Below are positions 1 to 64,000 of a stretch of DNA of 64,000 nucleotides, piece after piece. Source of the DNA: an uncultured Dehalococcoidia bacterium (GTDB lineage: Bacteria; Chloroflexota; Dehalococcoidia; Lucifugimonadales; CATOSD01); contig CATOSD010000002.1 of the NCBI GenBank assembly GCA_951812395.1, positions 1,292,442 to 1,356,441 of the forward strand, in the 5' to 3' direction. The translations under genes and the position numbers were made by a program. Position 1 is the stretch's first letter, and every line of letters begins with the position of its first letter. The notes beneath the pieces are model-generated. The model was given only the letters and a program-made list of their open reading frames with translations, had not been told where the DNA came from and searched no databases.

Positions 1-1449
1 TACTTGCGCGCTACCGGCCGGGCTGAGCTCGCCGAGCTCGCCGGCAGTTACTCGCACCTGGTGACCCCCGATCCGGAGGTTGAGGCCAATCCAGAGGACT
101 TCTTCGACCGCGTGGTGGAGATCGACCTGTCGCAGCTAGAACCGCACGTCGTCGGTCCGCACTCCCCCGACCGCGCCCGCCCGATCTCGGCGCTGGCGTC
201 GGAGCTGTCCGGGAGCGCGGACGAGCTAGTGGACCAGATCTCCTCCACGCTCATCGGAAGCTGCACCAACTCGTCCTACGAGGACATGAGCCGGGCCGCC
301 GACGTTGCCGAGCAGGCAGCCGCGCATGGAGTTGGGGCCGCTGTGCCGTTCATGGTGACGCCAGGCTCCGAGCAAGTGCGAGCCACGATCGAGCGCGACG
401 GCCAGATGGACTCACTGAAGCGCATGGGCGGCACGGTGCTCGCGAACGCCTGCGGTCCGTGTATCGGGCAGTGGCGGCGCGCCCAGGAGATGGTGGGCGT
501 TCCCAACACCATCGTTACGTCGTACAACCGCAATTTCCCACGCCGCAACGACGGCCAGGCCCAGACGATGAACTTCATTGCCAGCCCGGAGATAGTCACC
601 GCCCTCTCGCTTGCTGGCAGCCTGTCGTTCAATCCGATTACCGATACGCTCACCGGAGCCGACGGTGAGGCCTTCAGGCTGGAGCCTCCCAAGCCGGCGC
701 CGGAGGTGCCGGAGAACGACTTCGACCGGGGCGAGTCGGCCTACGTCGCTCCGCCTGACGACGGCAGCTCTATCGAGCTGAGTGTCAGCCCGGATAGCGA
801 ACGAATCGAGCTGATGGCGCCGTGGCCGGCCTGGGACGGCAACGATTTTCGCGACATGCCGGTGCTTATGAAGACGCAGGGCAAGACCACCACTGACCAT
901 ATCTCGCCCGCCGGGCCATGGCTGCGATTCCGCGGTCACCTTAGCAAGTTCAGCGAGAACATGTTCATGGGCGCCACGAATGCCTACACGGGCGACACTG
1001 GCACGGGCAAGAACGTCGTGACCGGTGAAGAGCGGCACGCCATTTCGCGTATCGCCACCAACTACCGGGACGCGGGCCTGCGCTGGGTGGTGGTGGGAGA
1101 CGACAACTACGGCGAGGGTAGCAGCCGCGAGCACGCGGCGTTATCGCCGAGGCTGCTCGGCGGCGCGGCGATCATCGCCCGCGGCTTCGCGCGCATCCAC
1201 GAGACCAACCTGAAGAAGCAGGGTCTGCTGCCGTTGACCTTCGCCGACCGCGACGACTACGACCGCATACGCGAGGACGACCGCATCAGCCTCGTGGGTC
1301 TGAAGGATCTCACACCTGGCCGGCCCGTCGAGTGCATAGTTGCGCATTCCGACGGCACGTCCGAGACGCTGCACCTCAACCATTCGATAGGCGAGTCACA
1401 GGTGGAGTGGTTCCGCATCGGCGGCGCGCTGAACATGTTCCACAAGTAG
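1..1449 (+). CDS. acn: Aconitate hydratase, C-terminal part (5' truncated by the window edge)
   Basis: Citrate/isocitrate isomerase of the TCA cycle, cytoplasmic, carrying a [4Fe-4S] cluster. The visible 481 residues contain the cluster motifs IGSCTNSSYED (near residue 84) and ANACGPCIGQW (near 147), followed by the swivel domain with KTTTDHISPAGPW and GDDNYGEGSSREHAAL. These are diagnostic of aconitase, and the TTDHISPAG and GSSREHAAL sequences look most like the mitochondrial-type subfamily (about 750-780 residues), so roughly 280-300 N-terminal residues lie upstream of the window. The TTG listed at position 4 is only the first possible codon in the open frame, not a real start. It is convergent with the hydrolase at 1512, with a GC hairpin between them. 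A homoaconitase or LeuC reading is unlikely because large and small domains are fused on one chain in aconitase order. Confidence 0.93.
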   Translation, partial: YLRATGRAELAELAGSYSHLVTPDPEVEANPEDFFDRVVEIDLSQLEPHVVGPHSPDRARPISALASELSGSADELVDQISSTLIGSCTNSSYEDMSRAADVAEQAAAHGVGAAVPFMVTPGSEQVRATIERDGQMDSLKRMGGTVLANACGPCIGQWRRAQEMVGVPNTIVTSYNRNFPRRNDGQAQTMNFIASPEIVTALSLAGSLSFNPITDTLTGADGEAFRLEPPKPAPEVPENDFDRGESAYVAPPDDGSSIELSVSPDSERIELMAPWPAWDGNDFRDMPVLMKTQGKTTTDHISPAGPWLRFRGHLSKFSENMFMGATNAYTGDTGTGKNVVTGEERHAISRIATNYRDAGLRWVVVGDDNYGEGSSREHAALSPRLLGGAAIIARGFARIHETNLKKQGLLPLTFADRDDYDRIREDDRISLVGLKDLTPGRPVECIVAHSDGTSETLHLNHSIGESQVEWFRIGGALNMFHK

Positions 1450-1479
1450 CGGCCCCAGCGGCGTCACCCGCATCCTGAA

Positions 1480-1503
1480 CCTTCCCCCATCAAGGGGGAA
1501 GGG
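1480..1503. terminator. GC hairpin between convergent genes (palindromic repeat family)
   Basis: CCTTCCCCC-atca-AGGGGGAAGG forms a perfect stem. It follows CACCCGCATCCTGA, the same lead-in seen before the hairpins near 24452 and 59702, so it belongs to a dispersed palindromic repeat family. Placed between the 3' ends of acn and the hydrolase it could terminate both transcripts, although there is no strong T-tract. Confidence 0.6.
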
Positions 1504-1511
1504 ACAAGCGT

Positions 1512-2369
1512 TTAAAGCGACGCCAACCAGCCGTACATCGTGTCGAACAGCTCCTGCTCACGGCCCTGGTAGCCGTGATTGGCGCCCTCGATCTCGCTCA
1601 CGACAACGTGGGAGTATCCCGCCTCGGCCAGGCTCCGCCGCGCCGCGCCGCACACCGGCAACTCCTGCGGGCCGCCAACGGCGCACTCCTCCCCGCCGAA
1701 GATGAACCGCGTCGGGCAGCCGGTGTTGGCCGCGTGCGTAGTGACGCTGTAGCGATTGTCCGGGTTGAAGCAGTCCACGAACGCGCGGGCGCTCCAGGTC
1801 GAGCCCCACGGCACGCCGGGGCGCAGCAGCGTATCGGGCCGGCCCTCGGACAAATTGCGCTCCGACTCGCGGAACGGCCCGGCGAAATCCTCGCCGTCGA
1901 GCGCGACAACGCCCTCGTGGTTGTACTCCCCCGGCGACACCGGGACGACAGCCACGACGTTGTCGTATCGCTCTGTTGCCTGGGCGTAAGTGGCCCGCAC
2001 TGCTCCGCCGCTGTGGCCGCCTATCGCGATCCGGCGGTGTCCGCGGGCTCTCAGAAGCTCCAGCCACGCGGCGAAGTCCGCCCGCGAATCATCCACGGAC
2101 TCGAAGGCGTATCCGGCGAGCGGGCCACCGCGGACGCCGTTCGCGACGTGATCGTGGCCCCTCCGGTTTCCGGTGACGAACGCGATGCCTTGTTCGGCGA
2201 AGCGCTCTCCCAACCCCAGATACAGGCTGTTGTAGAAGTGGCCGCCGTCTCCGTGAAAGTACAGAACTGCGTCGACAGGGCTGTACTGTCCGCTCCTTGC
2301 AGTCCCAAAGTAGGCGCCGGACAGCGATATGCCCTCCGGAGTGGTGACTTCGACCAGATCTGCCAGCAT
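1512..2369 (-). CDS. Alpha/beta-hydrolase family protein
   Basis: Predicted cytoplasmic serine hydrolase of 285 residues. The nucleophile elbow GGHSGGAVRATYAQ (GxSxG, Ser near residue 120) follows the expected strand; LYFHGDGGHF near residue 38 is the HG oxyanion loop, and the C-terminal GANHGYQGREQELFDTMYGWL supplies the likely catalytic His. Start is ATG at 2369. The family includes esterases, dienelactone hydrolases and peptidases, and the substrate cannot be read from the sequence. The CoA-transferase fusion upstream on the same strand ends 47 bp away, so the two may be co-transcribed. Confidence 0.8.
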   Translation of the reverse strand: MLADLVEVTTPEGISLSGAYFGTARSGQYSPVDAVLYFHGDGGHFYNSLYLGLGERFAEQGIAFVTGNRRGHDHVANGVRGGPLAGYAFESVDDSRADFAAWLELLRARGHRRIAIGGHSGGAVRATYAQATERYDNVVAVVPVSPGEYNHEGVVALDGEDFAGPFRESERNLSEGRPDTLLRPGVPWGSTWSARAFVDCFNPDNRYSVTTHAANTGCPTRFIFGGEECAVGGPQELPVCGAARRSLAEAGYSHVVVSEIEGANHGYQGREQELFDTMYGWLASL

Positions 2370-2416
2370 CGCTAGCCCTCCCTCGTTCGCCTGTGCCGTC
2401 TCTCAAGACGTTCTGC

Positions 2417-4840
2417 CTAGTAGATGATGCCCTCGTCCACCATGGCGGTGTAGTCCGGCTCGGCGACGCCAAGCAGCTTTCGGTACACGTACTCGTTGTG
2501 CTGGCCCAGCCGTGGCGCCGCCGTCAGCCTGGCCGGCGGACCGCCCGCGAACCGCCAGCCTATTCCCGGCAGCAGCCGCGTCTCGCCGTCGCCAGTCGTC
2601 ACCGGCGCGAAGTATCCGCCTCGCCTCAGCGACTCTTCTTCGTACACCTGGAGCGAGTTACGGGACCGTTCCGCGGCAACGCTGGCGTGCTGGAGAATCC
2701 GCGCCGCGTCGTCGGCGCCCTGGGTTGCCGTCCAAGCCCCTATCGCCGCGTCGATCGTCTGACGATCTCGCCGGCGGCCCCCAGCCGTAGCGTAGGCCGG
2801 GTCGTCCGCGAGCTCGCGCCGCCCTATCGCGCGGGAGAGCGCTATCCACTCATCCATAGACGTGACGGCGATCGCGACCCACTCGTCGTCACCGGCGCAT
2901 CGGTACAGGTCGTGCGGAAAGTGGACCGGGTCGAGGTTGCCCAATGGCTCCCTCAATCTACCGCTCATCTGGTAGTCGAGCAGCGCCGGGGCTATACTGG
3001 CCGTCAGCGCCTCGGCCATCGAAAAGTCCACGTACTGCCCAAGTCCCGTAGCGGCCCGATGGACCAGCGCCGCGACGGTCACCATCGCAAGCTCCATGCC
3101 CACCCACGGGTCTGCCCAGAGGCCGCCCTTGATCGGTTCGCCGTCCTGGTAGCCTGACACCGAGTTCCATCCCGTGTAGTACTGGAGCAGGCTGCCGTAG
3201 GCCACGTAGTCCCGGTCCGGCCCAGAGTGGCCCGTGCCTGACGAGGATACCATGATTATGTCCGGCCGGAGCTCCCTGAGAACCGGGTAGCCCAGCCCAA
3301 GCCGCTCTATCACACCGGCGGCGAAATTCTCCAGCACGACGTCGGCAGTGGCAATCAGTTCCTTCGCGAGATCGAGTCCGGCGGGTCGGGCGATGTTCAG
3401 CGCGCAGTAGAGCTTGGACTGGTTGTAGACCTGGAAGGCGGCTCCCCTGGACGAGGGATCCGGGCGTCTGGCGCTGCCCACCTTGATGACTTCCGCCCCC
3501 ATTGCGGCAAGTAACCTCGCCGCTGTTGGCCCGGCGATGATCCAGCTCAGGTCGACCACCCGTACTCCGGCCAGTGGTAGCTCGTCGGCTCGGCCCACGG
3601 GCTGTCGCGCTGTGGGGGCGCCGGCATCCTCTCGCCTCACTTGAGGACGTGCCGCCCCGTCGCGAGCCGGGGGCCGCCCCGACAGAAGATAGTTGTGCTC
3701 GCCCAGCGTCGGGGCCGCTCGCCGGTTGGCGCTAGCCGGCGAGTTCGACAGCCGGTATGCCGCGCCCGGGTAGCGGAGTGTGCCCGCGACTGGATGTCCC
3801 AGCTCGCTGAAGAACTCCCTGTGCTCCAGGTGCGGGTCAGTGAACAGGTCTTCCGCGGTGTTCACCGGGAAGCATGGTATCCGCCTATCTTGCCCCCATC
3901 GGGCGACGTCAAACTTGGAGAATGCCCGGCTCCACTCGCTCAGCAGCCCCCACAGCTCCGGGGTGTTCGCCTCCCTCGCCTCCCTGGTTGCGAATCGTTC
4001 GTCGTCGCCCCAGCCAGGGTTGCCCATCACATCGAGCCATTGCCTCCACTGCGCCTCCTCCCGAGGCGAAATGGCGACATAGCCGTCGTTGCACGGCAGT
4101 ACACCGCCGATGGCGCCCACAGTACCGGCGTTCCCTCGGTCACGTGACGCCGAGGGCTGCCCGTAGGCGTGGCCGGCGAACGATGCCAGGATCTGCGTGG
4201 CCATGGCCTCGTACTCCGACACGTCGGCGCGGCTACCATAGCCCGTCATCTTCCTACGGAACAGCGCCGTCAGCACAGCCGTCGCGGCGGCAAGCCCGGC
4301 TGTCTGGTGAGACTGCCAGCCTCCCGCGCGCACCGGCGGGACGCAAGCGGGGTCGTCGACCGGGCCGAGCAGCGCGTGGGCGTGTCCCGTACCGTGGAAG
4401 AGGGTCAGATCGGTGGCGCGCTCGCCGTCGCGGGTGCTCCACGGTCCGAAGGGGGAAATCGACGCGAAAATCAGGCCGCTATTGGATGCGGAAAGGCTTT
4501 CATAGCCCAGGCCTATTCGGTGCAACGCTAGCGGCCCTAGGTTCTCCACCAGCACGTCGGAGCCGCTCGCCAGAGAGTGCACCGCCTGGCGTCCCTCTTT
4601 GGTCGTAAAGTCGACGGTCACGCCGTACTTGTTGACGTTGAGGGCGAGGAAGAGTGCGCTGTGCTCGGGGTGCGGCTCGTCGCCCGGAAACGGTCCGACT
4701 CGCCTTGTGCGGTCGCCCTCCGGCGGCTCGGCTTTGACCACTCTCGCGCCCAACTGCCCCAGGAGCTTCCCGCAGTAGGCCGCCGACACGCCTTCGCCGA
4801 GCTCAAGCACTTTGAGACCGTCCAGCAGCGACTCTTTCAT
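2417..4840 (-). CDS. CaiB/BaiF family III CoA-transferase, tandem two-domain fusion
   Basis: Family III CoA-transferases move CoA between carboxylic acids. This 807-residue protein holds two complete copies of the fold in one chain: copy 1 begins LDGLKVLELGEGVSAAYCGK and runs to about residue 385; copy 2 begins LAGVRVVDLSWIIAGPTAA near residue 425 after a proline/arginine-rich linker. Usual members are 380-450 residues and work as interlocked dimers, so the fusion may form an intrachain dimer. Both copies retain the segment GxG(S/Q)xxDxSxxEA that ends in the catalytic region. Copy 1 reads ADVSEYEA and copy 2 VDFSMAEA, with Glu where formyl-CoA transferase has Asp169, a common substitution. 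The MmgE/PrpD gene upstream starts 53 bp before it and points the same way. Confidence 0.88.
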   Translation of the reverse strand: MKESLLDGLKVLELGEGVSAAYCGKLLGQLGARVVKAEPPEGDRTRRVGPFPGDEPHPEHSALFLALNVNKYGVTVDFTTKEGRQAVHSLASGSDVLVENLGPLALHRIGLGYESLSASNSGLIFASISPFGPWSTRDGERATDLTLFHGTGHAHALLGPVDDPACVPPVRAGGWQSHQTAGLAAATAVLTALFRRKMTGYGSRADVSEYEAMATQILASFAGHAYGQPSASRDRGNAGTVGAIGGVLPCNDGYVAISPREEAQWRQWLDVMGNPGWGDDERFATREAREANTPELWGLLSEWSRAFSKFDVARWGQDRRIPCFPVNTAEDLFTDPHLEHREFFSELGHPVAGTLRYPGAAYRLSNSPASANRRAAPTLGEHNYLLSGRPPARDGAARPQVRREDAGAPTARQPVGRADELPLAGVRVVDLSWIIAGPTAARLLAAMGAEVIKVGSARRPDPSSRGAAFQVYNQSKLYCALNIARPAGLDLAKELIATADVVLENFAAGVIERLGLGYPVLRELRPDIIMVSSSGTGHSGPDRDYVAYGSLLQYYTGWNSVSGYQDGEPIKGGLWADPWVGMELAMVTVAALVHRAATGLGQYVDFSMAEALTASIAPALLDYQMSGRLREPLGNLDPVHFPHDLYRCAGDDEWVAIAVTSMDEWIALSRAIGRRELADDPAYATAGGRRRDRQTIDAAIGAWTATQGADDAARILQHASVAAERSRNSLQVYEEESLRRGGYFAPVTTGDGETRLLPGIGWRFAGGPPARLTAAPRLGQHNEYVYRKLLGVAEPDYTAMVDEGIIY

Positions 4841-4892
4841 TCACCCCTGCTCCTCGGCGTGACCACCCGTGTTTCTCGCAGGCTCGTGGCGT

Positions 4893-6233
4893 CTACCCGC
4901 CGGCTCGAAACAGCGAAAACAGCTCCCCTACGCTTTCCACCTCTTCCAGCGCCCACAGCCGGGCGAGCGCGCGCTCGACCTGGGCTTCGGAAAGGGTGCG
5001 GCCCGCGAGGGCACGGAACTTGCTCTCGAGCTGATCATCGCTCATAGGATTCTCCGGCGTGCCCGTCGCGTGCTCAACGACCTCTGTCAGCTCCCGTCCG
5101 TCATTCAGCACCACGGTCACCTCGGCGGAGCCCTCCTCTTGGGTCTCGTCCACCGTCGCGGATATCAGGTCCCGCAGCCGCATGATCTCGGGGTCGACCA
5201 CACGCTCGTCGGTGTACTGCGCCGGAAACGCTGCCCCGTCCACCAATCCCACGGCCATGCTGTGCTGGTACGAGAACTTGCCTTCCAACCCTACCCTGGG
5301 ATTGGGCCTGTCGACGAGCTCGAGTACAAGAGGGTGCACCATAGCCCGCACGCTCTCGACCATATCGGCGGTGACGCCATGCGAATCTCGAAAGCGCGCC
5401 ATGGCGTCGATCAGCGGATGGTTGACGACCCCGCAAGCGTATGGCTTGAGGCCGTTCTGGTACAACTCCCAATGATCTCCCAGCCTGTCGGTCGCGCGGC
5501 CCAGGTCGCTCTCCGCCGAGTAGACTTCGGTGAAGCCGCGCCTGCCCTCCAGTATCTCTGTGGTGGAGGTGAAGCCCCGGCTGGCCAGCAGGGCCGCCAG
5601 CACGCCGCTCTGAGCGGACCGCCCCGGATGTAGCGGCTTGGTCATCGAACCGAAAGAAACGCGAAGTCCGGACGCCTGTGCTCCGGCGACTCCCAGCGCC
5701 TGCGCCATGCGGTCGGTGTCCATGCCCAGCAGCCTACCCGACGCGGCGGCCGCGCCGAACACACCGCACGTGCCGGTGATGTGCCAGCCTTCGTTATAGT
5801 GGGCGGGGTGAACGGCCATTCCGATGCGGCACGTAATCTCCATGCCAATCACCGAGGCGGCGAGCGCGCGGCGTCCGTCGGCGCCGATCCGTTCAGCGAC
5901 GGCAAGCGCCGCGGGAAAGGTGGGTGCGGATGGGTGGATGATCGTCGGGAAATGCGTGTCGTCGTAGTCATCCAGATGGGCGAGGTAACCATTCGCCAAC
6001 GCGGCATTCTGCATAGATGTCCGTGCGGCAGCGCCGACGACCGACGCGCTGGCATTGCCACCCTCTTCGCGGAACACGTCCAGCAGTATGTTCAGCGAAG
6101 GGTCTCTCGAAGCGTAAAGCGAAACGGCGAGGTAGTTGATGAGGCACCGCTTGCCCTCGTGCATGAGGCGCTCGGGCAGCGCCTCCACGTCAGTTTCCAC
6201 GACGAATCGGGCGATGTCTTGGGTTGCTCCCAT
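4893..6233 (-). CDS. MmgE/PrpD family protein (2-methylcitrate dehydratase-like)
   Basis: 446 residues, the normal length for MmgE/PrpD. The N-terminal helical domain carries FVVETDVEALPERLMHEGKRCLINYLAVSL, and the middle contains ANGYLAHLDDYDDTHFPTIIHPSAPTFPAALAVAE, the family signature around the acidic/His active-site region. Known members dehydrate 2-methylcitrate or isomerise itaconate and related tricarboxylates. The exact substrate here is unknown. Because a CoA-transferase follows directly, a role in carboxylic acid catabolism is likely. A second paralogue lies at 32712. Start ATG at 6233. Confidence 0.87.
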   Translation of the reverse strand: MGATQDIARFVVETDVEALPERLMHEGKRCLINYLAVSLYASRDPSLNILLDVFREEGGNASASVVGAAARTSMQNAALANGYLAHLDDYDDTHFPTIIHPSAPTFPAALAVAERIGADGRRALAASVIGMEITCRIGMAVHPAHYNEGWHITGTCGVFGAAAASGRLLGMDTDRMAQALGVAGAQASGLRVSFGSMTKPLHPGRSAQSGVLAALLASRGFTSTTEILEGRRGFTEVYSAESDLGRATDRLGDHWELYQNGLKPYACGVVNHPLIDAMARFRDSHGVTADMVESVRAMVHPLVLELVDRPNPRVGLEGKFSYQHSMAVGLVDGAAFPAQYTDERVVDPEIMRLRDLISATVDETQEEGSAEVTVVLNDGRELTEVVEHATGTPENPMSDDQLESKFRALAGRTLSEAQVERALARLWALEEVESVGELFSLFRAGG

Positions 6234-6662
6234 GGATGTTGTCCTCTTCCCTCGCGTGAGCTATGGCCATGCGCCATTGAAGCGTGAGTGTAAGGCGGCG
6301 GTCAGAGGCTGTCAACGAAACGGCCTGTCGCGAGTCTGTTTCAGATTTCCAGGTGCGCTCAAAACCGTCTCCCTCGCCAACAGCCCGTCCCCGCGCCCGT
6401 CTCTTTACCTGCCGCCATCCCCATGCGTTCGCCATGTTGTCTGGCCAATGTCCCCCGGCGCCTCGACGCACACCCCGGCCGCACTCACTCGCCTACATCC
6501 GACCCTTTCGCCCCCCTGCACCCCGAGAAAACCGTCACTTTCCCGCGCCGCCCGTGTACCGACCTTGACACGCATCTGACACGCATACGTCCCCCACAAG
6601 CCCCACGACTGCGCCGTTTCTTCCCACCAATCCGGCCCAGTCACGCAATCTCGCCAACGCTC

Positions 6663-6691
6663 TTGAAAGTACCGCACATACGTGCTACCCT
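6663..6691 (+). promoter_or_regulatory. Conserved extended -10 promoter with CACATACGTGC spacer
   Basis: TTGAAA, a 17-base spacer and TACCCT preceded by TGC. The spacer half next to the -10 reads CGCACATACGTGC, nearly identical to sites at 45946 and 58165. A GCCA-containing stretch precedes the -35 at all three. It would drive the GC-rich segment downstream (6698-6953). Confidence 0.5.
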
Positions 6692-6697
6692 CGACCA

Positions 6698-6953
6698 GGC
6701 GAGGGACAGACCCCGCCGGCCCGGAATCCTATACCCCCAGTCGGGATTATGCCCCAGGCATCCGCAGGGGCCTCATGTACTGGCCACTGCCCACCGACCC
6801 CGCTGTCCTGTTCTGCCAGGCGGCGCGACACATGTGCCCGGATATGCCCCGCCGGGCATTACAGATTCGCGCAGGACCGGCGACACTCTCAGCTACGAGG
6901 TGCACAGAATGTCGCAGAATCTAACAGAAAATCGCTTCCCCGCATTCGCGGGG
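6698..6953 (+). ncRNA. Candidate structured RNA segment shared with 45981-46325
   Basis: Downstream of the promoter-like site this region aligns with the one at 46015-46260 without a shared open frame. Shared blocks include ATGCCCCAGGCAT against ATGCCCCAAGCAT, GCGACACATGTGCCC against GCGACACTTATGCCC, and the end block GAATGTCGCAGAATCTAACA. It closes with a CCCCGC-attc-GCGGGG hairpin at 6938-6953. Both strands contain stops in this copy. A non-coding RNA or a repeat-internal sequence would both fit; I do not recognise a known RNA family. Confidence 0.3.
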
Positions 6954-7121
6954 CCAACGGTTGGGGGGAGTAGGGTAATCTGAAACAGGTTCTGCCTGTC
7001 GCTCCTCACGTCGCTAGACGGCTGCGAGGCAGGCCGTGTACCATCTGCGGGGCGCGGGCAATGCCCGTCGTAAGGCGCCGACGGCTTAGTGAGGGCAGCA
7101 CCACAACGAGGGGATGAAGGC

Positions 7122-8093
7122 ATGGATGGACTTGCAAACGCGCACCTGGCGGCAATCAGCGAGAGCATCCGTTTTCTGCGAAGCGTAGACTTCTGGTCGC
7201 CGGATTTGCGTTCGGAACTTTTCGGGCTCCAGGACTCGCTTCCGGCCCCAACGGCGCCGGAGACAGCGGGCGAACGGGACGTTGGCTCCTCGCAGTCTTT
7301 GGAGGCCGCGCTTTCCGTCGCCAAGGCCGCTGTCGCTTCAGTCGACGCGCTGGCGGCGCGCCTGGGCGCCGGAATCGACGCAGAGTTGGCCGCGCGCACA
7401 AGTGACGTGCTCGCACGGGCGGCGGACCATGCGGCGGCGAAGGTACGGGCATCGGCGGCCGACAGGGTGCGGGGGCTGTACGTCATAGTCGACCCGGAGG
7501 TGACGAGGGGTCGCCCGATACTGGACGTCGCCGAAGCCTCGTTAAAGGGCGGCGCCAGCGTAGTGCAACTTCGGGACAAATCGCGAGACAAGGGTGAGAT
7601 GCTGCCAGACGCCATAAGACTACAGGCGATGTGTGAGGACTACGGCAGCCTGTTCGTGGTCAACGACGACGCCGACCTGGCCCGAACCGTCAGCTCCCAC
7701 GCTGTGCACGTGGGCCAAACCGACCTGCCGGTTGCCAGTGCCCGCGCTGTGCTCGACGCGAGGCAGCTCGTGGGCACTTCCAACGGCGGCGTAGACGAGG
7801 CGCTACGTTCGCAGGCGGAAGGAGCGGACTACGTAGCCGTGGGCGCCATCTTCGCCACCACCACGATGGGCAAGAGCGGGCGAAGGTCCCTGGGCGTCGA
7901 GGCCATCGCTGAGGTCAAAGATGCCGTATCGATGCCCGTAGTCGCAATTGGGGGAATCAGCCTGGGCAACATCACCGACGTCGTAAGCGCGGGCGCGGAC
8001 AGCGTGTGCGTGGTCAGCGCGGTTACCTTTGCCGATGACCCGGAAACTGCCGCGGCGCGCCTGGTAGAGGCGATGCAGGCGGCGTCCGCCTGA
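7122..8093 (+). CDS. thiE: Thiamine-phosphate synthase with N-terminal helical extension
   Basis: ThiE joins HMP-PP and thiazole phosphate to give thiamine phosphate. The TIM-barrel part (about residues 117-320) has GLYVIVDP, ASVVQLRDKSRDKGE, FVVNDDADLA, AVHVGQTDLP, ADYVAVGAIFATTTM and VVAIGGIS, all expected substrate and Mg-diphosphate loops. The first 110 residues are an added alpha-helical region; LANAHLAAISESIRFLRSVDFW resembles the N-terminal domain that precedes ThiE in some phyla (ThiD2-type HMP-P kinase), but the match is by eye. I chose ATG 7122, preceded by GGGGATGAAGGC, over the GTG at 7089. No TPP riboswitch was recognisable upstream; the element at 6336-6988 lies immediately before it. 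Confidence 0.9.
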   Translation: MDGLANAHLAAISESIRFLRSVDFWSPDLRSELFGLQDSLPAPTAPETAGERDVGSSQSLEAALSVAKAAVASVDALAARLGAGIDAELAARTSDVLARAADHAAAKVRASAADRVRGLYVIVDPEVTRGRPILDVAEASLKGGASVVQLRDKSRDKGEMLPDAIRLQAMCEDYGSLFVVNDDADLARTVSSHAVHVGQTDLPVASARAVLDARQLVGTSNGGVDEALRSQAEGADYVAVGAIFATTTMGKSGRRSLGVEAIAEVKDAVSMPVVAIGGISLGNITDVVSAGADSVCVVSAVTFADDPETAAARLVEAMQAASA

Positions 8094-8172
8094 ACGCTGT
8101 GTACGGCTCTCATGCGGCCTGGCGCTTCGCCAATGCGGCCTGCCGCTTCGCCAACCGTCCGATTGCGACTAA

Positions 8173-9102
8173 GAAACTATCTCAGAATCCTGACCCACAA
8201 ATACATTGGCTGGTTTCTGGTCTGATTCATATAGTTTCTCCAAAGGCGTCGGGAGGAATCGTATGGGGAATGAGGAGACGTTAGGAACCATCTGGGAAGT
8301 ACCGGACGAGCTTTGGGAACGCATCGAGCCTATCATTCTGGAGCGAGACCCACCCAAGGCAAGGGGCCGCAAGCGCGCCAATCCTCGACAGATGCTCAAC
8401 GGCATCATCTTCCGGATGCGCAGCGGGTGTTAATGGAACCGATTGCCGAGAGAGCTTGGGGACGACAGCACGATCCATCGCACCTTTCAGAGGTGGGTGG
8501 AACGGGGAGTCTTGCGCCGAATGTGGGGAGCGTTGGTGGAGGGGTGCGAAGAGTTGGGCGGCGTGGACTGGGAATGGCAGGCTGCGGACGGCGCCATGGG
8601 CAAGGCACGTTTTGGGGGGACCTGATTGGGCCCAACCCGACGGACCGTGGCAAGGCTGGTAGCAAGCGGAGTCTCCTTGTGGATGGAGAGGGCGGCCCTT
8701 TGAGCATTGCGGTTGCGGGAGCAAACGTCCATGACGCCAAGTTGTTGGAGGCGACCCTTTCCGCCATTGTGGTCAAGCGGCCGCAGCCCAGGGAGGAGGA
8801 ACCCCAACACCTGTGTCTGGACAAAGGGTATGACAATCCTTCGGGGCGTCGGGCTGCCGCCGGACACGGCTATCGGGAGCACATCCGACGCATCGGAGAG
8901 GAGAAGCTGGACGGCTCTGGACAGAAGCGGTATCCGGCGCGTCGGTGGGTTGTGGAACGGACGCTGGCATGGCTCTCAAAGTGTCGTGCGGTTCTGGTTC
9001 GCTACGATAAGAAGGCGTCGAACTACCTCGGAGTACTGCAACTCGCTTGCACGCTTCTGTGGTTCCGTCGTCAGTGGCGTCTGACTGTTTTGAGATAGTT
9101 TC
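8173..9102 (+). mobile_element. IS5-family (IS427-like) insertion sequence, copy 1, inactivated
   Basis: 930 bp bounded by terminal repeats GAAACTATCTCA (8173-8184) and TGAGATAGTTTC (9091-9102), flanked on both sides by TAA, a likely 3-bp target duplication. The second copy at 40984-41913 is the same length, inverted and nearly identical. Two-frame transposase organisation with a slippery TTTTGGGGGG is typical of the IS427 group. It sits 31 bp upstream of the -35 of the amino-acid ABC operon. Confidence 0.93.
8263..9098 (+). pseudogene. IS5-family transposase, copy 1, with nonsense mutation
   Basis: Reads MGNEETLGTIWEVPDELWERI from ATG 8263 (GGGAGGAATCGT ribosome site) and stops at a TAA at 8431-8433, where the intact copy at 41 kb has CAA (Gln). 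After the stop the frame continues to match copy 2. As in copy 2, a -1 shift at TTTTGGGGGG near 8610 is needed to join the N-terminal part to the C-terminal part ending 9098. Catalytic residues are otherwise present: Asp in WQAADGAMG, Asp in LCLDKGYDN, Glu in RWVVERTLAW. The nonsense codon makes this copy dependent on trans supply of transposase. Confidence 0.88.
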
Positions 9103-9133
9103 TAAGTAGCAGTCCATATGCGGCCAATCATTG

Positions 9134-9162
9134 TTGACACCCTAGCGGCCCCCAACTAAAAT
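9134..9162 (+). promoter_or_regulatory. Sigma-70-type promoter of the amino-acid ABC operon
   Basis: TTGACA (9134-9139), 17 bases, TAAAAT (9157-9162). A perfect -35 with an A/T-rich -10 in otherwise GC-rich DNA. The 5' leader holds a hairpin CCCCGCCA/TGGCGGGG (9172-9202). The start codon follows at 9246 with an AGGGAGGTTGACCAG ribosome site. Confidence 0.75.
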
Positions 9163-9245
9163 TATATTGGTCCCCGCCAATTGGCCCCGCCAAATGGCGG
9201 GGACGCGTGATAGATTACATTTGACCGAAAAGGGAGGTTGACCAG

Positions 9246-10403
9246 ATGTCAAAGGTCCTTAAGCTCTTCGCCATGGTGGCGCTTGCCGGGCTGGCTACTG
9301 TTGCAATCGCAGCCTGTGCCCAAGAAATGAGCGATGACGAGGTAATGGAGCGCGCTTCTGAATTGGGAATGATGACCGAGGCCGAAGCCGAAGCCATGGC
9401 GCCCGCCGAAGCCATGATGCCGGCGACCGGCGAAAGGCTCGCCCAGATCAAGAGCAGGGGCAAAGTCATCTGCGCCAGCCGCAATGATGTGCCCGGATAT
9501 GGCTACCTGGACAGTGGCGGCAACAACGTCGGTTTTGACATCGATCTCTGCCGAGCCCTGGCAGCCGCCGTGCTTGGCGACGCCAACGCCATCGAGATTC
9601 GCCTGATTACTGCGGCAGAGCGTGGTCCGACCGTTCAGTCTGGCGAGGTTGACATGCTGGTGCGCACGGTCACCTGGACTACTTCCCGGGACGCCCAGTG
9701 GGGCAACTATGCACAGACGATGTTCTACGACGGGCAGGGGTTCATGGTGTACAAGAGCCTCGGCATCGATAGCGCGCTGGACCTGAAAGACGCCACGGTC
9801 TGTGTGACGCAGGGAACAACGACCGAGCTCAACCTGCAGGACTTCTCGAACCAGAACGGCCTGAACATAACGCCGCTGACCTTCGAGGACACGGACGCGG
9901 TAGTGGCCGCCTACGAGAGCGAGCAATGCGACGCGTTCACCAACGACCGCTCTCAGCTTGCCGCGCTCGGCACGGCGCTCGCCGACAGAAGCGCTCACGT
10001 GATTCTCCCTGAGACGATCTCGGAAGAGCCGCTGGGGCCTGTGGTCCCACACGGTGACGACCAGTGGTTCGACATCGTAAAGTCCGTCATGGGCATTCTT
10101 ATCTACGCGGAAGCCTACGGTGTGACCTCGGAAAGCGTGCCATCCGCCGCTACCGGCGACACCAAGGTGGACAGGCTGTTCGGTCTGGAGGGGTCCTGGG
10201 GCCAGGAGAGCCTCGGCCTGAGCCAGACTTCCGCCCAGAACGTGATTCGCTCGGTGGGCAACTACGGCGAGATCTACAACCGCAACCTTGGACCGGACGG
10301 GATCGACCTGCCTCGGGAGAATGGCCGGAACGCGTTGTGGGCCTCTGCCACCTGCACCGACTGCCCCAAGGGCGGCCAGATATACGCGGCGCCTCTGCGG
10401 TAG
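9246..10403 (+). CDS. Polar amino-acid ABC transporter substrate-binding lipoprotein (AapJ/BztA-like)
   Basis: Captures amino acids outside the membrane and hands them to the permeases encoded downstream. Residues 1-24 form a signal peptide ending in the lipobox AIAAC, so Cys24 should be lipidated. An acidic linker (EMSDDEVMERASELGMMTEA) precedes the type-2 periplasmic binding fold, with LAQIKSRGKVICASRNDVPGYG, VGFDIDLCRALAAAVLGD, DMLVRTVTWTTSRD and DATVCVTQGTTTELNL, the signatures of the general L-amino-acid (AapJ) group. First gene of a four-gene operon driven by the promoter at 9134. At 385 residues it is longer than AapJ because of the linker. Confidence 0.92.
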   Translation: MSKVLKLFAMVALAGLATVAIAACAQEMSDDEVMERASELGMMTEAEAEAMAPAEAMMPATGERLAQIKSRGKVICASRNDVPGYGYLDSGGNNVGFDIDLCRALAAAVLGDANAIEIRLITAAERGPTVQSGEVDMLVRTVTWTTSRDAQWGNYAQTMFYDGQGFMVYKSLGIDSALDLKDATVCVTQGTTTELNLQDFSNQNGLNITPLTFEDTDAVVAAYESEQCDAFTNDRSQLAALGTALADRSAHVILPETISEEPLGPVVPHGDDQWFDIVKSVMGILIYAEAYGVTSESVPSAATGDTKVDRLFGLEGSWGQESLGLSQTSAQNVIRSVGNYGEIYNRNLGPDGIDLPRENGRNALWASATCTDCPKGGQIYAAPLR

Positions 10404-10640
10404 GGGAAGTCTCGATTAATCCACGGGCGGCAATCAGCCGAGTGGTCGTGACTCGTCTCGGCTGTTAACCGGCTCGGCGCCGCCCAGAACGGCATGGGCA
10501 GGCTATTGACCTGCCCATGCCCATGCTTGGAAAGAGGATCGTAGACGCTGCCGCGCTAGGCTACAATCGGTGGCGCCACTCCTCCCCATGTCGGATGGCT
10601 CTAACCACCGCCTTAGCCGAGAGCGGGATTGGCTGGGCGC

Positions 10641-11846
10641 ATGACGACCATACCACGAAATCTGACCTACCAGGGCATACCGATTTGGCGGCATGAGCGT
10701 ATCATACGCTGGACGTCGCAGATCGTGTCGGGCGTGGTGGTGGTGGCCCTGGTTGCCTGGTTCTTCTTCAATATCGGAAGCGCTATACAAGAGCGCAACA
10801 TCCCCTTCGGATTCAATTTCTTGTCCAGGGCCTATCAGACGCCCATCGGACAGCACTTCCTTCCATACGAGTCCTCTAACTCCTTTCTCTACGCCCTGGG
10901 AGTCGCCGCGACTAACACGCTCTTCGTTGCGATTGTCGGCATCATCCTTGCGATCCTGCTGGGAATCTTCGTGGGCGTCTCACGGCTATCCAGCAACTGG
11001 ATAGTTTCCAGGATAGCCACCGTTTACATCGAGTTCTTTCGCAACGTTCCCTTGCTGGTGCAGCTCTTCTTCTGGTTTTACATTCTGCTCGCGCTGCCAC
11101 CCGTGCGTGAAGGATACGTCTTCGTCGGCAACATTTACGTCAACAACGCCGGTGTATCGGTCCCCTGGATGATGGCCAGCAGCACGGCTGCGAGCCTGGT
11201 CTGGCTTGCAGTGGCAGCGCTCGCGGTCGTGAGTGGCGTGGCGGTCCACCGCTTTCAAAGCCGCCGTGAGATATTGGCGGGCGTGTCCTCCTACCCAGTG
11301 ATCTACGGCCTTGGCGCGACGCTGCTGATAGTCGTCGTTGGCTGGGTCGTCGTCGGTTTAGCCTTCGGAGAGGCCCCGTTTATCTCTTCCTACCCGGCGC
11401 CGGAGGGCAGGTTCGGACGCATCGAAGGCGGCTTCACTGCGTCGGCGGGCCTGTTGGCGCTGCTGGTCGGTCTGGTAGTCTACACCTCGTCCTTCATCGC
11501 AGAGATAGTGCGCGCCGGGATACAATCGGTTAGCCGCGGGCAACGCGAGGCCGCCTCCGCGCTCGGCCTGTCCCCGATGAAGGCCCTTCGGCACGTTACG
11601 TTTCCCCAGGCCCTGCGTGTGATAATCCCGCCTCTCATCAGCCAAAGCCTGAACTTGACAAAAAACAGCAGCCTCGCGGGCGCCATAGGCTACTCCGACC
11701 TGACCAACGTGGCCAAGACCATGACACAGACCGCGCCGGCGGTTTCAATCTACATTCTGATCATGCTGGCTTACCTCGCGATGAGCCTCACCTGGTCACT
11801 GATCGGCAACCTCTACAACCGCCACATACGGTTCCGGGAAGGCTAG
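10641..11846 (+). CDS. Amino-acid ABC transporter permease (AapQ/BztB-like)
   Basis: First of two integral-membrane subunits. About 401 residues with hydrophobic segments near the N-terminus (VVVVALVAWFFFNIG), a short-spaced pair with VAIVGIILAILLGIFVGVSRLS, and an extended central hydrophobic insert typical of AapQ. The C-terminal EAA loop reads GQREAASALGLSPMKALRHVTFPQALRVIIPP, which docks on the ATPase. ATG 10641 is preferred to the TTG at 10629 in the ORF track. Three bases separate it from the next permease. Confidence 0.92.
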   Translation: MTTIPRNLTYQGIPIWRHERIIRWTSQIVSGVVVVALVAWFFFNIGSAIQERNIPFGFNFLSRAYQTPIGQHFLPYESSNSFLYALGVAATNTLFVAIVGIILAILLGIFVGVSRLSSNWIVSRIATVYIEFFRNVPLLVQLFFWFYILLALPPVREGYVFVGNIYVNNAGVSVPWMMASSTAASLVWLAVAALAVVSGVAVHRFQSRREILAGVSSYPVIYGLGATLLIVVVGWVVVGLAFGEAPFISSYPAPEGRFGRIEGGFTASAGLLALLVGLVVYTSSFIAEIVRAGIQSVSRGQREAASALGLSPMKALRHVTFPQALRVIIPPLISQSLNLTKNSSLAGAIGYSDLTNVAKTMTQTAPAVSIYILIMLAYLAMSLTWSLIGNLYNRHIRFREG

Positions 11847-11849
11847 GCC

Positions 11850-13145
11850 ATGGCGACACATTCGCAAACCGCGCCCGCCCCCATACTGCCCCCACCCCGC
11901 TCCGAAGTGGGTGTACTCGGTTGGATGCGTGCCAATCTGTTCGATTCGCGGTTCAGCGGCGCCCTTACAATCGTCTCCGCCGCTGTCCTGCTGGTTGGGG
12001 GCTGGTTCGGCCTCAGGTGGGTGTTCCTGAGCGCGGACTGGGGCCTTCTGGCAGAGATTGGCGGGCTGTTCGTGTTGGGCCCGTACAACACCGACCAGTC
12101 TTGTCCTGGAAACAATTGCTTCTGGAGGCCACAGGTGGGCCTTCTGTTGGTCTCCATGCTTCTGGGAATGATCTGGGTGGTCGCCGGTGGCGGAGTGGCG
12201 AAGCGGATCGCGATCATCAGCGCAGTCGCAACCGCAGCCTTCGCGTTCCTCCCATACGACTTCGAGCGGATGGGCATGGACGTCCGTCTGCTCCTGCTGG
12301 CGAACCTGCCGGCGGTTGCCATGGGGTGGGCGTTGGCGCGCTACATCCCTTTCTTCAGGACCGTCAAGGGCGTAGGTATGCTCGCCCTCGCGGCGTTCCT
12401 GCTCACGCTGTTGTTACTGAGGGGATGGGAGGACGGTGGGCCCGGCCTGATGCCGGACTTGCTGTTCGGTTGGGTTCCCGGTCTAGGGCCGGTTGTGGAC
12501 CTGAAGAACTGGGGCGGGCTGATGCTCAACATTCTGCTGGCCGTGGCCGGCATAGCGCTGAGCTTGCCCATCGGAATTGGGTTGGCCCTTGGCCGTCGCA
12601 GCGACCTTCAGGTCGTCAAAGCAATCTGCGTCGTGTTCATCGAGGTGTTCCGAGGCGTACCCCTCATCACTCTGCTGTTCATGTCGCAGGTGCTGGTTCC
12701 CCTCGCGTTTCCCAGAGACTTCCCTCTGGACCCATTGCCTCGCGCCGCAATCATCATTACCCTGTTCAGTTCGGCGTACATGGCTGAAAACATACGGGGA
12801 GGGTTGCAGGCGCTGCACCCAGGACAGGCAGAGGCAGCCAGGGCGCTGGGTCTGCCGGGATGGCAAACGACTCTGCTCATCTCCCTGCCACAGGCGATAC
12901 GCAATGTCATTCCGGCAATCGTGGGCCAGTTCATCTCGCTGTTCAAGGACACCAGCCTGGTGTACATCATCGGGATGTTGGACATTGTCGAGGAGAGCCG
13001 GGCATACATTCAGGGTAATCCGGAACTCCTTTCCAGCGCGAAAGAGCTCTTCATCTTCATCGCCGTGGTGTTCTGGGTGTTCTGCTACAGCATGTCATAC
13101 GTCAGTCGCCGGTATGAGCGGCACCTGGGCGTGGGAGAGAGATAG
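11850..13145 (+). CDS. Amino-acid ABC transporter permease (AapM/BztC-like)
   Basis: Second membrane subunit, 431 residues. Several membrane helices in the N-terminal half ([38 protein letters not shown]) precede the conserved permease core with [21 protein letters not shown]-type sequence and the EAA loop [32 protein letters not shown]. This arrangement matches AapM rather than the shorter HisM/GlnP permeases. Start ATG 11850 directly follows the upstream stop codon, indicating translational coupling. Confidence 0.92.
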
Positions 13146-13155
13146 GGGGAGTGTT

Positions 13156-13914
13156 TTGGCCAGTTCAGAGGCGAGAAGCGAAACTCAGGACATCATTGTA
13201 TGCCGCAACGTGCACAAGTGGTACGGGGAGTTTCACGCGCTCAGGGGTATAACCACAAACGTTGGGCGCGGTGAAGTGGTGGTCATTTTCGGACCGTCTG
13301 GCTCGGGCAAATCCACCTTCATCCGCACCATAAACCGCCTGGAGCAACACCAGCGGGGCGACATCATCGTGGACGGTATAGAGCTGTCGAACGACATTCG
13401 AAACATCGACGCCATTCGGCAGGAAGTGGGCATGGTCTTCCAGTCCTTCAACCTGTTTCCCCACCTGAGCGTAATGAGCAACATCACCCTGGCCCCGATC
13501 AAGGTGCGCAAGACGCCCGCGGCTGAGGCTGAGGAGACCGCGCTCGAGCTGCTGCGGCGCGTGGGAATAGAAGAGCAGGCCGACAAGTACCCGTCCCAGC
13601 TCTCGGGCGGCCAGCAGCAGCGAGTGGCCATCGCGCGGGCACTTGCCATGCAGCCCAAAGTCATGCTTTTCGACGAGCCCACCTCGGCCCTCGACCCGGA
13701 GATGATCAAAGAGGTGCTCGACGTTATGCAGGAGCTGGCGCAGTCCGGCATGACGATGATGGTAGTCTCTCACGAAATGGGTTTCGCCCGCGAGGTGGCC
13801 GACCGGATGATGATGTTTGACGAGGGCGTGTTGGTCGAGGAAGGGCCGCCGGAGCAAATCTTCGAAGACCCGCAGAGCGACAGGACCAAGCTGTTCCTAT
13901 CACAGATCCTCTAG
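13156..13914 (+). CDS. Amino-acid ABC transporter ATP-binding protein (AapP/BztD-like)
   Basis: Cytoplasmic ATPase of the transporter, 252 residues. Walker [10 protein letters not shown] near residue 45, Q-loop [13 protein letters not shown], signature [19 protein letters not shown], Walker [14 protein letters not shown] and H-loop VVSHEMGFA are all intact. The ORF track runs the frame back to 12577, but that overlaps the permease; I choose TTG 13156, preceded by AGGGGGAG, giving a product starting [16 protein letters not shown]. Operon ends at the hairpin 13949-13977. Confidence 0.93.
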
Positions 13915-13948
13915 CGCCTCAACCCTGTGGCGCGACGCTGTCGAACTG

Positions 13949-13977
13949 AGCGGGCCGCCCAGGTCGGGCGGCCCGCT
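13949..13977. terminator. Strong GC hairpin between convergent genes
   Basis: AGCGGGCCGCCC-aggtc-GGGCGGCCCGCT is a perfect 12-bp stem with a 5-base loop. It separates the 3' ends of the ABC ATPase gene and the VOC gene and probably ends both transcripts. No T-run follows on the plus strand. Confidence 0.7.
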
Positions 13978-13991
13978 ACCGTCCCCACCTG

Positions 13992-14411
13992 CTACTGCCC
14001 CGATGAGTGTAAGAACTGCCAGTTGATTCCGAACCGGTCGACACAGGCGCCGAAGTAGTCGCCCCAGAACATGTCCTGCATGGGCATCTCTACCTTCCCC
14101 CCCATGGACATGGCGGCAAAGAGGGCATCGGCCTCCAGGCGGCTATCGGCCACGAAAGAGAGCGCCACGTTGTTGCCGAAGTTGCGAGGCGGCCCGAAGT
14201 GCGCGGGCACGTCACTCCCCATCAGCACGCTCGAACCCACGTTCAGCGACACGTGCATTATCTTATCGCGGTCGGACTCGTCGACTGGCGTGTCGGCAGG
14301 CATTTCTTCGAACGTGGCTAGGTTATTGAATTCACCGCCAAACACAGACTGATAGAACTCGAAAGCCTCGCGGCAGTTCCCATTGAAGTTGAGGTACGCG
14401 TTAATGGTCAT
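13992..14411 (-). CDS. VOC-family (PhnB-like) protein
   Basis: 139-residue vicinal-oxygen-chelate fold protein of the PhnB/3-demethylubiquinone-methyltransferase-like group: MTINAYLNFNGNCREAFEFYQSVFGGEF at the N-terminus, SLNVGSSVLMGSDVP in the middle and DMFWGDYFGACVDRFGINWQF at the C-terminus match the family in order. Members are metal-binding or antibiotic-resistance-like proteins of mostly unknown function. Monocistronic, facing the transporter operon. Confidence 0.85.
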   Translation of the reverse strand: MTINAYLNFNGNCREAFEFYQSVFGGEFNNLATFEEMPADTPVDESDRDKIMHVSLNVGSSVLMGSDVPAHFGPPRNFGNNVALSFVADSRLEADALFAAMSMGGKVEMPMQDMFWGDYFGACVDRFGINWQFLHSSGQ

Positions 14412-14588
14412 GACCGGCCTCCTTCCTTCTACTCGGCTACGGGGATAGAGACTAGAGCTTTCCCCAGCGAGAATTCAAGGTGGAATCTGAGCAAAATCCC
14501 GTCATACGTCGGAAACCAGTACAACGCAAACGGCGGAAGTAGCGCGCTGCCGCTTCCGCCGCACTCATGGTCGATTGTTCTTATTCTG

Positions 14589-16298
14589 TTAGTTGAGGCG
14601 GATTTCCCTCAGCTTGGGTACGATCATCGGCGTGACCCTGTAGCCCTCCACGTGGGGCTTGAGCAGCAGGTGGCGCTCGCCGGTGTACCACAGCGGCACC
14701 CAGGCGCCATCCTGGACGATCAGCTCTTCTGCCCGCCTGTATTCCGCGATGCGCGCCAGCGGGTCCTGCAGGGTGCGGGCGCGTTCCAGGATGGTGTCCA
14801 GTTCAGGATTGGAGTATGCGCCGTGGTTGAGGTTGCTGTCGGTGTGGAACAGTATGTCCAGGAAGTCCTGCGGGTCGGGATAGTCCGCTTGCCAGCCCAG
14901 CCCGGCGTAAGCCTGGAACTTGGCATCGTTTAGGTCTTCGAGGTAGGTCGCCCACTCCACCTGCTGGATTTCGACTTCCACACCCAGGACCTGGCGCCAC
15001 ATCTCGATCACGACCTCCAGGTCCAGCCCTATCGTGCCGCCGGTGCCGGGCACGGTAATGACGATCCGCGGCCTTGACTCGGCGTCTGCGTAGGCGGACT
15101 CGCTCAGGAGCCGTTGGGCGAGCTCCTTGTCGTGCCGCAGACCTTCCAGGTTCTCGTTGTAGCCGGGGAAACCGGGGGGCAGAATGCCGAATGCGGGCAC
15201 CACCAGGTCCGAGAGAACTTCGGACGCGATAAGCTCCTTGTCGATGGCATGGTTGAGCGCCTGCCTGAACTTGGGATCGTCGAAAGGCGCCATGCTGGTG
15301 TTGAAGCCGATGTAGGAGATGCTGAAGTCGGGCGGCGCCACTACAAGCTCATCGTTCAGCGGCTCATTGGGGTCTAGCACCCTCTCGAGGTCGAACAGGC
15401 TGACGCCGGTAATGTCGATCTCGTCATTCTCGTACATCGCCATGGACTGCCCACCGGCGAGATTCAGCAGAATGGTATCAACCATAGCCGGCTCCCGGTA
15501 GAAGTGCTCGTTGCGCTCCAGGACTATACGCTCGCCGATTTTGTACTCCTTCAGCCGGAACGGGCCGGTGCCGTTCGGGTTATCGGTCCAGCCCCGGCCG
15601 CCTGCCTCCACGGTGGCGCGGTCCACGACGAACGCTGTCGGGTAGGTCAGCTTGGCGAGGAAGTACGCCTTCGGCTGGTCCACGGTTATCCTCAGCGTCG
15701 TGTCGTCCACGACACGGATGCCGGATATCTCAGTCGCGTCACCCTTGATGTAGTCGAGCGCGCCGACAATGTCGTTGAGGTACGTCTCGGCCACTGGCGA
15801 CGCCGTTTCCGGCGCGGCCGCCCGTTCGATGGACCACTTGAAGTCCTGTGCGGTAACCGGCTTGCCGTCGTGGAACTTGGCGTTGGGCCGCAGGTAGAAG
15901 GTGTATTGCAGGCCGTCGGTGCTGATCTCCCAGCGTTCGGCGATGTCGGGCACCAACTCCAAGTCCGTGTTGATTGTGACGAGGCCGCTGAACAGCTCTA
16001 CGACCACAAATGAGGACGTCGTGTCTGTAGTCAGATGCGGATCTAGAGTGGGCGGGTCTGCCCACTGCCTGCGAAATACACCGCCGGTTGGGGTATTGAC
16101 TGCCGGGGTTGACGGCTCCGTGCTGACGATCGCCGTTGCAGTTGGCTCTTCTGGAACCGGCGTCGGGTCCGTAGATAGCGCGGACGCCTCGCTCGAATCC
16201 GGCTCTTCATCACTCGAGTCGCTACCGCAAGCAACCGCCACGAACGCGGCCAATACGAACACGATAAGCAGAATCCATTTCAGCTTGAACAATGTCAC
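14589..16298 (-). CDS. ABC transporter substrate-binding lipoprotein, family 5 (peptide/opine type)
   Basis: 569-residue extracytoplasmic solute-binding protein. Signal peptide with lipobox (FVAVAC, Cys about residue 24), then a Ser/Glu/Pro-rich linker and the SBP family 5 fold: [66 protein letters not shown], and [24 protein letters not shown]. Family members bind oligopeptides, nickel or sugars; the ligand is not predictable. Start is GTG at 16298, overlapping the prfB stop by 4 bases (GTGA), so its translation is likely coupled to prfB. No permease or ATPase genes are adjacent. Confidence 0.9.
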
Positions 16299-17393
16299 CC
16301 TCCAACCTGCGACGCTAGAAACGTCTCGATAAATGAGTCGATGTTGCCGTCGAGGACGTACTCGGCGGCTGAGTCCTCATGGCCCGTCCGGTGGTCTTTC
16401 ACCATCTGGTACGGGTGCAGGACGTAGCTTCTGATCTGATTGCCCCATTCGGGAGAGATGTGCTCTCCCTTCAGCCTCGCCATCTCTTCGGCCCTGCGAC
16501 GCATTTCGAGTTCCACGAGCCGGGCCAGCAGTATGCGCATGGCGAACTCGCGGTTCTGTCGCTGGGAGCGCTCGTTCTGGCAGCTAACCCGTATGCCGGT
16601 AGGCAGATGCGTCACTCGGACCGCGGTGGAGTTCTTCTGAACGCTCTGGCCGCCGGCACCGCCGGCCCTGAACACCTCGAGCTTGATGTCATCTGGGTCG
16701 ATCGTAACGTCCACGCCCTCCTCGGCCTCCGGAAGCGCCTCCACGAGAGCGAACGAGGTATGACGCGCGTGGTTTCCGTCGAAGGGCGATATCCTGACAA
16801 GGCGGTGCACTCCCCGCTCGGCCCTCATGTAGCCGAACGCGTATGGACCGGACAACTGGACTGTCGCGCTCTTCACGCCGCCGTCCTCGCCAAATGAGAC
16901 GTCCAGCACGTCGCTGGAGAATCCGCGCCTCTCGGCCCACCTCAGGTACATTCGCATTAGCATTCTCGTCCAATCCTGCGAGTCCACGCCACCGGCGCCC
17001 GCGTGAAGCGCGACAATGGCGTTGCGCTGGTCATACTCGCCAGAAAGGGCCAGTTTGAACTCAAGTGCGCCCAGCCGCTCGCTCACTTTCGCGAGGTCCT
17101 GCCTCAGACCGCTCAGCAGCGAGTCGTCCCCCTCCTCCAGCGTCAGCTCCAACCACTCCTCCACCGATGCCGCCGCCTCGTCCAGCGACTGCCACTCGTG
17201 GACCTCCTGCGTCAGGGCGGATATTCGCCTCATAGTGTGCTGAGCCTCAGCGGGAGAGCTCCAGAACTCTGGATCGGTCGCCTGTTTTTCCAGGCGGGCG
17301 ATCTGCAGGCGCTTGCCTTCGAGGTCAAAGACGCACCATGATGTCGGCAATGCGCTCTCGTAACCCAACGACTGTACTCCTGAGTTCCAACAT
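16295..17393 (-). CDS. prfB: Peptide chain release factor 2, with +1 programmed frameshift
   Basis: RF2 terminates translation at UGA and UAA. The main frame shows the peptidyl-tRNA hydrolysis motif [13 protein letters not shown] (GGQ) and the stop-recognition tripeptide SPF in [15 protein letters not shown], which is RF2-specific. The true start is ATG 17393, in another frame from the ORF track: 22 codons ([22 protein letters not shown]) lead to an in-frame TGA at 17327-17325 within CTTTGAC, the classical RF2 autoregulatory shift site; +1 slippage continues with [15 protein letters not shown]. Total length becomes 365 residues, the same as E. coli RF2. GGAGG lies upstream of the start. Confidence 0.95.
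17324..17330 (-). promoter_or_regulatory. RF2 autoregulatory frameshift site CTTTGAC
   Basis: On the minus strand the zero frame reads CGT CTT TGA C. When RF2 is scarce, the ribosome slips +1 on CTT and reads GAC. The usual upstream Shine-Dalgarno-like stimulator is weak here (GGTG). Confidence 0.92.
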
Positions 17394-17648
17394 TTGGAAG
17401 TTTTCCTCCGATGTCTATTGCAACGCCTTTGCGCCGCGAATGGTTAGCAGAAAGTATATCAGGATGCGTGCAATTCGGGGCGTCGCATACGATGGCCATC
17501 GCGTAAAGAATGCTCCATTCATGTCCGCCTCTTGCCGAGTTGCGAGCCGCCAGTCTGGATAAGCGCGCTCGTACGATGTAGAATCGCTCTTGCCTTCCCG
17601 CCCGGCGCGGAGCCGCGGCGAATCGATAGAAACGAGGGAATAACACCT

Positions 17649-19214
17649 ATGCTCGACCTGCTCATCACCGGCGGCATGATCATAGACGGCACTGGCAGCC
17701 AGGGCTTCTACGGCGCGGTGGGCGTCGAGGGCGACACACTGAGCCTGCTACGCGGCGACGTCTCGCACATCCAGTCGGCGCGCACTATCGACGCGTCGGG
17801 CCGCATCGTGTGCCCCGGCTTCATCGACATGCACTCCCACGCCGGCCTCGTCATTCTGTCAGAGCCCAGGCACGAGCCGAAGGTGCACCAGGGCATCACG
17901 ACAGAATTGGTCGGCGTCGACGGCAACTCCTACGCACCGTTCAGGACCCAGGAGAACTTCCTCCGATTCGTCGAGTTGAACTCCGGCCTGGACGGCAACC
18001 CGCCGCTGCCAGGCTCGTGGTCCACAGTGGAGCAGTACCTCGCCATGTTCGACCGCAAGGTGGCGGTCAACATCGCCTACATCCTGGGCAACTCGCCCGT
18101 GCGCATCGACGCCATCGGCTGGGATGACAGGCCCGCGACGCCCGCGGAAGTCGCCAACATGCAGGCCATAGTCAGGGAGGCCATGGAGGAGGGCGCGGTT
18201 GGCCTATCCACCGGCCTCGATTACCCGCCGGGCAACTACGCCGACACGGCGGAGGTCACGGCGCTCGCTTCAACCGCGGCAGCGCTAGGCGGGTTCTACC
18301 ATACGCACGTCCGCTACAGGCTGGGGGACCAGTTCCTGGACCCGTTCCGAGAGGCCATAGAGATCGGGCAGCGAAGCGGCGCTCCGCTCCACGTCACCCA
18401 CTTCTACCAACGCGCGCCCAGCGCGGGCGGCGGACGGCGAATGCTCGAACTGCTTGAGGACACCCAGGCCAGCGGCCAGGACGTGACCTTCGACAGCTAT
18501 CCCTACGTCTACGGCAGCACTCGCATTCTCATAGTGTTCCCCGACTGGACGCACGACGGAGGCCCCGGGCGTTTGAAGGAAGTGCTGCGCTCCGAGGAGG
18601 GACGCGAACGGCTGCGCAGGGAGATAGGTCCGAGAGCGCCCACTTGGCAGGATATGTGGCTAACCTACTTCAAGCGGCCCGAAAACCACAAGTACGAGGG
18701 CCGGTCAGTGGCCGAGATCGCCGAAATGATGGGCAAGACAGAGGTTGATGCGCTCTGCGACCTGCTGCTTGCCGAGGACCTGCAGACCTGCTACGTCGCG
18801 GCAGGGACCAACGGCAACACGCTGCCCGCTTTCGTCACGCACCCGATGTCGATGGTGGGCAGCGACGCAGTGCTGCTCGGCGATTTTCCAAGCCCCCGCA
18901 CGTACGGCTGCTTCCCGGTGATCCTGGCGGAGTACGTTCGCGAGGAGAGGCAGATGTCGCTGCCTGAGGCCATACGCAAGATGACGTCGTTCCCGGCGCA
19001 GCGGCTTGGGCTGTCCGACCGCGGCCTGCTGCGCGACGGCATGAAGGCCGACATCACCGTGTTCGACCCGCACAAGGTTTCCGCGCCGGCCACTCGCACC
19101 GAGCCGAAGCAGCTTCCTATCGGCATCGACTACGTGATAGTCAACGGTACCGTGGTGATCGACGACGGCGCCCACACCGGCGCCCTGCCCGGGCGCGCCC
19201 TCAAGCGGCGCTAG
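17649..19214 (+). CDS. N-acyl-D-amino-acid deacylase-type amidohydrolase
   Basis: 521-residue amidohydrolase of the D-aminoacylase group (hydrolysis of N-acyl-D-amino acids or related amides). The metal-site motif PGFIDMHSHAG is at about residue 60, LHVTHFYQ gives a further metal His, and GLLRDGMKADITVFDP is the C-terminal beta-sandwich signature. Classical D-aminoacylases have GNCG with a bridging Cys after GITT; here the same position reads GVDGNSYAPF, so Asp replaces Cys and specificity may differ. ATG 17649, preceded by GAGGGAATAACACCT, is preferred to the 39-codon longer frame in the track. Confidence 0.88.
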   Translation: MLDLLITGGMIIDGTGSQGFYGAVGVEGDTLSLLRGDVSHIQSARTIDASGRIVCPGFIDMHSHAGLVILSEPRHEPKVHQGITTELVGVDGNSYAPFRTQENFLRFVELNSGLDGNPPLPGSWSTVEQYLAMFDRKVAVNIAYILGNSPVRIDAIGWDDRPATPAEVANMQAIVREAMEEGAVGLSTGLDYPPGNYADTAEVTALASTAAALGGFYHTHVRYRLGDQFLDPFREAIEIGQRSGAPLHVTHFYQRAPSAGGGRRMLELLEDTQASGQDVTFDSYPYVYGSTRILIVFPDWTHDGGPGRLKEVLRSEEGRERLRREIGPRAPTWQDMWLTYFKRPENHKYEGRSVAEIAEMMGKTEVDALCDLLLAEDLQTCYVAAGTNGNTLPAFVTHPMSMVGSDAVLLGDFPSPRTYGCFPVILAEYVREERQMSLPEAIRKMTSFPAQRLGLSDRGLLRDGMKADITVFDPHKVSAPATRTEPKQLPIGIDYVIVNGTVVIDDGAHTGALPGRALKRR

Positions 19215-19244
19215 ACGTCCCGATAATCCTTTTCCCCTTGATGG

Positions 19245-19293
19245 TGTGTATAGACCAGGGCCAATGTAGTCCATTCCCCCCGGTCTGTACACA
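19245..19293. terminator. Inverted repeat between convergent genes
   Basis: TGTGTATAGACC (19245-19256) and GGTCTGTACACA (19282-19293) pair at 11 of 12 positions around a 25-base loop, between the 3' ends of the amidohydrolase and the aldolase genes. Confidence 0.45.
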
Positions 19294-19350
19294 GAGGGAA
19301 CGTAAGGAAGGGGGTGAGTGGCACTGCGCCCCTACAGGCAGATCGGCGAG

Positions 19351-20109
19351 CTAGCTCGTGGCCTCGCCGACCTTCCGGACGAAGTCCTGCACCGAAGCGG
19401 CCAGCCAGGCGTTCCAGCTCGTCATCAAGAAGCGTACCCCCTTGCCTATGTAGGTCTCTACAGTCGCGTCCGAGACCACCGTGCCAGCGGTCCTCCCTGC
19501 CCCGACAATCTGGGCTATGGCCCCGTCGATGACCCGTTGCACTTCGGGGTGGTCCGCCCTTCCCAGGTGTCCCATGCTCTGCGCGAGATCGCTGGGCGCG
19601 ACGAAGAACACGTCTATGTTGTCCACCTCGACGATTTCTCCCAGGTTCCCGATCGCGGCTATATCCTCGATGAGCACCACCAGCAGCGTCTCGTCATTGG
19701 CGCGGTGCAGGTAGTCGGGCACACCGTAGCCCTGACGGCTGGTGTACATGCCGCGCGAGCCAAGCGGGTGAAACTTGCCGGCGTCGACCACAGCCCTGGC
19801 CTCATCGGCGGTGTTCACGTGCGGGACCACGATCCCTTGCGCGCCCAGGTCCAGCGTCCTGTAGATAGTGACGTAGTTGTTTGAGTTGACTCGCACGACG
19901 GACGTCTTGCCCCACAGGTCGCACGCCCGCGTCAGGTCAGGCACGTTGCCGAAGTCGACCGGCCCGTGCTCACCCTCCAGCCAGATCCCGTCGAAGTTCA
20001 GCGGCCCCAGCATGTCGATCACATCGGCGGAGTTGTTGCCGCTCAGGATAGTCGCGGCCTGCCCGGCCGCCAGCTTTCGCTTCACGGCGTTCGGTCTTAT
20101 CTCGCCCAT
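19351..20109 (-). CDS. HpcH/HpaI family aldolase
   Basis: 252-residue class II pyruvate aldolase that typically splits 4-hydroxy-2-oxo acids into pyruvate and an aldehyde. Family marks: FDGIWLEGEHGPVDF (metal/base Glu-His), LGAQGIVVPHVNTADEARAVVDAGKFHPLGSRG, metal Glu in LIEDIAAIGNLGEI and FFVAPSDLAQSMGHLG. Start ATG 20109. It is flanked by amidohydrolases; the natural substrate is unknown. Confidence 0.9.
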   Translation of the reverse strand: MGEIRPNAVKRKLAAGQAATILSGNNSADVIDMLGPLNFDGIWLEGEHGPVDFGNVPDLTRACDLWGKTSVVRVNSNNYVTIYRTLDLGAQGIVVPHVNTADEARAVVDAGKFHPLGSRGMYTSRQGYGVPDYLHRANDETLLVVLIEDIAAIGNLGEIVEVDNIDVFFVAPSDLAQSMGHLGRADHPEVQRVIDGAIAQIVGAGRTAGTVVSDATVETYIGKGVRFLMTSWNAWLAASVQDFVRKVGEATS

Positions 20110-20341
20110 TTGGCGCCTCCTTCATATGCCGAGCGCGAACTGGGTAAGAACGTGGAATCGCCAGCGCCCGGCGCCGCGATTATAGGCGTGCCCGTAATAG
20201 CGGGTCAAACGCGGCCAGGCGTGGGAAGGTCAGCCGCCCACACACCATCGGGAGCGTTCGCATCATGCGCCGTTCCGCAAGTGGACAGCCGCGGGCGCAC
20301 GCGCTAGCATAAGCCCACACGCGGCTGGTGCGGGAGGAGAC

Positions 20342-20854
20342 TTGCAGCGCGAACTGAGATTTTGCCAGTACTGCGGCGGCGGCCTGGAAACGGAATCAGT
20401 CGAGGGCAAGCCGCGGCCACGCTGCTCTGGTTGCGGCGTAGCGGTCTTCGAGGACCCCAAGCTGGCGGCGGTGACTCTTGTGGTGGTCGACGGCAAGGTC
20501 GCCCTTGTGCGCCGCGGGGTCGAACCGCATCTGGGCCGGTGGAGCTTCCCGTCAGGCTACGTGGACCGAGGCGAGCGCGTGGAGGACGCGGCGGTCCGGG
20601 AGACGCTGGAGGAGACCGGGCTGCACGTGCGGCTGAAGGGTCTGGTGGGGCTGTACTCCGAGACCGGATCGCACGTTGCGGTGGCGGTCTACGCGGCCGA
20701 GGTCTTGTGTGGCGAGCTCGCGGCGGGCCACGACGCGCAGGGAGCGGCCTTCTTCGATATTGATGACATGCCGCCCCTGCCCTTTCCGCACGACTACCGG
20801 ATCCTCGAGGACTGGCTGGAGTTCCGGTCTAAGGATGCCCACGCCCAGCTTTAG
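20342..20854 (+). CDS. NUDIX hydrolase with N-terminal zinc ribbon
   Basis: 170 residues. An N-terminal four-Cys ribbon (FCQYCGG ... RCSGCG) precedes a complete Nudix box, GYVDRGERVEDAAVRETLEETGL (GX5EX7REUXEEXGU), which hydrolyses nucleoside diphosphate derivatives such as ADP-ribose or NADH. Start is TTG at 20342, supported by GGGAGGAGAC immediately upstream. The downstream amidohydrolase begins 59 bp later, possibly in the same transcript. Confidence 0.88.
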   Translation: MQRELRFCQYCGGGLETESVEGKPRPRCSGCGVAVFEDPKLAAVTLVVVDGKVALVRRGVEPHLGRWSFPSGYVDRGERVEDAAVRETLEETGLHVRLKGLVGLYSETGSHVAVAVYAAEVLCGELAAGHDAQGAAFFDIDDMPPLPFPHDYRILEDWLEFRSKDAHAQL

Positions 20855-20913
20855 CCACGCCGGTGAAACACGAACCCCACAGGACCCACACACATACAGG
20901 AAGTGAGCGAGAA

Positions 20914-22149
20914 ATGACTGACCTCCTTCTGCAAAACGTGACCCTTATAGACGGCGCCGGCTCTGATCCCCAGTCCGGTATGAGCGTGCTCGTGAAAGAC
21001 GGCGCTATTGCCCACGTCGGCCCCGCGTCCGAAGTGGGTCAGCCGCCCGTCGCCGACGCCATCGACCTGACGGGACACACGCTCATGCCCGGCCTGACGG
21101 ACGCCCACGTCCACTTCGGCCTCGTGGGCGTAAACGCCGGGTCTTACGACGACGACGACAATCTCGTGACCTACACCCTGGGCGCAATCGACAACATCAA
21201 CATCGCTCTCCAGGAGGGGTTCACCACGGTACGGGACGCCGGCGGACTGGACCCGGCATTTTCGCGCGCGGTCGAACAGGGGCTGATAAGCGGTCCGCGC
21301 ATTCTGCCGTCCGGCTCTCCACTGTCCCAGACGGGCGGGCACGGCGATCACCGCGGACGCTACGACAACTCTCCCCAGGTGTCGATTCCGGGTGTACTGG
21401 CCGCCACCGCGCTTGTGGACGGAGTGGACTCGGTACGCGCCGCCGCTCGCCAGCAGCTGCGTCTGGGCGCCACGCAGATCAAGGTGATGGCTTCAGGTGG
21501 CGTGATGTCGCAGATGGACAAGCTGGACAGCCTTGGGTTCAGCGTGGCAGAGTTGAGGGCCGCCGTCGACGAGGCACGTGCGGCGGGCACCTACGTGCTG
21601 GCCCACTGCCACACGTCGCCCTCGATGAACAACGCTCTGGACGCCGGCGTGCGTTCGCTCGAGCACGCAAGCATCCTGGACGAGCCAACCGCGGCCCGCG
21701 TCGCCGAGCTGGGCGCGTTCGTCGTGCCGACGCTGCTCGTGATCGAGCGGCTGGCGGAGTCACCGGAGGCGGAGGGTGTGTCGCACTACAGCGCGATGAA
21801 GCTGGAGCAGGTGAGAGGACTCATGCCGGACAGCGTCCGCACCGCGCGGGAGGCAGGCGCGGCAATCGGCTCAGGGTCCGACATCCTCGGCGAACGGCAG
21901 TCCGGGCGCGGCGGTGAGCTGGTCCACAAGGCCCGTCTGCTGGGTCCAATGGGAGCCATCGTCAGCGCGACGAGCACCAACGCTAGGCTCTTCAACCTTG
22001 AGGACCGTGTAGGCGTGATCCGGGAGGGCTACGAGGCCGATCTGATAGCTGTCGCCGGCGATCCCATTGTTGACATCGAGCTTCTGGGGGATGCCGCCAA
22101 CGTACCCCTCGTAGTCAAGGGCGGCCAGGTGGTGAAGAACGCGCTCTAG
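20914..22149 (+). CDS. Amidohydrolase (imidazolonepropionase/prolidase-like)
   Basis: 411-residue metal-dependent amidohydrolase. GHTLMPGLTDAHVHFG carries the HxH metal motif (near residue 62), QIKVMASGGVMSQ the carboxylated-Lys region, VLAHCHTS and SLEHASILDE the further metal His residues, and GSGSDI the catalytic Asp. The C-terminus YEADLIAVAGDPIVDI closes the composite domain. This group includes Xaa-Pro/Xaa-Arg dipeptidases and other amide hydrolases. ATG 20914, with AGGAAGTGAG upstream, is preferred to the GTG at 20863. Confidence 0.88.
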   Translation: MTDLLLQNVTLIDGAGSDPQSGMSVLVKDGAIAHVGPASEVGQPPVADAIDLTGHTLMPGLTDAHVHFGLVGVNAGSYDDDDNLVTYTLGAIDNINIALQEGFTTVRDAGGLDPAFSRAVEQGLISGPRILPSGSPLSQTGGHGDHRGRYDNSPQVSIPGVLAATALVDGVDSVRAAARQQLRLGATQIKVMASGGVMSQMDKLDSLGFSVAELRAAVDEARAAGTYVLAHCHTSPSMNNALDAGVRSLEHASILDEPTAARVAELGAFVVPTLLVIERLAESPEAEGVSHYSAMKLEQVRGLMPDSVRTAREAGAAIGSGSDILGERQSGRGGELVHKARLLGPMGAIVSATSTNARLFNLEDRVGVIREGYEADLIAVAGDPIVDIELLGDAANVPLVVKGGQVVKNAL

Positions 22150-22173
22150 CCGGGGGCCGGAGTTCGCGCGCGC

Positions 22174-22413
22174 CTAGCCCGCCAGCGCCGCCCGGATGAT
22201 CCCGCCGATGCGCTCCTGCTGTCCGGGAACGTCGTCAGGCTCCACCGGAACGGGCAGTTCGTCCAGCGCGTCGTGCAGCGCGCCCTCCAGCACCGCCGTC
22301 TCCTCGGCTGACAGCTCCCAGCGCGCCGCCACGTCGCCCGGACTCCACAGCGCCGCCTGGCGAAAGCCGTAGTCGGCAACCGCGCGATTGGCGATTTCAA
22401 TCAATGCGTCCAT
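22174..22413 (-). CDS. Small unknown protein, 79 residues
   Basis: Begins MDALIEIANRAVADYGFRQAALWSPGDVAARWELSAEE. The pattern of an amphipathic helix, a phenylalanine-arginine pair and a second helix after LSAEE recalls the small Nif11/NHLP-clan (Os1348-like) proteins, but the match is by eye and could be coincidental. Ten bases downstream of the SDR gene, last in the 2-oxo acid dehydrogenase operon, and convergent with the amidohydrolase 25 bp away. The ORF track shows it only as the tail of a longer shadow frame (to 22719). ATG 22413. Confidence 0.6.
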   Translation of the reverse strand: MDALIEIANRAVADYGFRQAALWSPGDVAARWELSAEETAVLEGALHDALDELPVPVEPDDVPGQQERIGGIIRAALAG

Positions 22414-22423
22414 TCGGCCTCCC

Positions 22424-23188
22424 CTAGCGCCCCACGCTCGCCAGGCCGCCGTCCACCACGAACAGGCTGCCGCTGACGTACGACGCCTCGTCGGACGCCA
22501 GGAACACGATGACGTTGGCAATCTCGTCGGGCGTTCCGACGCGCCCCAACGGGTGCTGCTCCTCGCGTTCTCGTACGGCCTCCGTGCTCGCCGTGCTGCC
22601 TCGGAACTGCGGCGTGTCCACCGAGCCGGGCGCGATGACGTTGACGCGGACGCCCAGGTGAGTGTACTGGGCAGCGGCGGTGGTGGTGAGGTGGATGACG
22701 CCGGCCTTGGTAACCGCATACGGTAGCGACATGCCGTACCCGCGTAGTCCGGCCATAGAGGCTATGTTTACGATGGAGCCGCCGCCGCTATCGAGCATAG
22801 CGGGAATAGCGTACTTGCAGCAGAAGAAAAGACCCTTCAGGTTCACGTCCATCATCAGGTCCCAGTCCCGTTCCTCCACCTCCGCCAGCGGCGGCGTGCG
22901 AATCAGGATAGCCGCCGCGTTCACGAGCACGTCCACGCGACCGAATCGTTCGACGGTGCTCTCCACCATGCTGCCGACCTGCGCCGGATCGGCGACGTCC
23001 ACAGGCAAGAACAGCGCGTCGCCGCCCGCCTCCTCCACGATGCGCAGCGTTTCCTCGCCCATGCGCCGGTTGCGGTCCGCTATCGCAACGGACGCTCCCT
23101 CCTGCGCGAAACGCAGCGCCGTCTGGCGTCCGATGCCGGACGAACCGCCGGTGATGATGGCTACTTTGTCTCTGAGTCTGTTAGTCAT
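22424..23188 (-). CDS. Short-chain dehydrogenase/reductase
   Basis: 254-residue classical SDR, NAD(P)-dependent. TGGSSGIG cofactor loop at residue 12-19, NAAA in VLVNAAAILI, catalytic Ser in IVNIASMAG, Tyr/Lys in YAVTKAG, and the C-terminal YVSGSLFVVDGGLASVG. Asp after the second strand (VAIADRNRR) suggests NAD rather than NADP preference. ATG 23188 chosen (MTNRLRDKVAIITGG); the track's 23215 start is also open. Fourth gene of the E1-E2 operon, 56 bp after E2, so it may act on acetoin, diacetyl or another hydroxy/keto pair handled by the same pathway. Confidence 0.9.
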   Translation of the reverse strand: MTNRLRDKVAIITGGSSGIGRQTALRFAQEGASVAIADRNRRMGEETLRIVEEAGGDALFLPVDVADPAQVGSMVESTVERFGRVDVLVNAAAILIRTPPLAEVEERDWDLMMDVNLKGLFFCCKYAIPAMLDSGGGSIVNIASMAGLRGYGMSLPYAVTKAGVIHLTTTAAAQYTHLGVRVNVIAPGSVDTPQFRGSTASTEAVREREEQHPLGRVGTPDEIANVIVFLASDEASYVSGSLFVVDGGLASVGR

Positions 23189-23244
23189 GGCTCGCATTAT
23201 AGGGTCGTGCCGCACCGAGTGGCAACACTTACGCCGGGCCGCAC

Positions 23245-24429
23245 CTAGTTGAACAACCTGGACGGTCGCTCCACAAGCTGTTGAAACCGCCGCAGGAACG
23301 CTGCCGCCACCGCGCCGTCGATGACCTGGTGGTCTGAAGTGAGGCTCACCGTCAGCATTTCCCTGACGACAACCTCTCCGCCTCTCACGACCGGCTTCTG
23401 GACGGACCTGCCGACTCCGAGGATGGAGCTCTGCCCAGCGTTCAGTATCGGCGAGAAGCCGTCCACGGTCCCGAGCACGCTTATCGTGAACGTGCCGCCG
23501 ACCACTTCGTCGGGCGACAGCTGGTTCTCACGGGCGCGAACGGCCAAGTCGTGCACCTCATCGGAAATTTCGAAGATGCTCTTATCCTGTACGTTCCTGA
23601 CGACCGGCACAATCAGGCCGTCGTCGAGCGCGACCGCCACCCCGATGTTCACCTCGTCGAAGTACAGCACGTTCCCGTCCACCAATACGCTGTTGTGGGC
23701 GGGCACCCGCCGCAGCGTCCCCGCGCAGGCCATGATGAGCGCGTGGGCGAGCGTGATGACACTGCCAGATTCCCTGGACGTCTCCCTCCTTAGCCGCTGC
23801 ACCTCAGTGACGTCCACCTCCAGGAAGTAAGAGAGCTGCGCCGTACCAGCGAGGCTGCCTCGCATGTGCTCGGCGATGCTTTTTCTAATCCCTGCCAGAG
23901 GTTCGATCTTGGTTGGAGTGGGAAGTCCCCGTGGGACGCTGACACCGCCGCCAGGTGGGTTCAGACTCTCGACGTAAGCCCTGACGTCGGCGTCCACTAC
24001 CCTGCCGCGCGGGCCGGTGGGCCTGACGAGTGCGATGTCGATGCCTAGGTTAGCCGCCAACCGGCGGGCGCCTGGCGTCGATGGCACGGCTGCGTCGCCC
24101 CGCCGCATCCGGCCGCGCGCGGGGGTAGGTACGGATGGCGCAGCGGCGGTGGGAGCGGGACCTGCGGCGGCGTCACGGGCGGGCGGCGACTCACCCTCAG
24201 CGAGAAGGTAGGCGAGAAGGCCGTCCACCGGCACCGTCTCGCCCTCCGCGGCCAGCGTGTGCAGAACACCGTCCTGGGACGCCTCCAGGTCGTAATTGAG
24301 CTTTTCGGACTCGATCTGGGCGATCACCTCGCCCTGCGTCACGTGGTCACCGTCGGACTTCGCCCACCTGCTCACCTGTCCCTCAGCCATGAAGTCGCCG
24401 AGTCTGGGCATCACCACGGGCGTCGCCAT
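23245..24429 (-). CDS. 2-oxo acid dehydrogenase E2 (dihydrolipoamide acyltransferase)
   Basis: 394-residue core enzyme that takes the acyl group from E1 on a swinging lipoyl arm and passes it to CoA. Domain order: lipoyl domain with IESEKLNYDLEA (Lys about 43 lipoylated), Ala/Pro linker, peripheral-subunit-binding domain ATPGARRLAANLGIDIALVRPTGPRGRV, and catalytic domain ending DHQVIDGAVAAAFLRRF (HxxxDG). One lipoyl domain only. E1beta starts the preceding gene; no E3 gene is in the window, so a shared dihydrolipoamide dehydrogenase is expected elsewhere. Confidence 0.93.
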   Translation of the reverse strand: MATPVVMPRLGDFMAEGQVSRWAKSDGDHVTQGEVIAQIESEKLNYDLEASQDGVLHTLAAEGETVPVDGLLAYLLAEGESPPARDAAAGPAPTAAAPSVPTPARGRMRRGDAAVPSTPGARRLAANLGIDIALVRPTGPRGRVVDADVRAYVESLNPPGGGVSVPRGLPTPTKIEPLAGIRKSIAEHMRGSLAGTAQLSYFLEVDVTEVQRLRRETSRESGSVITLAHALIMACAGTLRRVPAHNSVLVDGNVLYFDEVNIGVAVALDDGLIVPVVRNVQDKSIFEISDEVHDLAVRARENQLSPDEVVGGTFTISVLGTVDGFSPILNAGQSSILGVGRSVQKPVVRGGEVVVREMLTVSLTSDHQVIDGAVAAAFLRRFQQLVERPSRLFN

Positions 24430-24451
24430 CTGGCCTTCACCCCCATCCCAA

Positions 24452-24477
24452 CCTTCCCCCCATCCGGGGGAAAGGGG
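24452..24477. repeat. Palindromic repeat of the CCTTCCCCC family
   Basis: CCTTCCCCCC-atcc-GGGGGAAAGG with the lead-in CACCCCCATCCCA, as at 59702. Lies between E1beta and E2 in the operon, so it is not simply a terminator here; an RNA-processing or attenuation role is possible. Confidence 0.6.
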
Positions 24478-24489
24478 TCTCTCTGTAGT

Positions 24490-25518
24490 CTACTCCAGGA
24501 CCTCGAGCGCCGCATGGACGACCTGGGTCGCGTTGGGCACGTACAGAGCCTCCAGCGGCTGGCTGTACGGCACGGAGGTGTGAGGCGGATTCACGCGCTT
24601 GGGCGGGGTGTCCAGGTAATCGAACGCCTCTTCCGCGGCCAGCGCGGACACGTCGCTTGCGATGCTGCACCGCGGGTAGTCCTCGTCGACCACGACTATC
24701 TTACGGGTCTTCTGGACCGAAGTGACGATGGCCTCGTCATCCATCGGGGACAGGGACAGCAAATCAATCACCTCGGCGGAGTAGCCCCTGGACTCCAGTT
24801 CCCGCGCCGCATCCAGGCACACGCCCGTCGTGAAACCGATGCCCACGAGCGTGACATCCGTTCCTTCCCTTGCGATCGACGCCTTGCCTATGGGGACCTC
24901 GTAGGCCTCCTCCGGAACGTCCACGTCGTAACGTCTTCCGAGAAGCTGGCGGTTGTTGAAGACGATCACGGGGTCATCGTCACGGATAGCCGACACGAAC
25001 AGCCCCTTGGCGTTGTACGGATTGGAGGGCACGACACACTTCAGGCCGGGGAAGTGCGTGAACACCGAGTACAGCGTCTCGGAGTGCTGGGCAGCGGAGT
25101 TGGTTCCCGCGCCGATACCCGTCATGATGGTGAGGGGCACGCGCACCTTGCCGCCGAACATGTAGTGGATCTTGGCGGCATTGTTCACGATCTGGTCGGC
25201 GCATACGCCGAAGAAGCCAACGAACATGAGGTCGACGACGGGCCGTAGCCCGGTGGCCGCCGCTCCCACGCCCGCGCCCACGAACCCGGCCTCGGAAATG
25301 GGCGTGTCGCGCACGCGCGCCGCGCCGAACTGGCCGATCAGCCCCTTGGTGAGCCGCATAGGGCCGCCCCAGGCGTCCTCCTTGTCGGGACGTCCGGCGC
25401 CCCCCGCGATGTCCTCGCCCATGATAATGACGGACGCGTCGCGTTCCATCTCTTGGCGCAACGCCTCGTTAACCGCCTGAATGTACGAAAGCTGCCTTGT
25501 CTGACTAGCGGTCGTCAT
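24490..25518 (-). CDS. 2-oxo acid dehydrogenase E1 component, beta subunit
   Basis: 342-residue transketolase-like partner of E1alpha. Begins LSYIQAVNEALRQEMERDASVIIMGEDIAGGAG and has RDTPISEAGFVGAGVGAA, QIVNNAAKIHYMFGGKVRVPLTIMTGIGAG and VVVDEDYPRCSIASDV, matching the PdhB/AcoB/BkdB group. Reaction: TPP-dependent oxidative decarboxylation of a 2-oxo acid (or acetoin cleavage) with transfer to lipoyl-E2. Sequence features such as GAGTNSAAQHSETLYSVFTHFPGLKCVVPS are common to pyruvate- and acetoin-type enzymes, so the substrate is undecided. Confidence 0.93.
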   Translation of the reverse strand: MTTASQTRQLSYIQAVNEALRQEMERDASVIIMGEDIAGGAGRPDKEDAWGGPMRLTKGLIGQFGAARVRDTPISEAGFVGAGVGAAATGLRPVVDLMFVGFFGVCADQIVNNAAKIHYMFGGKVRVPLTIMTGIGAGTNSAAQHSETLYSVFTHFPGLKCVVPSNPYNAKGLFVSAIRDDDPVIVFNNRQLLGRRYDVDVPEEAYEVPIGKASIAREGTDVTLVGIGFTTGVCLDAARELESRGYSAEVIDLLSLSPMDDEAIVTSVQKTRKIVVVDEDYPRCSIASDVSALAAEEAFDYLDTPPKRVNPPHTSVPYSQPLEALYVPNATQVVHAALEVLE

Positions 25519-25561
25519 ATCTCGCCTCCCAATTGCCGCAAACCGATTCCGAACTTCGGGC

Positions 25562-26554
25562 TCACCGGTATGACACGTACACGTCAGTGGTCAACTCGTC
25601 GTCGGCCGGAAAGGGACTCTCGTCCGCGAACTGGATAGCCGTCAGTACTGCGGCGACCGCGCTCTCGTCGATGTCGGACAACTCGGCCTCCGTTGCATAT
25701 TCCCCTTCCAGGACGTGCGCCCTGAGCCTGTCGATGCAGTCCCTGGCGTGGTAATACGCTTCCTCTTCTTCTGTCCTGTACCCAAGAGGGTTGTCGGCCC
25801 CGAAGTGGCCCTGATAGCGGTACGTCTGCGCCTCTATCAGGGTCGGCCCCTCGCCGGCCCTCGCCCGCCTCACCGCCTCGCCCGCGGCGGCGTAGACGTC
25901 GGGCAGCGACTGGCCGTCCACCGTCACGCCCGGCATGGCGTAGCCCGCCGCGCGCCCGGATACCGACGCCCCCGCCACCGAGTACTCGAATGGGGTGGCC
26001 TCGGCGTAGCGGTTGTTCTCGCAGACAAACAGGATGGGCAGATTCCAGATGCTGGCAAGGTTCATCGACTCGTGCAGGCTCCCCTGGCTGGAAGCGCCGT
26101 CGCCGAAGAACACCACGCTGACCTGGTCCGAGCCGCGAACGCTCGCGCTGAGCGCCACGCCGGTCGCGACCGGAATGTTGGAGCCGACTACGCCGTTCGC
26201 GCCGAGCATCCCCTTGTTGATGTCGGCGATGTGCATCGTGCCGCCCTTGCCCTTGTTCGTTCCGGTCGCCTTGCCCAGCAGTTCCGCCATCATCTCGTTC
26301 AGGTCGACTCCCTTGGCGATGCAGTGATGATGGCTGCGATGCGTGCCCAGCACGAAATCGCTGTCCCGAAGGTGAGCGCATACACCGGTGGGCACGGCCT
26401 CCTGGCCGATCGAGGAGTGCATACCGCGAAGCTTGCCCGCGTCCGCTTCCCGGCGGGCCTGCTCCTCGAAGCGACGGATGGTCACCATCCTCTCGTACGC
26501 CCACAGTAACGTGCCCCTGTTCAGTTCGGGTCGTGCGGAGTATTCCCCAGCCAT
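25562..26554 (-). CDS. 2-oxo acid dehydrogenase E1 component, alpha subunit
   Basis: 330-residue TPP-binding subunit. RRFEEQARREADAGKLRGMHSSIGQEAVPTGVCAHL is the family N-terminus; the TPP/Mg motif runs GDGASSQGSLHESMNLASIWNLPILFVCENN (GDG-NN). HRSHHHCIAKGVDLNEMMAELLGKATGTNKGKGGTMH resembles acetoin dehydrogenase and PDH E1alpha. I choose ATG 26554, with GGGAGGTTGCGCC upstream, rather than the track's 26857, because the extra 101 residues are not like the family. First gene of the minus-strand operon E1alpha-E1beta-E2-SDR-small ORF. Confidence 0.93.
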   Translation of the reverse strand: MAGEYSARPELNRGTLLWAYERMVTIRRFEEQARREADAGKLRGMHSSIGQEAVPTGVCAHLRDSDFVLGTHRSHHHCIAKGVDLNEMMAELLGKATGTNKGKGGTMHIADINKGMLGANGVVGSNIPVATGVALSASVRGSDQVSVVFFGDGASSQGSLHESMNLASIWNLPILFVCENNRYAEATPFEYSVAGASVSGRAAGYAMPGVTVDGQSLPDVYAAAGEAVRRARAGEGPTLIEAQTYRYQGHFGADNPLGYRTEEEEAYYHARDCIDRLRAHVLEGEYATEAELSDIDESAVAAVLTAIQFADESPFPADDELTTDVYVSYR

Positions 26555-26771
26555 GGCGCAACCTCCCGTCAGATGTGAATTGCGCGGATTATAGCACAGG
26601 GGGCACGCTGACCATTGACGACCTGTTCCTGCCGGTCGGTTGCGGTTGTACGCGGGCGGCGTGATGTGCGAAAATACGGGCGGTCCGAAGAGCGCCCCCT
26701 GCGTCGCGCCACCACGCGGAGCGGGGAGCCGCCCGGACCTTTGACCACGCATCCAATCGAGAGGTGGACAG

Positions 26772-29700
26772 ATGACGCAAGGCTCGAACGGCAACGACGC
26801 AGGCATTATGAACGCGGTCCGCTGGCGATGCATCGGCCCGCCGCGCGGCGGTCGCACCGTCGCCGTCGCCGGGGATCCCGTAGACCCCGCAGTGTTCTAC
26901 TTCGGCGCGTGCGCCGGCGGAGTCTGGAAAACGGACGACGCTGGCACCTACTGGCAGAACATCTCCGACGGCCAGATCAACACCGCATCCATTGGCGCCA
27001 TCGCCGTGTCCGACTCCGACCCCAACGTCATTTACGTTGGCACCGGCGAAGCCTGCATCAGGAGCAATGTAACCTACGGCGACGGCGTCTACCGCTCCAC
27101 CGACGCCGGAAAGACCTGGACTCACCTAGGCCTGGCTGACACCCGCCACATATCGCGGGTGCGGATCCATCCCACCAACCCAGACATCGTTTACGTCGGC
27201 GCTCTAGGCCACGCCTACGGCCCAAACGAAGAGCGCGGTGTGTTCCGCTCCACCGACGGCGGCAAGAACTGGGAAAAGATACTGTACAAGAGCGAGAACT
27301 CGGGTGTGGCGGACCTCTCGATGGACCCTAACAACCCCCGCATTCTCTACGCGGCCATCTGGCAGGTGCAACGCACCCCATGGAGCCTGAACAGCGGTGG
27401 CGACGAGTGCGGCATTTACCGGTCCACCGACGGCGGTGACACGTGGACCGAGATCACCCGCAACAAGGGGTTGCCGGATGGGATGATCGGCCGCGTAGGC
27501 ATAGCCGCATCGCCTGCCAAGTCCGGGCGCGTCTACACCACCGTCGAAGCCGAGGACTGTGGGCTGTTCCGCTCCGACGACTACGGCGACACATGGGAGC
27601 TCGCCAGCGATAGCCGTGACATCCAGGGCCGACCCTGGTACTACCAGCACATATTCGCCGATCCACAGGACGCAGACACTGTCTGGGTCCTCAACTACTC
27701 CTGCTGGAAGTCCATAGACGGCGGCAGGACCTTCAACACCGTTGGTACGCCCCACGGCGACAACCACGACCTGTGGATTGACCCGCGCAACCCCCGACGC
27801 ATGATCGAGGGCAACGACGGCGGCGCGACCATTACCTTCAACGGCGGCGACTCCTGGTCGACCATCTACAACCAGCTAACGTCGCAGTTCTACCACGTAA
27901 TCACCGACAACCAGTTCCCCTACCACGTCTACGGCACCCAACAGGACAACTCCGCCATCTGCGTGCCGAGCATGACCCACAAGGGAGCTATCCCCTGGAC
28001 GGACTGCTACCCCACCGGAAGCTCCGAGAGCGGCTACATCGCGGTCCATCCAAATGACCACAACACGGTGGTGTCCGGCTCCATCGGCAGCTCGCCCGGC
28101 GGCGGCGGCAACATGCTGCACTACAACCACGAAACCGGGCAGGTTCGCATAATCACCGTCTGGCCCGAGCTGAACACGGGACTGGGCGCAAGCGAAATGA
28201 AATACCGCTTTCAGTGGACGTACCCAATCGTCTTCTCGCACCACAACCCGGACCTGCTATACGTGACCGGCAACATTGTCTTCAAGACCACCGACGTCGG
28301 CAGCAACTGGGAAGCGGTAAGCCCCGACCTGACGCGCGCCGAGCCTCACACCATGGAGGTGTCGGGCGGCCCCATTACCAAGGACACGTCGGGCGCGGAG
28401 ACATACGCGACGATTTTCGCTTTCTCCGAGTCCCACCACGACCCCAACGTGCTCTGGGCCGGCTCTGATGACGGCCTGTTGCACGTCACCAGGGACGGCG
28501 GAGCCAACTGGGAGAACATTACCCCCACGGACCTGGGCGACTTCACGATGGTGGGCATGCTGGAGGCCTCCCACCACGACCCGGCAACCGCGTACATGTC
28601 CGCGACCCGGTTCAGGCTCGACGAGACCCAGCCGATGCTGTACAAGACCAGCGACTACGGCAAGACCTGGACCAACATATCGTCCAACATTCCGGACGGC
28701 GACTACACGCGCTGCATTCGAGAGGACCCGGTCAGGCCGGGAATGCTGTACGCGGGCACCGAGACCACCGCCTACGTGTCGTTCGACGACGGAGGCTCGT
28801 GGCACTCGCTAACCGGAAACCTGCCCGTAGTTCCCGTACACGACCTCATCATCAAGGACGACGACCTCGTCGCGGCCACTAACGGCCGCTCCTTCTGGAT
28901 CATGGACGATCTTACGCAACTACGCCAAATCGACGACTCCGTTTCCGGCAGCTCAGCCAGGCTGCTGAAGCCTCGCGACACCTACAGGCCGGCGCGGCCC
29001 TTCCGCTTCCGCGAGGGAACCACCGGCAAGAGCTACCAGCTCGCCCTGGGCGGCGCGGTCTGCTACTACGAGTCCAAGGACGAGTACGGCCAAGTCCAGC
29101 GTAACTTCCTGGACGCGGGAGAGAACCCGCCATACGGCCCCATCGTCACCTACTACCTGGCCGAAGCGCCCGACGACGAGCTTACGCTGACGTTCTCCGA
29201 CGCCAACGGCAACGAGATACAGACCTTCTCAAGCAAGGAGGCGGAGGGCGACGACAAGCCCAAGAGGGCGCCCGCCAACGCCGGCACGAACCGATTCCTG
29301 TGGGACATGCGCTACCCCGCGGCGACCAAGGTGCCCGGCGACAAGACGGTCAGCGAGGACCTGTCAGGGCCGATAGCGCCCCCGGGCAGCTACCAGGTAA
29401 CGCTGTCCGTCGGCGGCCATACCGAGACCCAGTCTTTCGCTCTGGTCAAGGACCCGCGCGTCACCGCCACTCAGGAAGACTTCGACGCTCAGTTCGAACT
29501 GCTGCTCAAGATTCGAGACAAGCTCTCCGAGACACACGAGAGCGTCATCAAGATCCGCAGCGTGAGGGAGCAGGTCGAGGAGTGGGCCAAGCGGGCTGAG
29601 GGCCACCCTGCCGAGGAGGCGATTTCGGCAGGCGCGTCGGCGCTCAACGAAAAGCTCACCTCCATCGAAGAGGACCTGATCCAGACCAACTACCGCGGCG

Positions 29701-29939
29701 CGCGCGACCGCCTGAACCAGCCGGTCAAGCTCAATGCCAAGCTCGCCGGTTTGGTCGACGTGGTATCGAGCGCGGACTACGCGCCGCCCACGCAGACACA
29801 TGAGGTCTACGTCGACTTCGCGTCGAAGATCGACCCCTACATACAACAGTTGGACGAGGTAATCGACAAGGACGTTTCGGAGTTCGACAACCTGGTCCAC
29901 GAGTTGGAGGTACCGACCATAGTTCCGCGCACTTCCTAA
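26772..29939 (+). CDS. Large BNR/sortilin-like beta-propeller protein
   Basis: 1055 residues. Repeated BNR/Asp-box motifs such as STDAGKTWTHLG, STDGGKNWEKIL, SDDYGDTWELA and TSDYGKTWTNI run through residues 1-660 and should fold as one or two VPS10/sialidase-type propellers. Residues about 740-860 look like an FlgD-type beta domain (APDDELTLTFSDANGNEIQTF), followed by a helical C-terminus (about 880-1055). No signal peptide is visible at MTQGSNGNDAGIMNAVRWR, although relatives annotated as glycosyl hydrolases often have one. Catalytic activity is not established. Divergent from the E1alpha gene, 217 bp away. Confidence 0.85.
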   Translation: MTQGSNGNDAGIMNAVRWRCIGPPRGGRTVAVAGDPVDPAVFYFGACAGGVWKTDDAGTYWQNISDGQINTASIGAIAVSDSDPNVIYVGTGEACIRSNVTYGDGVYRSTDAGKTWTHLGLADTRHISRVRIHPTNPDIVYVGALGHAYGPNEERGVFRSTDGGKNWEKILYKSENSGVADLSMDPNNPRILYAAIWQVQRTPWSLNSGGDECGIYRSTDGGDTWTEITRNKGLPDGMIGRVGIAASPAKSGRVYTTVEAEDCGLFRSDDYGDTWELASDSRDIQGRPWYYQHIFADPQDADTVWVLNYSCWKSIDGGRTFNTVGTPHGDNHDLWIDPRNPRRMIEGNDGGATITFNGGDSWSTIYNQLTSQFYHVITDNQFPYHVYGTQQDNSAICVPSMTHKGAIPWTDCYPTGSSESGYIAVHPNDHNTVVSGSIGSSPGGGGNMLHYNHETGQVRIITVWPELNTGLGASEMKYRFQWTYPIVFSHHNPDLLYVTGNIVFKTTDVGSNWEAVSPDLTRAEPHTMEVSGGPITKDTSGAETYATIFAFSESHHDPNVLWAGSDDGLLHVTRDGGANWENITPTDLGDFTMVGMLEASHHDPATAYMSATRFRLDETQPMLYKTSDYGKTWTNISSNIPDGDYTRCIREDPVRPGMLYAGTETTAYVSFDDGGSWHSLTGNLPVVPVHDLIIKDDDLVAATNGRSFWIMDDLTQLRQIDDSVSGSSARLLKPRDTYRPARPFRFREGTTGKSYQLALGGAVCYYESKDEYGQVQRNFLDAGENPPYGPIVTYYLAEAPDDELTLTFSDANGNEIQTFSSKEAEGDDKPKRAPANAGTNRFLWDMRYPAATKVPGDKTVSEDLSGPIAPPGSYQVTLSVGGHTETQSFALVKDPRVTATQEDFDAQFELLLKIRDKLSETHESVIKIRSVREQVEEWAKRAEGHPAEEAISAGASALNEKLTSIEEDLIQTNYRGARDRLNQPVKLNAKLAGLVDVVSSADYAPPTQTHEVYVDFASKIDPYIQQLDEVIDKDVSEFDNLVHELEVPTIVPRTS

Positions 29940-30030
29940 AGAGCGGCCCAGCGGGCGTGCTGCTGCCCCGTGGCTACGGCGGCGGATGGGCAGCGCGTCC
30001 GGCCTGCGCGCGGACCGGCAACACCAGACT

Positions 30031-31227
30031 ATGCACAAAGGATTCGTCAGCGACCTGCGCATCATCGACATTTCACAGGGCGTGGCAGGCCCCCTCGCGT
30101 CCAAGCTCTTGGCCGACCAGGGCGCGGAGGTGATTAAAGTCGAACCACCCGAGGGCGACTACAGCCGACGCTATGCCCCGTTCGCCAGCGAGGCGCCCGA
30201 CCCGGAGCAGAGCCTTACCTATGCCTTCTTCAACACCAGCAAGACGGGCGTGACGCTGAACATCGGCACACCGGACGGCGCGGAACTGCTGACCGAGATG
30301 GCGCGCCGCTCCGACGTGCTGATCGAGGACCTGCCACCGGGCGAGATGGCCGAACTCGGGCTGAAGTACGAGCACCTGGCCGAGATCAACCCGGGCCTCA
30401 TAGTCGTTTCGATAACGCCCTTCGGACAGACCGGCCCATACAGCGACTTCGCGTGGGACGACATCACGCTACAGGCGCTCACCGGCTTTCTCTACCTGAG
30501 CGGCAACTCCGACAAGCCGCCCGCCCGCGCTCCGCTCGAACAGGCCCAAATAATGGGTGGTCGCAACGCGGCCAACGCCATAATGCTGGCGGTGCTCGAA
30601 CGTGAGATGAGCGGCCTGGGCCAGCACGTGGATCTTTCCATCGCCGAGGCGGTGGCCACCGAGCCGCCGTTCCAGTTCACGCACTACAGCTTTCTGGGCA
30701 TCATCTCGAAGCGAACGAGGCGCGTTAACGTGCCTGTGGACGGCGACTTTCTGCCGTGCCGGGACGGCTACATCACTATGGCAAGCAGTGGCGGCAATAC
30801 CTGGGAGGAGCTGGCCGTATTTTTCGACACGCCGGAGCTGCTGGACGACAGATTCGCAGACCGCCTCAACCGGTCGAACAACGCCGAAGAGCTGAACGAA
30901 CTGATGGTCTCGCGGCTAAGCGACCGCAACAAGCACGACGTTTTCGACGCGGGCATGAAGAGTGGCTTCGTGTTCGGCGTGGCGCAGACTCCCCAGGAGG
31001 TCCTGGACTGTCCCCACCTGGAGGACAGGGAGTACTACCAGCGCGTCCAGCACCCCGAAATGGGCGCACTAAGGTACACCGGTTCCGGATTCCGCGTCGA
31101 CGGGGAGCAGTGCATCGGAATCTCACCTTCCCCGCGGCTCGGCCAACACAACGTCGAGGTCTTCTGCGACTGGCTGGGCCGTCCCCGCGAGTCCCTGGAT
31201 CGGCTCCGGGCCGCGGGTGTAATCTAG
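30031..31227 (+). CDS. CaiB/BaiF family III CoA-transferase
   Basis: 398 residues from ATG 30031 (413 if the ATG at 29986 is used). LRIIDISQGVAGPLASKLLADQGAEVIKVEPPEGDYSR is the N-terminal CoA-binding motif; LGQHVDLSIAEAVATEPPFQF holds the active-site region and SPRLGQHNVEVFCDWLG the C-terminus. Transfers CoA among carboxylic acids; partner acids unknown. Followed after 29 bp by a second, divergent paralogue, so the two could form a heteromeric enzyme or act on sequential substrates. Confidence 0.9.
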   Translation: MHKGFVSDLRIIDISQGVAGPLASKLLADQGAEVIKVEPPEGDYSRRYAPFASEAPDPEQSLTYAFFNTSKTGVTLNIGTPDGAELLTEMARRSDVLIEDLPPGEMAELGLKYEHLAEINPGLIVVSITPFGQTGPYSDFAWDDITLQALTGFLYLSGNSDKPPARAPLEQAQIMGGRNAANAIMLAVLEREMSGLGQHVDLSIAEAVATEPPFQFTHYSFLGIISKRTRRVNVPVDGDFLPCRDGYITMASSGGNTWEELAVFFDTPELLDDRFADRLNRSNNAEELNELMVSRLSDRNKHDVFDAGMKSGFVFGVAQTPQEVLDCPHLEDREYYQRVQHPEMGALRYTGSGFRVDGEQCIGISPSPRLGQHNVEVFCDWLGRPRESLDRLRAAGVI

Positions 31228-31256
31228 CCGTTGCTTTACTCTCTCGAAAGGCACAG

Positions 31257-32618
31257 ATGGCAATAGACGCCAAGCGCATGCCCCTGAAGGGAGTGCGAAT
31301 TGTCACGGTCGAGGAGTGGCTTCAACTCCCATGGGCCACCGTAAACCTCGCCGAGATGGGCGCGGAGGTGATCCGCGTCGAGTCGCTCGGACGCATGGTG
31401 GTGCGCAACATCGGCCCGTATCCCGACAACAAGGTGGGCGAGCGCTTCTGGAACCAGGGCGCAACGTACCACAACTGGTATCGCAGCAAGAAGAGCCTCA
31501 CGCTGGACCTGAGAACCCCGGACGGGGCGGATGCGTTCAAGGAGCTCGTCGCGGTTAGCGACGTCGTCGCCGAAAACAATCGCGCAGGCATCATGGAGCG
31601 TTTCGGCCTGACATACGACGCGCTCCGGCAGGTGAAGCCCGACCTTATCATGTTGCGCTCCACCGGCTACGGTCAGACCGGGGAATGGCGCAGCTACGGC
31701 GCCTTCGCTCGCACGGTGGAGGCCATGAGCAGCCTGTCGCACATGACGGGCTTTCCCGACGGGCCGCCCGTCCGGGCCAACACGTCTTACGTTGACATAA
31801 CTACGTCCTGGAACAACATGCTCGCCGTGATGATGGCGCTACACCACCGCAATAGGACAGGCGAAGGCGCCGAGATTGACATGTCGATGTACGAGACCGG
31901 AGTGTCGAGTGTTGGCGTCGCGCTGTTGGAGCGCCAGCTCAAGGGCGCCAACCCAGAGCGCATGGGCAACCAGCACCCGTGGGTGTCTCCCTACGGCTGC
32001 TACCGGTGCGCCGGCGACGACAAGTGGGTGACGCTGGCCGCGCGGGACGAGCCGGAGTGGCGCGCGCTATGCGACGCGATGGGCCAACCGGAGTTGGCCG
32101 ACGACCCGCGGTTTTCTACGGGCGAGGAGCGCTGGCAACATAGGGACGAGCTGGACGCTCTGATAGAGTCGTGGACGAGCGCCCTGGACCACGTGCAGGT
32201 GATGCACATTCTCCAGGAGCGCGGCATCCCGGCCGGCGCCGTGCTCAACGCTCGTGAGGTGATGACCAACCCGCACTTCAGGAGTCGCGAGTTCTTCGAG
32301 AGAAGCGAAGACCCGCCTGAGGTAGAGGGAGTTGGAACGCGCGTGTATGGCGGCCGACCCTACAGGTTCTCGAGGTCGCGTGGCCGCGTGCGCGGTGTGT
32401 CGCAGCTAGGCCAGCACAACGACTACGCGCTCCGCGAGCTGCTGGGAATGGAGGACAGCGCCGTTTCCGGGATGATCGACGCGGGTATCGTCGGCACCGT
32501 GCCCACCGGTGTGGAGTCCATGAACCCTCAGCCCATGGACATCGAAGGGCAGCTACGCATGGGCGCCATCGCGTCGCAAGACACCGATTACCGGCAGGTG
32601 CTGGGCCTCGACGAGTAA
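31257..32618 (+). CDS. CaiB/BaiF family III CoA-transferase (second paralogue)
   Basis: 453 residues from ATG 31257; the track frame starting 30756 overlaps the upstream gene in another frame and is not coding there. LKGVRIVTVEEWLQLPWATVNLAEMGAEVIRVESLG is the N-terminal motif, GEGAEIDMSMYETGVSSVGVALLE the active-site segment, and SQLGQHNDYALRELLGM the family C-terminus, followed by an extra 45-residue tail. The N-terminal VEEWLQLPWAT replaces the usual glycine-rich DxxxxxAGP, which may alter acyl specificity. Confidence 0.9.
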   Translation: MAIDAKRMPLKGVRIVTVEEWLQLPWATVNLAEMGAEVIRVESLGRMVVRNIGPYPDNKVGERFWNQGATYHNWYRSKKSLTLDLRTPDGADAFKELVAVSDVVAENNRAGIMERFGLTYDALRQVKPDLIMLRSTGYGQTGEWRSYGAFARTVEAMSSLSHMTGFPDGPPVRANTSYVDITTSWNNMLAVMMALHHRNRTGEGAEIDMSMYETGVSSVGVALLERQLKGANPERMGNQHPWVSPYGCYRCAGDDKWVTLAARDEPEWRALCDAMGQPELADDPRFSTGEERWQHRDELDALIESWTSALDHVQVMHILQERGIPAGAVLNAREVMTNPHFRSREFFERSEDPPEVEGVGTRVYGGRPYRFSRSRGRVRGVSQLGQHNDYALRELLGMEDSAVSGMIDAGIVGTVPTGVESMNPQPMDIEGQLRMGAIASQDTDYRQVLGLDE

Positions 32619-32642
32619 GTGACGGGGTGCCACCGAACAGTA

Positions 32643-32665
32643 GGGGCGGGTTTGTAACCCGCCCC
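32643..32665. terminator. GC hairpin between convergent genes
   Basis: GGGGCGGGTT-tgt-AACCCGCCCC is a perfect 10-bp stem. It resembles GGGCGGGTcgcaAACCCGCC at about 45988, so it is also a dispersed repeat. Sits between the CoA-transferase and the PrpD-like gene and can serve both. Confidence 0.65.
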
Positions 32666-32711
32666 GTGGCGCCTCAACCTCGCCGCGAGCCGCCACCATG
32701 TCTGTAGTCGC

Positions 32712-34067
32712 CTAGCTCACCGCCACCAGCGCGCGCTGCGCGTATAGCCCGGCCAACTCGTCGACGCTGGAGACGCTCTCCAGCCCCAGCATCAGCCCTA
32801 TAGTGCGCTCGCAGTCCTCGGGGGTTAGTACGCGAAGCGCGTTGTCCCTATACTTGCCAAGCAATTCCTCTACGCTCAGCAGGTCGTCCCAGTCGCCGTG
32901 GGGGACGTCGACCTGCTCGTACAACGTGCGCCCGTCCTTAAGGTGCAGCGTGACCGGGTTGGATGCGTCCTGGTACTCGCTCGGTATGGACGGGTCTGCC
33001 TGCAAGGTGACTCGGTCCATCATTTCCCTCGCCTCCGGCCGGTTCACGTATTCGTCATCGAAGCTCTCGATGACAATTCGACGCGACAGGACCGCCTCAG
33101 CCATGTTGTACTGCAAGCTGAACTTGGCGCGCAGCCCGAAGTCGAGATCCATGCGGTTCAGCCAGGCCTCATGTGGGACCGATACCACGACCTCTTCCAC
33201 CTGCTCCGGCTTCACGTCGTTGGCGACGACCAGCTTCAGAATGGCGTCGAGGGCGCGGTGGTTGAGGTAGCAGGTTGGGTATTTCTTCACCCCGATCCCG
33301 GGGCTGACGACGTGGAAGGGCCTGCCGAGCGAATCAATGGTCGCCTGCGCGTCGTACTCGCCGTCCATGAAGACGCCCGAGAAGCCGCGCTCGCCGTCGA
33401 TGGGTTCCGGGTCGCCGGTGAAGCCCGCCCTGGCCAGCAGTGCAGCGCGAAGGCCGCCCGCCGCGGCATTGCCGGAATGGTATGGCTTGGTCATGGTCCC
33501 GACGTTCTTGCCGATGCCGCTAGCGTGCGACGCGGCGATTGCCAGCGCCATGCGGATCTGCCACTCGCCCAGCCCCAGCATCTTCGACGCCGCGGCCGCT
33601 GCGGCCAGCACACCGTAGACTCCGGTGCTGTGGAAGCCGGGCGTGTGGTGCCCGATGCCCAGCTTGCCGTGTATCTCCAGCCCGATGACGAATGCGGTCA
33701 CCACGTCTTTGCCTGTAGCGCCCAGCTCCTCGGCCAGGGCCAGCACCACGGGAAACACCGTGCAGGTGGGATGACCAACAGGCAGCCAGGTGTCGTCGAA
33801 GTCGGTCGCGTGCGCCAGCACGCCGTTGGCGAACGCAGCTTCCGCGAGGGAGGTGCGCACGCCACCCGCAATTACGGACGCCTGCGGCGCACCGCCCGCG
33901 GTCCTTGTGTAGTCGAGCACTATGTCACCGATAGGCTGCGTGGCCCCCGCCAGCGACACGCCCAGCGTGTCCAGCATCGCCCGCTTGGCGGCGGTGACCG
34001 CCTCATCCGGTAGGTCCGCGTACTCGGTCGCGATAATCCACTTGGCGATAGAATCGGTAAGTCCCAT
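32712..34067 (-). CDS. MmgE/PrpD family protein (second paralogue)
   Basis: 451 residues. FANGVLAHATDFDDTWLPVGHPTCTVFPVVLALAEELGATGKD is the family signature, close to the first paralogue's at 4893; KKYPTCYLNHRALDAIL and FSLQYNMAEAVLSRRI are the expected later motifs. Likely dehydratase or isomerase of a substituted tricarboxylate. Co-oriented with and downstream of the PEP-mutase-like gene (105 bp gap) and the LeuCD-like pair. Confidence 0.87.
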   Translation of the reverse strand: MGLTDSIAKWIIATEYADLPDEAVTAAKRAMLDTLGVSLAGATQPIGDIVLDYTRTAGGAPQASVIAGGVRTSLAEAAFANGVLAHATDFDDTWLPVGHPTCTVFPVVLALAEELGATGKDVVTAFVIGLEIHGKLGIGHHTPGFHSTGVYGVLAAAAAASKMLGLGEWQIRMALAIAASHASGIGKNVGTMTKPYHSGNAAAGGLRAALLARAGFTGDPEPIDGERGFSGVFMDGEYDAQATIDSLGRPFHVVSPGIGVKKYPTCYLNHRALDAILKLVVANDVKPEQVEEVVVSVPHEAWLNRMDLDFGLRAKFSLQYNMAEAVLSRRIVIESFDDEYVNRPEAREMMDRVTLQADPSIPSEYQDASNPVTLHLKDGRTLYEQVDVPHGDWDDLLSVEELLGKYRDNALRVLTPEDCERTIGLMLGLESVSSVDELAGLYAQRALVAVS

Positions 34068-34172
34068 GTCGTGCCTCCTCGCGCGTTACGAGGCTGGGAT
34101 GCGCTCGCTCCGCGCCACGCCGTCCTTGTGTTCAGTGATGCCGACCGCCGCCGATTCGAATCCTCGCCTCAG

Positions 34173-35045
34173 TCAGCGCCCCTCCGTCGTCGCCGCCTCC
34201 ACCTCCCACAGGTCGTCAAATCGGAGCAGCGTGTTCGTAAGGTCTCGTGCCGCGTCGCCCTCTTCCTGGCTCACGTTGACGTGGCCGGTCTCAAGAACGT
34301 CCTTGTAGGCGTTGACTATGCCGTTCAGCGCGCTGCCGATCGTCGTGCCGGGGTAGATGACGACTTGGTATCCGATCGACTCGAACTCCTTGACTCCTAG
34401 CGGGCCGATTCCGGCAAGCGCCAGCATAGGTATGTCCTTGATCTCGCGACGCAGGTACTCGTACTGGTCTCTGTCGCGAACGCCCAATGGCATAATCACG
34501 TCCACGCCCAACTCCATCGCGGCGTGGGCACGACGGACCGCCTCCTCCTGCGATCCGCCCTCGACGCCACGGATGCCATCGTTGCGGGCGATAATCAGGA
34601 AGTCTTCGCTCCTGCGCGCCTTCAGCGCGTACTCCAGCCTCTGCTGGTAAACGTCTATTGGGACGATGTGCTCGAGCCCCCGGTGGTACGACACTCTCTT
34701 GGGGTAGAACTGGTCCTCGATGTGGATTGCGGTGATCCCGGCATCCTCCAGCGTCTCCACCGCGTGCATCACGTGCACCGGGTCGCCGAACCCGGCGCCC
34801 GCATCGAGGATGACGGGCAGGTCGTAGCGCACGCCCTTCGCGACCGTCTCGCCAATCTGCGCCATCTGGGTCAGCGACGTGAGAGGCTCTGTCGTACCGA
34901 GCACCGTGCCCGTCTGCGAGCCGGGAATGTAGAGGGTCTTGAATCCCATGTGACGGAACAGACGGGCGGTGATTACGTCATAAGCGCCGGGGGCGACCAC
35001 CATCCTGCCCGCTTCCAAATCGCGTCGCATGTTGGGGTTTGGCAT
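34173..35045 (-). CDS. Isocitrate lyase/PEP mutase superfamily protein, atypical active site
   Basis: 290-residue TIM-barrel protein of the ICL/PEPM superfamily (C-C lyases and phosphonomutases). VAPGAYDVITARLFRHMGF, GITAIHIEDQFYPKRVSYHRG and DFLIIARNDGIRGVEGGSQEEAVRRAHAAMELGVDVIMPLG are aligned with family motifs. Two changes stand out: the metal motif DADTGYG is DAGAGFG, losing the second Asp, and the KKCG loop is PKRVSYHRG, lacking the lyase Cys. A different chemistry or substrate from the two neighbours at 37108 and 38166 is likely. Confidence 0.85.
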   Translation of the reverse strand: MPNPNMRRDLEAGRMVVAPGAYDVITARLFRHMGFKTLYIPGSQTGTVLGTTEPLTSLTQMAQIGETVAKGVRYDLPVILDAGAGFGDPVHVMHAVETLEDAGITAIHIEDQFYPKRVSYHRGLEHIVPIDVYQQRLEYALKARRSEDFLIIARNDGIRGVEGGSQEEAVRRAHAAMELGVDVIMPLGVRDRDQYEYLRREIKDIPMLALAGIGPLGVKEFESIGYQVVIYPGTTIGSALNGIVNAYKDVLETGHVNVSQEEGDAARDLTNTLLRFDDLWEVEAATTEGR

Positions 35046-35169
35046 CTCTTGTCCTTAAGTTGGTGTCACTCGTACGAATAAGCGAATCGCCCGCTCTACC
35101 GCGGAGGGACCGGTCCCCTCTCCTGCGGGAGACGAGGCCGACCCCTCACATGGCAGGCGTCCCGAGGCC

Positions 35170-35709
35170 CTAGCTGACGGGCTCGGGCAATCCCCTCTCC
35201 TGTATCATTTTGCGGACGTAAGGGTAGAATCCGCCAGCCCTGAGAATCTGCATCGGCGGAGTGTCCTCGGCCCAGGCCTCGCCCATTAGTGACGTGCCCT
35301 TAGTCAGGTTCTTAACCTCGCCGGTGTTCATGTTGATCTCGGCGACGTCTCCCTCGTCGAACAGTTCCTGCACGCCCTTGCACCACATCGTGGGCAGCGC
35401 GCTGTTCACCGCGTTGCGGAAGAATATGCGCGAGGTCGACTCGGCGATAATCGCACCCACGCCGTTGCGCTGTATGGCCTGTGCGCCGTTGCGGCTCGAG
35501 CCGCAGCCGAAGTTGACGCCGGCGACGATGATGTCGCCCTCCTCCACCTCGTCGGTCCAGCCGGGGCGGTTGGCATTGAAGCACCACTTGTGCGGGGGCT
35601 TGCCCAGTCCGCCACCGGCGAGCACCTGCGCGCCCGGCATCATGAGGTCGGTGCTGATGCGGTCGCCGAACTTCCACACCTTGCCCTTGTAGATCAGATC
35701 GTCAGCCAT
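35170..35709 (-). CDS. LeuD-like hydro-lyase small subunit
   Basis: 179 residues, the swivel domain of an aconitase-superfamily heterodimer. FGDRISTDLMMPGAQ, VAGVNFGCGSSRNGAQAIQRNGVGAIIAESTSRIFFRNAVNSALPTMWC match isopropylmalate isomerase small subunits and dimethylmaleate hydratase small subunits. Its large subunit starts upstream on the same strand, 44 bp away. Leucine biosynthesis is possible, but no other leu gene is nearby and lyases surround it, so a catabolic hydratase is a serious alternative. Confidence 0.87.
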   Translation of the reverse strand: MADDLIYKGKVWKFGDRISTDLMMPGAQVLAGGGLGKPPHKWCFNANRPGWTDEVEEGDIIVAGVNFGCGSSRNGAQAIQRNGVGAIIAESTSRIFFRNAVNSALPTMWCKGVQELFDEGDVAEINMNTGEVKNLTKGTSLMGEAWAEDTPPMQILRAGGFYPYVRKMIQERGLPEPVS

Positions 35710-35753
35710 TCCGATTGCTCCTTATCTTTGTCGGTACCGTTCAGACCGCGAAT

Positions 35754-37010
35754 CTAGAGGAAGTCCCTGGGGTCAGCGATGTAGCCCTTTACGCAAGACG
35801 CCGCGACCACTGCTGGGTTGGCAAGGTACACGAACGCGTCAGAGCTGCCCTGGCGGCCCTGGAAGTTGCGGTTCGTGGACGCGATGCAGACTTCGCCGTC
35901 GCCGAGAACGCCCATGTGGCCGCCGTAGCAGGGGCCGCACGTGGAGTGCTCGATGTTTGCGCCGGCGTCCGAGAAGGTCTGCCACAGTCCGGCATCCAGC
36001 ACTTCGCGCCACACGTTCATCGACGCGGGGCTGCACAGCAGGCGGACGTCAGGGTGAATCTTGTTGCCCTCTAGTATCCGCGCCGCCATCTGGAAGTCCT
36101 CCAGTCTGGCGTTTGTGCAGGAGCCGATCAGACCCTGGTCGATGCGGATCTTCTCCGCCTCGAGCTCGGTGATCCCCTTCACGTTGCCTGGGTCGTGCGG
36201 GCAGGCGACCTGTGGCTCCAGGTTGGTCACGTCAAGCGTGAACTCGTCCTCGTATTCGGCGTCGGCGTCGGCAAAGACCGGCGTGTACGGCCGGCTGATC
36301 CTTCCGCGCAGGAAGTCCTCGGTCTTCTCGTCATACTCGAAAATGCAGAACTTCGCGCCCATCTCGACGCCCATGTTGGAGATGGTCCAACGGCTTGCCA
36401 GGCTCATCTCCTTGGCTACCGGGCCGGTCATTTCCATGGACTTGTACAGCCCGATGTCCGTGCCGTAGGTGCCCGTTATCTTGAGCACCACGTCCTTGCC
36501 GACGATGAATCCGTCGGGTCCGGGGAAGTCACCCACCAGATTCCACTTCTGGCTCTCGGGGACCCTGAACCAGTATTCGCCAAAGATGTGGCCCAGAATG
36601 CTGTCCATCGCGGCGTTGGTCACGCAGGCGTTGAACACGCCCCCGGCAGTGGAGTGCGAGTCCGGCATGGGTATCAACTCTCCCGGAGCTATCATGCCGT
36701 TCTCGGGAAACACCTGGTGGAGGATGCCCTGGCGTCCATAGTCGAAGAAGTTCTTGATGCCGTACTTCTTCACGTTTTCGCGCAGCTTCTTCATGTTGTT
36801 GGCCGCCGCTATGTTAGGGGGTGGCGCCTGGTGGTCCTCGACCACGTAGGTCCTGTCCGGGTTGAACAGCCTTTCGACGTCCAACTCGGCCAGCGCCTCG
36901 GCGGGTATGCCGACTGAGGCGTCCACCTTACACCACAGGAACTCCCCGGGCTTGACCTCGTCCCTGTCCCCGTGGGCAGCCAGAATCTTTTCAGCGATTG
37001 TCATTCCCAT
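35754..37010 (-). CDS. LeuC-like hydro-lyase large subunit (aconitase superfamily)
   Basis: 418 residues with the three cluster cysteines in LIGSCTNARLEDFQMAARIL and STCGPCYGGHMGVLGDGE, plus EDHQAPPPNIAAANNMKKLRENVKKYGI and SDAFVYLANPAVVAASCVKGYI. Length fits the type-2 LeuC/homoaconitase/dimethylmaleate hydratase group rather than full aconitase. With the small subunit at 35170 it should add or remove water across a substituted maleate/malate. Start ATG 37010. Confidence 0.87.
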   Translation of the reverse strand: MGMTIAEKILAAHGDRDEVKPGEFLWCKVDASVGIPAEALAELDVERLFNPDRTYVVEDHQAPPPNIAAANNMKKLRENVKKYGIKNFFDYGRQGILHQVFPENGMIAPGELIPMPDSHSTAGGVFNACVTNAAMDSILGHIFGEYWFRVPESQKWNLVGDFPGPDGFIVGKDVVLKITGTYGTDIGLYKSMEMTGPVAKEMSLASRWTISNMGVEMGAKFCIFEYDEKTEDFLRGRISRPYTPVFADADAEYEDEFTLDVTNLEPQVACPHDPGNVKGITELEAEKIRIDQGLIGSCTNARLEDFQMAARILEGNKIHPDVRLLCSPASMNVWREVLDAGLWQTFSDAGANIEHSTCGPCYGGHMGVLGDGEVCIASTNRNFQGRQGSSDAFVYLANPAVVAASCVKGYIADPRDFL

Positions 37011-37107
37011 TCGTCACCTCTCGTCTCGCTCTGTGTATCCGGTTATGCGAGGGATGTTCGCGAGTGGCCCTCCGCCGCCATCCGGAGGGGAGGGCATCCG
37101 CGAAGCG

Positions 37108-38070
37108 CTAGGCCTTGACCGGAGCCCTCGAGGCCCTGGGGTCGTAGCCGCCGATTGAGTCTTCGTACTTCTTGAGCTGTTCCTCCGGCAGGTACATCTC
37201 TTCCCACTCGGCAACCTCCGGGAAGCCCACGATGTCGAACATGTGGGGCATTTCGTACCTGTAGTTCTTCGTGATGCGCTCTTCGTAGTCCCGCAGCGCC
37301 TCGGGGCCGTCCATGTAGGCCTTGGCGTGCTCCCAGGAGCCCTGCACTCCCGGTCCGCCGACTAGTCCGGGATTGAACGAAGCCGCCCAGCCCCATTCCT
37401 GGAGTTGCGCCGGGGTAGGATCCGGCTCGATGTATCCCATCGTGCCCATCAGGGGACCCTCGACCTCGGCCCGGACGGTCAGAATCTCCTCCACGGAGGT
37501 CAGCGCCTCGGCGTACAGCACGTCCACGCCCACGGCCTTGTACGCCTTGAGTCTCGTGATCAGCTCCTCCAGCGAGCCTCCTGTCGCTCCGCGAGCGTCG
37601 CAGCGCGCGATGATCACGAAATCGGGATCAATCTCGTTCTTCGCGTCCACGGCGGCCTTGTACTTGCCGACGGCCTCCTCCAGGGGGATGACCTCTTTGC
37701 CCTTCACGAATCCGCAGCGTTTGGGGAAAGGCTGGTCCTCTACGTGGATGCCTGCCACGCCCGCTCGCACGAAGCTCGAAACTGTGCGGCGAACGTTGAT
37801 GGCCGTGCCGAAGCCCTGGTCAGAGTCCGAGATCAGCGGGATGCTGATGGCGTTGGCCATGCGCTCGGCGTTCTGCACCATCTCAGTCATGGTGATGAGG
37901 CCGGCGTCCGGGATGCCCAGCACGTAGGCCGCGGTGGTGGCGCCAGACATGTAGGCGCACTCGAAACCGGTAGCCTCGGCTATCTTGGCATGTAGTGCGC
38001 AGCCACCTCCGGCGATAACGAAAATCTCCTCCCTGTTGAAAAGCTCCTGGAGCTTGGTTGTCTTCTTCAA
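37108..38070 (-). CDS. Isocitrate lyase/PEP mutase family lyase (methylisocitrate lyase-like)
   Basis: 320 residues. Metal-binding SDSDQGFG, VEDQPFPKRCGFVKGKEVIPLEEAV (KxCG catalytic Cys retained) and IIARCDARGATGGSLEELITRL identify a 2-methylisocitrate/dimethylmalate lyase-type enzyme that cleaves a 2-hydroxy dicarboxylate into a 2-oxo acid and a carboxylate. The C-terminal extension (about 45 residues after FDIVGFPEVAEWEEMYL) is longer than in the neighbour. Part of the minus-strand cluster 32.7-39 kb. Confidence 0.88.
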   Translation of the reverse strand: MKKTTKLQELFNREEIFVIAGGGCALHAKIAEATGFECAYMSGATTAAYVLGIPDAGLITMTEMVQNAERMANAISIPLISDSDQGFGTAINVRRTVSSFVRAGVAGIHVEDQPFPKRCGFVKGKEVIPLEEAVGKYKAAVDAKNEIDPDFVIIARCDARGATGGSLEELITRLKAYKAVGVDVLYAEALTSVEEILTVRAEVEGPLMGTMGYIEPDPTPAQLQEWGWAASFNPGLVGGPGVQGSWEHAKAYMDGPEALRDYEERITKNYRYEMPHMFDIVGFPEVAEWEEMYLPEEQLKKYEDSIGGYDPRASRAPVKA

Positions 38071-38165
38071 ATTCTCCTCCTCTCCATTATGGCGAATTTG
38101 GCGAATCGTATCCGAACGAGTCCCCCGCTACCAAATCTACGGGCGAAGTGTACTCCAAGATGGTG

Positions 38166-38996
38166 TTAGACTACGCCGTACTCGCGTTCCATCTCGTACA
38201 CACGAGGCAGGCCGAGCATGTCGGTCAGACCATTCCGCTGGCCGTTTCGGTGGACCGTTCCAGTCTCTTTCAATTCCTTCATGGCGGCTTCAACTGCGTT
38301 GAAGATGACCCCCAGCGTGTTGCCGGTGATGTTTATCTTGAAGCCCAACTTTTCGACTTCGTCGGTGGAACGCAGCCCGCCGTTGTAGAAGCGAGGAAGG
38401 TCCTCGAGCTCTTTGGCGTAGGTGACGAGCTCTTCGTCAGTGCGAATTCCATCGACAAACACGAGGTCGGCGCCGGCGTCGTGGTAGGCGCGGCAGCGCT
38501 GTATGGTGTCGTCCCAGCCGTTGACGGCCAGCGCGTCGCAGCGCGCGATTATCACGAAGTCCTTGTCCTGTCGGGCGTCCTGCGCCGCGCGCAACTTCTG
38601 CACGTGCTCCTCAACGGGAACCACAAGTTTGCCCTCGAAGAAGCCGCACTTCTTGGGGAACACCTGGTCCTCGATGTGAATGCCCGCCACGCCTATGGAC
38701 TCGTACTCGCGCACCGTGCGCCAGGTGTTGATCGGGTTGCCGTAGGCGGTGTCGGCGTCGCAAATCAGCGGCACGTCGATAGCCTGGGCGATGTACTTGG
38801 CGTTCTGTACCATCTCCGTCTGTGTGACGAGACCGACGTCGGGATAGCCGCGCGCCGCCGCGGTGCCGAATCCTGTCATATACACCGCGTCGAAGCCTAC
38901 CCTCTCAGCAATCTTCGCCTGGAAGGCGTCGAACGTGAAAGGCGCCACGACCAGGCCCTTTTCCATGAGCTCACGCAATTTGGCGGTCTTGTTCAA
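38166..38996 (-). CDS. Isocitrate lyase/PEP mutase family lyase
   Basis: 276 residues, all canonical motifs present: VPLICDADTAYGNP, GIHIEDQVFPKKCGFFEGKLVVPVEE and IIARCDALAVNGWDDTIQRCRAYHDAGADLVFVDG. Likely candidates are 2-methylisocitrate lyase, oxaloacetate decarboxylase or 2,3-dimethylmalate lyase. About 45% similar by eye to the gene at 37108 over the barrel, so the two arose by duplication. Start ATG 38996. Confidence 0.88.
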   Translation of the reverse strand: MNKTAKLRELMEKGLVVAPFTFDAFQAKIAERVGFDAVYMTGFGTAAARGYPDVGLVTQTEMVQNAKYIAQAIDVPLICDADTAYGNPINTWRTVREYESIGVAGIHIEDQVFPKKCGFFEGKLVVPVEEHVQKLRAAQDARQDKDFVIIARCDALAVNGWDDTIQRCRAYHDAGADLVFVDGIRTDEELVTYAKELEDLPRFYNGGLRSTDEVEKLGFKINITGNTLGVIFNAVEAAMKELKETGTVHRNGQRNGLTDMLGLPRVYEMEREYGVV

Positions 38997-39206
38997 AATC
39001 TCCTCCGTAGACGCTCTACGCGGCCGGGCCGCGCCGTTCCGGTTTCTCGCCCAATTCTATTTGGGCGCAATAGCCGTGTCAAACGAAGCGCCCCAACTGC
39101 ACACACGCCCGAAATCCTGTCTCCACTTGCGGCATCGGGCTTCCGAAGTCCCCTCTCCATGTGGGAGAGAGCCAGCCTTTGGAGGCGTTAGAGCGCATGA
39201 ATTCCC

Positions 39207-39635
39207 TCACTCGCGGATATTCGCGCAATCCTCTGTAAGCACACCGGTCACCACGCTGAGCCGGTCGCCGTACTCAGATAGTTCGATCAGACGCTCTACG
39301 GAGTAGTCACCGTAATTCCTTGCCACCTGGTCATGCCTCGCACCGAGTACCAGCACGCCCACACCGCTCACCATGATGGCGCCGCAACACATTGGGCACG
39401 GCTCGAACGTGGTGTACAGCGTGCTACCGGACAGGTCGATTTGGCCGGTGTCCCGAATGGCAACGACTTCGGCGTGGGCAGTGGGGTCGGACGTCGAGTT
39501 TACCTCGTTGCCGCCACGCCCGATTATCTCACCGTCCCTGACTACCAATGAACCCACGGCGGAGTTGCCGGCCGCACCGCTCTTCCCGGCATCCTCCAGC
39601 GCGACTCTCATCCAGTCTTCATGCGAACGCGACAT
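39207..39635 (-). CDS. Cytidine/deoxycytidylate-type nucleoside deaminase
   Basis: 142-residue zinc deaminase. HAEVVAIRD supplies the His ligand and catalytic Glu; EPCPMCCGAIM gives the PCxxC zinc cysteines. The layout fits TadA/guanine deaminase/cytosine deaminase proteins; the exact base is not clear. TadA usually has more basic helices at the C-terminus than seen here. The downstream PEPM gene starts 210 bp away, so it is probably a separate unit. Confidence 0.88.
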   Translation of the reverse strand: MSRSHEDWMRVALEDAGKSGAAGNSAVGSLVVRDGEIIGRGGNEVNSTSDPTAHAEVVAIRDTGQIDLSGSTLYTTFEPCPMCCGAIMVSGVGVLVLGARHDQVARNYGDYSVERLIELSEYGDRLSVVTGVLTEDCANIRE

Positions 39636-39691
39636 TTTCCTGTCCTCCCTTACCGTGGTTGGCGGCGTCCCCGACCGGCCTGCCCTCTACC

Positions 39692-40540
39692 TTAAACTAA
39701 GACTGCTTCCGCGATACGCTCCAGCTCGTTGCCCATGTCCTCTTCGGTCTCCATGTACTCGGGGCGCACCACCACACCGTTGGCGCCGGCTTCGAGCAAG
39801 GACTCGATCAGGTCCCGGTCCGCGGGCTGCCCTGACACTGTAATCGTGAGGGACGCGGGGTCCCGGCCGGCCTCGCCGGCCAGCGCGTCGAGCTGCGCGC
39901 GCGCCTCGCGGAGCCGCTCGGTCGTGATTCGGTTCGGCAGCCAGCCGTCGCCCCAGGCCACGATGCGGCGCAACACGTTACGTGCCATGCCGCCCAGGAT
40001 GACGGGAGGATGCGGCTTCTGCGCCGGCTTGGGATAACACCGCACCGGGGGAAAGTCGTAGTACCGTCCGTGAAACTCCGCCTCCTCCTTGGTCCACAGC
40101 TCCTTCATCGCCTCCACTGCCTCGCGCACCTGCGTCCAGCGATGGTCGAAGTCGCCGCCCAGCAGCTCCGTTTCCTCCCTGTTCCATCCGGCACCCACGC
40201 CGAACAGGAACCGGCCGCCGCTGAGCAGGTCGAGCGTGGCGACCTCTTTCGCGAGGATCAGCGGATTGCGCTCAGGCACCAGCGTAATCCCCGTGCCTAG
40301 CTTGATGGTGCTGGTCGCCCCGGACGCCTGCGCCAGCGCGATGTATGGATCGGCGAAGTGAGAGTACGTCCACGGAATCACTCCGTCATCTGAACCCGGA
40401 AATGGACTGGCCGACTCCACCGGCATTACCGGGTGCTCGCCATACCACAGGGAGTCGAATCCAAGCTCCTCCGCCTTGCGCGCCATGAAGGCCGCGTTGA
40501 TGGTGTATGCGGGCAACGGCATCGACACGCCAATGTTCAT
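39692..40540 (-). CDS. LLM-class F420-dependent oxidoreductase
   Basis: 282 residues of the luciferase-like monooxygenase fold. MNIGVSMPLPAYTINAAFMARKAEELGFDSLWYGEH, ATSTIKLGTGITLVPERNPLILAKEVATLDLLSGGRFLFGVGAGW and PPVILGGMARNVLRRIVAWGDGWLP are family signatures. Uses F420 or FMN; substrate unknown. ATG 40540, preceded by CGGAGGTTGAC, is chosen over the track's 40606. Confidence 0.9.
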   Translation of the reverse strand: MNIGVSMPLPAYTINAAFMARKAEELGFDSLWYGEHPVMPVESASPFPGSDDGVIPWTYSHFADPYIALAQASGATSTIKLGTGITLVPERNPLILAKEVATLDLLSGGRFLFGVGAGWNREETELLGGDFDHRWTQVREAVEAMKELWTKEEAEFHGRYYDFPPVRCYPKPAQKPHPPVILGGMARNVLRRIVAWGDGWLPNRITTERLREARAQLDALAGEAGRDPASLTITVSGQPADRDLIESLLEAGANGVVVRPEYMETEEDMGNELERIAEAVLV

Positions 40541-40983
40541 GTCAACCTCCGAAATCTCAATACGTCTGAATGGGCACATTGTGAAGGTTCGTGCGGCACT
40601 TGGCAAACGGCAGGAGTCAGGAAGGAGGAAGGCTGCGTCAGATTACTGGGCGCGTCTACAATCGCCGTTCCCTTGAAGAGGTGGATCTAGGAGGGATGGG
40701 CAGTTGTCCGGGAAGCCACCCAGTAGACCTAAGTCCTTGAAATGAAGGGTAGCAACGATGGATTGGATTTGCGCACTACTATCATAGAGCTGAACGCTCA
40801 TAGTCTCGTTACCCTTCAATGCTGAGATGTTGGATAGCTGATGTTGGTTGACTATCCATACCGGTCAAGACAATCGTTGACGGCTGCAAGGCGCACAGAT
40901 AGTGGATTCAGGAACGGCAGGGCCACCAGCGACGACGCCGAATGGGTCTGGGCTGCGGTTCCCGGCAGAGGGGATTACGCTAA
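40541..40983. other. Intergenic region without a recognisable gene
   Basis: About 440 bp between the LLM gene and IS copy 2. Only a 9-bp inverted repeat is notable: TGAAGGGTA (40743-40751) and TACCCTTCA (40810-40818). Base composition is more AT-rich than neighbouring genes, consistent with the edge of an accessory island. The short ORFs listed here have no family features. Confidence 0.5.
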
Positions 40984-41913
40984 GAAACTATCTCAAAACA
41001 GTCAGACGCCACTGACGACGGAACCACAGAAGCGTGCAAGCGAGTTGCAGTACTCCGAGGTAGTTCGACGCCTTCTTATCGTAGCGAACCAGAACCGCAC
41101 GACACTTTGAGAGCCATGCCAGCGTCCGTTCCACAACCCACCGACGCGCCGGATACCGCTTCTGTCCAGAGCCGTCCAGCTTCTCCTCTCCGATGCGTCG
41201 GATGTGCTCCCGATAGCCGTGTCCGGCGGCAGCCCGACGCCCCGAAGGATTGTCATACCCTTTGTCCAGACACAGGTGTTGGGGTTCCTCCTCGCTGGGC
41301 TGCGGCCGCTTGACCACAATGGCGGAAAGGGTCGCCTCCAACAACTTGGCGTCATGGACGTTTGCTCCCGCAACCGCAATGCTCAAAGGGCCGCCCTCTC
41401 CATCCACAAGGAGACTCCGCTTGCTACCAGCCTTGCCACGGTCCGTCGGGTTGGGCCCAATCAGGTCCCCCCAAAACGTGCCTTGCCCATGGCGCCGTCC
41501 GCAGCCTGCCATTCCCAGTCCACGCCGCCCAACTCTTCGCACCCCTCCACCAACGCTCCCCACATTCGGCGCAAGACTCCCCGTTCCACCCACCTCTGAA
41601 AGGTGCGATGGATCGTGCTGTCGTCCCCAAGCTCTCTCGGCAATCGGTTCCATTGACACCCGCTGTGCATCCGGAAGATGATGCCGTTGAGCATCTGTCG
41701 AGGATTGGCGCGCTTGCGGCCCCTTGCCTTGGGTGGGTCTCGCTCCAGAATGATAGGCTCGATGCGTTCCCAAAGCTCGTCCGGTACTTCCCAGATGGTT
41801 CCTAACGTCTCCTGATTCCCCATACGATTCCTCCCGACGCTTTTGGAGAAACTATATGAATCAGACCAGAAACCAGCCAATGTATTTGTGGGTCAGGATT
41901 CTGAGATAGTTTC
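40984..41913 (-). mobile_element. IS5-family (IS427-like) insertion sequence, copy 2, apparently intact
   Basis: 930 bp, terminal repeats GAAACTATCTCA (40984-40995) and TGAGATAGTTTC (41902-41913), flanked by TAA on both sides. Inverted relative to copy 1 and differing at only a handful of bases. The insertion lies exactly at the stop codon of the unknown gene at 41913. Confidence 0.93.
40988..41823 (-). CDS. IS5-family transposase, copy 2 (two frames joined by -1 frameshift)
   Basis: Cuts and joins the element's ends. First frame: ATG 41823 to a TGA at 41461, starting MGNQETLGTIWEVPDELWERI. Second frame carries FWGDLIGPNPTDRGKAGSKRS to the C-terminus. A -1 shift at TTTTGGGGGG near 41475 joins the two into about 278 residues. 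DDE residues: Asp in WQAADGAMG, Asp in LCLDKGYDN, Glu in RWVVERTLAW. Unlike copy 1 it has CAA (Gln) at the mutated codon, so it may still be active and could mobilise copy 1 in trans. Confidence 0.9.
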
Positions 41914-42989
41914 TAAGCGTCGGAGCCATCTTTGCCACCTCGTCGGTCACTCCCATCAACTGCAGTGCTAGGCTTGCTCTCTTGGTCTATCGGAGGCGGG
42001 AAGTGGGCGGGACGCTCGGCGTCAAACGGTATTTTCCAGCCGATGACGTACTCCGCGATGACGTACACCGCTTGGAAGTTCAGCCCACCCAACTGCGGGT
42101 GGTTCACGACGCCGACTGCGATTCCAATATCCTGCCAGTCCGGACGCAACAAAGTAGGCCAATCCTCAACCAATTGCGCAACTACGATGTCGGCCATTTC
42201 GGGTTCGGCAACAAAAGCTCTGATGCCCCTTGGGAACTTGGCATAGCTGCCTCTGATGCCCCTTGGGAACTTGGCATAGCTGCCGCTGTAGTCCAACCGC
42301 ACCCGCCAACCGCTCGTCGCATACCCGCAGATTTGCGCTTCCTGGGACAAAGATTCACGCGCTTCATCTGCGGAGGACAAGGCTCTGAACTTGCGCGCCA
42401 TTTCACGTAAGGGTACGGATATCTGCAACGGGGCGATACCAACTTTCCCGCGCCTCTCGTTTGTTCTCTCAACCACCAGGTTGTTGCCATCAGTAGCATA
42501 CGTGACCACCAGGGCGTAACCGAACGTGGCTGGCTGGCCGCCTGTAATTTCAACGGGGCTGCCTGACTGGTCGAGAACGGCGTGGCAACTCCCCATCCCA
42601 AGGTAGTCCAAAGCGGGAAAGCTAACGACCTCGGTTAAGTCAATTCTCTTAATGACGTCCTTGGCGATTTCAGAGGGGTCAGCATAGGCGGGCCAAACGT
42701 GCCATCCGTGGAGTAAACGCAGGGACAAGCTGTATTTGGCGCTACCGGGTTGTTCAGGGTAACAACGCTGCATGTGTTCGAGAATCTTCTCTTCGAAGTC
42801 TTCCTCTCCAGCGAACCAAACAGCCGTATCTCGAGCCGCATCGCTTAACCCGGAATTCGGCTCAGGGGCTGGCAAACCGAGCCCTTCCCGCTCAGAAAGG
42901 ATGTGGCCGATAATGATGTCAGAGATCGCCGCTTCTTTGTCGTTCATCAGGCCGGGCAGTTCGCTCGATGGGTTTGGTGACGGGCTCAT
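41913..42989 (-). CDS. Unknown protein, 358 residues, with 33-nt internal duplication
   Basis: I do not recognise a family. Starting at ATG 42989 (MSPSPNPSSELPGLMNDKEAA), the gene overlaps the stop of the NUDIX gene (ATGA), so they are translationally coupled. Nothing suggests export or membrane segments. The 11-residue unit GSYAKFPRGIR occurs twice in tandem (perfect 33-nt repeat at 42218-42283). The C-terminus is Lys/Ser/Asp-rich. The insertion of IS copy 2 regenerates TAG as stop, so the product is not shortened. Codon use and GC look lower than in flanking metabolic genes. Confidence 0.7.
   Translation of the reverse strand: MSPSPNPSSELPGLMNDKEAAISDIIIGHILSEREGLGLPAPEPNSGLSDAARDTAVWFAGEEDFEEKILEHMQRCYPEQPGSAKYSLSLRLLHGWHVWPAYADPSEIAKDVIKRIDLTEVVSFPALDYLGMGSCHAVLDQSGSPVEITGGQPATFGYALVVTYATDGNNLVVERTNERRGKVGIAPLQISVPLREMARKFRALSSADEARESLSQEAQICGYATSGWRVRLDYSGSYAKFPRGIRGSYAKFPRGIRAFVAEPEMADIVVAQLVEDWPTLLRPDWQDIGIAVGVVNHPQLGGLNFQAVYVIAEYVIGWKIPFDAERPAHFPPPIDQESKPSTAVDGSDRRGGKDGSDA
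42218..42283. repeat. Perfect 33-bp tandem duplication
   Basis: CTCTGATGCCCCTTGGGAAC... is repeated once exactly (42218-42250, 42251-42283). In frame, so it adds 11 residues to the encoded protein. Confidence 0.95.
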
Positions 42990-43498
42990 CGGCGAAAAAC
43001 CTTCTTGCAAGACCGGCAACGGTAGGGGTTATTGTGGGGATAACGCCTGAGCCTGGTATGGCCGCTGCCACAGTTGGGACACGACGGCGTTTGGCCATTG
43101 GAGGCTCGGCGGGCGCGGACCGCCTTCATATCCTGCCATTCCTCAAGCGCGCGGCGGTCGGCTGAGAACGCCAATGGAGGCACGGAGTTGAAGTCGAAGA
43201 ACTTGGCGTCGGGACATTCAGGGCGCTGAGACTTTAGGTGGCCGCCTCTGATCTTGCCGAAGAAAGTCCTGATGGCATGCTTTCGGCCCTCAAGAATGAC
43301 GGAAATGATGTCCACGCGAAGGCCGGTTTCTTCCCGCGTTTCTCGAACCGCCGCCCTATGGTACGCTTCGTGGCCGTCACAATTGCCCCCCGGCAACGAC
43401 CACCTGAACTTTTCCTTGCGGTACCCCCTTTGGATCAGCAAGACCTGTTCTAAATCGTTCTCAACCAGGCAAAATGCTACGCGCTTTGCCATTGGCAT
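42986..43498 (-). CDS. NUDIX hydrolase with C-terminal zinc ribbon
   Basis: 170 residues. Nudix box GNCDGHEAYHRAAVRETREETGL is complete; it is followed by an extra C-terminal ribbon CPNCGSGHTRLRRYPHNNPYRCRSCKKVF with four cysteines, a nucleic-acid-type ribbon. Substrate unknown; the ribbon suggests a nucleic-acid-linked role. Overlaps the following unknown gene by 4 bases. Start ATG 43498. Confidence 0.85.
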   Translation of the reverse strand: MPMAKRVAFCLVENDLEQVLLIQRGYRKEKFRWSLPGGNCDGHEAYHRAAVRETREETGLRVDIISVILEGRKHAIRTFFGKIRGGHLKSQRPECPDAKFFDFNSVPPLAFSADRRALEEWQDMKAVRARRASNGQTPSCPNCGSGHTRLRRYPHNNPYRCRSCKKVFRR

Positions 43499-43653
43499 CC
43501 CTCATTCCCGAGCTTGCAATCGGTCAGATCAGACTGGGTGGGCTCGCTCGCGCGCCCTCTTTACTCTTTTCCATACGCATATGGTTCATTGCCTTCCCCA
43601 CTACAATGCTTGAATACTTGCGCTGGCAATCTAGCAATTGGTAGGGCGGAATG
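43499..43653. other. Short AT-richer gap upstream of the NUDIX gene
   Basis: No gene seen. It should contain the promoter of the minus-strand NUDIX-unknown pair, but no clear -35/-10 pair could be chosen. Confidence 0.4.
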
Positions 43654-43732
43654 GTAACTGTTCAGACTTCGTAAGAACGCTCAATGCGCGCAGGAGGCGG
43701 GGATGCTCTTCCCGTCGAGCCTGAACAGTTAC
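43654..43732. repeat. 79-bp element with 12-bp perfect inverted ends
   Basis: GTAACTGTTCAG (43654-43665) and CTGAACAGTTAC (43721-43732) flank 55 bases. GTAA ends are typical of IS66-family termini, so this may be a remnant or a miniature element. No target duplication is evident. The left end with flank (ACTGTTCAGACTT) also resembles CTGTTTCAGATTT at 6336. Confidence 0.5.
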
Positions 43733-43799
43733 TGGACTCCTCATTGTGAACGGAGTGCGAGGAAGCTGGCCAGCCTGAAGTCATCGCCGCCAAGTCCGC

Positions 43800-44095
43800 C
43801 TTCCTCCGAGACGCCATTGCGGCCCCATGGCGCGCCAGTTACCGGCCACCGAGCCGGTCACTCTGGCCCCAGAGCCCACTTTCTCGGCCCCGCGGTGCGC
43901 CATTTCCCGCCACACCCGGCCTATCCCGTTCCCGCACCCCACAACAAGTGTCACCCTCCCGCGCTACCCGTTCCCCGACCCTGCCCCACACACGCCCCCG
44001 ACACGGCCAACCCCTCCCCGACGCCTGCGCCGTTTCTCCCCACCAATCCGGCCCAATCCCCCAATTCCGCCCAAATCCACCGCCTAGTTGCAAAG
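43800..44095. repeat. C-rich repeat segment related to the element at 6336-6988
   Basis: Shares GCGCCGTTTCTCCCCACCAATCCGGCCCA with 6610-6640 (one C/T change near its centre), and alignable C-rich sequence before it. Very G-poor on the plus strand. On the minus strand both copies read GPDWW(G/E)ETAQ in a short frame, but neither frame looks like a normal gene. Ends where IS1380 begins. Confidence 0.65.
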
Positions 44096-44100
44096 GAAGG

Positions 44101-45735
44101 CCTCGTTGGAGCCGGCTGTAAAGCCGGCTATGATGGTAGTTATCAACAACAACCCATCACCAACGAGGTGCGACTATTAAGCAGCAAGCAACGCTTCCTT
44201 TCCACTACGCAGAGGAGACCGAGTCTACTGGTATGACGGCGTTGTCGGGGTTGCCGGCATACCTGGACCTGGCGTTTGTTGCGCGACTGGGGCAGTCGGT
44301 GCGCCGTCACGTGGGAGTGAGAGAGGGCACACAGGGGTGGACGGACGCCCAGAATGTGACGGCGCTTGTGATGCTCAACCTGGCCGGTGGTGAGTCGGTG
44401 GATGACCTGCGGCTGCTGGAGAAGGACGAGGGGCTGGGCAGGGCGCTGCTCACCGCGGAGACTCACGGGGTGCGGCGGGCAGAGCGCAGGGCGCAGCTCA
44501 GAAGGTGGCGTAAGGAGCGTAGCCGCACTGTGCCGTCGCCCACGGCGGTGTTCAGGTATCTGGACCGTTTCCACGACGAGGCTGAGGAGGCCGGGAGACG
44601 GTCTCGCGGCGCGTTCATACCGGCGGCCAACGACGCGCTGAGAGGGCTTGGGAAGGTCAACGCGGACCTGGTGAGGTTCGCGGGAGGCCATTCAGGACAC
44701 ACCGAAGCGACATTGGACATGGACGCCACGCTGATAGGGACGCACAAGCGGCAGGCGTGCTTCTGCTACAAAAAGCACAAGGCGTACCAGCCGTTGACCA
44801 CCTACTGGCATGAGGCGGACCTTGTGGTGCACTCCGAGTTCAGAGACGGCAACGTGAACGCGGGCTACGAACAGCTCAGGGTGTTGAAGGAGTCGCTGGA
44901 GTGTCTGCCCCCAGGGGTGAGCAAGGTGATGATGAGGTCTGACTCGGCGGGCTACCAGAAGGAGCTGTTGAAGTACTGCGCCGAGGGGCGGGATGAGCGG
45001 TTCGGAGTGATCGAGTTCTGTGTGGGAGTGAACGTGATGGCCGAGTTCAGGGCGGCGGTGAGTGAGGTAGAGGAGGAAGGATGGCACGACCTGTACAGGA
45101 CAGAGGGTGAGCAACGAGAGGCCACAAGACAGCAGTACGCCGAGGTGTGCTACGTGACCAGTTGGACGGGATACAGCAAGAACAGTCCCGACTACAGGTT
45201 CATCGCGATAAGGGAGCGTATGCCGAACCCGCCGCTGTTCGACATGGATGGGGAGAAGCTGTCGGTTCCCGTTATGGAGATGGGAGATGGCAAATTGTAC
45301 AAAGTGACAGGGATGGTGACGAACCGAGAGTTGCCTGGGGATGAGTTGGTCCGGTGGTACAGGCAGAGGTGTGGCAAGGGTGAGGAGGTGCATTCGGTGC
45401 TGAAGGAGGACCTTGCGGGGGGCAGGCTGCCGTCGGGGAAGTTCGGGTCGAACGCGGCGTGGTGGGCTATAGTGGTGTTGGCGTTCAATCTGAACTCAGC
45501 GATGAAGCGGCTGGTGTTGGGGGAAGAGTGGGCGAGCAAGCGTCTGAAGGCGGTGCGCTTCGGCGTAATCTGCGTTGCGGGGCGAGTGGTCAGACACGCA
45601 AGGAGGCTCATCATCCGTCTCGCGAGAGGACACCCAACCCATGACCTGCTCGTGAGTGCGCAACGCAGGATACACGCTCTGGCAAACACGCCGCTCCGGG
45701 CCTGATTCTCCTCAGGAATCCACCCACACTCGAGG
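44101..45735 (+). mobile_element. IS1380-family insertion sequence
   Basis: 1635 bp, the length expected for IS1380 elements. Begins CCTCGTTGGAGCC and ends CGAGG (its complement CCTCG), giving a short imperfect terminal repeat; the subterminal AGCCGGCT-gtaa-AGCCGGCT palindrome lies just inside. No target duplication could be confirmed, so the ends are provisional. Placed between two C-rich repeat segments. Confidence 0.7.
44176..45705 (+). CDS. IS1380-family transposase
   Basis: DDE transposase, about 509 residues if started at ATT 44176. The frame upstream of the track's ATG 44233 is open and reads IKQQATLPFHYAEETESTG before MTALSGLPAYLDLA; relatives in this family start with a basic stretch followed by LPF, so the true start is probably the ATT with GAGGTG seven bases before. 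DMDATLIGTHK holds the first Asp, VMMRSDSAGY the second, and RWYRQRCGKGEEVHSVLKEDL the Glu of the third motif. It looks intact. Confidence 0.85.
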   Translation: MKQQATLPFHYAEETESTGMTALSGLPAYLDLAFVARLGQSVRRHVGVREGTQGWTDAQNVTALVMLNLAGGESVDDLRLLEKDEGLGRALLTAETHGVRRAERRAQLRRWRKERSRTVPSPTAVFRYLDRFHDEAEEAGRRSRGAFIPAANDALRGLGKVNADLVRFAGGHSGHTEATLDMDATLIGTHKRQACFCYKKHKAYQPLTTYWHEADLVVHSEFRDGNVNAGYEQLRVLKESLECLPPGVSKVMMRSDSAGYQKELLKYCAEGRDERFGVIEFCVGVNVMAEFRAAVSEVEEEGWHDLYRTEGEQREATRQQYAEVCYVTSWTGYSKNSPDYRFIAIRERMPNPPLFDMDGEKLSVPVMEMGDGKLYKVTGMVTNRELPGDELVRWYRQRCGKGEEVHSVLKEDLAGGRLPSGKFGSNAAWWAIVVLAFNLNSAMKRLVLGEEWASKRLKAVRFGVICVAGRVVRHARRLIIRLARGHPTHDLLVSAQRRIHALANTPLRA

Positions 45736-45799
45736 CGACTGAACCGAAGTCGTCGGCTTCGCCGTGTCCGAAACTCGCCCAAAACCCTCCAACTACCCT

Positions 45800-46260
45800 C
45801 TCAGGAACCGCCTCACGCCCCCAGACCGTCGCATCGACCTTCCCCACGCCAACTGACCGGCCCCAAAACGCACATTCACCCTCGCCAACCCACCACACCC
45901 CCCCCCGCCGCGGTTAGGCGGTGGATTTGGGTTCCGCCATGGCTCTTGTAACATGCGTACATCCGTGCTATCATCGCTTTCGATAAGGGCGGGTCGCAAA
46001 CCCGCCGGCGTGACAGTCGCGCGGCCCGGAAGCATAACCCCAAATGGGATCATGCCCCAAGCATACGTAGAGGCGTCCCTTCCGAACGCCCTGCGGCAGC
46101 GAAGGTACGGCTGGCTGACCCTGCTCCGTCCGACTGTCCCACTCTGCCACGCGGTGCGACACTTATGCCCCGAACTGCCCACGCAGGCATTACAGAATTG
46201 CGAACGACAACCGAAACTCCCAGCTAGGGATTGCGCAGAATGTCGCGGAATCTAACAGAT
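45800..46260. repeat. Right-hand repeat segment related to the element at 6336-6988
   Basis: C-rich stretch (45830-45905), promoter-like site (45946), then a GC-rich block aligned with 6715-6930: GCGGCCCGGAAGCATAACCCC, ATGCCCCAAGCAT, GCGACACTTATGCCC, GCATTACAGA and GAATGTCGCGGAATCTAACA. No terminal repeat found on this side. It may be the other half of a copy split by IS1380, or a second partial copy. Confidence 0.6.
45946..45974 (+). promoter_or_regulatory. Conserved extended -10 promoter, copy 2
   Basis: TTGTAA, 17 bases, TATCAT preceded by TGC. The spacer ends GTACATCCGTGC, matching 6663 and 58165. Confidence 0.55.
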
Positions 46261-46325
46261 TTCGCCTTCCCGCCCCCATTCGTCATACCCGCGCACGCCG
46301 GAACACAGGAGGGCCGGCGTCTTTT
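45981..46325 (+). ncRNA. Candidate structured RNA, copy 2, ending at a terminator
   Basis: Starts after the promoter at 45946. Contains GGGCGGGTcgcaAACCCGCC near its 5' end, the blocks shared with 6698-6953, and ends at ACGCCGG...CCGGCGTCTTTT (46295-46325). No open frame with a ribosome site. A promoter and terminator around a conserved GC-rich core make an RNA product plausible, not proven. Confidence 0.35.
46295..46325 (+). terminator. Rho-independent terminator
   Basis: ACGCCGG (46295-46301), 12-base loop, CCGGCGT (46314-46320), then CTTTT. Upstream of the fur-like gene's own promoter. Confidence 0.65.
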
Positions 46326-46355
46326 GCGAGATCCCCCATTTCGCCGCATTCACTA

Positions 46356-46384
46356 TTGACAAGCGGGAATCGTTGCAATATCTT
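46356..46384 (+). promoter_or_regulatory. Promoter of the Fur-family gene
   Basis: TTGACA (46356-46361), 17 bases, TATCTT (46379-46384), in an AT-richer stretch. The operator at 46401 lies just after the predicted start site. Confidence 0.75.
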
Positions 46385-46400
46385 ATGGGCGAAAATGGAT

Positions 46401-46415
46401 TTAGAATAATTCTAA
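46401..46415. promoter_or_regulatory. Fur/PerR-type operator TTAGAATAATTCTAA
   Basis: A perfect 7-1-7 palindrome. It matches the PerR box pattern TTATAATNATTATAA at all but one position per half-site. Position just downstream of the -10 indicates autorepression of the regulator encoded at 46469. Confidence 0.85.
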
Positions 46416-46468
46416 CTTGTGGTAGTGGGGGCAATCGGCTCCCCGAATTAGGGGCAAGGTAACCGAAA

Positions 46469-46924
46469 TTGACCGCCACCGAGAGACAGAGGCTATTTGA
46501 GATGCGGACCGCCCTCAAGCGTAGAGGGACCCGCCTGACGCCGCGCCGCGACAAGATGCTCGAGGTGCTCGTCTCGAGCAAGCGCCACCCAAGCGCCAGC
46601 GAGATCCATGAAGAAGTCAGGCGCTTTCACCCCCGCACAAGCCTCGCAACCATCTACAACACCATAGAGCTACTCAAAGAGGCCGGGCAGCTGCTGGAGA
46701 TCGAATTCAGCGGCGCGGCCAACCGTTACGATGGCAGGCGCAGCCACCATCACCCCCACCTTATCTGCCTGCATTGCGAGAAGATCGAAGACCTGGATTC
46801 GGTCGACCATGACGAACCGCTGGACGACCTGTCCAGCGAAACAGGCTACGAAATCACGGGCCGCCGGATGGACTACTACGGTATGTGCCCGGACTGCCAG
46901 TCTGGACGAACGGTACAGCCCTGA
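46469..46924 (+). CDS. Fur-family transcriptional regulator (PerR-like)
   Basis: 151 residues. Winged helix with LKRRGTRLTPRRDKMLEVL and the recognition region HPRTSLATIYNTIELLKEAG; metal-binding hinge RSHHHPHLICLHCEKIEDL; structural zinc CxxC pairs CLHC and CPDC. The operator at 46401 is PerR-like, suggesting peroxide- or metal-responsive control. Start TTG 46469 follows the track; ATG 46502 (MRTALKRRGTRL) is a shorter alternative and neither ribosome site is strong. No catalase or ferritin gene adjoins; DUF1800 starts 115 bp downstream. Confidence 0.9.
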   Translation: MTATERQRLFEMRTALKRRGTRLTPRRDKMLEVLVSSKRHPSASEIHEEVRRFHPRTSLATIYNTIELLKEAGQLLEIEFSGAANRYDGRRSHHHPHLICLHCEKIEDLDSVDHDEPLDDLSSETGYEITGRRMDYYGMCPDCQSGRTVQP

Positions 46925-47039
46925 CGTGGGCTGCCGCATCCGGCAGGAAGGGGGTGAACATCCCTCAGTACGCAACCGAATCTTCCGCGATAGGCAAAAC
47001 CAGCGTTAGTCATTGCACATGTGGAAAGGAGGAGAACTG

Positions 47040-48449
47040 ATGGCCAACAGAGAAGACATCGCCCTTATGTCTCACCTGATGCGTCGAGCCGGATTCGGCG
47101 CGACCCGCGAGGAGGTAGAGGCGAGGGTAGAACGGGGCTACGAGGCCACCGTCGAGGAGCTGATCAACCCGACCGCGCCTCCGGTTGATGAGGTCGAGCT
47201 ATACCGCTACCATCCGGGCACCGAGTTTCCGGCCCAGCACTACGCCGGAGGCCAGGCGCACTGGCTGTATTACCTGCTCAACACCCAGCGCCCGCTGGAA
47301 GAGAAGATGGCCCTGTTCTGGCACCACGTGTTCGCCACCGGCAACGGCAAGGTCGACAACTGCGACAACATGATCATTCAGATCGACATGCTGCGCGACA
47401 ACGGGATGGGCAACTATCGCGACCTGCTGGTGAAGCTGGCGAGCAACCCGGCCATGATCTTCTGGCTGGACAACAACGAGAACCATAAGAACGCTCCCAA
47501 CGAGAACTGGGGACGCGAACTGCTCGAGCTGTTCTCCCTTGGTGTCGGCAACTACACCGAAACCGACGTGTTCGAGTGCTCCCGCGCCTTCACCGGCTGG
47601 ACGATAGCCGCCAAGATTCCGCGGTTCCCTTACGGAAGGCACCCCTGGTCGTTCGAGTTCCGGCCCGAGGACCACGACTTCAGCGAGAAGACGTTCCTGG
47701 GCCAGACCGGCAATTTCGACGGCGGGGACATCATCGACATCATCATTCAGCAGGAGGCGTGTCCGCGTTTCATCGCCCGACACCTGTACAACTTCTTCGT
47801 CGCAGACGAGCCGCAGGTGCCCGCGTGGGACATCGAGGAGCCGCGCGATCCCGAGGCTGTCAGAATGCTGTCCAAGGTGTTCGTCGACTCCGGCTACGAG
47901 ATCAGGCCGGTGCTCAGGGCACTGTTCAACTCCGACTTCTTCAAGGAGTCGATGTACCAGAAGGTCAAGAGCCCCGTCGAGGTGGTCGTGGGCACCCTGA
48001 GGATGACTGAGGACCTCCTGGGCGCCGATCCGCGCCTGGAGTCCATGGCAAACGAGGCCGGCTACATGGGCCAGGAGATACTGGATCCTCCGAGCGTCGA
48101 GGGCTGGCACACGGGCAAAGAGTGGATCAACAGCGGTTCACTGGTCAAGCGCGTGAACTTCGTCGCGGACCGGGTGAACAACGTGGAGCTTCCCGGCGTG
48201 CAGAAGATGGTAGAGCGGATCGCCGGTTCCAACGGGCAGTCGATGAGCGCTGAGGCGCTGGTGGACCACTGCCTGGACCTGATGGGGCCGCTGGAGGTCG
48301 CCGAGTCGACGCGTGCGGAGTTGGTGAAGAACGTGGAGTCCGAGGGGGCCATCTCCTGGGCGACCGACGAGGACTACGCGAACTCGTCGAGGCGCGTGGG
48401 CGAGACGATGGCGCTCATCGCGGCCACCAGGGAATACCAGTTCGGCTAG
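47040..48449 (+). CDS. DUF1800 family protein
   Basis: 469 residues. DIALMSHLMRRAGFGATREEVEARVERGYEATVEELINP is the family N-terminus, MALFWHHVFATGNGKVDN and ENWGRELLELFSLGVGNYTETDVFECSRAFTGW are core motifs. No signal peptide is obvious at this start. Function unknown; DUF1800 genes are regularly followed by DUF1501 genes, as here. ATG 47040 with AAAGGAGGAGAACTG is chosen over the TTG at 47013. Confidence 0.9.
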   Translation: MANREDIALMSHLMRRAGFGATREEVEARVERGYEATVEELINPTAPPVDEVELYRYHPGTEFPAQHYAGGQAHWLYYLLNTQRPLEEKMALFWHHVFATGNGKVDNCDNMIIQIDMLRDNGMGNYRDLLVKLASNPAMIFWLDNNENHKNAPNENWGRELLELFSLGVGNYTETDVFECSRAFTGWTIAAKIPRFPYGRHPWSFEFRPEDHDFSEKTFLGQTGNFDGGDIIDIIIQQEACPRFIARHLYNFFVADEPQVPAWDIEEPRDPEAVRMLSKVFVDSGYEIRPVLRALFNSDFFKESMYQKVKSPVEVVVGTLRMTEDLLGADPRLESMANEAGYMGQEILDPPSVEGWHTGKEWINSGSLVKRVNFVADRVNNVELPGVQKMVERIAGSNGQSMSAEALVDHCLDLMGPLEVAESTRAELVKNVESEGAISWATDEDYANSSRRVGETMALIAATREYQFG

Positions 48450-48501
48450 ACGGCAGATCACGGAGCAAGCAGGACATACAGTCCAAGTAAGGAGAAGGAG
48501 A

Positions 48502-49641
48502 ATGGCGAAGACGAGCAAGCCCCCTGTGATAGTCGTGCTCCAGTTGACGGGCGGGAACGACTACTTCAACACCATCATCCCGTACAACGACCAGAACTAC
48601 TTCGACTCGCGGCGCTCGCTGCAGATCCCGCAGCAGCGCGTCCTCCAGTTGGACGACGAAGTCGGAATGCACCCGGCCATGGGTCCGATGAGGGACATCT
48701 ACCAGTCGGGCCAGATGGCAATCGTCCACGGCATCGGCTACGCGAACTCCCCGAGGTCGCACTTCCGCTCGATGGACATCTGGCACACCTGTGAGCCGGA
48801 CAAAGTTGGCACCGAGGGCTGGCTCGGCAGGGCCATCCGTGAGATAGACCCTGAGGGCGAGAACCCCATCACTGGGGTGAACGTTGACCAGGCACTGCCC
48901 AGGGCGCTCGTCGCCCCCGGCGTCTCGGTAGCGTCCGTAGCAGACCTCACGACCTACGGCCTGCTGACCAGCATCGAGCAGGAAGACCAGCGCAACAAGG
49001 TGCTGGAGCGGTTCGCCAACATGTACGGACCCGCCGTTGGCACCGGCCAGGTAATGGAGTACCTCGGCCAGACCGGCCTCGACGCGCTCAAGGGCGCCGA
49101 TATCCTCAAGGTCGCGCCGCAGCAGTACGAGTCCACGGTGGAATACGCGGAGAGCCCCGTCGCGAAGAAGCTCCGCGACATCGCGATGATTCACACCGCA
49201 GACCTCGGCACCCGCGTTTTCTACACCAGCCACGGCAGCTTCGACACCCACGCGGCGCAGTCCGCGACCCACGCACAGCTGTGGACACAGGTGTCTGAGG
49301 CCATCGCCGACTTCTGGGACGACCTCCGCGAGCACGACGCCGACGAGAACGTGACGATGTTCCTGTTCTCCGAGTTCGGCCGCCGCGTCCGCGACAACGG
49401 CTCCGGCACCGACCACGGCGCCGCAGGCGTAGCGTTCGCAATCGGCCCCAACGTGAAGGGCGGCATGTACAGCAGCTACCCGGACACACGGCCCGAGGCG
49501 CTCGAACAGGGCGACCTGGTCCCCAACATGGACTACCGCGGCGTCTACTCGACGATGCTCGAGGACTGGATGCACCTGGACCCGACGCCCATAGTCAACG
49601 GGCAGTTCGAGCAGCCCAAGTTCATCAAGAACGGCGGCTAG
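48502..49641 (+). CDS. DUF1501 family protein
   Basis: 379 residues. VIVVLQLTGGNDYFNTIIPYNDQNYFDSRRSL is the phosphatase-like N-terminus; GIGYANSPRSHFRSMDIWHT, SHGSFDTHAAQSATHAQL and LFSEFGRRVRDNGSGTDHGAAGVAFAIG are family motifs with the metal-binding His and Asp residues of the alkaline-phosphatase superfamily. Relatives are usually Tat-exported, but no twin-arginine signal is present. ATG preceded by AAGGAGAAGGAGA. Probably co-transcribed with DUF1800 (52-bp gap) and the NHL gene. Confidence 0.9.
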   Translation: MAKTSKPPVIVVLQLTGGNDYFNTIIPYNDQNYFDSRRSLQIPQQRVLQLDDEVGMHPAMGPMRDIYQSGQMAIVHGIGYANSPRSHFRSMDIWHTCEPDKVGTEGWLGRAIREIDPEGENPITGVNVDQALPRALVAPGVSVASVADLTTYGLLTSIEQEDQRNKVLERFANMYGPAVGTGQVMEYLGQTGLDALKGADILKVAPQQYESTVEYAESPVAKKLRDIAMIHTADLGTRVFYTSHGSFDTHAAQSATHAQLWTQVSEAIADFWDDLREHDADENVTMFLFSEFGRRVRDNGSGTDHGAAGVAFAIGPNVKGGMYSSYPDTRPEALEQGDLVPNMDYRGVYSTMLEDWMHLDPTPIVNGQFEQPKFIKNGG

Positions 49642-49761
49642 TCAACAGCAATCGAGATTAGCGGCGAGGGCGGCGTCTGAGAGGTCGCCCTCGCCTGAGA
49701 CCACCTCCGCGTTGCCCGTTTCGATAACGCGGGCGGTGACGTGTGTTTCAGGAGGCGTGAC

Positions 49762-50772
49762 ATGCTAACTACTACGGTGGCCGGCCGCACCTGGAGCTTC
49801 AGCCACGCAATAGGCCGAGGCGCGGCCGCGGGCGCCGGTTTCGCGAACCCATATGATATGGCCTTCGCGCCGGACGGCTCGATATACGTGCTAAACCGCG
49901 GCACGGAACGCGTGGGCCAGGGTGTCCAGCTCGGTGAGAACAAGCGCATCGGGCTCGTCACTATGGAGCAGGAGTTCATCGGCGACTTCGCCAAGAAAGA
50001 CTTTATGTGGCCAGTGGGACTCGCGGTGGACGGCGACGGCAACGTCTACTGCTCCGACGAGTACGACAACATCGTCATCATCTACGACTCGGACGGTCAG
50101 CGCGTCGGCCACTGGGGCGAGGCGGGCTCCGGTGAGGGACAGTTCCTCGCCCCGACCGGCATCCAGTTCGACGGCGACGGCAACTTGGTCGTGGTGGACA
50201 GCCGCAACGACCGCGTGCAGAAGTACACCAAGGACGGCAAGTACCTTTCCAGTTTCGGTAGCTCCGGAAGCGACGAAGGCCAATTCAGTCGACCATGGGG
50301 GCTCACGATAGACCAGGACGGCGCAGTCTACGTCGCCGACTTCGGCAATGACCGCGTGCAGAAGTTCTCGGCGGACGGCGAGCACCTGCTCACCTTCGGC
50401 GGCTCGCCAGAGACGGGCGCAAACCTCAGTCACCCGTCCGACGTGGCAGTGGACAGCGAGGGCGACGTGTACGTCGTCGACTTCGGCAACAACCGCGTAC
50501 AGATCTACGACGCCGAGGGCGACGTCATCACGGCGCTCTACGGCGACGCCATGGAATGGTCCAACTGGGCGCGAGAGGTGGTCGAGGCCAACCCCGACGT
50601 CGTCAAGGCGTACCGACGGCTCAAGGACATGAGCCCCGTGGGCCGCTTCGCCCGGCCGGTCAGCATCCTCATCGACTCGGAGGACCGGGTGATAATCAGC
50701 GAGACGATTCGCAACCGGCTCCAAGTCTACATAAAGGACAAGGACTACATGGATCCGCAGTTTAACCTGTAG
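49762..50772 (+). CDS. NHL-repeat beta-propeller protein
   Basis: 336 residues with tandem NHL repeats: MWPVGLAVDGDGNVYCSDEYDNIVIIYDSDG, PTGIQFDGDGNLVVVDSRNDRVQKYTKDG, PWGLTIDQDGAVYVADFGNDRVQKFSADG and PSDVAVDSEGDVYVVDFGNNRVQIYDAEG, enough for a six-bladed propeller. No signal peptide. Repeats of this kind bind partners or ligands rather than act as enzymes in most cases. ATG 49762 with TCAGGAGGCGTGAC. Ends before a strong terminator. Confidence 0.88.
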   Translation: MLTTTVAGRTWSFSHAIGRGAAAGAGFANPYDMAFAPDGSIYVLNRGTERVGQGVQLGENKRIGLVTMEQEFIGDFAKKDFMWPVGLAVDGDGNVYCSDEYDNIVIIYDSDGQRVGHWGEAGSGEGQFLAPTGIQFDGDGNLVVVDSRNDRVQKYTKDGKYLSSFGSSGSDEGQFSRPWGLTIDQDGAVYVADFGNDRVQKFSADGEHLLTFGGSPETGANLSHPSDVAVDSEGDVYVVDFGNNRVQIYDAEGDVITALYGDAMEWSNWAREVVEANPDVVKAYRRLKDMSPVGRFARPVSILIDSEDRVIISETIRNRLQVYIKDKDYMDPQFNL

Positions 50773-50802
50773 CCGATCCTGTCCGACAGCATAGGCAAGA
50801 CT

Positions 50803-50832
50803 AAGGGCGGCTCCCATCGGGAGCCGCCCTTT
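50803..50832. terminator. Rho-independent terminator between convergent genes
   Basis: AGGGCGGCTCCC-atc-GGGAGCCGCCCT followed by TT, a 12-bp perfect stem. Serves the NHL gene and possibly the gene at 50908 on the other strand. Confidence 0.85.
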
Positions 50833-50907
50833 CGCATTTCAAGCCCTTGTACGATCGCCAGTCCTGCCCAGAGCCGGCATCTAGAAGCGGGCAGCCCCGT
50901 GTCCGCC

Positions 50908-51846
50908 CTACCCCAGTTCCAGCGTGCTCTCCGCGAACACCTCCTCTACGTCGACGCGCTTGGGAATGATGCCCTGCTCCACGTTCCAGTCGATGAACGT
51001 CTCCAGCGTAACTCTGTTTGACTCGACGCCGAAGGGCAACGGCTCGGCGACCCCGGCCGAACGCAACGGCGCGGCCGTCGCGTCGGTTGGGTGAGGGGCA
51101 GCGCCCGACCCGAGCCTGCTCGCGTACTCGTCCCTGGCCTCCGAGAACAGCCCGAAAAGCTCACGGGCGAGCCACGGGTTCGCGTCTAGGGCGTCGTTTC
51201 TGATGACGACGATGTGGCTTATCGGATACACGCCGGTCTGCTCGTGGAAGCGAAGCGCCGCATCGCGAGCGTCCGGGATCAGCGGCCGGACGCGAGCAGA
51301 GTCCAGGCCACCCACGCCTATCGCGGCGTCTAGTTCGCCTGCGAGCAGCATGTCGCCCAGGTCGCTGCCAGCCGGTGCGGACACCACGTTCGGCGGCTCT
51401 ACGAACTCAGCCACGTGCTCATCGGACCCCAGCACCCACGTTACCTCGTCCAGGTCCAGTCCGTGTTCGTGCTTCAGTATCCCCCTGGCCCAGACTCCGG
51501 GCGTCACCGTGTACGCCCGCACGCCGACGCGCTTGCCGGCCAGGTCGCGTGGCGACTCTATGCCAGCGTCTACGTTGCACGAGACGTCGCCGTGATTGAA
51601 GCTGCGGGTAATGAACACCGGAATCGCGGTCATGGGTTTGCCGTGCGCCCTGGCACACAGGTATGTCGACAACGCCATCTCAGACACCTCGTAGGCGTTC
51701 GTCCTCACCATCGTCCTGAACACGCCCACGATGGTCTCGTACTCTGCCCAATCGAACTTCAGCCGCTCAGAGGCCACCGAACCGTCCATAAGCGGAAGAG
51801 TGTGTCCGTAACGGCCTATCGCTGTCTTCAACGCAAGTTTTGCCAT
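50908..51846 (-). CDS. 4,5-dihydroxyphthalate decarboxylase-like PBP-fold protein
   Basis: 312 residues with a type-2 periplasmic-binding fold but no signal peptide. IGRYGHTLPLMDGSV, SEMALSTYLCARAHGKPMTAIPVFITRSFNHGDVSCN, DLAGKRVGVRAYTVTPGVWARGIL and YPISHIVVIRNDALDANPWLARELFGLF follow the Pht5/NitT-type pattern. Members decarboxylate dihydroxyphthalate or bind aromatic acids; the activity here is not proven. Convergent with the NHL gene. Confidence 0.8.
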   Translation of the reverse strand: MAKLALKTAIGRYGHTLPLMDGSVASERLKFDWAEYETIVGVFRTMVRTNAYEVSEMALSTYLCARAHGKPMTAIPVFITRSFNHGDVSCNVDAGIESPRDLAGKRVGVRAYTVTPGVWARGILKHEHGLDLDEVTWVLGSDEHVAEFVEPPNVVSAPAGSDLGDMLLAGELDAAIGVGGLDSARVRPLIPDARDAALRFHEQTGVYPISHIVVIRNDALDANPWLARELFGLFSEARDEYASRLGSGAAPHPTDATAAPLRSAGVAEPLPFGVESNRVTLETFIDWNVEQGIIPKRVDVEEVFAESTLELG

Positions 51847-52072
51847 TTCATCTGCTCCTTAACATTGGTCCCGCGATTGCGGCCACCGCTAGTGCGGCCC
51901 GCACGGCGCCGCGGTCGCATGGGAAGGCTATGCCCCAGACGGCCCGCCAGTCAACCCGCGCCGCGTTGACATCTGTTCGCATCGCCATTATCGTGGACTT
52001 GCGCGAAAGTCGCGGCAGAGGGATGACCACCCGCGGCGTCACTGGAGCGCCAAGCGGCCAGGAGGGGCTTTC

Positions 52073-53317
52073 ATGGACTTCATGTATCGATACACCCAGG
52101 AGCAGGAGGAATTTCGCAGCGAGGTGCGAGAGTGGCTCGCCGAAAACCTGCCAGCCGACATCAACCGCCCGCTAGAATCCAGTCACGTTGACGCCCACAC
52201 CTGGGAGCAGGTTCGGCAGTTCCGGCTTCGTCTCGGCGAGAAGGGTTGGCTGCACCCGACGTTCCCCAAGGAGTACGGCGGCGGCGGGCTGTCGACCGAA
52301 GAGGGTGTGGTGATTCGCGAGGAGCTGGAGAAGGCCGACCTTCCCCCGTTCTACGACAACAGCCTCGACCTTCCGGCCATACTGGTGTGGGGCACGGAAG
52401 AGCAGAAGCGCGAGATTCTCGAACCACGTCTTCGCGGAGAGAAGCTCGGCTGGCAGCTCTTCACCGAGCCAGGCGCCGGTTCAGACCTGGCCAGCCTGCA
52501 GATGCGGGCCGTCCGGGACGGTGACGATTGGGTGCTGACCGGGCAGAAGGTGTTCGTCGGTGGCGACGCCGGGTACGCCGACCCGGACAACAAGGTGCCC
52601 GACGACGTCCAGATGGGCGAGCTGTTCACGCTGGCGGTCACCGACCCCGACGCTCCCCGCCACCGCAACATGGGCTACTTCATGGTGCCCGGCGATACCC
52701 AGGGCATCACCGTGCAGACCCTGGACCTGCTCGTCGGCCAGGGCAAGCGCCAAGTGTTCATGGACAACGTGCGTGTACCCGCGAGCCGGCTGATTGGTGG
52801 CGAGACCCAGGGCTGGCAGGTCGCCCAGACCACCCTCGAAATCGAACACGGCGGAGGCGGCGAGGTGGTGCCCAGGAACTCCACGTTCAAGAAGTTTCTC
52901 GCCTACTGCGTCGAGAACGGACTGGACCGGGAAGAGCACAACGAGCAACTGCTGATGAAGGCCTACATCGACAACGAAGTGCAGCGGCTTCTCGGCGCGC
53001 GCAACCACTGGATGTACAGCACCCACCAGGAGATGAGCTTCCACGGCTCGCACCTGTCGCTCTGGCGAAGGGAAGCCGGGCTGCGCACTGCGGACGTCAT
53101 CCGAGAGGTCGGCGGCCTGAAGGCGATGCTGGACTTCGAAGACTCCATGGCTCCCATCGACGGTGAGCTCGAGGTGCACCAGCGCGCGAGCCTTACGGCG
53201 GCCCACCCCGGCGGCGCGATCGAAATCCAGAAGGTCATCATTGCACGCAGGCTCGGCGTCAGCCGTACGCGGGAGCGCGCCGCGCCCACACCATCGACGG
53301 CCACGGCCCGCAGCTAA
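52073..53317 (+). CDS. Acyl-CoA dehydrogenase family protein
   Basis: FAD flavoprotein that oxidises acyl-CoA thioesters, 414 residues. YTQEQEEFRSEVREWLAENLP at the N-terminus, WQLFTEPGAGSDLASLQMRAV as the FAD-binding middle motif, and a C-terminal helical domain with FHGSHLSLWRREAG. The usual catalytic Glu region near EIQKVIIARRLG is present in outline. ATG 52073 follows AGGAGGGGCTTTC. The next acyl-CoA dehydrogenase starts 147 bp later, and paired ACADs often form heteromers. Confidence 0.9.
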   Translation: MDFMYRYTQEQEEFRSEVREWLAENLPADINRPLESSHVDAHTWEQVRQFRLRLGEKGWLHPTFPKEYGGGGLSTEEGVVIREELEKADLPPFYDNSLDLPAILVWGTEEQKREILEPRLRGEKLGWQLFTEPGAGSDLASLQMRAVRDGDDWVLTGQKVFVGGDAGYADPDNKVPDDVQMGELFTLAVTDPDAPRHRNMGYFMVPGDTQGITVQTLDLLVGQGKRQVFMDNVRVPASRLIGGETQGWQVAQTTLEIEHGGGGEVVPRNSTFKKFLAYCVENGLDREEHNEQLLMKAYIDNEVQRLLGARNHWMYSTHQEMSFHGSHLSLWRREAGLRTADVIREVGGLKAMLDFEDSMAPIDGELEVHQRASLTAAHPGGAIEIQKVIIARRLGVSRTRERAAPTPSTATARS

Positions 53318-53381
53318 CAAGCCGCCCACAAGTCCCTTCTCCCTCGATGGCGAAGACCTGGCAGGGCGCCGCTCGAAATTC

Positions 53382-53405
53382 CCTACCCCCCTCGATGGGG
53401 GAAGG
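53382..53405. repeat. Palindromic repeat between two acyl-CoA dehydrogenase genes
   Basis: CCTACCCCCCTCGATGGGGGAAGG, an imperfect member of the CCTTCCCCC hairpin family. Same-strand position, so probably not a full terminator. Confidence 0.5.
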
Positions 53406-53464
53406 TTTGGATTGGGGTGAATCTCGCGAGTCCCATCCCCATAGCCCCAACCGCCGGAGGCGAC

Positions 53465-54595
53465 ATGGACCTCTCACTATCCCAAGAGCAGACGATGATT
53501 AAGAACTCCGCCCAGGAGTTTCTCCGGCAGGAGTTGCCGAAGGAGCGCGTAGACGAGCTGTTCCGCTCCGAGACCGGCCACGATCCAGAGCTGTGGAAGA
53601 AGATGGGCAGCCTAGGTTGGGCCGGGATGTCGCTGCCGGCCGAGTACGGCGGCCAGGCTTCCGACTTCACCACGATAGGCGTGCTGTTCGAGGAGTTGGG
53701 CGCCGCGCTGTGCCCCAGCCCGCTGCTGTCGTCGGTGTTGGCGGCGCAGATCGTCCTGGAGGCGGGGGACGACGGCCAGAAGGCCCAGCTACTGCCCTCC
53801 ATCGCCCGTGGAGACCTCATCACCGCTCTGGCGTTCACGGAAGCGAACGGAAGCTGGGACCCCGCGTCCATCGGGCTCACCGCGTCGAGTCAGGGCGACT
53901 CGTTCGTGCTGAACGGCGCAAAGGCGTTCGTGCCCGACGCCCATCTTGCCGACTACCTGCTTGTGGTCGGCAGAACCGAGGACTCGACTGGCCTGTCCGT
54001 CTTCCTGGTAGACAGGGCCGCGCGCGGCCTGACCGTGCGACCGCACACTGGCTGGCTCGGCGACGTGTTGTGCGAGGTCACGCTCGACTCGGCGCGCGTC
54101 CCGGCGTCGGCGGCCATCGGCGAACCCGGGGCAGCGGGCGCCGCGCTCGAGTCGGCGATTGACAAGGCGACTGCGTTGCTCTGCGCTTACATGGTCGGCG
54201 GTTGCAGGCGGGTGCTGGAAATCAGCGTCGAGTACAGCCAGAATCGCATCCAGTTCGGCGTGCCGATCGGCAACTTCCAGCGCGTGCAGGACCACCTGAT
54301 CGAGGCGCTGAACTCGGAGCAGTCCACCCGCTGGACGACCTACGAGGCGCTCTGGAAGCTCGACAGCGGGGCGGCCGACGCACAACTCGCGATTTCGATG
54401 GCCAAAGCGGTGGCGAGCGACGCCTACTTCACCGCCTGCGAGGCAGCCCACCACGTCCATGGCGGCATAGGCGTGGACATGAACTACGGCCTCGCCTACT
54501 TCACCCAGAAGTCGCGAACCCTACAGCACTACATGGGCGATGCGGTGTACCACCGCCGGAGGATGGCGGCCCTGCTACGGGAGGAGGCCGCGTAG
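53465..54595 (+). CDS. Acyl-CoA dehydrogenase family protein (second)
   Basis: 376 residues. MDLSLSQEQTMIKNSAQEFLRQELP N-terminus, LGWAGMSLPAEYGGQASDFTTIGVLFEELG, ITALAFTEANGSWDP in the FAD-binding middle domain, and YSQNRIQFGVPIGNFQRVQDHLIEAL plus HVHGGIGVDMNYGL at the C-terminus. Catalytic base assignment is uncertain. ATG 53465 with CCGGAGGCGAC, not the track's 53417. Together with the preceding gene suggests oxidation of a branched or steroid-like acyl-CoA. Confidence 0.9.
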   Translation: MDLSLSQEQTMIKNSAQEFLRQELPKERVDELFRSETGHDPELWKKMGSLGWAGMSLPAEYGGQASDFTTIGVLFEELGAALCPSPLLSSVLAAQIVLEAGDDGQKAQLLPSIARGDLITALAFTEANGSWDPASIGLTASSQGDSFVLNGAKAFVPDAHLADYLLVVGRTEDSTGLSVFLVDRAARGLTVRPHTGWLGDVLCEVTLDSARVPASAAIGEPGAAGAALESAIDKATALLCAYMVGGCRRVLEISVEYSQNRIQFGVPIGNFQRVQDHLIEALNSEQSTRWTTYEALWKLDSGAADAQLAISMAKAVASDAYFTACEAAHHVHGGIGVDMNYGLAYFTQKSRTLQHYMGDAVYHRRRMAALLREEAA

Positions 54596-54614
54596 CCGCG
54601 CAGTCGCCAAGTAA

Positions 54615-54635
54615 CTTCCCCGTCGACGCGGGAAG
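54615..54635. terminator. GC hairpin between convergent genes
   Basis: CTTCCCCGTCGACGCGGGAAG, a near-perfect palindrome of the same hairpin family, between the acyl-CoA dehydrogenase and ruvX. Confidence 0.55.
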
Positions 54636-54666
54636 GCTACGACGGGGGTGAGGCCTCGTGCCGCGC

Positions 54667-55083
54667 CTAGCCCAGCCGCCGCGAGTCCAGGTAGCTTTGG
54701 AGGATCACCGCCGCGGCGGCTGAGTCAAGCCTCCCCTTTTCACGCGAGGTTTCCACACCCTGGCCGCGCAGCAGCTTCTCGGCTTGGGCCGTAGACAGGC
54801 GCTCGTCCACCGTCGTGACAGGCACCTCGACCAGGCCGGCGAGCTCGCGCACGAATGCCGCCACGCGCCCCGCCTGGCGTCCCCGCGCGCCCGACATCGA
54901 GTAGGGCATGCCGACTACGATTTCGCTCAGCGCCATGCTAGACGCACGGCGCGCGGCCACTTCGTGGGCGGGTTCGTGGCCGTCCAGCTCCAGCGCCTCG
55001 ATGGGCGACGCCAGCAGTCCCGTGGGGTCGCTGAGCGCGAGGCCGATGCGCCTCTCACCCATGTCGAGCGCGAGAATCCTCAT
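54667..55083 (-). CDS. ruvX: Holliday junction resolvase-like protein RuvX/YqgF
   Basis: 138 residues of RNase H fold. MRILALDMGERRIGLALSDPTGLLASPIEAL has the first catalytic Asp; IVVGMPYSMSGARGRQAG and TTVDERLSTAQAEKLL the later ones. Family members process pre-16S rRNA 5' ends or Holliday junctions. ATG overlaps the alaS stop (ATGA), so it is translated from the alaS message, the usual arrangement alaS-yqgF in many bacteria. Confidence 0.93.
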   Translation of the reverse strand: MRILALDMGERRIGLALSDPTGLLASPIEALELDGHEPAHEVAARRASSMALSEIVVGMPYSMSGARGRQAGRVAAFVRELAGLVEVPVTTVDERLSTAQAEKLLRGQGVETSREKGRLDSAAAAVILQSYLDSRRLG

Positions 55084-57728
55084 TCGGCCTGGCTCTCGCG
55101 GACCAGACCGGGCACCAGCGCCAGGGCGTCGTCCAGCCTGTCGGCGCGCCGACCGCCGGCCTGAGCCACGTCCGGCCGTCCGCCGCCGCCGCCCTGGATC
55201 GCCTTTGCGGCGCCCCTGGCGATCACGCTGGCGTCCAGGCCCTGCTCGACGAGGTCGGCGGTCACCATGGACACCAGCAGCGGCCGATCGCCCACAACTG
55301 ACCCCAACACCACAACGCCGCTGCCGAGCTTGTCGCGCAACCAGTCGCCCACCTCGCGCAGGGAGTCGGCACTGGTAGCTGTCGTCCTGGCGGCAAGCAC
55401 GCTGACCCCGCCGACGTCCTGACAGTCCGCGAGCAGACTCTCCGCTGCCAGCAGTGACTGGCGTCTCTCCAGCGCGGCGAGCGCCCGATTCGCCTCATCC
55501 AGCGAGGCAACCAGCGACTCTACCCTGTCCTCTGCCTCCGTGGGTGGAACCTGAAGCCTGCGCGCCACGGCCTCTTCACGACGGAAGCGCTCCCATACCA
55601 GCCGCTCCGCTGCGCGCCCGCTTACCGCCTCGATGCGCCGCATTCCCGCGCCGACGCTGGACTCACCGAGGACGTACACCGCGCCCAGTTCGCCCGTGCG
55701 CTCGACGTGAGTCCCGCCGCACACCTCGAAGCTGAACGTCGCGCCGTTCGCGATCTCGATCAGGCGCACGCGGTCGCCGTACCTATCTCCGAAGAACGCG
55801 AGCGCGCCCCTGTTGATGGCCGACGTGTAGGTGTCCTCGCTCTTTACGATGCGCGCGTTCTGGCGCAGCTTCTCGTTCACCAGTAGCTGCACCTGCCACA
55901 TCTCCTCGTCCGTGACCGGCTGGACGTGGGAGAAGTCGAACCGCAGCCGGTCGGGGGCGACGAGCGAGCCCGCCTGCCTCACGTGCGGGCCGAGCACCTG
56001 GCGCAGCGCGGCGTGCAGCAGGTGGGTGGCGGTGTGATTGCGCGCGGTATCCTCCCGCCGAATCTCGTCTACGTAGGCTTCTACGCTATCTCCCAGCGCG
56101 AATGCGCCGGCGGACACACTGCCGAAGTGGACGATCACTCCGGGCATCACCTCGCGCGTGTCGTGAACCTCCACGCTCCCGTTCGGCCCGATGAGCTGGC
56201 CGGCGTCCCCGATCTGGCCGCCGCCTTCCGGATAGAACGGCGTCTCGACGAGCACTACCTCGACCTCGCCGCCGGCGCCGGCGTCGGTCGCGAGCTCGTC
56301 TCCGCTGATCAGGCCGACCACCACCGAGCTCGCCGTGAGCTGCTCGTAGCCCAGGAAGCTAGTAGCGCCGACGGCCATGCTCTCGTAGACCCGGATTTTG
56401 GCGCGGTCGCCGCCGAACCGCGCCGTGGCGCGGGCGCGCTCCCGCTGAGAGGCCATCTGCTCCTCGAAGCCGGCCATGTCAACTTCGACGCCCCGCTCCC
56501 CCGCAATCTCGGTGGTCATCTCCACCGGGAATCCGTAGGTGTCCCAGAGCCGGAACACCATCTCGCCGGGCAGCGAGTCGGCGCCATCCAACGCCTCAGA
56601 CAGCGCCTCGTAGCCGTTGCGGAACGCCTGTTGGAAGCGCTCCTCCTCCAGCCTAAGCACGGTCAGGATGAAGTCCTGGTGATTGCGGAGTTCGGGGTAG
56701 ATGTGGCCCATCTGCGCGATGACCCCGCCCGCCACGTCGCCAAGGAACGCCCCCTCCAGTCCAAGCTGCCGCCCGTGGCGTATCGCGCGGCGGACCACCC
56801 GGCGCAGCACGTATCCCCTGCCCTCGTTGCCCGGCACCACGCCGTCGCCGATGAGGAACGTCGAACTGCGGGCGTGCTCTGCGACGACGCGCATGGCGTA
56901 GTCGTCGGCCTCGTCGGCTCCGTAGCGTCGCCCCGACAGCGCCTCCACGCGGGCGAGCAGCGGCAGAAACAGGTCGGTCTCGTAGATCGTGGTCACGCCC
57001 TGCATGACTACGGCGGCCCGCTCCAGGCCCATGCCGGTGTCCACGCTAGGGGCGGGCAGCGGGTCTCGCGTACCGTCCAGGTGGTGGTAGTATTGCATGA
57101 AGACCAGATTCCACAGCTCCACGTACCGGTCGCAGGCGTCTCCGGCGCCGTTCCTGGGAAAGGCGCAGTTGGGGCCGCAGTCTGGCCGCAGGCATCCCCT
57201 GCCCTCTCCAAAGTCGAAGTGGAGCTCACTGCACGGGCCGCACGGCCCCTCCAGTCCGGCCGGACCCCACCAGTTGTCCTCGTCGCCGAACCGGTAAATC
57301 TCGTCCGCGGCGATGCCGACGTCACGCCAGAGCTGAAAACTCTCGTCGTCGGTGTCGTGGATGGTGATGGCGAATCGCTCTTTGGCCAGGCCGAACTGCG
57401 TTTCGAAGAACTCCAGCGCGAAGGCTATAGCCTCCTTCTTGAAGTACTCGCCGATGCTGAAGTTGCCCAGCATTTCGAACATCGTGAGATGGGTCGAGTC
57501 TCCCACCTCGTCTATGTCGACGGTGCGAAACGACTTCTGGGACGACGTAAGCCGCCTGTTGGGTGGCTCGGCCTCGCCGGAGAAGTACGGCTTGAACTGG
57601 ACCATGCCCGCCGACGTGAGCAGCAGCGTCGGGTCGCCGACCGGTATCAGCGAGGAGCTCGCGACGCGAGTGTGCGCCTTGCTCTCAAAGTAGCTAAGGA
57701 ACCGCTCGCGAATGTCGTTGCTGTTCAT
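55080..57728 (-). CDS. alaS: Alanyl-tRNA synthetase
   Basis: Charges tRNA-Ala; 882 residues, the standard length. MNSNDIRERFLSYFESKAHTRVASSSLIPVGDPTLLLTSAGMVQFKPYF is the class II N-terminus; editing-domain zinc residues appear as HTATHLLHAALRQ and CGGTHVERTGELG; C-terminal GGGGGRPDVAQAGG is the C-Ala signature. The track extends the frame to 58214, but the added 162 residues are not like AlaRS, and ATG 57728 is a clear match. Followed by ruvX with a 4-bp overlap. Confidence 0.96.
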   Translation of the reverse strand: MNSNDIRERFLSYFESKAHTRVASSSLIPVGDPTLLLTSAGMVQFKPYFSGEAEPPNRRLTSSQKSFRTVDIDEVGDSTHLTMFEMLGNFSIGEYFKKEAIAFALEFFETQFGLAKERFAITIHDTDDESFQLWRDVGIAADEIYRFGDEDNWWGPAGLEGPCGPCSELHFDFGEGRGCLRPDCGPNCAFPRNGAGDACDRYVELWNLVFMQYYHHLDGTRDPLPAPSVDTGMGLERAAVVMQGVTTIYETDLFLPLLARVEALSGRRYGADEADDYAMRVVAEHARSSTFLIGDGVVPGNEGRGYVLRRVVRRAIRHGRQLGLEGAFLGDVAGGVIAQMGHIYPELRNHQDFILTVLRLEEERFQQAFRNGYEALSEALDGADSLPGEMVFRLWDTYGFPVEMTTEIAGERGVEVDMAGFEEQMASQRERARATARFGGDRAKIRVYESMAVGATSFLGYEQLTASSVVVGLISGDELATDAGAGGEVEVVLVETPFYPEGGGQIGDAGQLIGPNGSVEVHDTREVMPGVIVHFGSVSAGAFALGDSVEAYVDEIRREDTARNHTATHLLHAALRQVLGPHVRQAGSLVAPDRLRFDFSHVQPVTDEEMWQVQLLVNEKLRQNARIVKSEDTYTSAINRGALAFFGDRYGDRVRLIEIANGATFSFEVCGGTHVERTGELGAVYVLGESSVGAGMRRIEAVSGRAAERLVWERFRREEAVARRLQVPPTEAEDRVESLVASLDEANRALAALERRQSLLAAESLLADCQDVGGVSVLAARTTATSADSLREVGDWLRDKLGSGVVVLGSVVGDRPLLVSMVTADLVEQGLDASVIARGAAKAIQGGGGGRPDVAQAGGRRADRLDDALALVPGLVRESQAE

Positions 57729-58164
57729 AGTCTCGCACCTGGATTTCTTCAGACTGGAGGAGGGCTTGCGCGCTTTAGACGCGGAATTGGCCTGAGTGCA
57801 GGAAATGGTAGGCAATACAGCCTCGCCAGTCAACCGGCGTCGTGGCTTCCGGGCTGTGCTTTCTCCTAGGCTCCAGACAGTTTGCGCGGGCCGCTCGGGC
57901 ACGACTCCATGCACGTTACAGACAAGGCCTTCGCCGAAAGTGTCTCGTATTGTGTTTTTCGTAGCTGGCGGGTATCTCATACAGGGCGGTTGGTGTAGTT
58001 CATCTGTCCTGTTTTGACGGGAATTTGGCGTGTGTGGCAGGTGTCTGGTGACGGAATGGGAGTGGGTGTCTCTCGCATGGCTTGGGCGTCTGGTGAGGGG
58101 CGTGGCGAGGCCTGCCGAGCGCCTGGGGCCGGTGGTGATGTTGCTGGTGGTGTTCATGCGGAGA
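57729..58164 (-). promoter_or_regulatory. Long alaS 5' leader (about 430 nt)
   Basis: From the promoter at 58165-58193 to the alaS ATG. No T-box consensus (AGGGTGGNACCGCG) or specifier stem could be seen, and no small gene with a good ribosome site. Plus-strand reading of this region is C-poor, G-rich, like the minus strand of the C-rich repeats. Confidence 0.4.
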
Positions 58165-58193
58165 ACGATAGCACGGATGTGCGGATATGTCAA
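58165..58193 (-). promoter_or_regulatory. Conserved extended -10 promoter upstream of alaS
   Basis: On the minus strand TTGACA (58193-58188), 17 bases, TATCGT (58170-58165) preceded by TGC. Spacer ends CGCACATCCGTGC, matching the sites at 6663 and 45946; the sequence before the -35 is GCATCTCGCCACC, as in copy 1 (GCAATCTCGCCAAC). Confidence 0.65.
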
Positions 58194-58220
58194 TGGGGGT
58201 GGCGAGATGCCCATTTCCTA

Positions 58221-59570
58221 TCACGAACCCGGGTGCCCCGGCGCGCCGTACAGCGGGCAACCCACGCACGACGCGCCGTCACCGCACGGGGCCGCGGATG
58301 CGCCGGTGTGGGCGGTGTAGTCCGCCGCCTGCTCCGCGAGGCGCAGCTTGCGCGCCTCTTTCGCCCGCTCGCCGAACAGGTCCAGCCGTAGCTGCCTGGC
58401 GCGCGGCGGCCGGTGTCCCGGAAACGCCAGGAACGGCCACGCCCGCTTGCGCACGACGCCCATCGCCTGTAGGTCACGCCAGTTGTCCACGGAGTGACGG
58501 CCGCGGTTGCGCAGGATGCGTTCCGTAGACGTCGGCCCCACGCCGGGCACGCGGAGCAGCCGCTCTCTCGAGGCCTCATTGACGTTCACCGGAAAGCTGT
58601 CGAGGTTGGCCAGCGCGATGGACGTCTTGGGGTCGTCCTCGTGGGGCAGGAAGCCATTGTCGTCGTAGGCGAGCTTCAGCTCGTCATTGTCGAAAGCGTA
58701 GACACGCTTGAGCCAGTCGACCTGGTACAGACGGTGCTCGCGGACCATGGGCGTCGCCGGATGCTCCTCGAGCGGGGTGTGGCGTACGGGCTGTAAGGGC
58801 GAGTAGTAGACCCGCTTGAAGTTCCAGTCCGAGTAGAGCTGGTCCATGCGCTGGAAGATGTCCCAGTCCGATTCGTCCGCCGCGCCAACGACCATCTGCG
58901 TGGCCTGGCCGACGGCTCCCACGGCGCGTCCGTCGCCGCGCCCATTGCCACGGCGCATCATCTCGTCAACCCAACTCATAGGCTCCAGTATGTCGCGCCG
59001 CATATCCTTCATGGGGCTGATCTTGGCCAGCATCTCAGGGGTTGGTGTCTCGATGTTGATGGACAGCCGCGTGCCGAGCCGATAGGCCTCCTCCACGTAC
59101 TGCCTCTCGGTGTCCGGCATCACCTTCATGTGGATGTAGCCGCGAAAGCCCTGCTTCTTGCGGATAATTTCCACCACCTTGAGCAGCCTCTCCGTGGTCT
59201 GGGAGCCGCTGCCGAAGATACCGGAGCTCAGGAACAGCCCGCTCACGACGTGGCGCCGTCGCATTTCGTCGAATGCCCCCGCGAGCTCGTCGGGCTTGAA
59301 CGCCAGGCGCTTGCGGGGCACCCAGGTGCTGTTGGGGCAGTAGTGGCAGTCGTACTTGCAGAAGTCGGTGTACATGACGCGCATCAGGCTGATGGTCTTG
59401 CCGTTCGGCATCTTCGCCTTGTACACGCCGGGAGGCAACCCGCGCGCGCGAACCGTGTAGGGGTCGCGGGTCCTCTCCCCGGGCTGCGGGCGCACCAGGA
59501 CGTCGTCCGTCGCCATTCCGCCCAGGCCGTGCAGCTTCTCGAGGGTGTCCGGAGTTCGCTTGATCAGCAT
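58221..59570 (-). CDS. Putative DNA modification/repair radical SAM protein
   Basis: 449 residues. Radical SAM cluster motif CKYDCHYC (CxxxCxxC, near residue 71), followed by LFLSSGIFGSGSQTTERLLKVVE and YIHMKVMPDTERQYVEEAYRLGTRLSINIETPTPE. A helix-hairpin-helix is visible at RLLRVPGVGPTSTERILRNRG, which fits the family named putative DNA modification/repair radical SAM protein. The C-terminus adds CGDGASCVGC, an unusual Cys cluster. The partner DNA-metabolism protein usually encoded next door is absent. Divergent from the alaS promoter. Confidence 0.88.
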   Translation of the reverse strand: MLIKRTPDTLEKLHGLGGMATDDVLVRPQPGERTRDPYTVRARGLPPGVYKAKMPNGKTISLMRVMYTDFCKYDCHYCPNSTWVPRKRLAFKPDELAGAFDEMRRRHVVSGLFLSSGIFGSGSQTTERLLKVVEIIRKKQGFRGYIHMKVMPDTERQYVEEAYRLGTRLSINIETPTPEMLAKISPMKDMRRDILEPMSWVDEMMRRGNGRGDGRAVGAVGQATQMVVGAADESDWDIFQRMDQLYSDWNFKRVYYSPLQPVRHTPLEEHPATPMVREHRLYQVDWLKRVYAFDNDELKLAYDDNGFLPHEDDPKTSIALANLDSFPVNVNEASRERLLRVPGVGPTSTERILRNRGRHSVDNWRDLQAMGVVRKRAWPFLAFPGHRPPRARQLRLDLFGERAKEARKLRLAEQAADYTAHTGASAAPCGDGASCVGCPLYGAPGHPGS

Positions 59571-59701
59571 GTCTTGCTCCTTACTGCATTGTTACAGAAC
59601 GAGTGTTCTACAGAAAAGAGCAAATGTCAAGCCCTGGATTGGAGAGTGCTGGACGGCAGCTCAGAGCTTAACCTACAACCAAGTCGTCACCCCCATCCTG
59701 A

Positions 59702-59724
59702 CCTTCCCCCTGCGAGGGGGAAGG
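59702..59724. repeat. Palindromic repeat of the CCTTCCCCC family
   Basis: CCTTCCCCC-tgcg-AGGGGGAAGG after CACCCCCATCCTGA. Lies between phosphofructokinase and the radical SAM gene, both on the minus strand. Confidence 0.65.
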
Positions 59725-59742
59725 GATTTGTAGGAAGGGCTC

Positions 59743-60936
59743 TTAGAACAGCCTGCCGAAGTCCGGTAGGGAACCTCCTATTAGCGGCAGCGCGTAGGTC
59801 GTGAACCGGTCCGACACAATCCCCGTGTTCGAGTCGAACAGTTCCGGCGGCAGCCGCCGCACACGTCCCGCGACCTCGGCCAGCGGCGCCAGGCCTGTCT
59901 CGACTGCGTAATCCGGCGCGTCGACGCGCCGGAGCGTTACGATCTCGTCGGTGTGTCCCTCGATCGCGTAGCGGACGGCGGCGCGGCCGGCCAGCTCGGC
60001 CTCGCGCGCATCCACGTCTGACACACAGGCGGCGAGCGAGCGCTGGATGGTCCCCGGCGCTTCGTGCCGCGCCCGGACGCCCAGGCGCCGGGAGACGAGC
60101 CGCGCCAGGTGGCGCGCGGGGCTGTCGTAGTAGGGGTTACCAAAGTCGTCCACGTGCCAGGGTCCGGCGTCTCGGCCGAGCGGACCGTCGCGACCCTGAA
60201 CGTTATCTGACACCACGGCCACGGCGAAGCCGAAGCGGCGGCAAGCCTCTTCCATTGCGGTGACGAACGCGTCCTCGTCCACCGGCGCCTCCGGCACGCA
60301 CACCAGGTGTGGAGCGTCGCGCTCCTCACTCTTGCCCAGCACCGAGGATGCGGCGAGCCATCCGGCGTCTCTGCCCATCACCTCGATCACCGACACCGGC
60401 GCGGCGGCTCCCATGGACTCCGCGTCCCGGCCCGCGCCCATCGTCGCCAGCGCCACGAAGCGGGCCGCGCTCCCGTATCCCGGAGTGTGGTCAGTCAGCA
60501 CGAGGTCGTTGTCGATGGTCTTGGGCGCGTTTACGACGCGAAGGTCGTATCCCGTATCCCGCGCCGCCATTCCCAGCGTGTGCCCCGTTTCGGCCGAATC
60601 GTTGCCGCCGATGATGAAGCAGGCGGTCACCCCGTGGGCGGAAAGGGTTTCCAGGACGACGGGCAGGTCGTCGTCCGTGAGCTTGCGCCGGGTAGAGCCG
60701 AGCGCCGCGCCCGGCGTGGCCTGCACGCGCCGCCAGTGCGCGTCAGACACGGCGCCTAGCGGGATGAGCTCGTTGGCCAGAAGGCCCTCGATTCCGCGCC
60801 GTGCGCCGTACACCTCCCCGAACGCGCCGCTTCCGATGGCCTCGCTCACCACACCGCGTAGACTGCGATTCAGCACCGGCGTGCACCCGCCGGACTGCAG
60901 TACCACGGCATTGGCGCTGGAGGTAGCGCGTGTCAC
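59743..60936 (-). CDS. 6-phosphofructokinase, PPi-type
   Basis: 397 residues. FIIGGNDSAETGHTLG replaces the GGDGS of ATP-dependent enzymes, and VVNAPKTIDNDLVLTDHTPGYGSA has Lys in PKTIDND as in pyrophosphate-dependent enzymes; VIEVMGRDAGWLAASS is the substrate loop. Phosphorylates fructose 6-phosphate (reversibly if PPi is the donor). Start ATG 60936. Divergent from a small unknown gene. Confidence 0.9.
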   Translation of the reverse strand: MTRATSSANAVVLQSGGCTPVLNRSLRGVVSEAIGSGAFGEVYGARRGIEGLLANELIPLGAVSDAHWRRVQATPGAALGSTRRKLTDDDLPVVLETLSAHGVTACFIIGGNDSAETGHTLGMAARDTGYDLRVVNAPKTIDNDLVLTDHTPGYGSAARFVALATMGAGRDAESMGAAAPVSVIEVMGRDAGWLAASSVLGKSEERDAPHLVCVPEAPVDEDAFVTAMEEACRRFGFAVAVVSDNVQGRDGPLGRDAGPWHVDDFGNPYYDSPARHLARLVSRRLGVRARHEAPGTIQRSLAACVSDVDAREAELAGRAAVRYAIEGHTDEIVTLRRVDAPDYAVETGLAPLAEVAGRVRRLPPELFDSNTGIVSDRFTTYALPLIGGSLPDFGRLF

Positions 60937-60987
60937 TATACAACCCTGCCGGGGCGGTCGCAGCCAGAATCGGTCCGCATATCCCTT

Positions 60988-61015
60988 GCCACTTGGGCGG
61001 GCAGGGCTATGATAG
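60988..61015 (+). promoter_or_regulatory. Probable promoter of the small gene at 61040
   Basis: TTGCCA, 16 bases, TATGAT, located between the divergent phosphofructokinase and the small unknown gene. A moderate match only; a GGGAG ribosome site precedes the TTG start. Confidence 0.4.
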
Positions 61016-61039
61016 ACAAAACCCTTGGGAGAATGACTC

Positions 61040-61273
61040 TTGGCTGAACTAAGACGCTCTGTGTCGCCTGCCGCGGCATGGTTCCTCTACTCCGAAAGCG
61101 GCATGCCGATGGGCCGCGTGTACAGGCTAACGGAGCCGGACGCGGTGCCCAGTCCCGGCGGGCGATTCGGGGCGGACCACGACGGCGGGACGCTGGAGGT
61201 GGTGAGCTTCGAGGAGCTGGCCAGCGCTTGCATTTTGAGGCGTTTCAGGGTGGTGGTGCGAGAGGCGGGCTGA
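61040..61273 (+). CDS. Small unknown protein, 77 residues
   Basis: Begins MAELRRSVSPAAAWFLYSESGMPMGRVYRL from TTG 61040. No family recognised. The gene is six bases from the LLM gene on the other strand and is divergent from phosphofructokinase. It ends VVSFEELASACILRRFRVVVREAG, a plausible beta-alpha-beta tail. Coding status rests on the ribosome site, promoter and the absence of a competing frame. Confidence 0.5.
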   Translation: MAELRRSVSPAAAWFLYSESGMPMGRVYRLTEPDAVPSPGGRFGADHDGGTLEVVSFEELASACILRRFRVVVREAG

Positions 61274-61279
61274 CCGCCC

Positions 61280-62209
61280 TCACTCCAGAGCCGGCGCGAC
61301 CTTCTCGGCGAAGTGCTCAATGGTGCGGATGCAGTCGGCAGGGTCCGGCGTTCGGAAGTCGAACGTGAGCTGGTCGATGCCGATTTCACGGCAGCGCAGC
61401 GCGTCGTCGATGACCTCCCGCGTGGACGCGATGAGCGCGCCGCCCGTGCGCACTCCGCCGCTTTCCTCCAGTCCTAGATCCGTGAAGAAGAGGCTGCGCT
61501 TGAGCGAAATGGTGATGTCCACGACGTCGCGTCCCGCCTGCTCGGCGTAGTTGGCCAGCCGGGGGAGCATCGCCTCCACGAAGTCCGGCGTCTGCCGCGT
61601 GGGGTGCCAGGCGTCGCCGTACTTTGCGGTCCGTCGTAGCGCACGGCCCGTGTGGCCGCCGACCCATATCGGTATGTGGGGCTTCTGGACAGGCTTCGGA
61701 TTCATCTGGATGCCATCGAAGTCGAAGAACCTGCCGTGGTACTCCGGCTCGTCCTCGGTCCACAGGCAGCGCATTACCTCCAGGCACTCGTCGCTCATCG
61801 GCCCACGGTCGGCGTAAGGCACCCGCAGCGTGTCGAACTCCTTCTCCAGCCAGCCCACACCCACACCGCAAATGACCCTTCCGTTGGTGAGCACGTCGAG
61901 CGACGAAAACATCTTCGCCTGTACTACCGGGTCGCGGTACGGCAGTATGATGACAGTCGAGCCAATTCGCACGCGTTCCGTCGCACCGGCGACGAACGAC
62001 AGCACGGTCATCATCTCGTGGTAGGGTGCGTCGGCCGGACGCTGAAACGACCCGTCTAATGTGTACGGGTACTGGTTCGTGCCGGCGGTGGGCAGGATGA
62101 TGTGGTCTCCCGACCAGATGGACTCGAAGCCCAACTCGTCGGCGCGCCTGGCGAACGTCAGCAGTGCCTGACCGTCAAGAGCGCCAGGCAGGTTGAATCC
62201 GAATTTCAT
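61280..62209 (-). CDS. LLM-class F420-dependent oxidoreductase
   Basis: 309 residues. MKFGFNLPGALDGQALLTFARRADELGFESIWSGDHIILP, VRIGSTVIILPYRDPVVQAKMFSSLDVLTNGRVICGVGVGWLEKEF and PIWVGGHTGRALRRTAKYGDAWHP are family signatures. Likely F420-using; substrate unknown. The BNR gene upstream lies 28 bp away on the same strand, so they are probably co-transcribed. Shares the fold with the enzyme at 39692. Confidence 0.9.
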   Translation of the reverse strand: MKFGFNLPGALDGQALLTFARRADELGFESIWSGDHIILPTAGTNQYPYTLDGSFQRPADAPYHEMMTVLSFVAGATERVRIGSTVIILPYRDPVVQAKMFSSLDVLTNGRVICGVGVGWLEKEFDTLRVPYADRGPMSDECLEVMRCLWTEDEPEYHGRFFDFDGIQMNPKPVQKPHIPIWVGGHTGRALRRTAKYGDAWHPTRQTPDFVEAMLPRLANYAEQAGRDVVDITISLKRSLFFTDLGLEESGGVRTGGALIASTREVIDDALRCREIGIDQLTFDFRTPDPADCIRTIEHFAEKVAPALE

Positions 62210-62237
62210 AGGTTTCTTCCCTCTGTTGTTCGCGGCG

Positions 62238-63293
62238 TTAGCCGCTCACCATCGGATAGACGTGGCGGCTGCGGGACATCTCGACGGGGATCTCACTGCC
62301 CGTCCAGTTCTCGCCACCGTCGGCGCTGGCGTAGAACTGCCCGTATCCGGCGCAGCAGAACACGTTGGAGGGCGCGACCCGGTCGATGGCGATCTGGAAC
62401 ATTCGGCTCGGCGGGGCGCCGCCAATGTCGATGCGTTCCCACGACTCGCCCACGTCGCGGCTGCGGAACAGCGCGCCGGCTTCCTGCGTACCTTGTGGCG
62501 CGCCGCCGCCGCCCGCGCCCGCGGCGAGATACATCGTGCGAGGGTCGTCAGGAGCGACTATCAGCCCTCGGCAGTACGAACCGCCCGGGAACATCTCGCC
62601 GAATCGAACGTGCTCCCATCGGCCTCCGCGGTCTCTGCTGCGGAACATCGCAACCTGCGTGATGATGTAGACCACCCCGGGCGCAGCGGAGCTGACCTGG
62701 ACGCCGTGCAGGTCCACTGTGTTGTTGCGGACGTACAGTCCGTCCGTGATTGAGTCCCAGCTCTCGCCGCCGTCCCTGCTGGCGAGCAGTCCGCCCACCT
62801 CGACCGCGGCGTACACGTCCGACGGGTCGGACGGGTCCGCGGCGATTCCGATTACGCGTTTGGCGAGCGGCTGCATGTAGGTCGTGACGTTGGGGTAGTG
62901 GACGCGCTCGGTGTTCATTTGCCGCCAGGTTTCGCCGCCGTCTACCGTGCGGTAGATGGAGCAGGGCTCGTAGCCGGCGAAGATCACATCAGGGTCGGAT
63001 GGGTGAAACGCGAGCGACCAGACGTCCTGCCCATCCCTAGGCGATTCCAGCGCCTCCCAGTGTTCGCCTCTGTCGTCGGTGCGGTACACGCCATGCTGGG
63101 TGCCGGCGTACAAAACGGTCGGTTTGTCCGGATGCACGAGCAGCGCCCTCACCTGCGGCTGCGGCGGCAGTCCCTTCTCAGCGGGCTGCCATTCGCCGCC
63201 CAGGGCCATGCGGTATAGGCCGCCCTCGGCTATGTTCTCGCCCTCGCCCGCCAGCCCGACGTATACGTGCGTGGTGTGGCCGTTCGTGGTCAT
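62238..63293 (-). CDS. BNR/sortilin-like repeat protein
   Basis: 351 residues of Asp-box repeats: YRTDDRGEHWEALE, YRTVDGGETWRQMN, ASRDGGESWDSI, FRSRDRGGRWEHV, FRSRDVGESWERI and ASADGGENWTGS, about one per 50 residues, giving a single propeller. No signal peptide at MTTNGHTTHVYVGLAGEG. Function unknown; smaller cousin of the protein at 26772. Confidence 0.85.
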   Translation of the reverse strand: MTTNGHTTHVYVGLAGEGENIAEGGLYRMALGGEWQPAEKGLPPQPQVRALLVHPDKPTVLYAGTQHGVYRTDDRGEHWEALESPRDGQDVWSLAFHPSDPDVIFAGYEPCSIYRTVDGGETWRQMNTERVHYPNVTTYMQPLAKRVIGIAADPSDPSDVYAAVEVGGLLASRDGGESWDSITDGLYVRNNTVDLHGVQVSSAAPGVVYIITQVAMFRSRDRGGRWEHVRFGEMFPGGSYCRGLIVAPDDPRTMYLAAGAGGGGAPQGTQEAGALFRSRDVGESWERIDIGGAPPSRMFQIAIDRVAPSNVFCCAGYGQFYASADGGENWTGSEIPVEMSRSRHVYPMVSG

Positions 63294-63319
63294 AGTCTTG
63301 CCCTCCTATCCTGGGGTAT

Positions 63320-63684
63320 CTAGCTCGCGAGAGGGTCCACCACCGTGAGTTCGCTAACCCAGCGGAAGTCTCGCACGTTGCGTGTTGCCAGCGGCAGGTC
63401 GGGAACCAAGGTTGTGGCGGCGATGATAGAGTCCCCAGACTCATTCGGCGTTGCTGGCGGAGATAGACTGCCCGCCTTGCGATCACACAGGTCAGGTCAA
63501 GAACCGCAACTGCGTGGAAGAAGCTCTCACAGAAACTCTCTTGCCTCTCGTCCAGACCCTGGTATCCAAGTACTTCGATGTAGGTCACAAACGAAACGGC
63601 CGCCTCTGGGTCGTCAATCAATCGACTCATTTCGTCCGTTTGGGTTGTTGCAGCGTAGATTACGATGTTGCTGTCGAGCAGCAT
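63320..63684 (-). pseudogene. VapC-like PIN-domain toxin, frameshifted
   Basis: MLLDSNIVIYAATTQTDEMSRL is the PIN N-terminus with the first catalytic Asp. The track's frame becomes nonsense after RRMSLG; in the next frame the sequence continues GDSIIAATTLVPDLPLATRNVRDFRWVSELTVVDPLAS and stops at TAG 63322-63320, exactly as a VapC ends. A single missing base in the GGGG run at 63433-63436 explains it. Either a real inactivation or an assembly/sequencing homopolymer error. About 121 residues if repaired. Starts 3 bp after the antitoxin gene. Confidence 0.85.
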
Positions 63685-63687
63685 CGG

Positions 63688-63945
63688 CTAGTCACGTCCT
63701 GGGAGTGGCCGATCTTTCCGGATTTCCCTTTGCCACGCCACGGGATCCTCGATGTCGGAGAAGGCTCCCGACTCAGCAAGTGCGCGCAGCGCTGCCACAG
63801 CCTTCTTGTTGTCCACTGGATAGGGCGCCTGGTCCTCCGAGATGACGATTTTCACTTCAATCTGCCTATCTGGGTCTATGTCGGGATGAGTACCCATCCA
63901 CTCCAGCCGTCCCTTGTAGAGAACGGCCATGTACGTTCGTTCCAT
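63688..63945 (-). CDS. VapB-like antitoxin
   Basis: 85 residues from ATG 63945 (CAAGGAGACACTGTC ribosome site); the track's 63987 start is less supported. MERTYMAVLYKGRLEWMG at the N-terminus and DIEDPVAWQREIRKDRPLPGRD at the C-terminus are typical of small antitoxins that precede PIN toxins; the C-terminal peptide would wrap the toxin. Next to the frameshifted toxin at 63320. Confidence 0.75.
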   Translation of the reverse strand: MERTYMAVLYKGRLEWMGTHPDIDPDRQIEVKIVISEDQAPYPVDNKKAVAALRALAESGAFSDIEDPVAWQREIRKDRPLPGRD

Positions 63946-64000
63946 GACAGTGTCTCCTTGGATCTTGTTTTCCCGATGGCCGCGCAACTCAAGTAGACTG

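Follow-up and report, generated by a model that had tools for sequence, protein, structure and literature searches.

Mobile elements of two unrelated kinds lie at a fixed distance upstream of -35 boxes in an uncultured Dehalococcoidia bacterium

In the genome of an uncultured Dehalococcoidia bacterium, a large family of non-autonomous elements of about 660 bp, together with its shorter siblings, occupies a recurrent position relative to promoters: the -35 box begins 16 bp beyond an end of the element, a distance made up of the 9-bp target duplication plus 7 bp. An unrelated IS of the IS1380 family, which makes a 4-5-bp duplication, has its insertions centered on the same point. We read this pattern of insertions as promoter-targeted, perhaps RNA-polymerase-guided, transposition. 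The family was recognized from a single copy in the window, by which we mean the whole 64,000-nucleotide stretch of DNA analyzed, and was then followed through the surrounding genome (3.69 Mb in two contigs), where the stretches around the matches were read.

A full-length element in the window

An initial annotation, made from the letters of the window, had described a C-rich, mobile-looking element at 6336-6988 with inverted ends and a direct repeat just outside. The inverted ends (GAGYCTGTTTCAGATTACC) and the GCCTGTCGC direct repeat can both be seen in the sequence, and the element is where it had been placed, although the limits given fell about 4 bp short at each end. It begins GAGTCTGTTTCAGATTTCC at 6332 and terminates GAAACAGGTTC at 6992, so that the true limits are 6332 and 6992/6993. 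The features of this locus are as follows.

6287-6315, minus strand: target promoter of the PrpD-like host gene (ORF 4893-6233), with -35 TTGACA at 6315-6310, a 17-nt spacer and -10 TACACT at 6292-6287
6323-6331, no strand: left copy of the 9-bp target duplication GCCTGTCGC, in common with 6994-7002
6332-6992, plus strand: full-length 660-bp non-autonomous (MITE-like) transposon, matching profile positions 1-674 of 674 with 589 bits
6332-6353, plus strand: left TIR, family consensus GAGCCTGTTTCAGATTACCAGG
6663-6691, plus strand: internal promoter TTGAAA-N17-TACCCT with spacer dyad GCACATACGTGC (6674-6685), conserved in the family and reading towards the right end
6888-6936, plus strand: conserved block CAGCTACGAG..ACAGAATGTCGCAGA near the right end, containing the most conserved 15-nt window of the family (0.96), with related blocks in stand-alone promoter units
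6971-6992, minus strand: right TIR, from end-motif and profile matches
6994-7002, no strand: right copy of the target duplication, with one extra T at 6993
7089-8093, plus strand: thiE-like gene (thiamine phosphate synthase; NCBIfam TIGR00693 above cut-off), next on the right and co-oriented with the internal promoter

A dispersed family with common ends

When the genome was searched with the window element, about 40 other places scored, at 70-84% identity; in most of them the match covers the whole length and breaks off where the window element ends. Elements of about 660-680 bp with these ends and roughly 70-90% identity are present at no fewer than 57 dispersed places, and the context analysis described below took in at least 57 places. 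A profile built from 22 copies has 674 model positions, which most full copies span end to end (consensus ends GAGCCTGTTTCAGATTACC and GTAATCTGAAACAGGCTC); in the first loci analyzed, 42 copies cover 400 positions or more, and loci added later supplied others. The family ends are GAGYCTGTTTCAGATTACYAGG, and the end motif has 131 matches in the genome versus 0 for a reversed-pattern control. Given these counts and the roughly 40 places elsewhere in the genome, chance is excluded as the origin of the window element. Looked for within the genome, neither of the refuting outcomes named in the initial annotation (similarity extending well past the inverted repeats, or no other copy with matching ends) was seen.

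The end motif is common to three size classes, of about 660-680 bp, 143-145 bp and 113 bp; one 120-bp copy is the long form with an internal deletion. Most of the 143-145-bp copies are nearly identical by inspection and are thus recent. A 9-bp duplication can be recognized around several of the long copies, and most of the short copies have a perfect one. One 145-bp sibling lies inside an IS5-type IS whose other copies are uninterrupted and hold a single ATGTTTGGG, that is, an empty site; such a site was found for this sibling and none for a 660-bp copy. Copy number, common ends, recurring 9-bp duplications, shorter siblings and the empty site of one of them all uphold the earlier view of the window element as a non-autonomous mobile element with a 9-bp duplication.

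Several individual loci deserve mention. In four 660-bp copies (L041, L046, L049 and L106), an insertion of about 140-280 bp breaks the element near model position 100; the inserted pieces are probably short relatives nested in the long form. The starts of the two contigs (L023 on C2, L024 on C1) share identical sequence that includes one element copy, probably an assembly overlap and not two copies. The gene lexA has a further 660-bp copy, flanked by the duplication GTCAATTCA, immediately upstream of it (L045:1001-2470; G000:C1:1239075-1240540).

The long elements have the properties by which MITEs are recognized, namely TIRs common to many dispersed copies, a target duplication of constant length and no transposase gene inside. 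Length below 500 bp, a usual but not defining trait of MITEs, is exceeded by the long form (about 660-680 bp) and fits the 113-145-bp siblings. An autonomous partner is expected for a MITE and is not required by definition. None with the same ends was seen in this genome, nor in other genomes at the related loci that we inspected, and the unpaired end matches that we examined are short remnants. The same end motif is present in other families of the order (G022, G033, G042 and G190), where no recognized transposase lay between matching ends at the places checked.

Candidates for the mobilizing element were rejected in turn. Two loci with 2.0-2.5 kb between matching ends (L068 and L069), considered as autonomous copies, are MITEs interrupted by IS1380-type elements. 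No IS256 member was found in a search of the genome. The window also holds an IS5-family IS at 8173-9102 (NF033580 above cut-off), 31 bp upstream of a strong-looking promoter of the substrate-binding-protein gene at 9246; its ends are somewhat similar, but it makes a 3-bp duplication (TAA) and does not follow the promoter rule, and for these reasons we do not take it as the mobilizer. The 660-bp elements are very probably an old, once very successful non-autonomous (MITE-like) family, moved by a transposase not found in the genome and with insertion tied to promoters.

Insertion at a fixed distance from the -35 box

Insertion sites were scored by their matches to the TTGACA/TATAAT consensus, and a site was counted if at least 8 of the 12 positions agreed. 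The evidence for the promoter rule consists of the positions of surviving insertions. In the window, the target promoter agrees with the consensus at 6 of 6 positions in the -35 box and 4 of 6 in the -10 box, and its -35 box starts 16 bp outside the left end of the element; the PrpD-like assignment of the gene it serves is a weak NCBIfam match. Across the genome, an offset of 16 was found at 19 of 50 sites on the right side of 660-bp elements (Poisson P 9e-26), at 9 of 26 on the left side (Poisson P 7e-12) and at 12 of 18 sites of short elements (Poisson P 3e-18). Other offsets average 0.2-0.4 sites each, and for both long and short elements the score peaks only at 16. When only the -35 box is scored, this offset suits 18 of the 26 full-length sites and every other offset 5 or fewer. 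About one third of the 660-bp sites, mostly of older copies, are without a clear -35 box at offset 16. The position relative to the promoter is a fixed one, as in targeting of the Ty3 kind. This placement, the most important property of the elements, does not figure in the initial annotation.

Related elements in three other families of the order obey the same promoter rule. No such peak was seen at two IS5-type elements of the same genome, in a comparison based on few sites.

An IS1380-family element shares the target point

The initial annotation had noted that parts of the element recur at 43800-44095 and 45800-46260. These prove to be one old copy, interrupted by an IS.

43890-44069, plus strand: left part of the old, decayed copy (nhmmer, model 159-319)
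44070-45931, plus strand: IS1380-family IS of 1,862 bp, with 17-bp perfect ends CCCAAATCCACCGCCTA, transposase at 44233-45705 and 5-bp duplication TTCCG
45932-46282, plus strand: right part of the old, decayed copy (nhmmer, model 314-624)

The match of this IS to NCBIfam NF033539 (224.5 bits versus a cut-off of 180) and to Pfam DDE_Tnp_1_4 identifies an IS1380-type DDE transposase. Its insertion point in the old copy lies 14 bp before the -35 box of the internal promoter. The IS has 23 full copies in the genome, at 98-99% identity and with 4-5-bp duplications, and five of them, some in one orientation and some in the other, occupy the equivalent point of separate 660-bp copies, immediately before the internal promoter. 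By reading, each of the 20 distinct sites has the TTG of a TTGACA-like box 13-14 bp outside one IS end, in most cases with a -10-like box after it; by score, 13 of 23 sites show a promoter at offset 14 (Poisson P 1e-17). A relative with 66% identity in a fourth family of the order follows the same rule at its one site. At three sites the IS is present as a tandem double insertion (L111/L115, L113/L117 and L114/L121) with nothing but the duplication, exactly 4 bp (AGCC or CCTA), between the two, an arrangement consistent with repeated hits at one promoter-relative point.

Although the two kinds of element differ in stagger, the center of the stagger lies about 12 bp before the -35 box in both (half of 5 bp plus 9 bp for the IS1380 element, half of 9 bp plus 7 bp for the 660-bp element), and both thus hit the same point. 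The center of the 9-bp stagger is roughly 48 bp upstream of the transcription start, so that the core promoter stays intact and the landing is in a safe site.

The interior of the element

The left half of the element is C-rich and non-coding, and the G-poor tract described earlier is real and common to the family. Few parts of the family are as well conserved as the internal -35/-10 region, and parts of the region formed by the internal promoter and the right-end block are more conserved than the terminal repeats. The promoter-like site that had been pointed out in the window copy thus finds support in this conservation and in the landing of the IS1380 element there. Because the IS1380 element treats the internal promoter like host promoters, its insertions argue that this promoter works as such in the cell. 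Each 660-bp insertion would then bring its own promoter, usually reading into the next gene (thiE in the window), and may alter expression. The next gene downstream is co-oriented with the internal promoter in 54 of 57 copies, most of which lie between divergent genes; as co-orientation is automatic in that setting, we claim only a weak preference, from the tandem contexts taken by themselves (13 versus 3, p about 0.02).

Conservation of the internal promoter and of the block near the right end, and the existence of related stand-alone promoter units, would suit an element that exists to express a structured non-coding RNA from its own promoter, in line with the GC-rich structured core and carried RNA of the initial annotation. 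We consider this quite unlikely, and that part of the annotation did not hold up. The RNAalifold consensus of 41 copies had an energy of -16.7 kcal/mol across about 345 columns and received no covariation term, and the other strand was no better; no conserved fold with covariation emerged by this program from the whole element or its parts on either strand, or from 21 stand-alone units, and an Rfam search of the element gave no match. Nor is there a coding signal. Long plus-strand open frames in many copies could be taken as the remains of a decayed gene or autonomous IS, but the open frame varies from copy to copy, no codon-position periodicity appears across 42 copies, and the long frames are sufficiently accounted for by base composition, T being scarce on the C-rich strand. 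Such an origin is accordingly highly improbable, and the window element holds no transposase, as the annotation had said.

Stand-alone promoter units

Promoter units that stand alone occur at scattered places in the genome, and the right half of the 660-bp element is related to them. These intergenic units consist of TTGACA, GCACATNCGTGCTA in the spacer, a C-rich stretch whose length hardly varies from about 150 nt, and then CAGCTACGAAATGGAACAGAATGGAACA with 10-nt iterons. The window has one at 58220-57950 on the minus strand, in the gap between an alaS-like gene and another gene, and others are found at L139, L141, L153, L162, L165, L169, L170, L173 and further loci. With at most one mismatch, GCACATNCGTGCTA has 127 matches in the genome, a considerable share of them within 660-bp elements, against 1 for the control. 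In their spacer the units have a dyad (GCAC-N4-GTGC, and GAAC-N4-GTTC-like in relatives) that appears similar to a LexA/SOS box.

Two other genomes of the order have comparable units. In G003 (L213-L220 and L225), units with CAGCTACGAA motifs each have a different repeated word (ATGAGACA, AATGTCACA, ATTCGACA or CTCTACA) in direct and inverted orientation, and G010 (L206-L212) holds 102 near-identical units TTGACACCGCGAGAACAGCCGTGCTA. A scan of named genomes for units at 8-nt spacing (most units have 7 nt) gave seven scattered, chance-like matches, which carry no information on how widely the units are distributed. At L146:378-962 (minus strand) and L215:461-973, the unit promoter leads into an ORF with a helix-turn-helix-like stretch, for which HTH_Tnp_1_2 gave a weak, below-cut-off match in L146 and none in L215. 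The other promoter units may be degenerate heads of such genes.

What the transposition machinery may recognize

The insertion pattern can be read as follows. The transposition complex would be drawn to a promoter, perhaps via the bound RNA polymerase holoenzyme, and the insertion would fall immediately before the -35 contact, so that the core promoter is spared. Since no transposase was found for the 660-bp family, the targeting is not tied to a protein. We propose, tentatively and with our own opinion nearly evenly divided, that the promoter-bound holoenzyme may serve DNA transposons of this Chloroflexota lineage as a general landing platform, used by at least two unrelated systems of transposition, in a bacterial counterpart of Ty3 targeting.

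A plausible alternative, though one we lean against, is that DNA sequence or shape is enough, with both transposases recognizing TTGACA or an adjoining bend directly and without RNA polymerase. The -35 box is indeed the strongest signal at both kinds of site. Two observations point instead to the whole promoter as the signal. At sites with a weak -35 box (three or fewer matches), a -10 box is still found at the right spacing, with 3.75 and 3.8 matches versus 2.48 and 2.78 at control offsets, a comparison that involves only 13 sites. Moreover, an unrelated IS1380 transposase with a 5-bp stagger has the same center as the 9-bp stagger of the 660-bp family. It is also conceivable that there is no targeting whatsoever, and that insertion is random with selection retaining the cases in which promoters are left intact; every site is intergenic or almost so, and none of the insertions disrupts the core promoter. 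Selection of this kind would allow a range of upstream positions and not one offset to the base, it would not account for the lack of such a peak at the two IS5-type elements in the same genome, and it sits poorly with tandem double insertions at the same point at three IS1380 sites. We regard it as very unlikely. Promoter targeting, perhaps guided by the bound holoenzyme, remains our preferred interpretation.

If it is true, an insertion locked upstream of the -35 box and common to two unrelated elements spares the host and spreads promoters. The insertion sites would constitute an in vivo map of the promoters of the genome, useful in an uncultured lineage, and the elements would offer a directly testable system for contact between transposase and RNA polymerase.

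Comparison with known systems

By anatomy, the 660-bp element is a long MITE with a promoter, similar to the Correia type. Promoter-bearing prokaryotic MITEs include Correia/NEMIS, MITEAba12 and QMITE1 (PMC10969869), which share with the present family TIRs, target duplications, many copies, no gene, an internal sigma-70-like promoter and a location just upstream of genes. The window family differs from them in its length of 660 bp, against typically <500 bp, in its 9-bp duplication and in its insertion at a fixed base relative to the -35 box; the accessible part of that MITE review describes no fixed-offset -35 insertion rule. The IS of the window agrees with the IS1380 family in its NCBIfam score above cut-off and its 4-5-bp duplication, and differs by inserting 13-14 bp before -35 boxes. 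For IS1380, the portion of an IS survey available to us gives only gene-orientation statistics (PMC9208149).

In the openly accessible literature that was searched, we met no earlier case of bacterial elements inserting a constant distance ahead of the -35 box. Target choice by bacterial transposons is usually ascribed to a short sequence, to DNA shape or to a dedicated targeting protein. Tn7 targets a safe site that lies a set distance from a landmark of the host, and it has one main chromosomal site and a dedicated targeting protein. The 660-bp and IS1380 elements resemble it in the fixed distance from a host landmark and differ in using many promoters. The attTn7 site is mentioned in the part of the MITE review at hand (PMC10969869).

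The yeast retrotransposon Ty3 integrates at a fixed position relative to promoters via promoter-bound TFIIIB and leaves the gene intact (PMC5911963). Here the elements are DNA transposons, the host is a bacterium, the promoters are of the sigma-70 type, and the likeness lies in the insertion positions. What the systems have in common, by functional likeness and not by kinship, is a fixed promoter-relative position of insertion that leaves the gene intact (PMC5911963).
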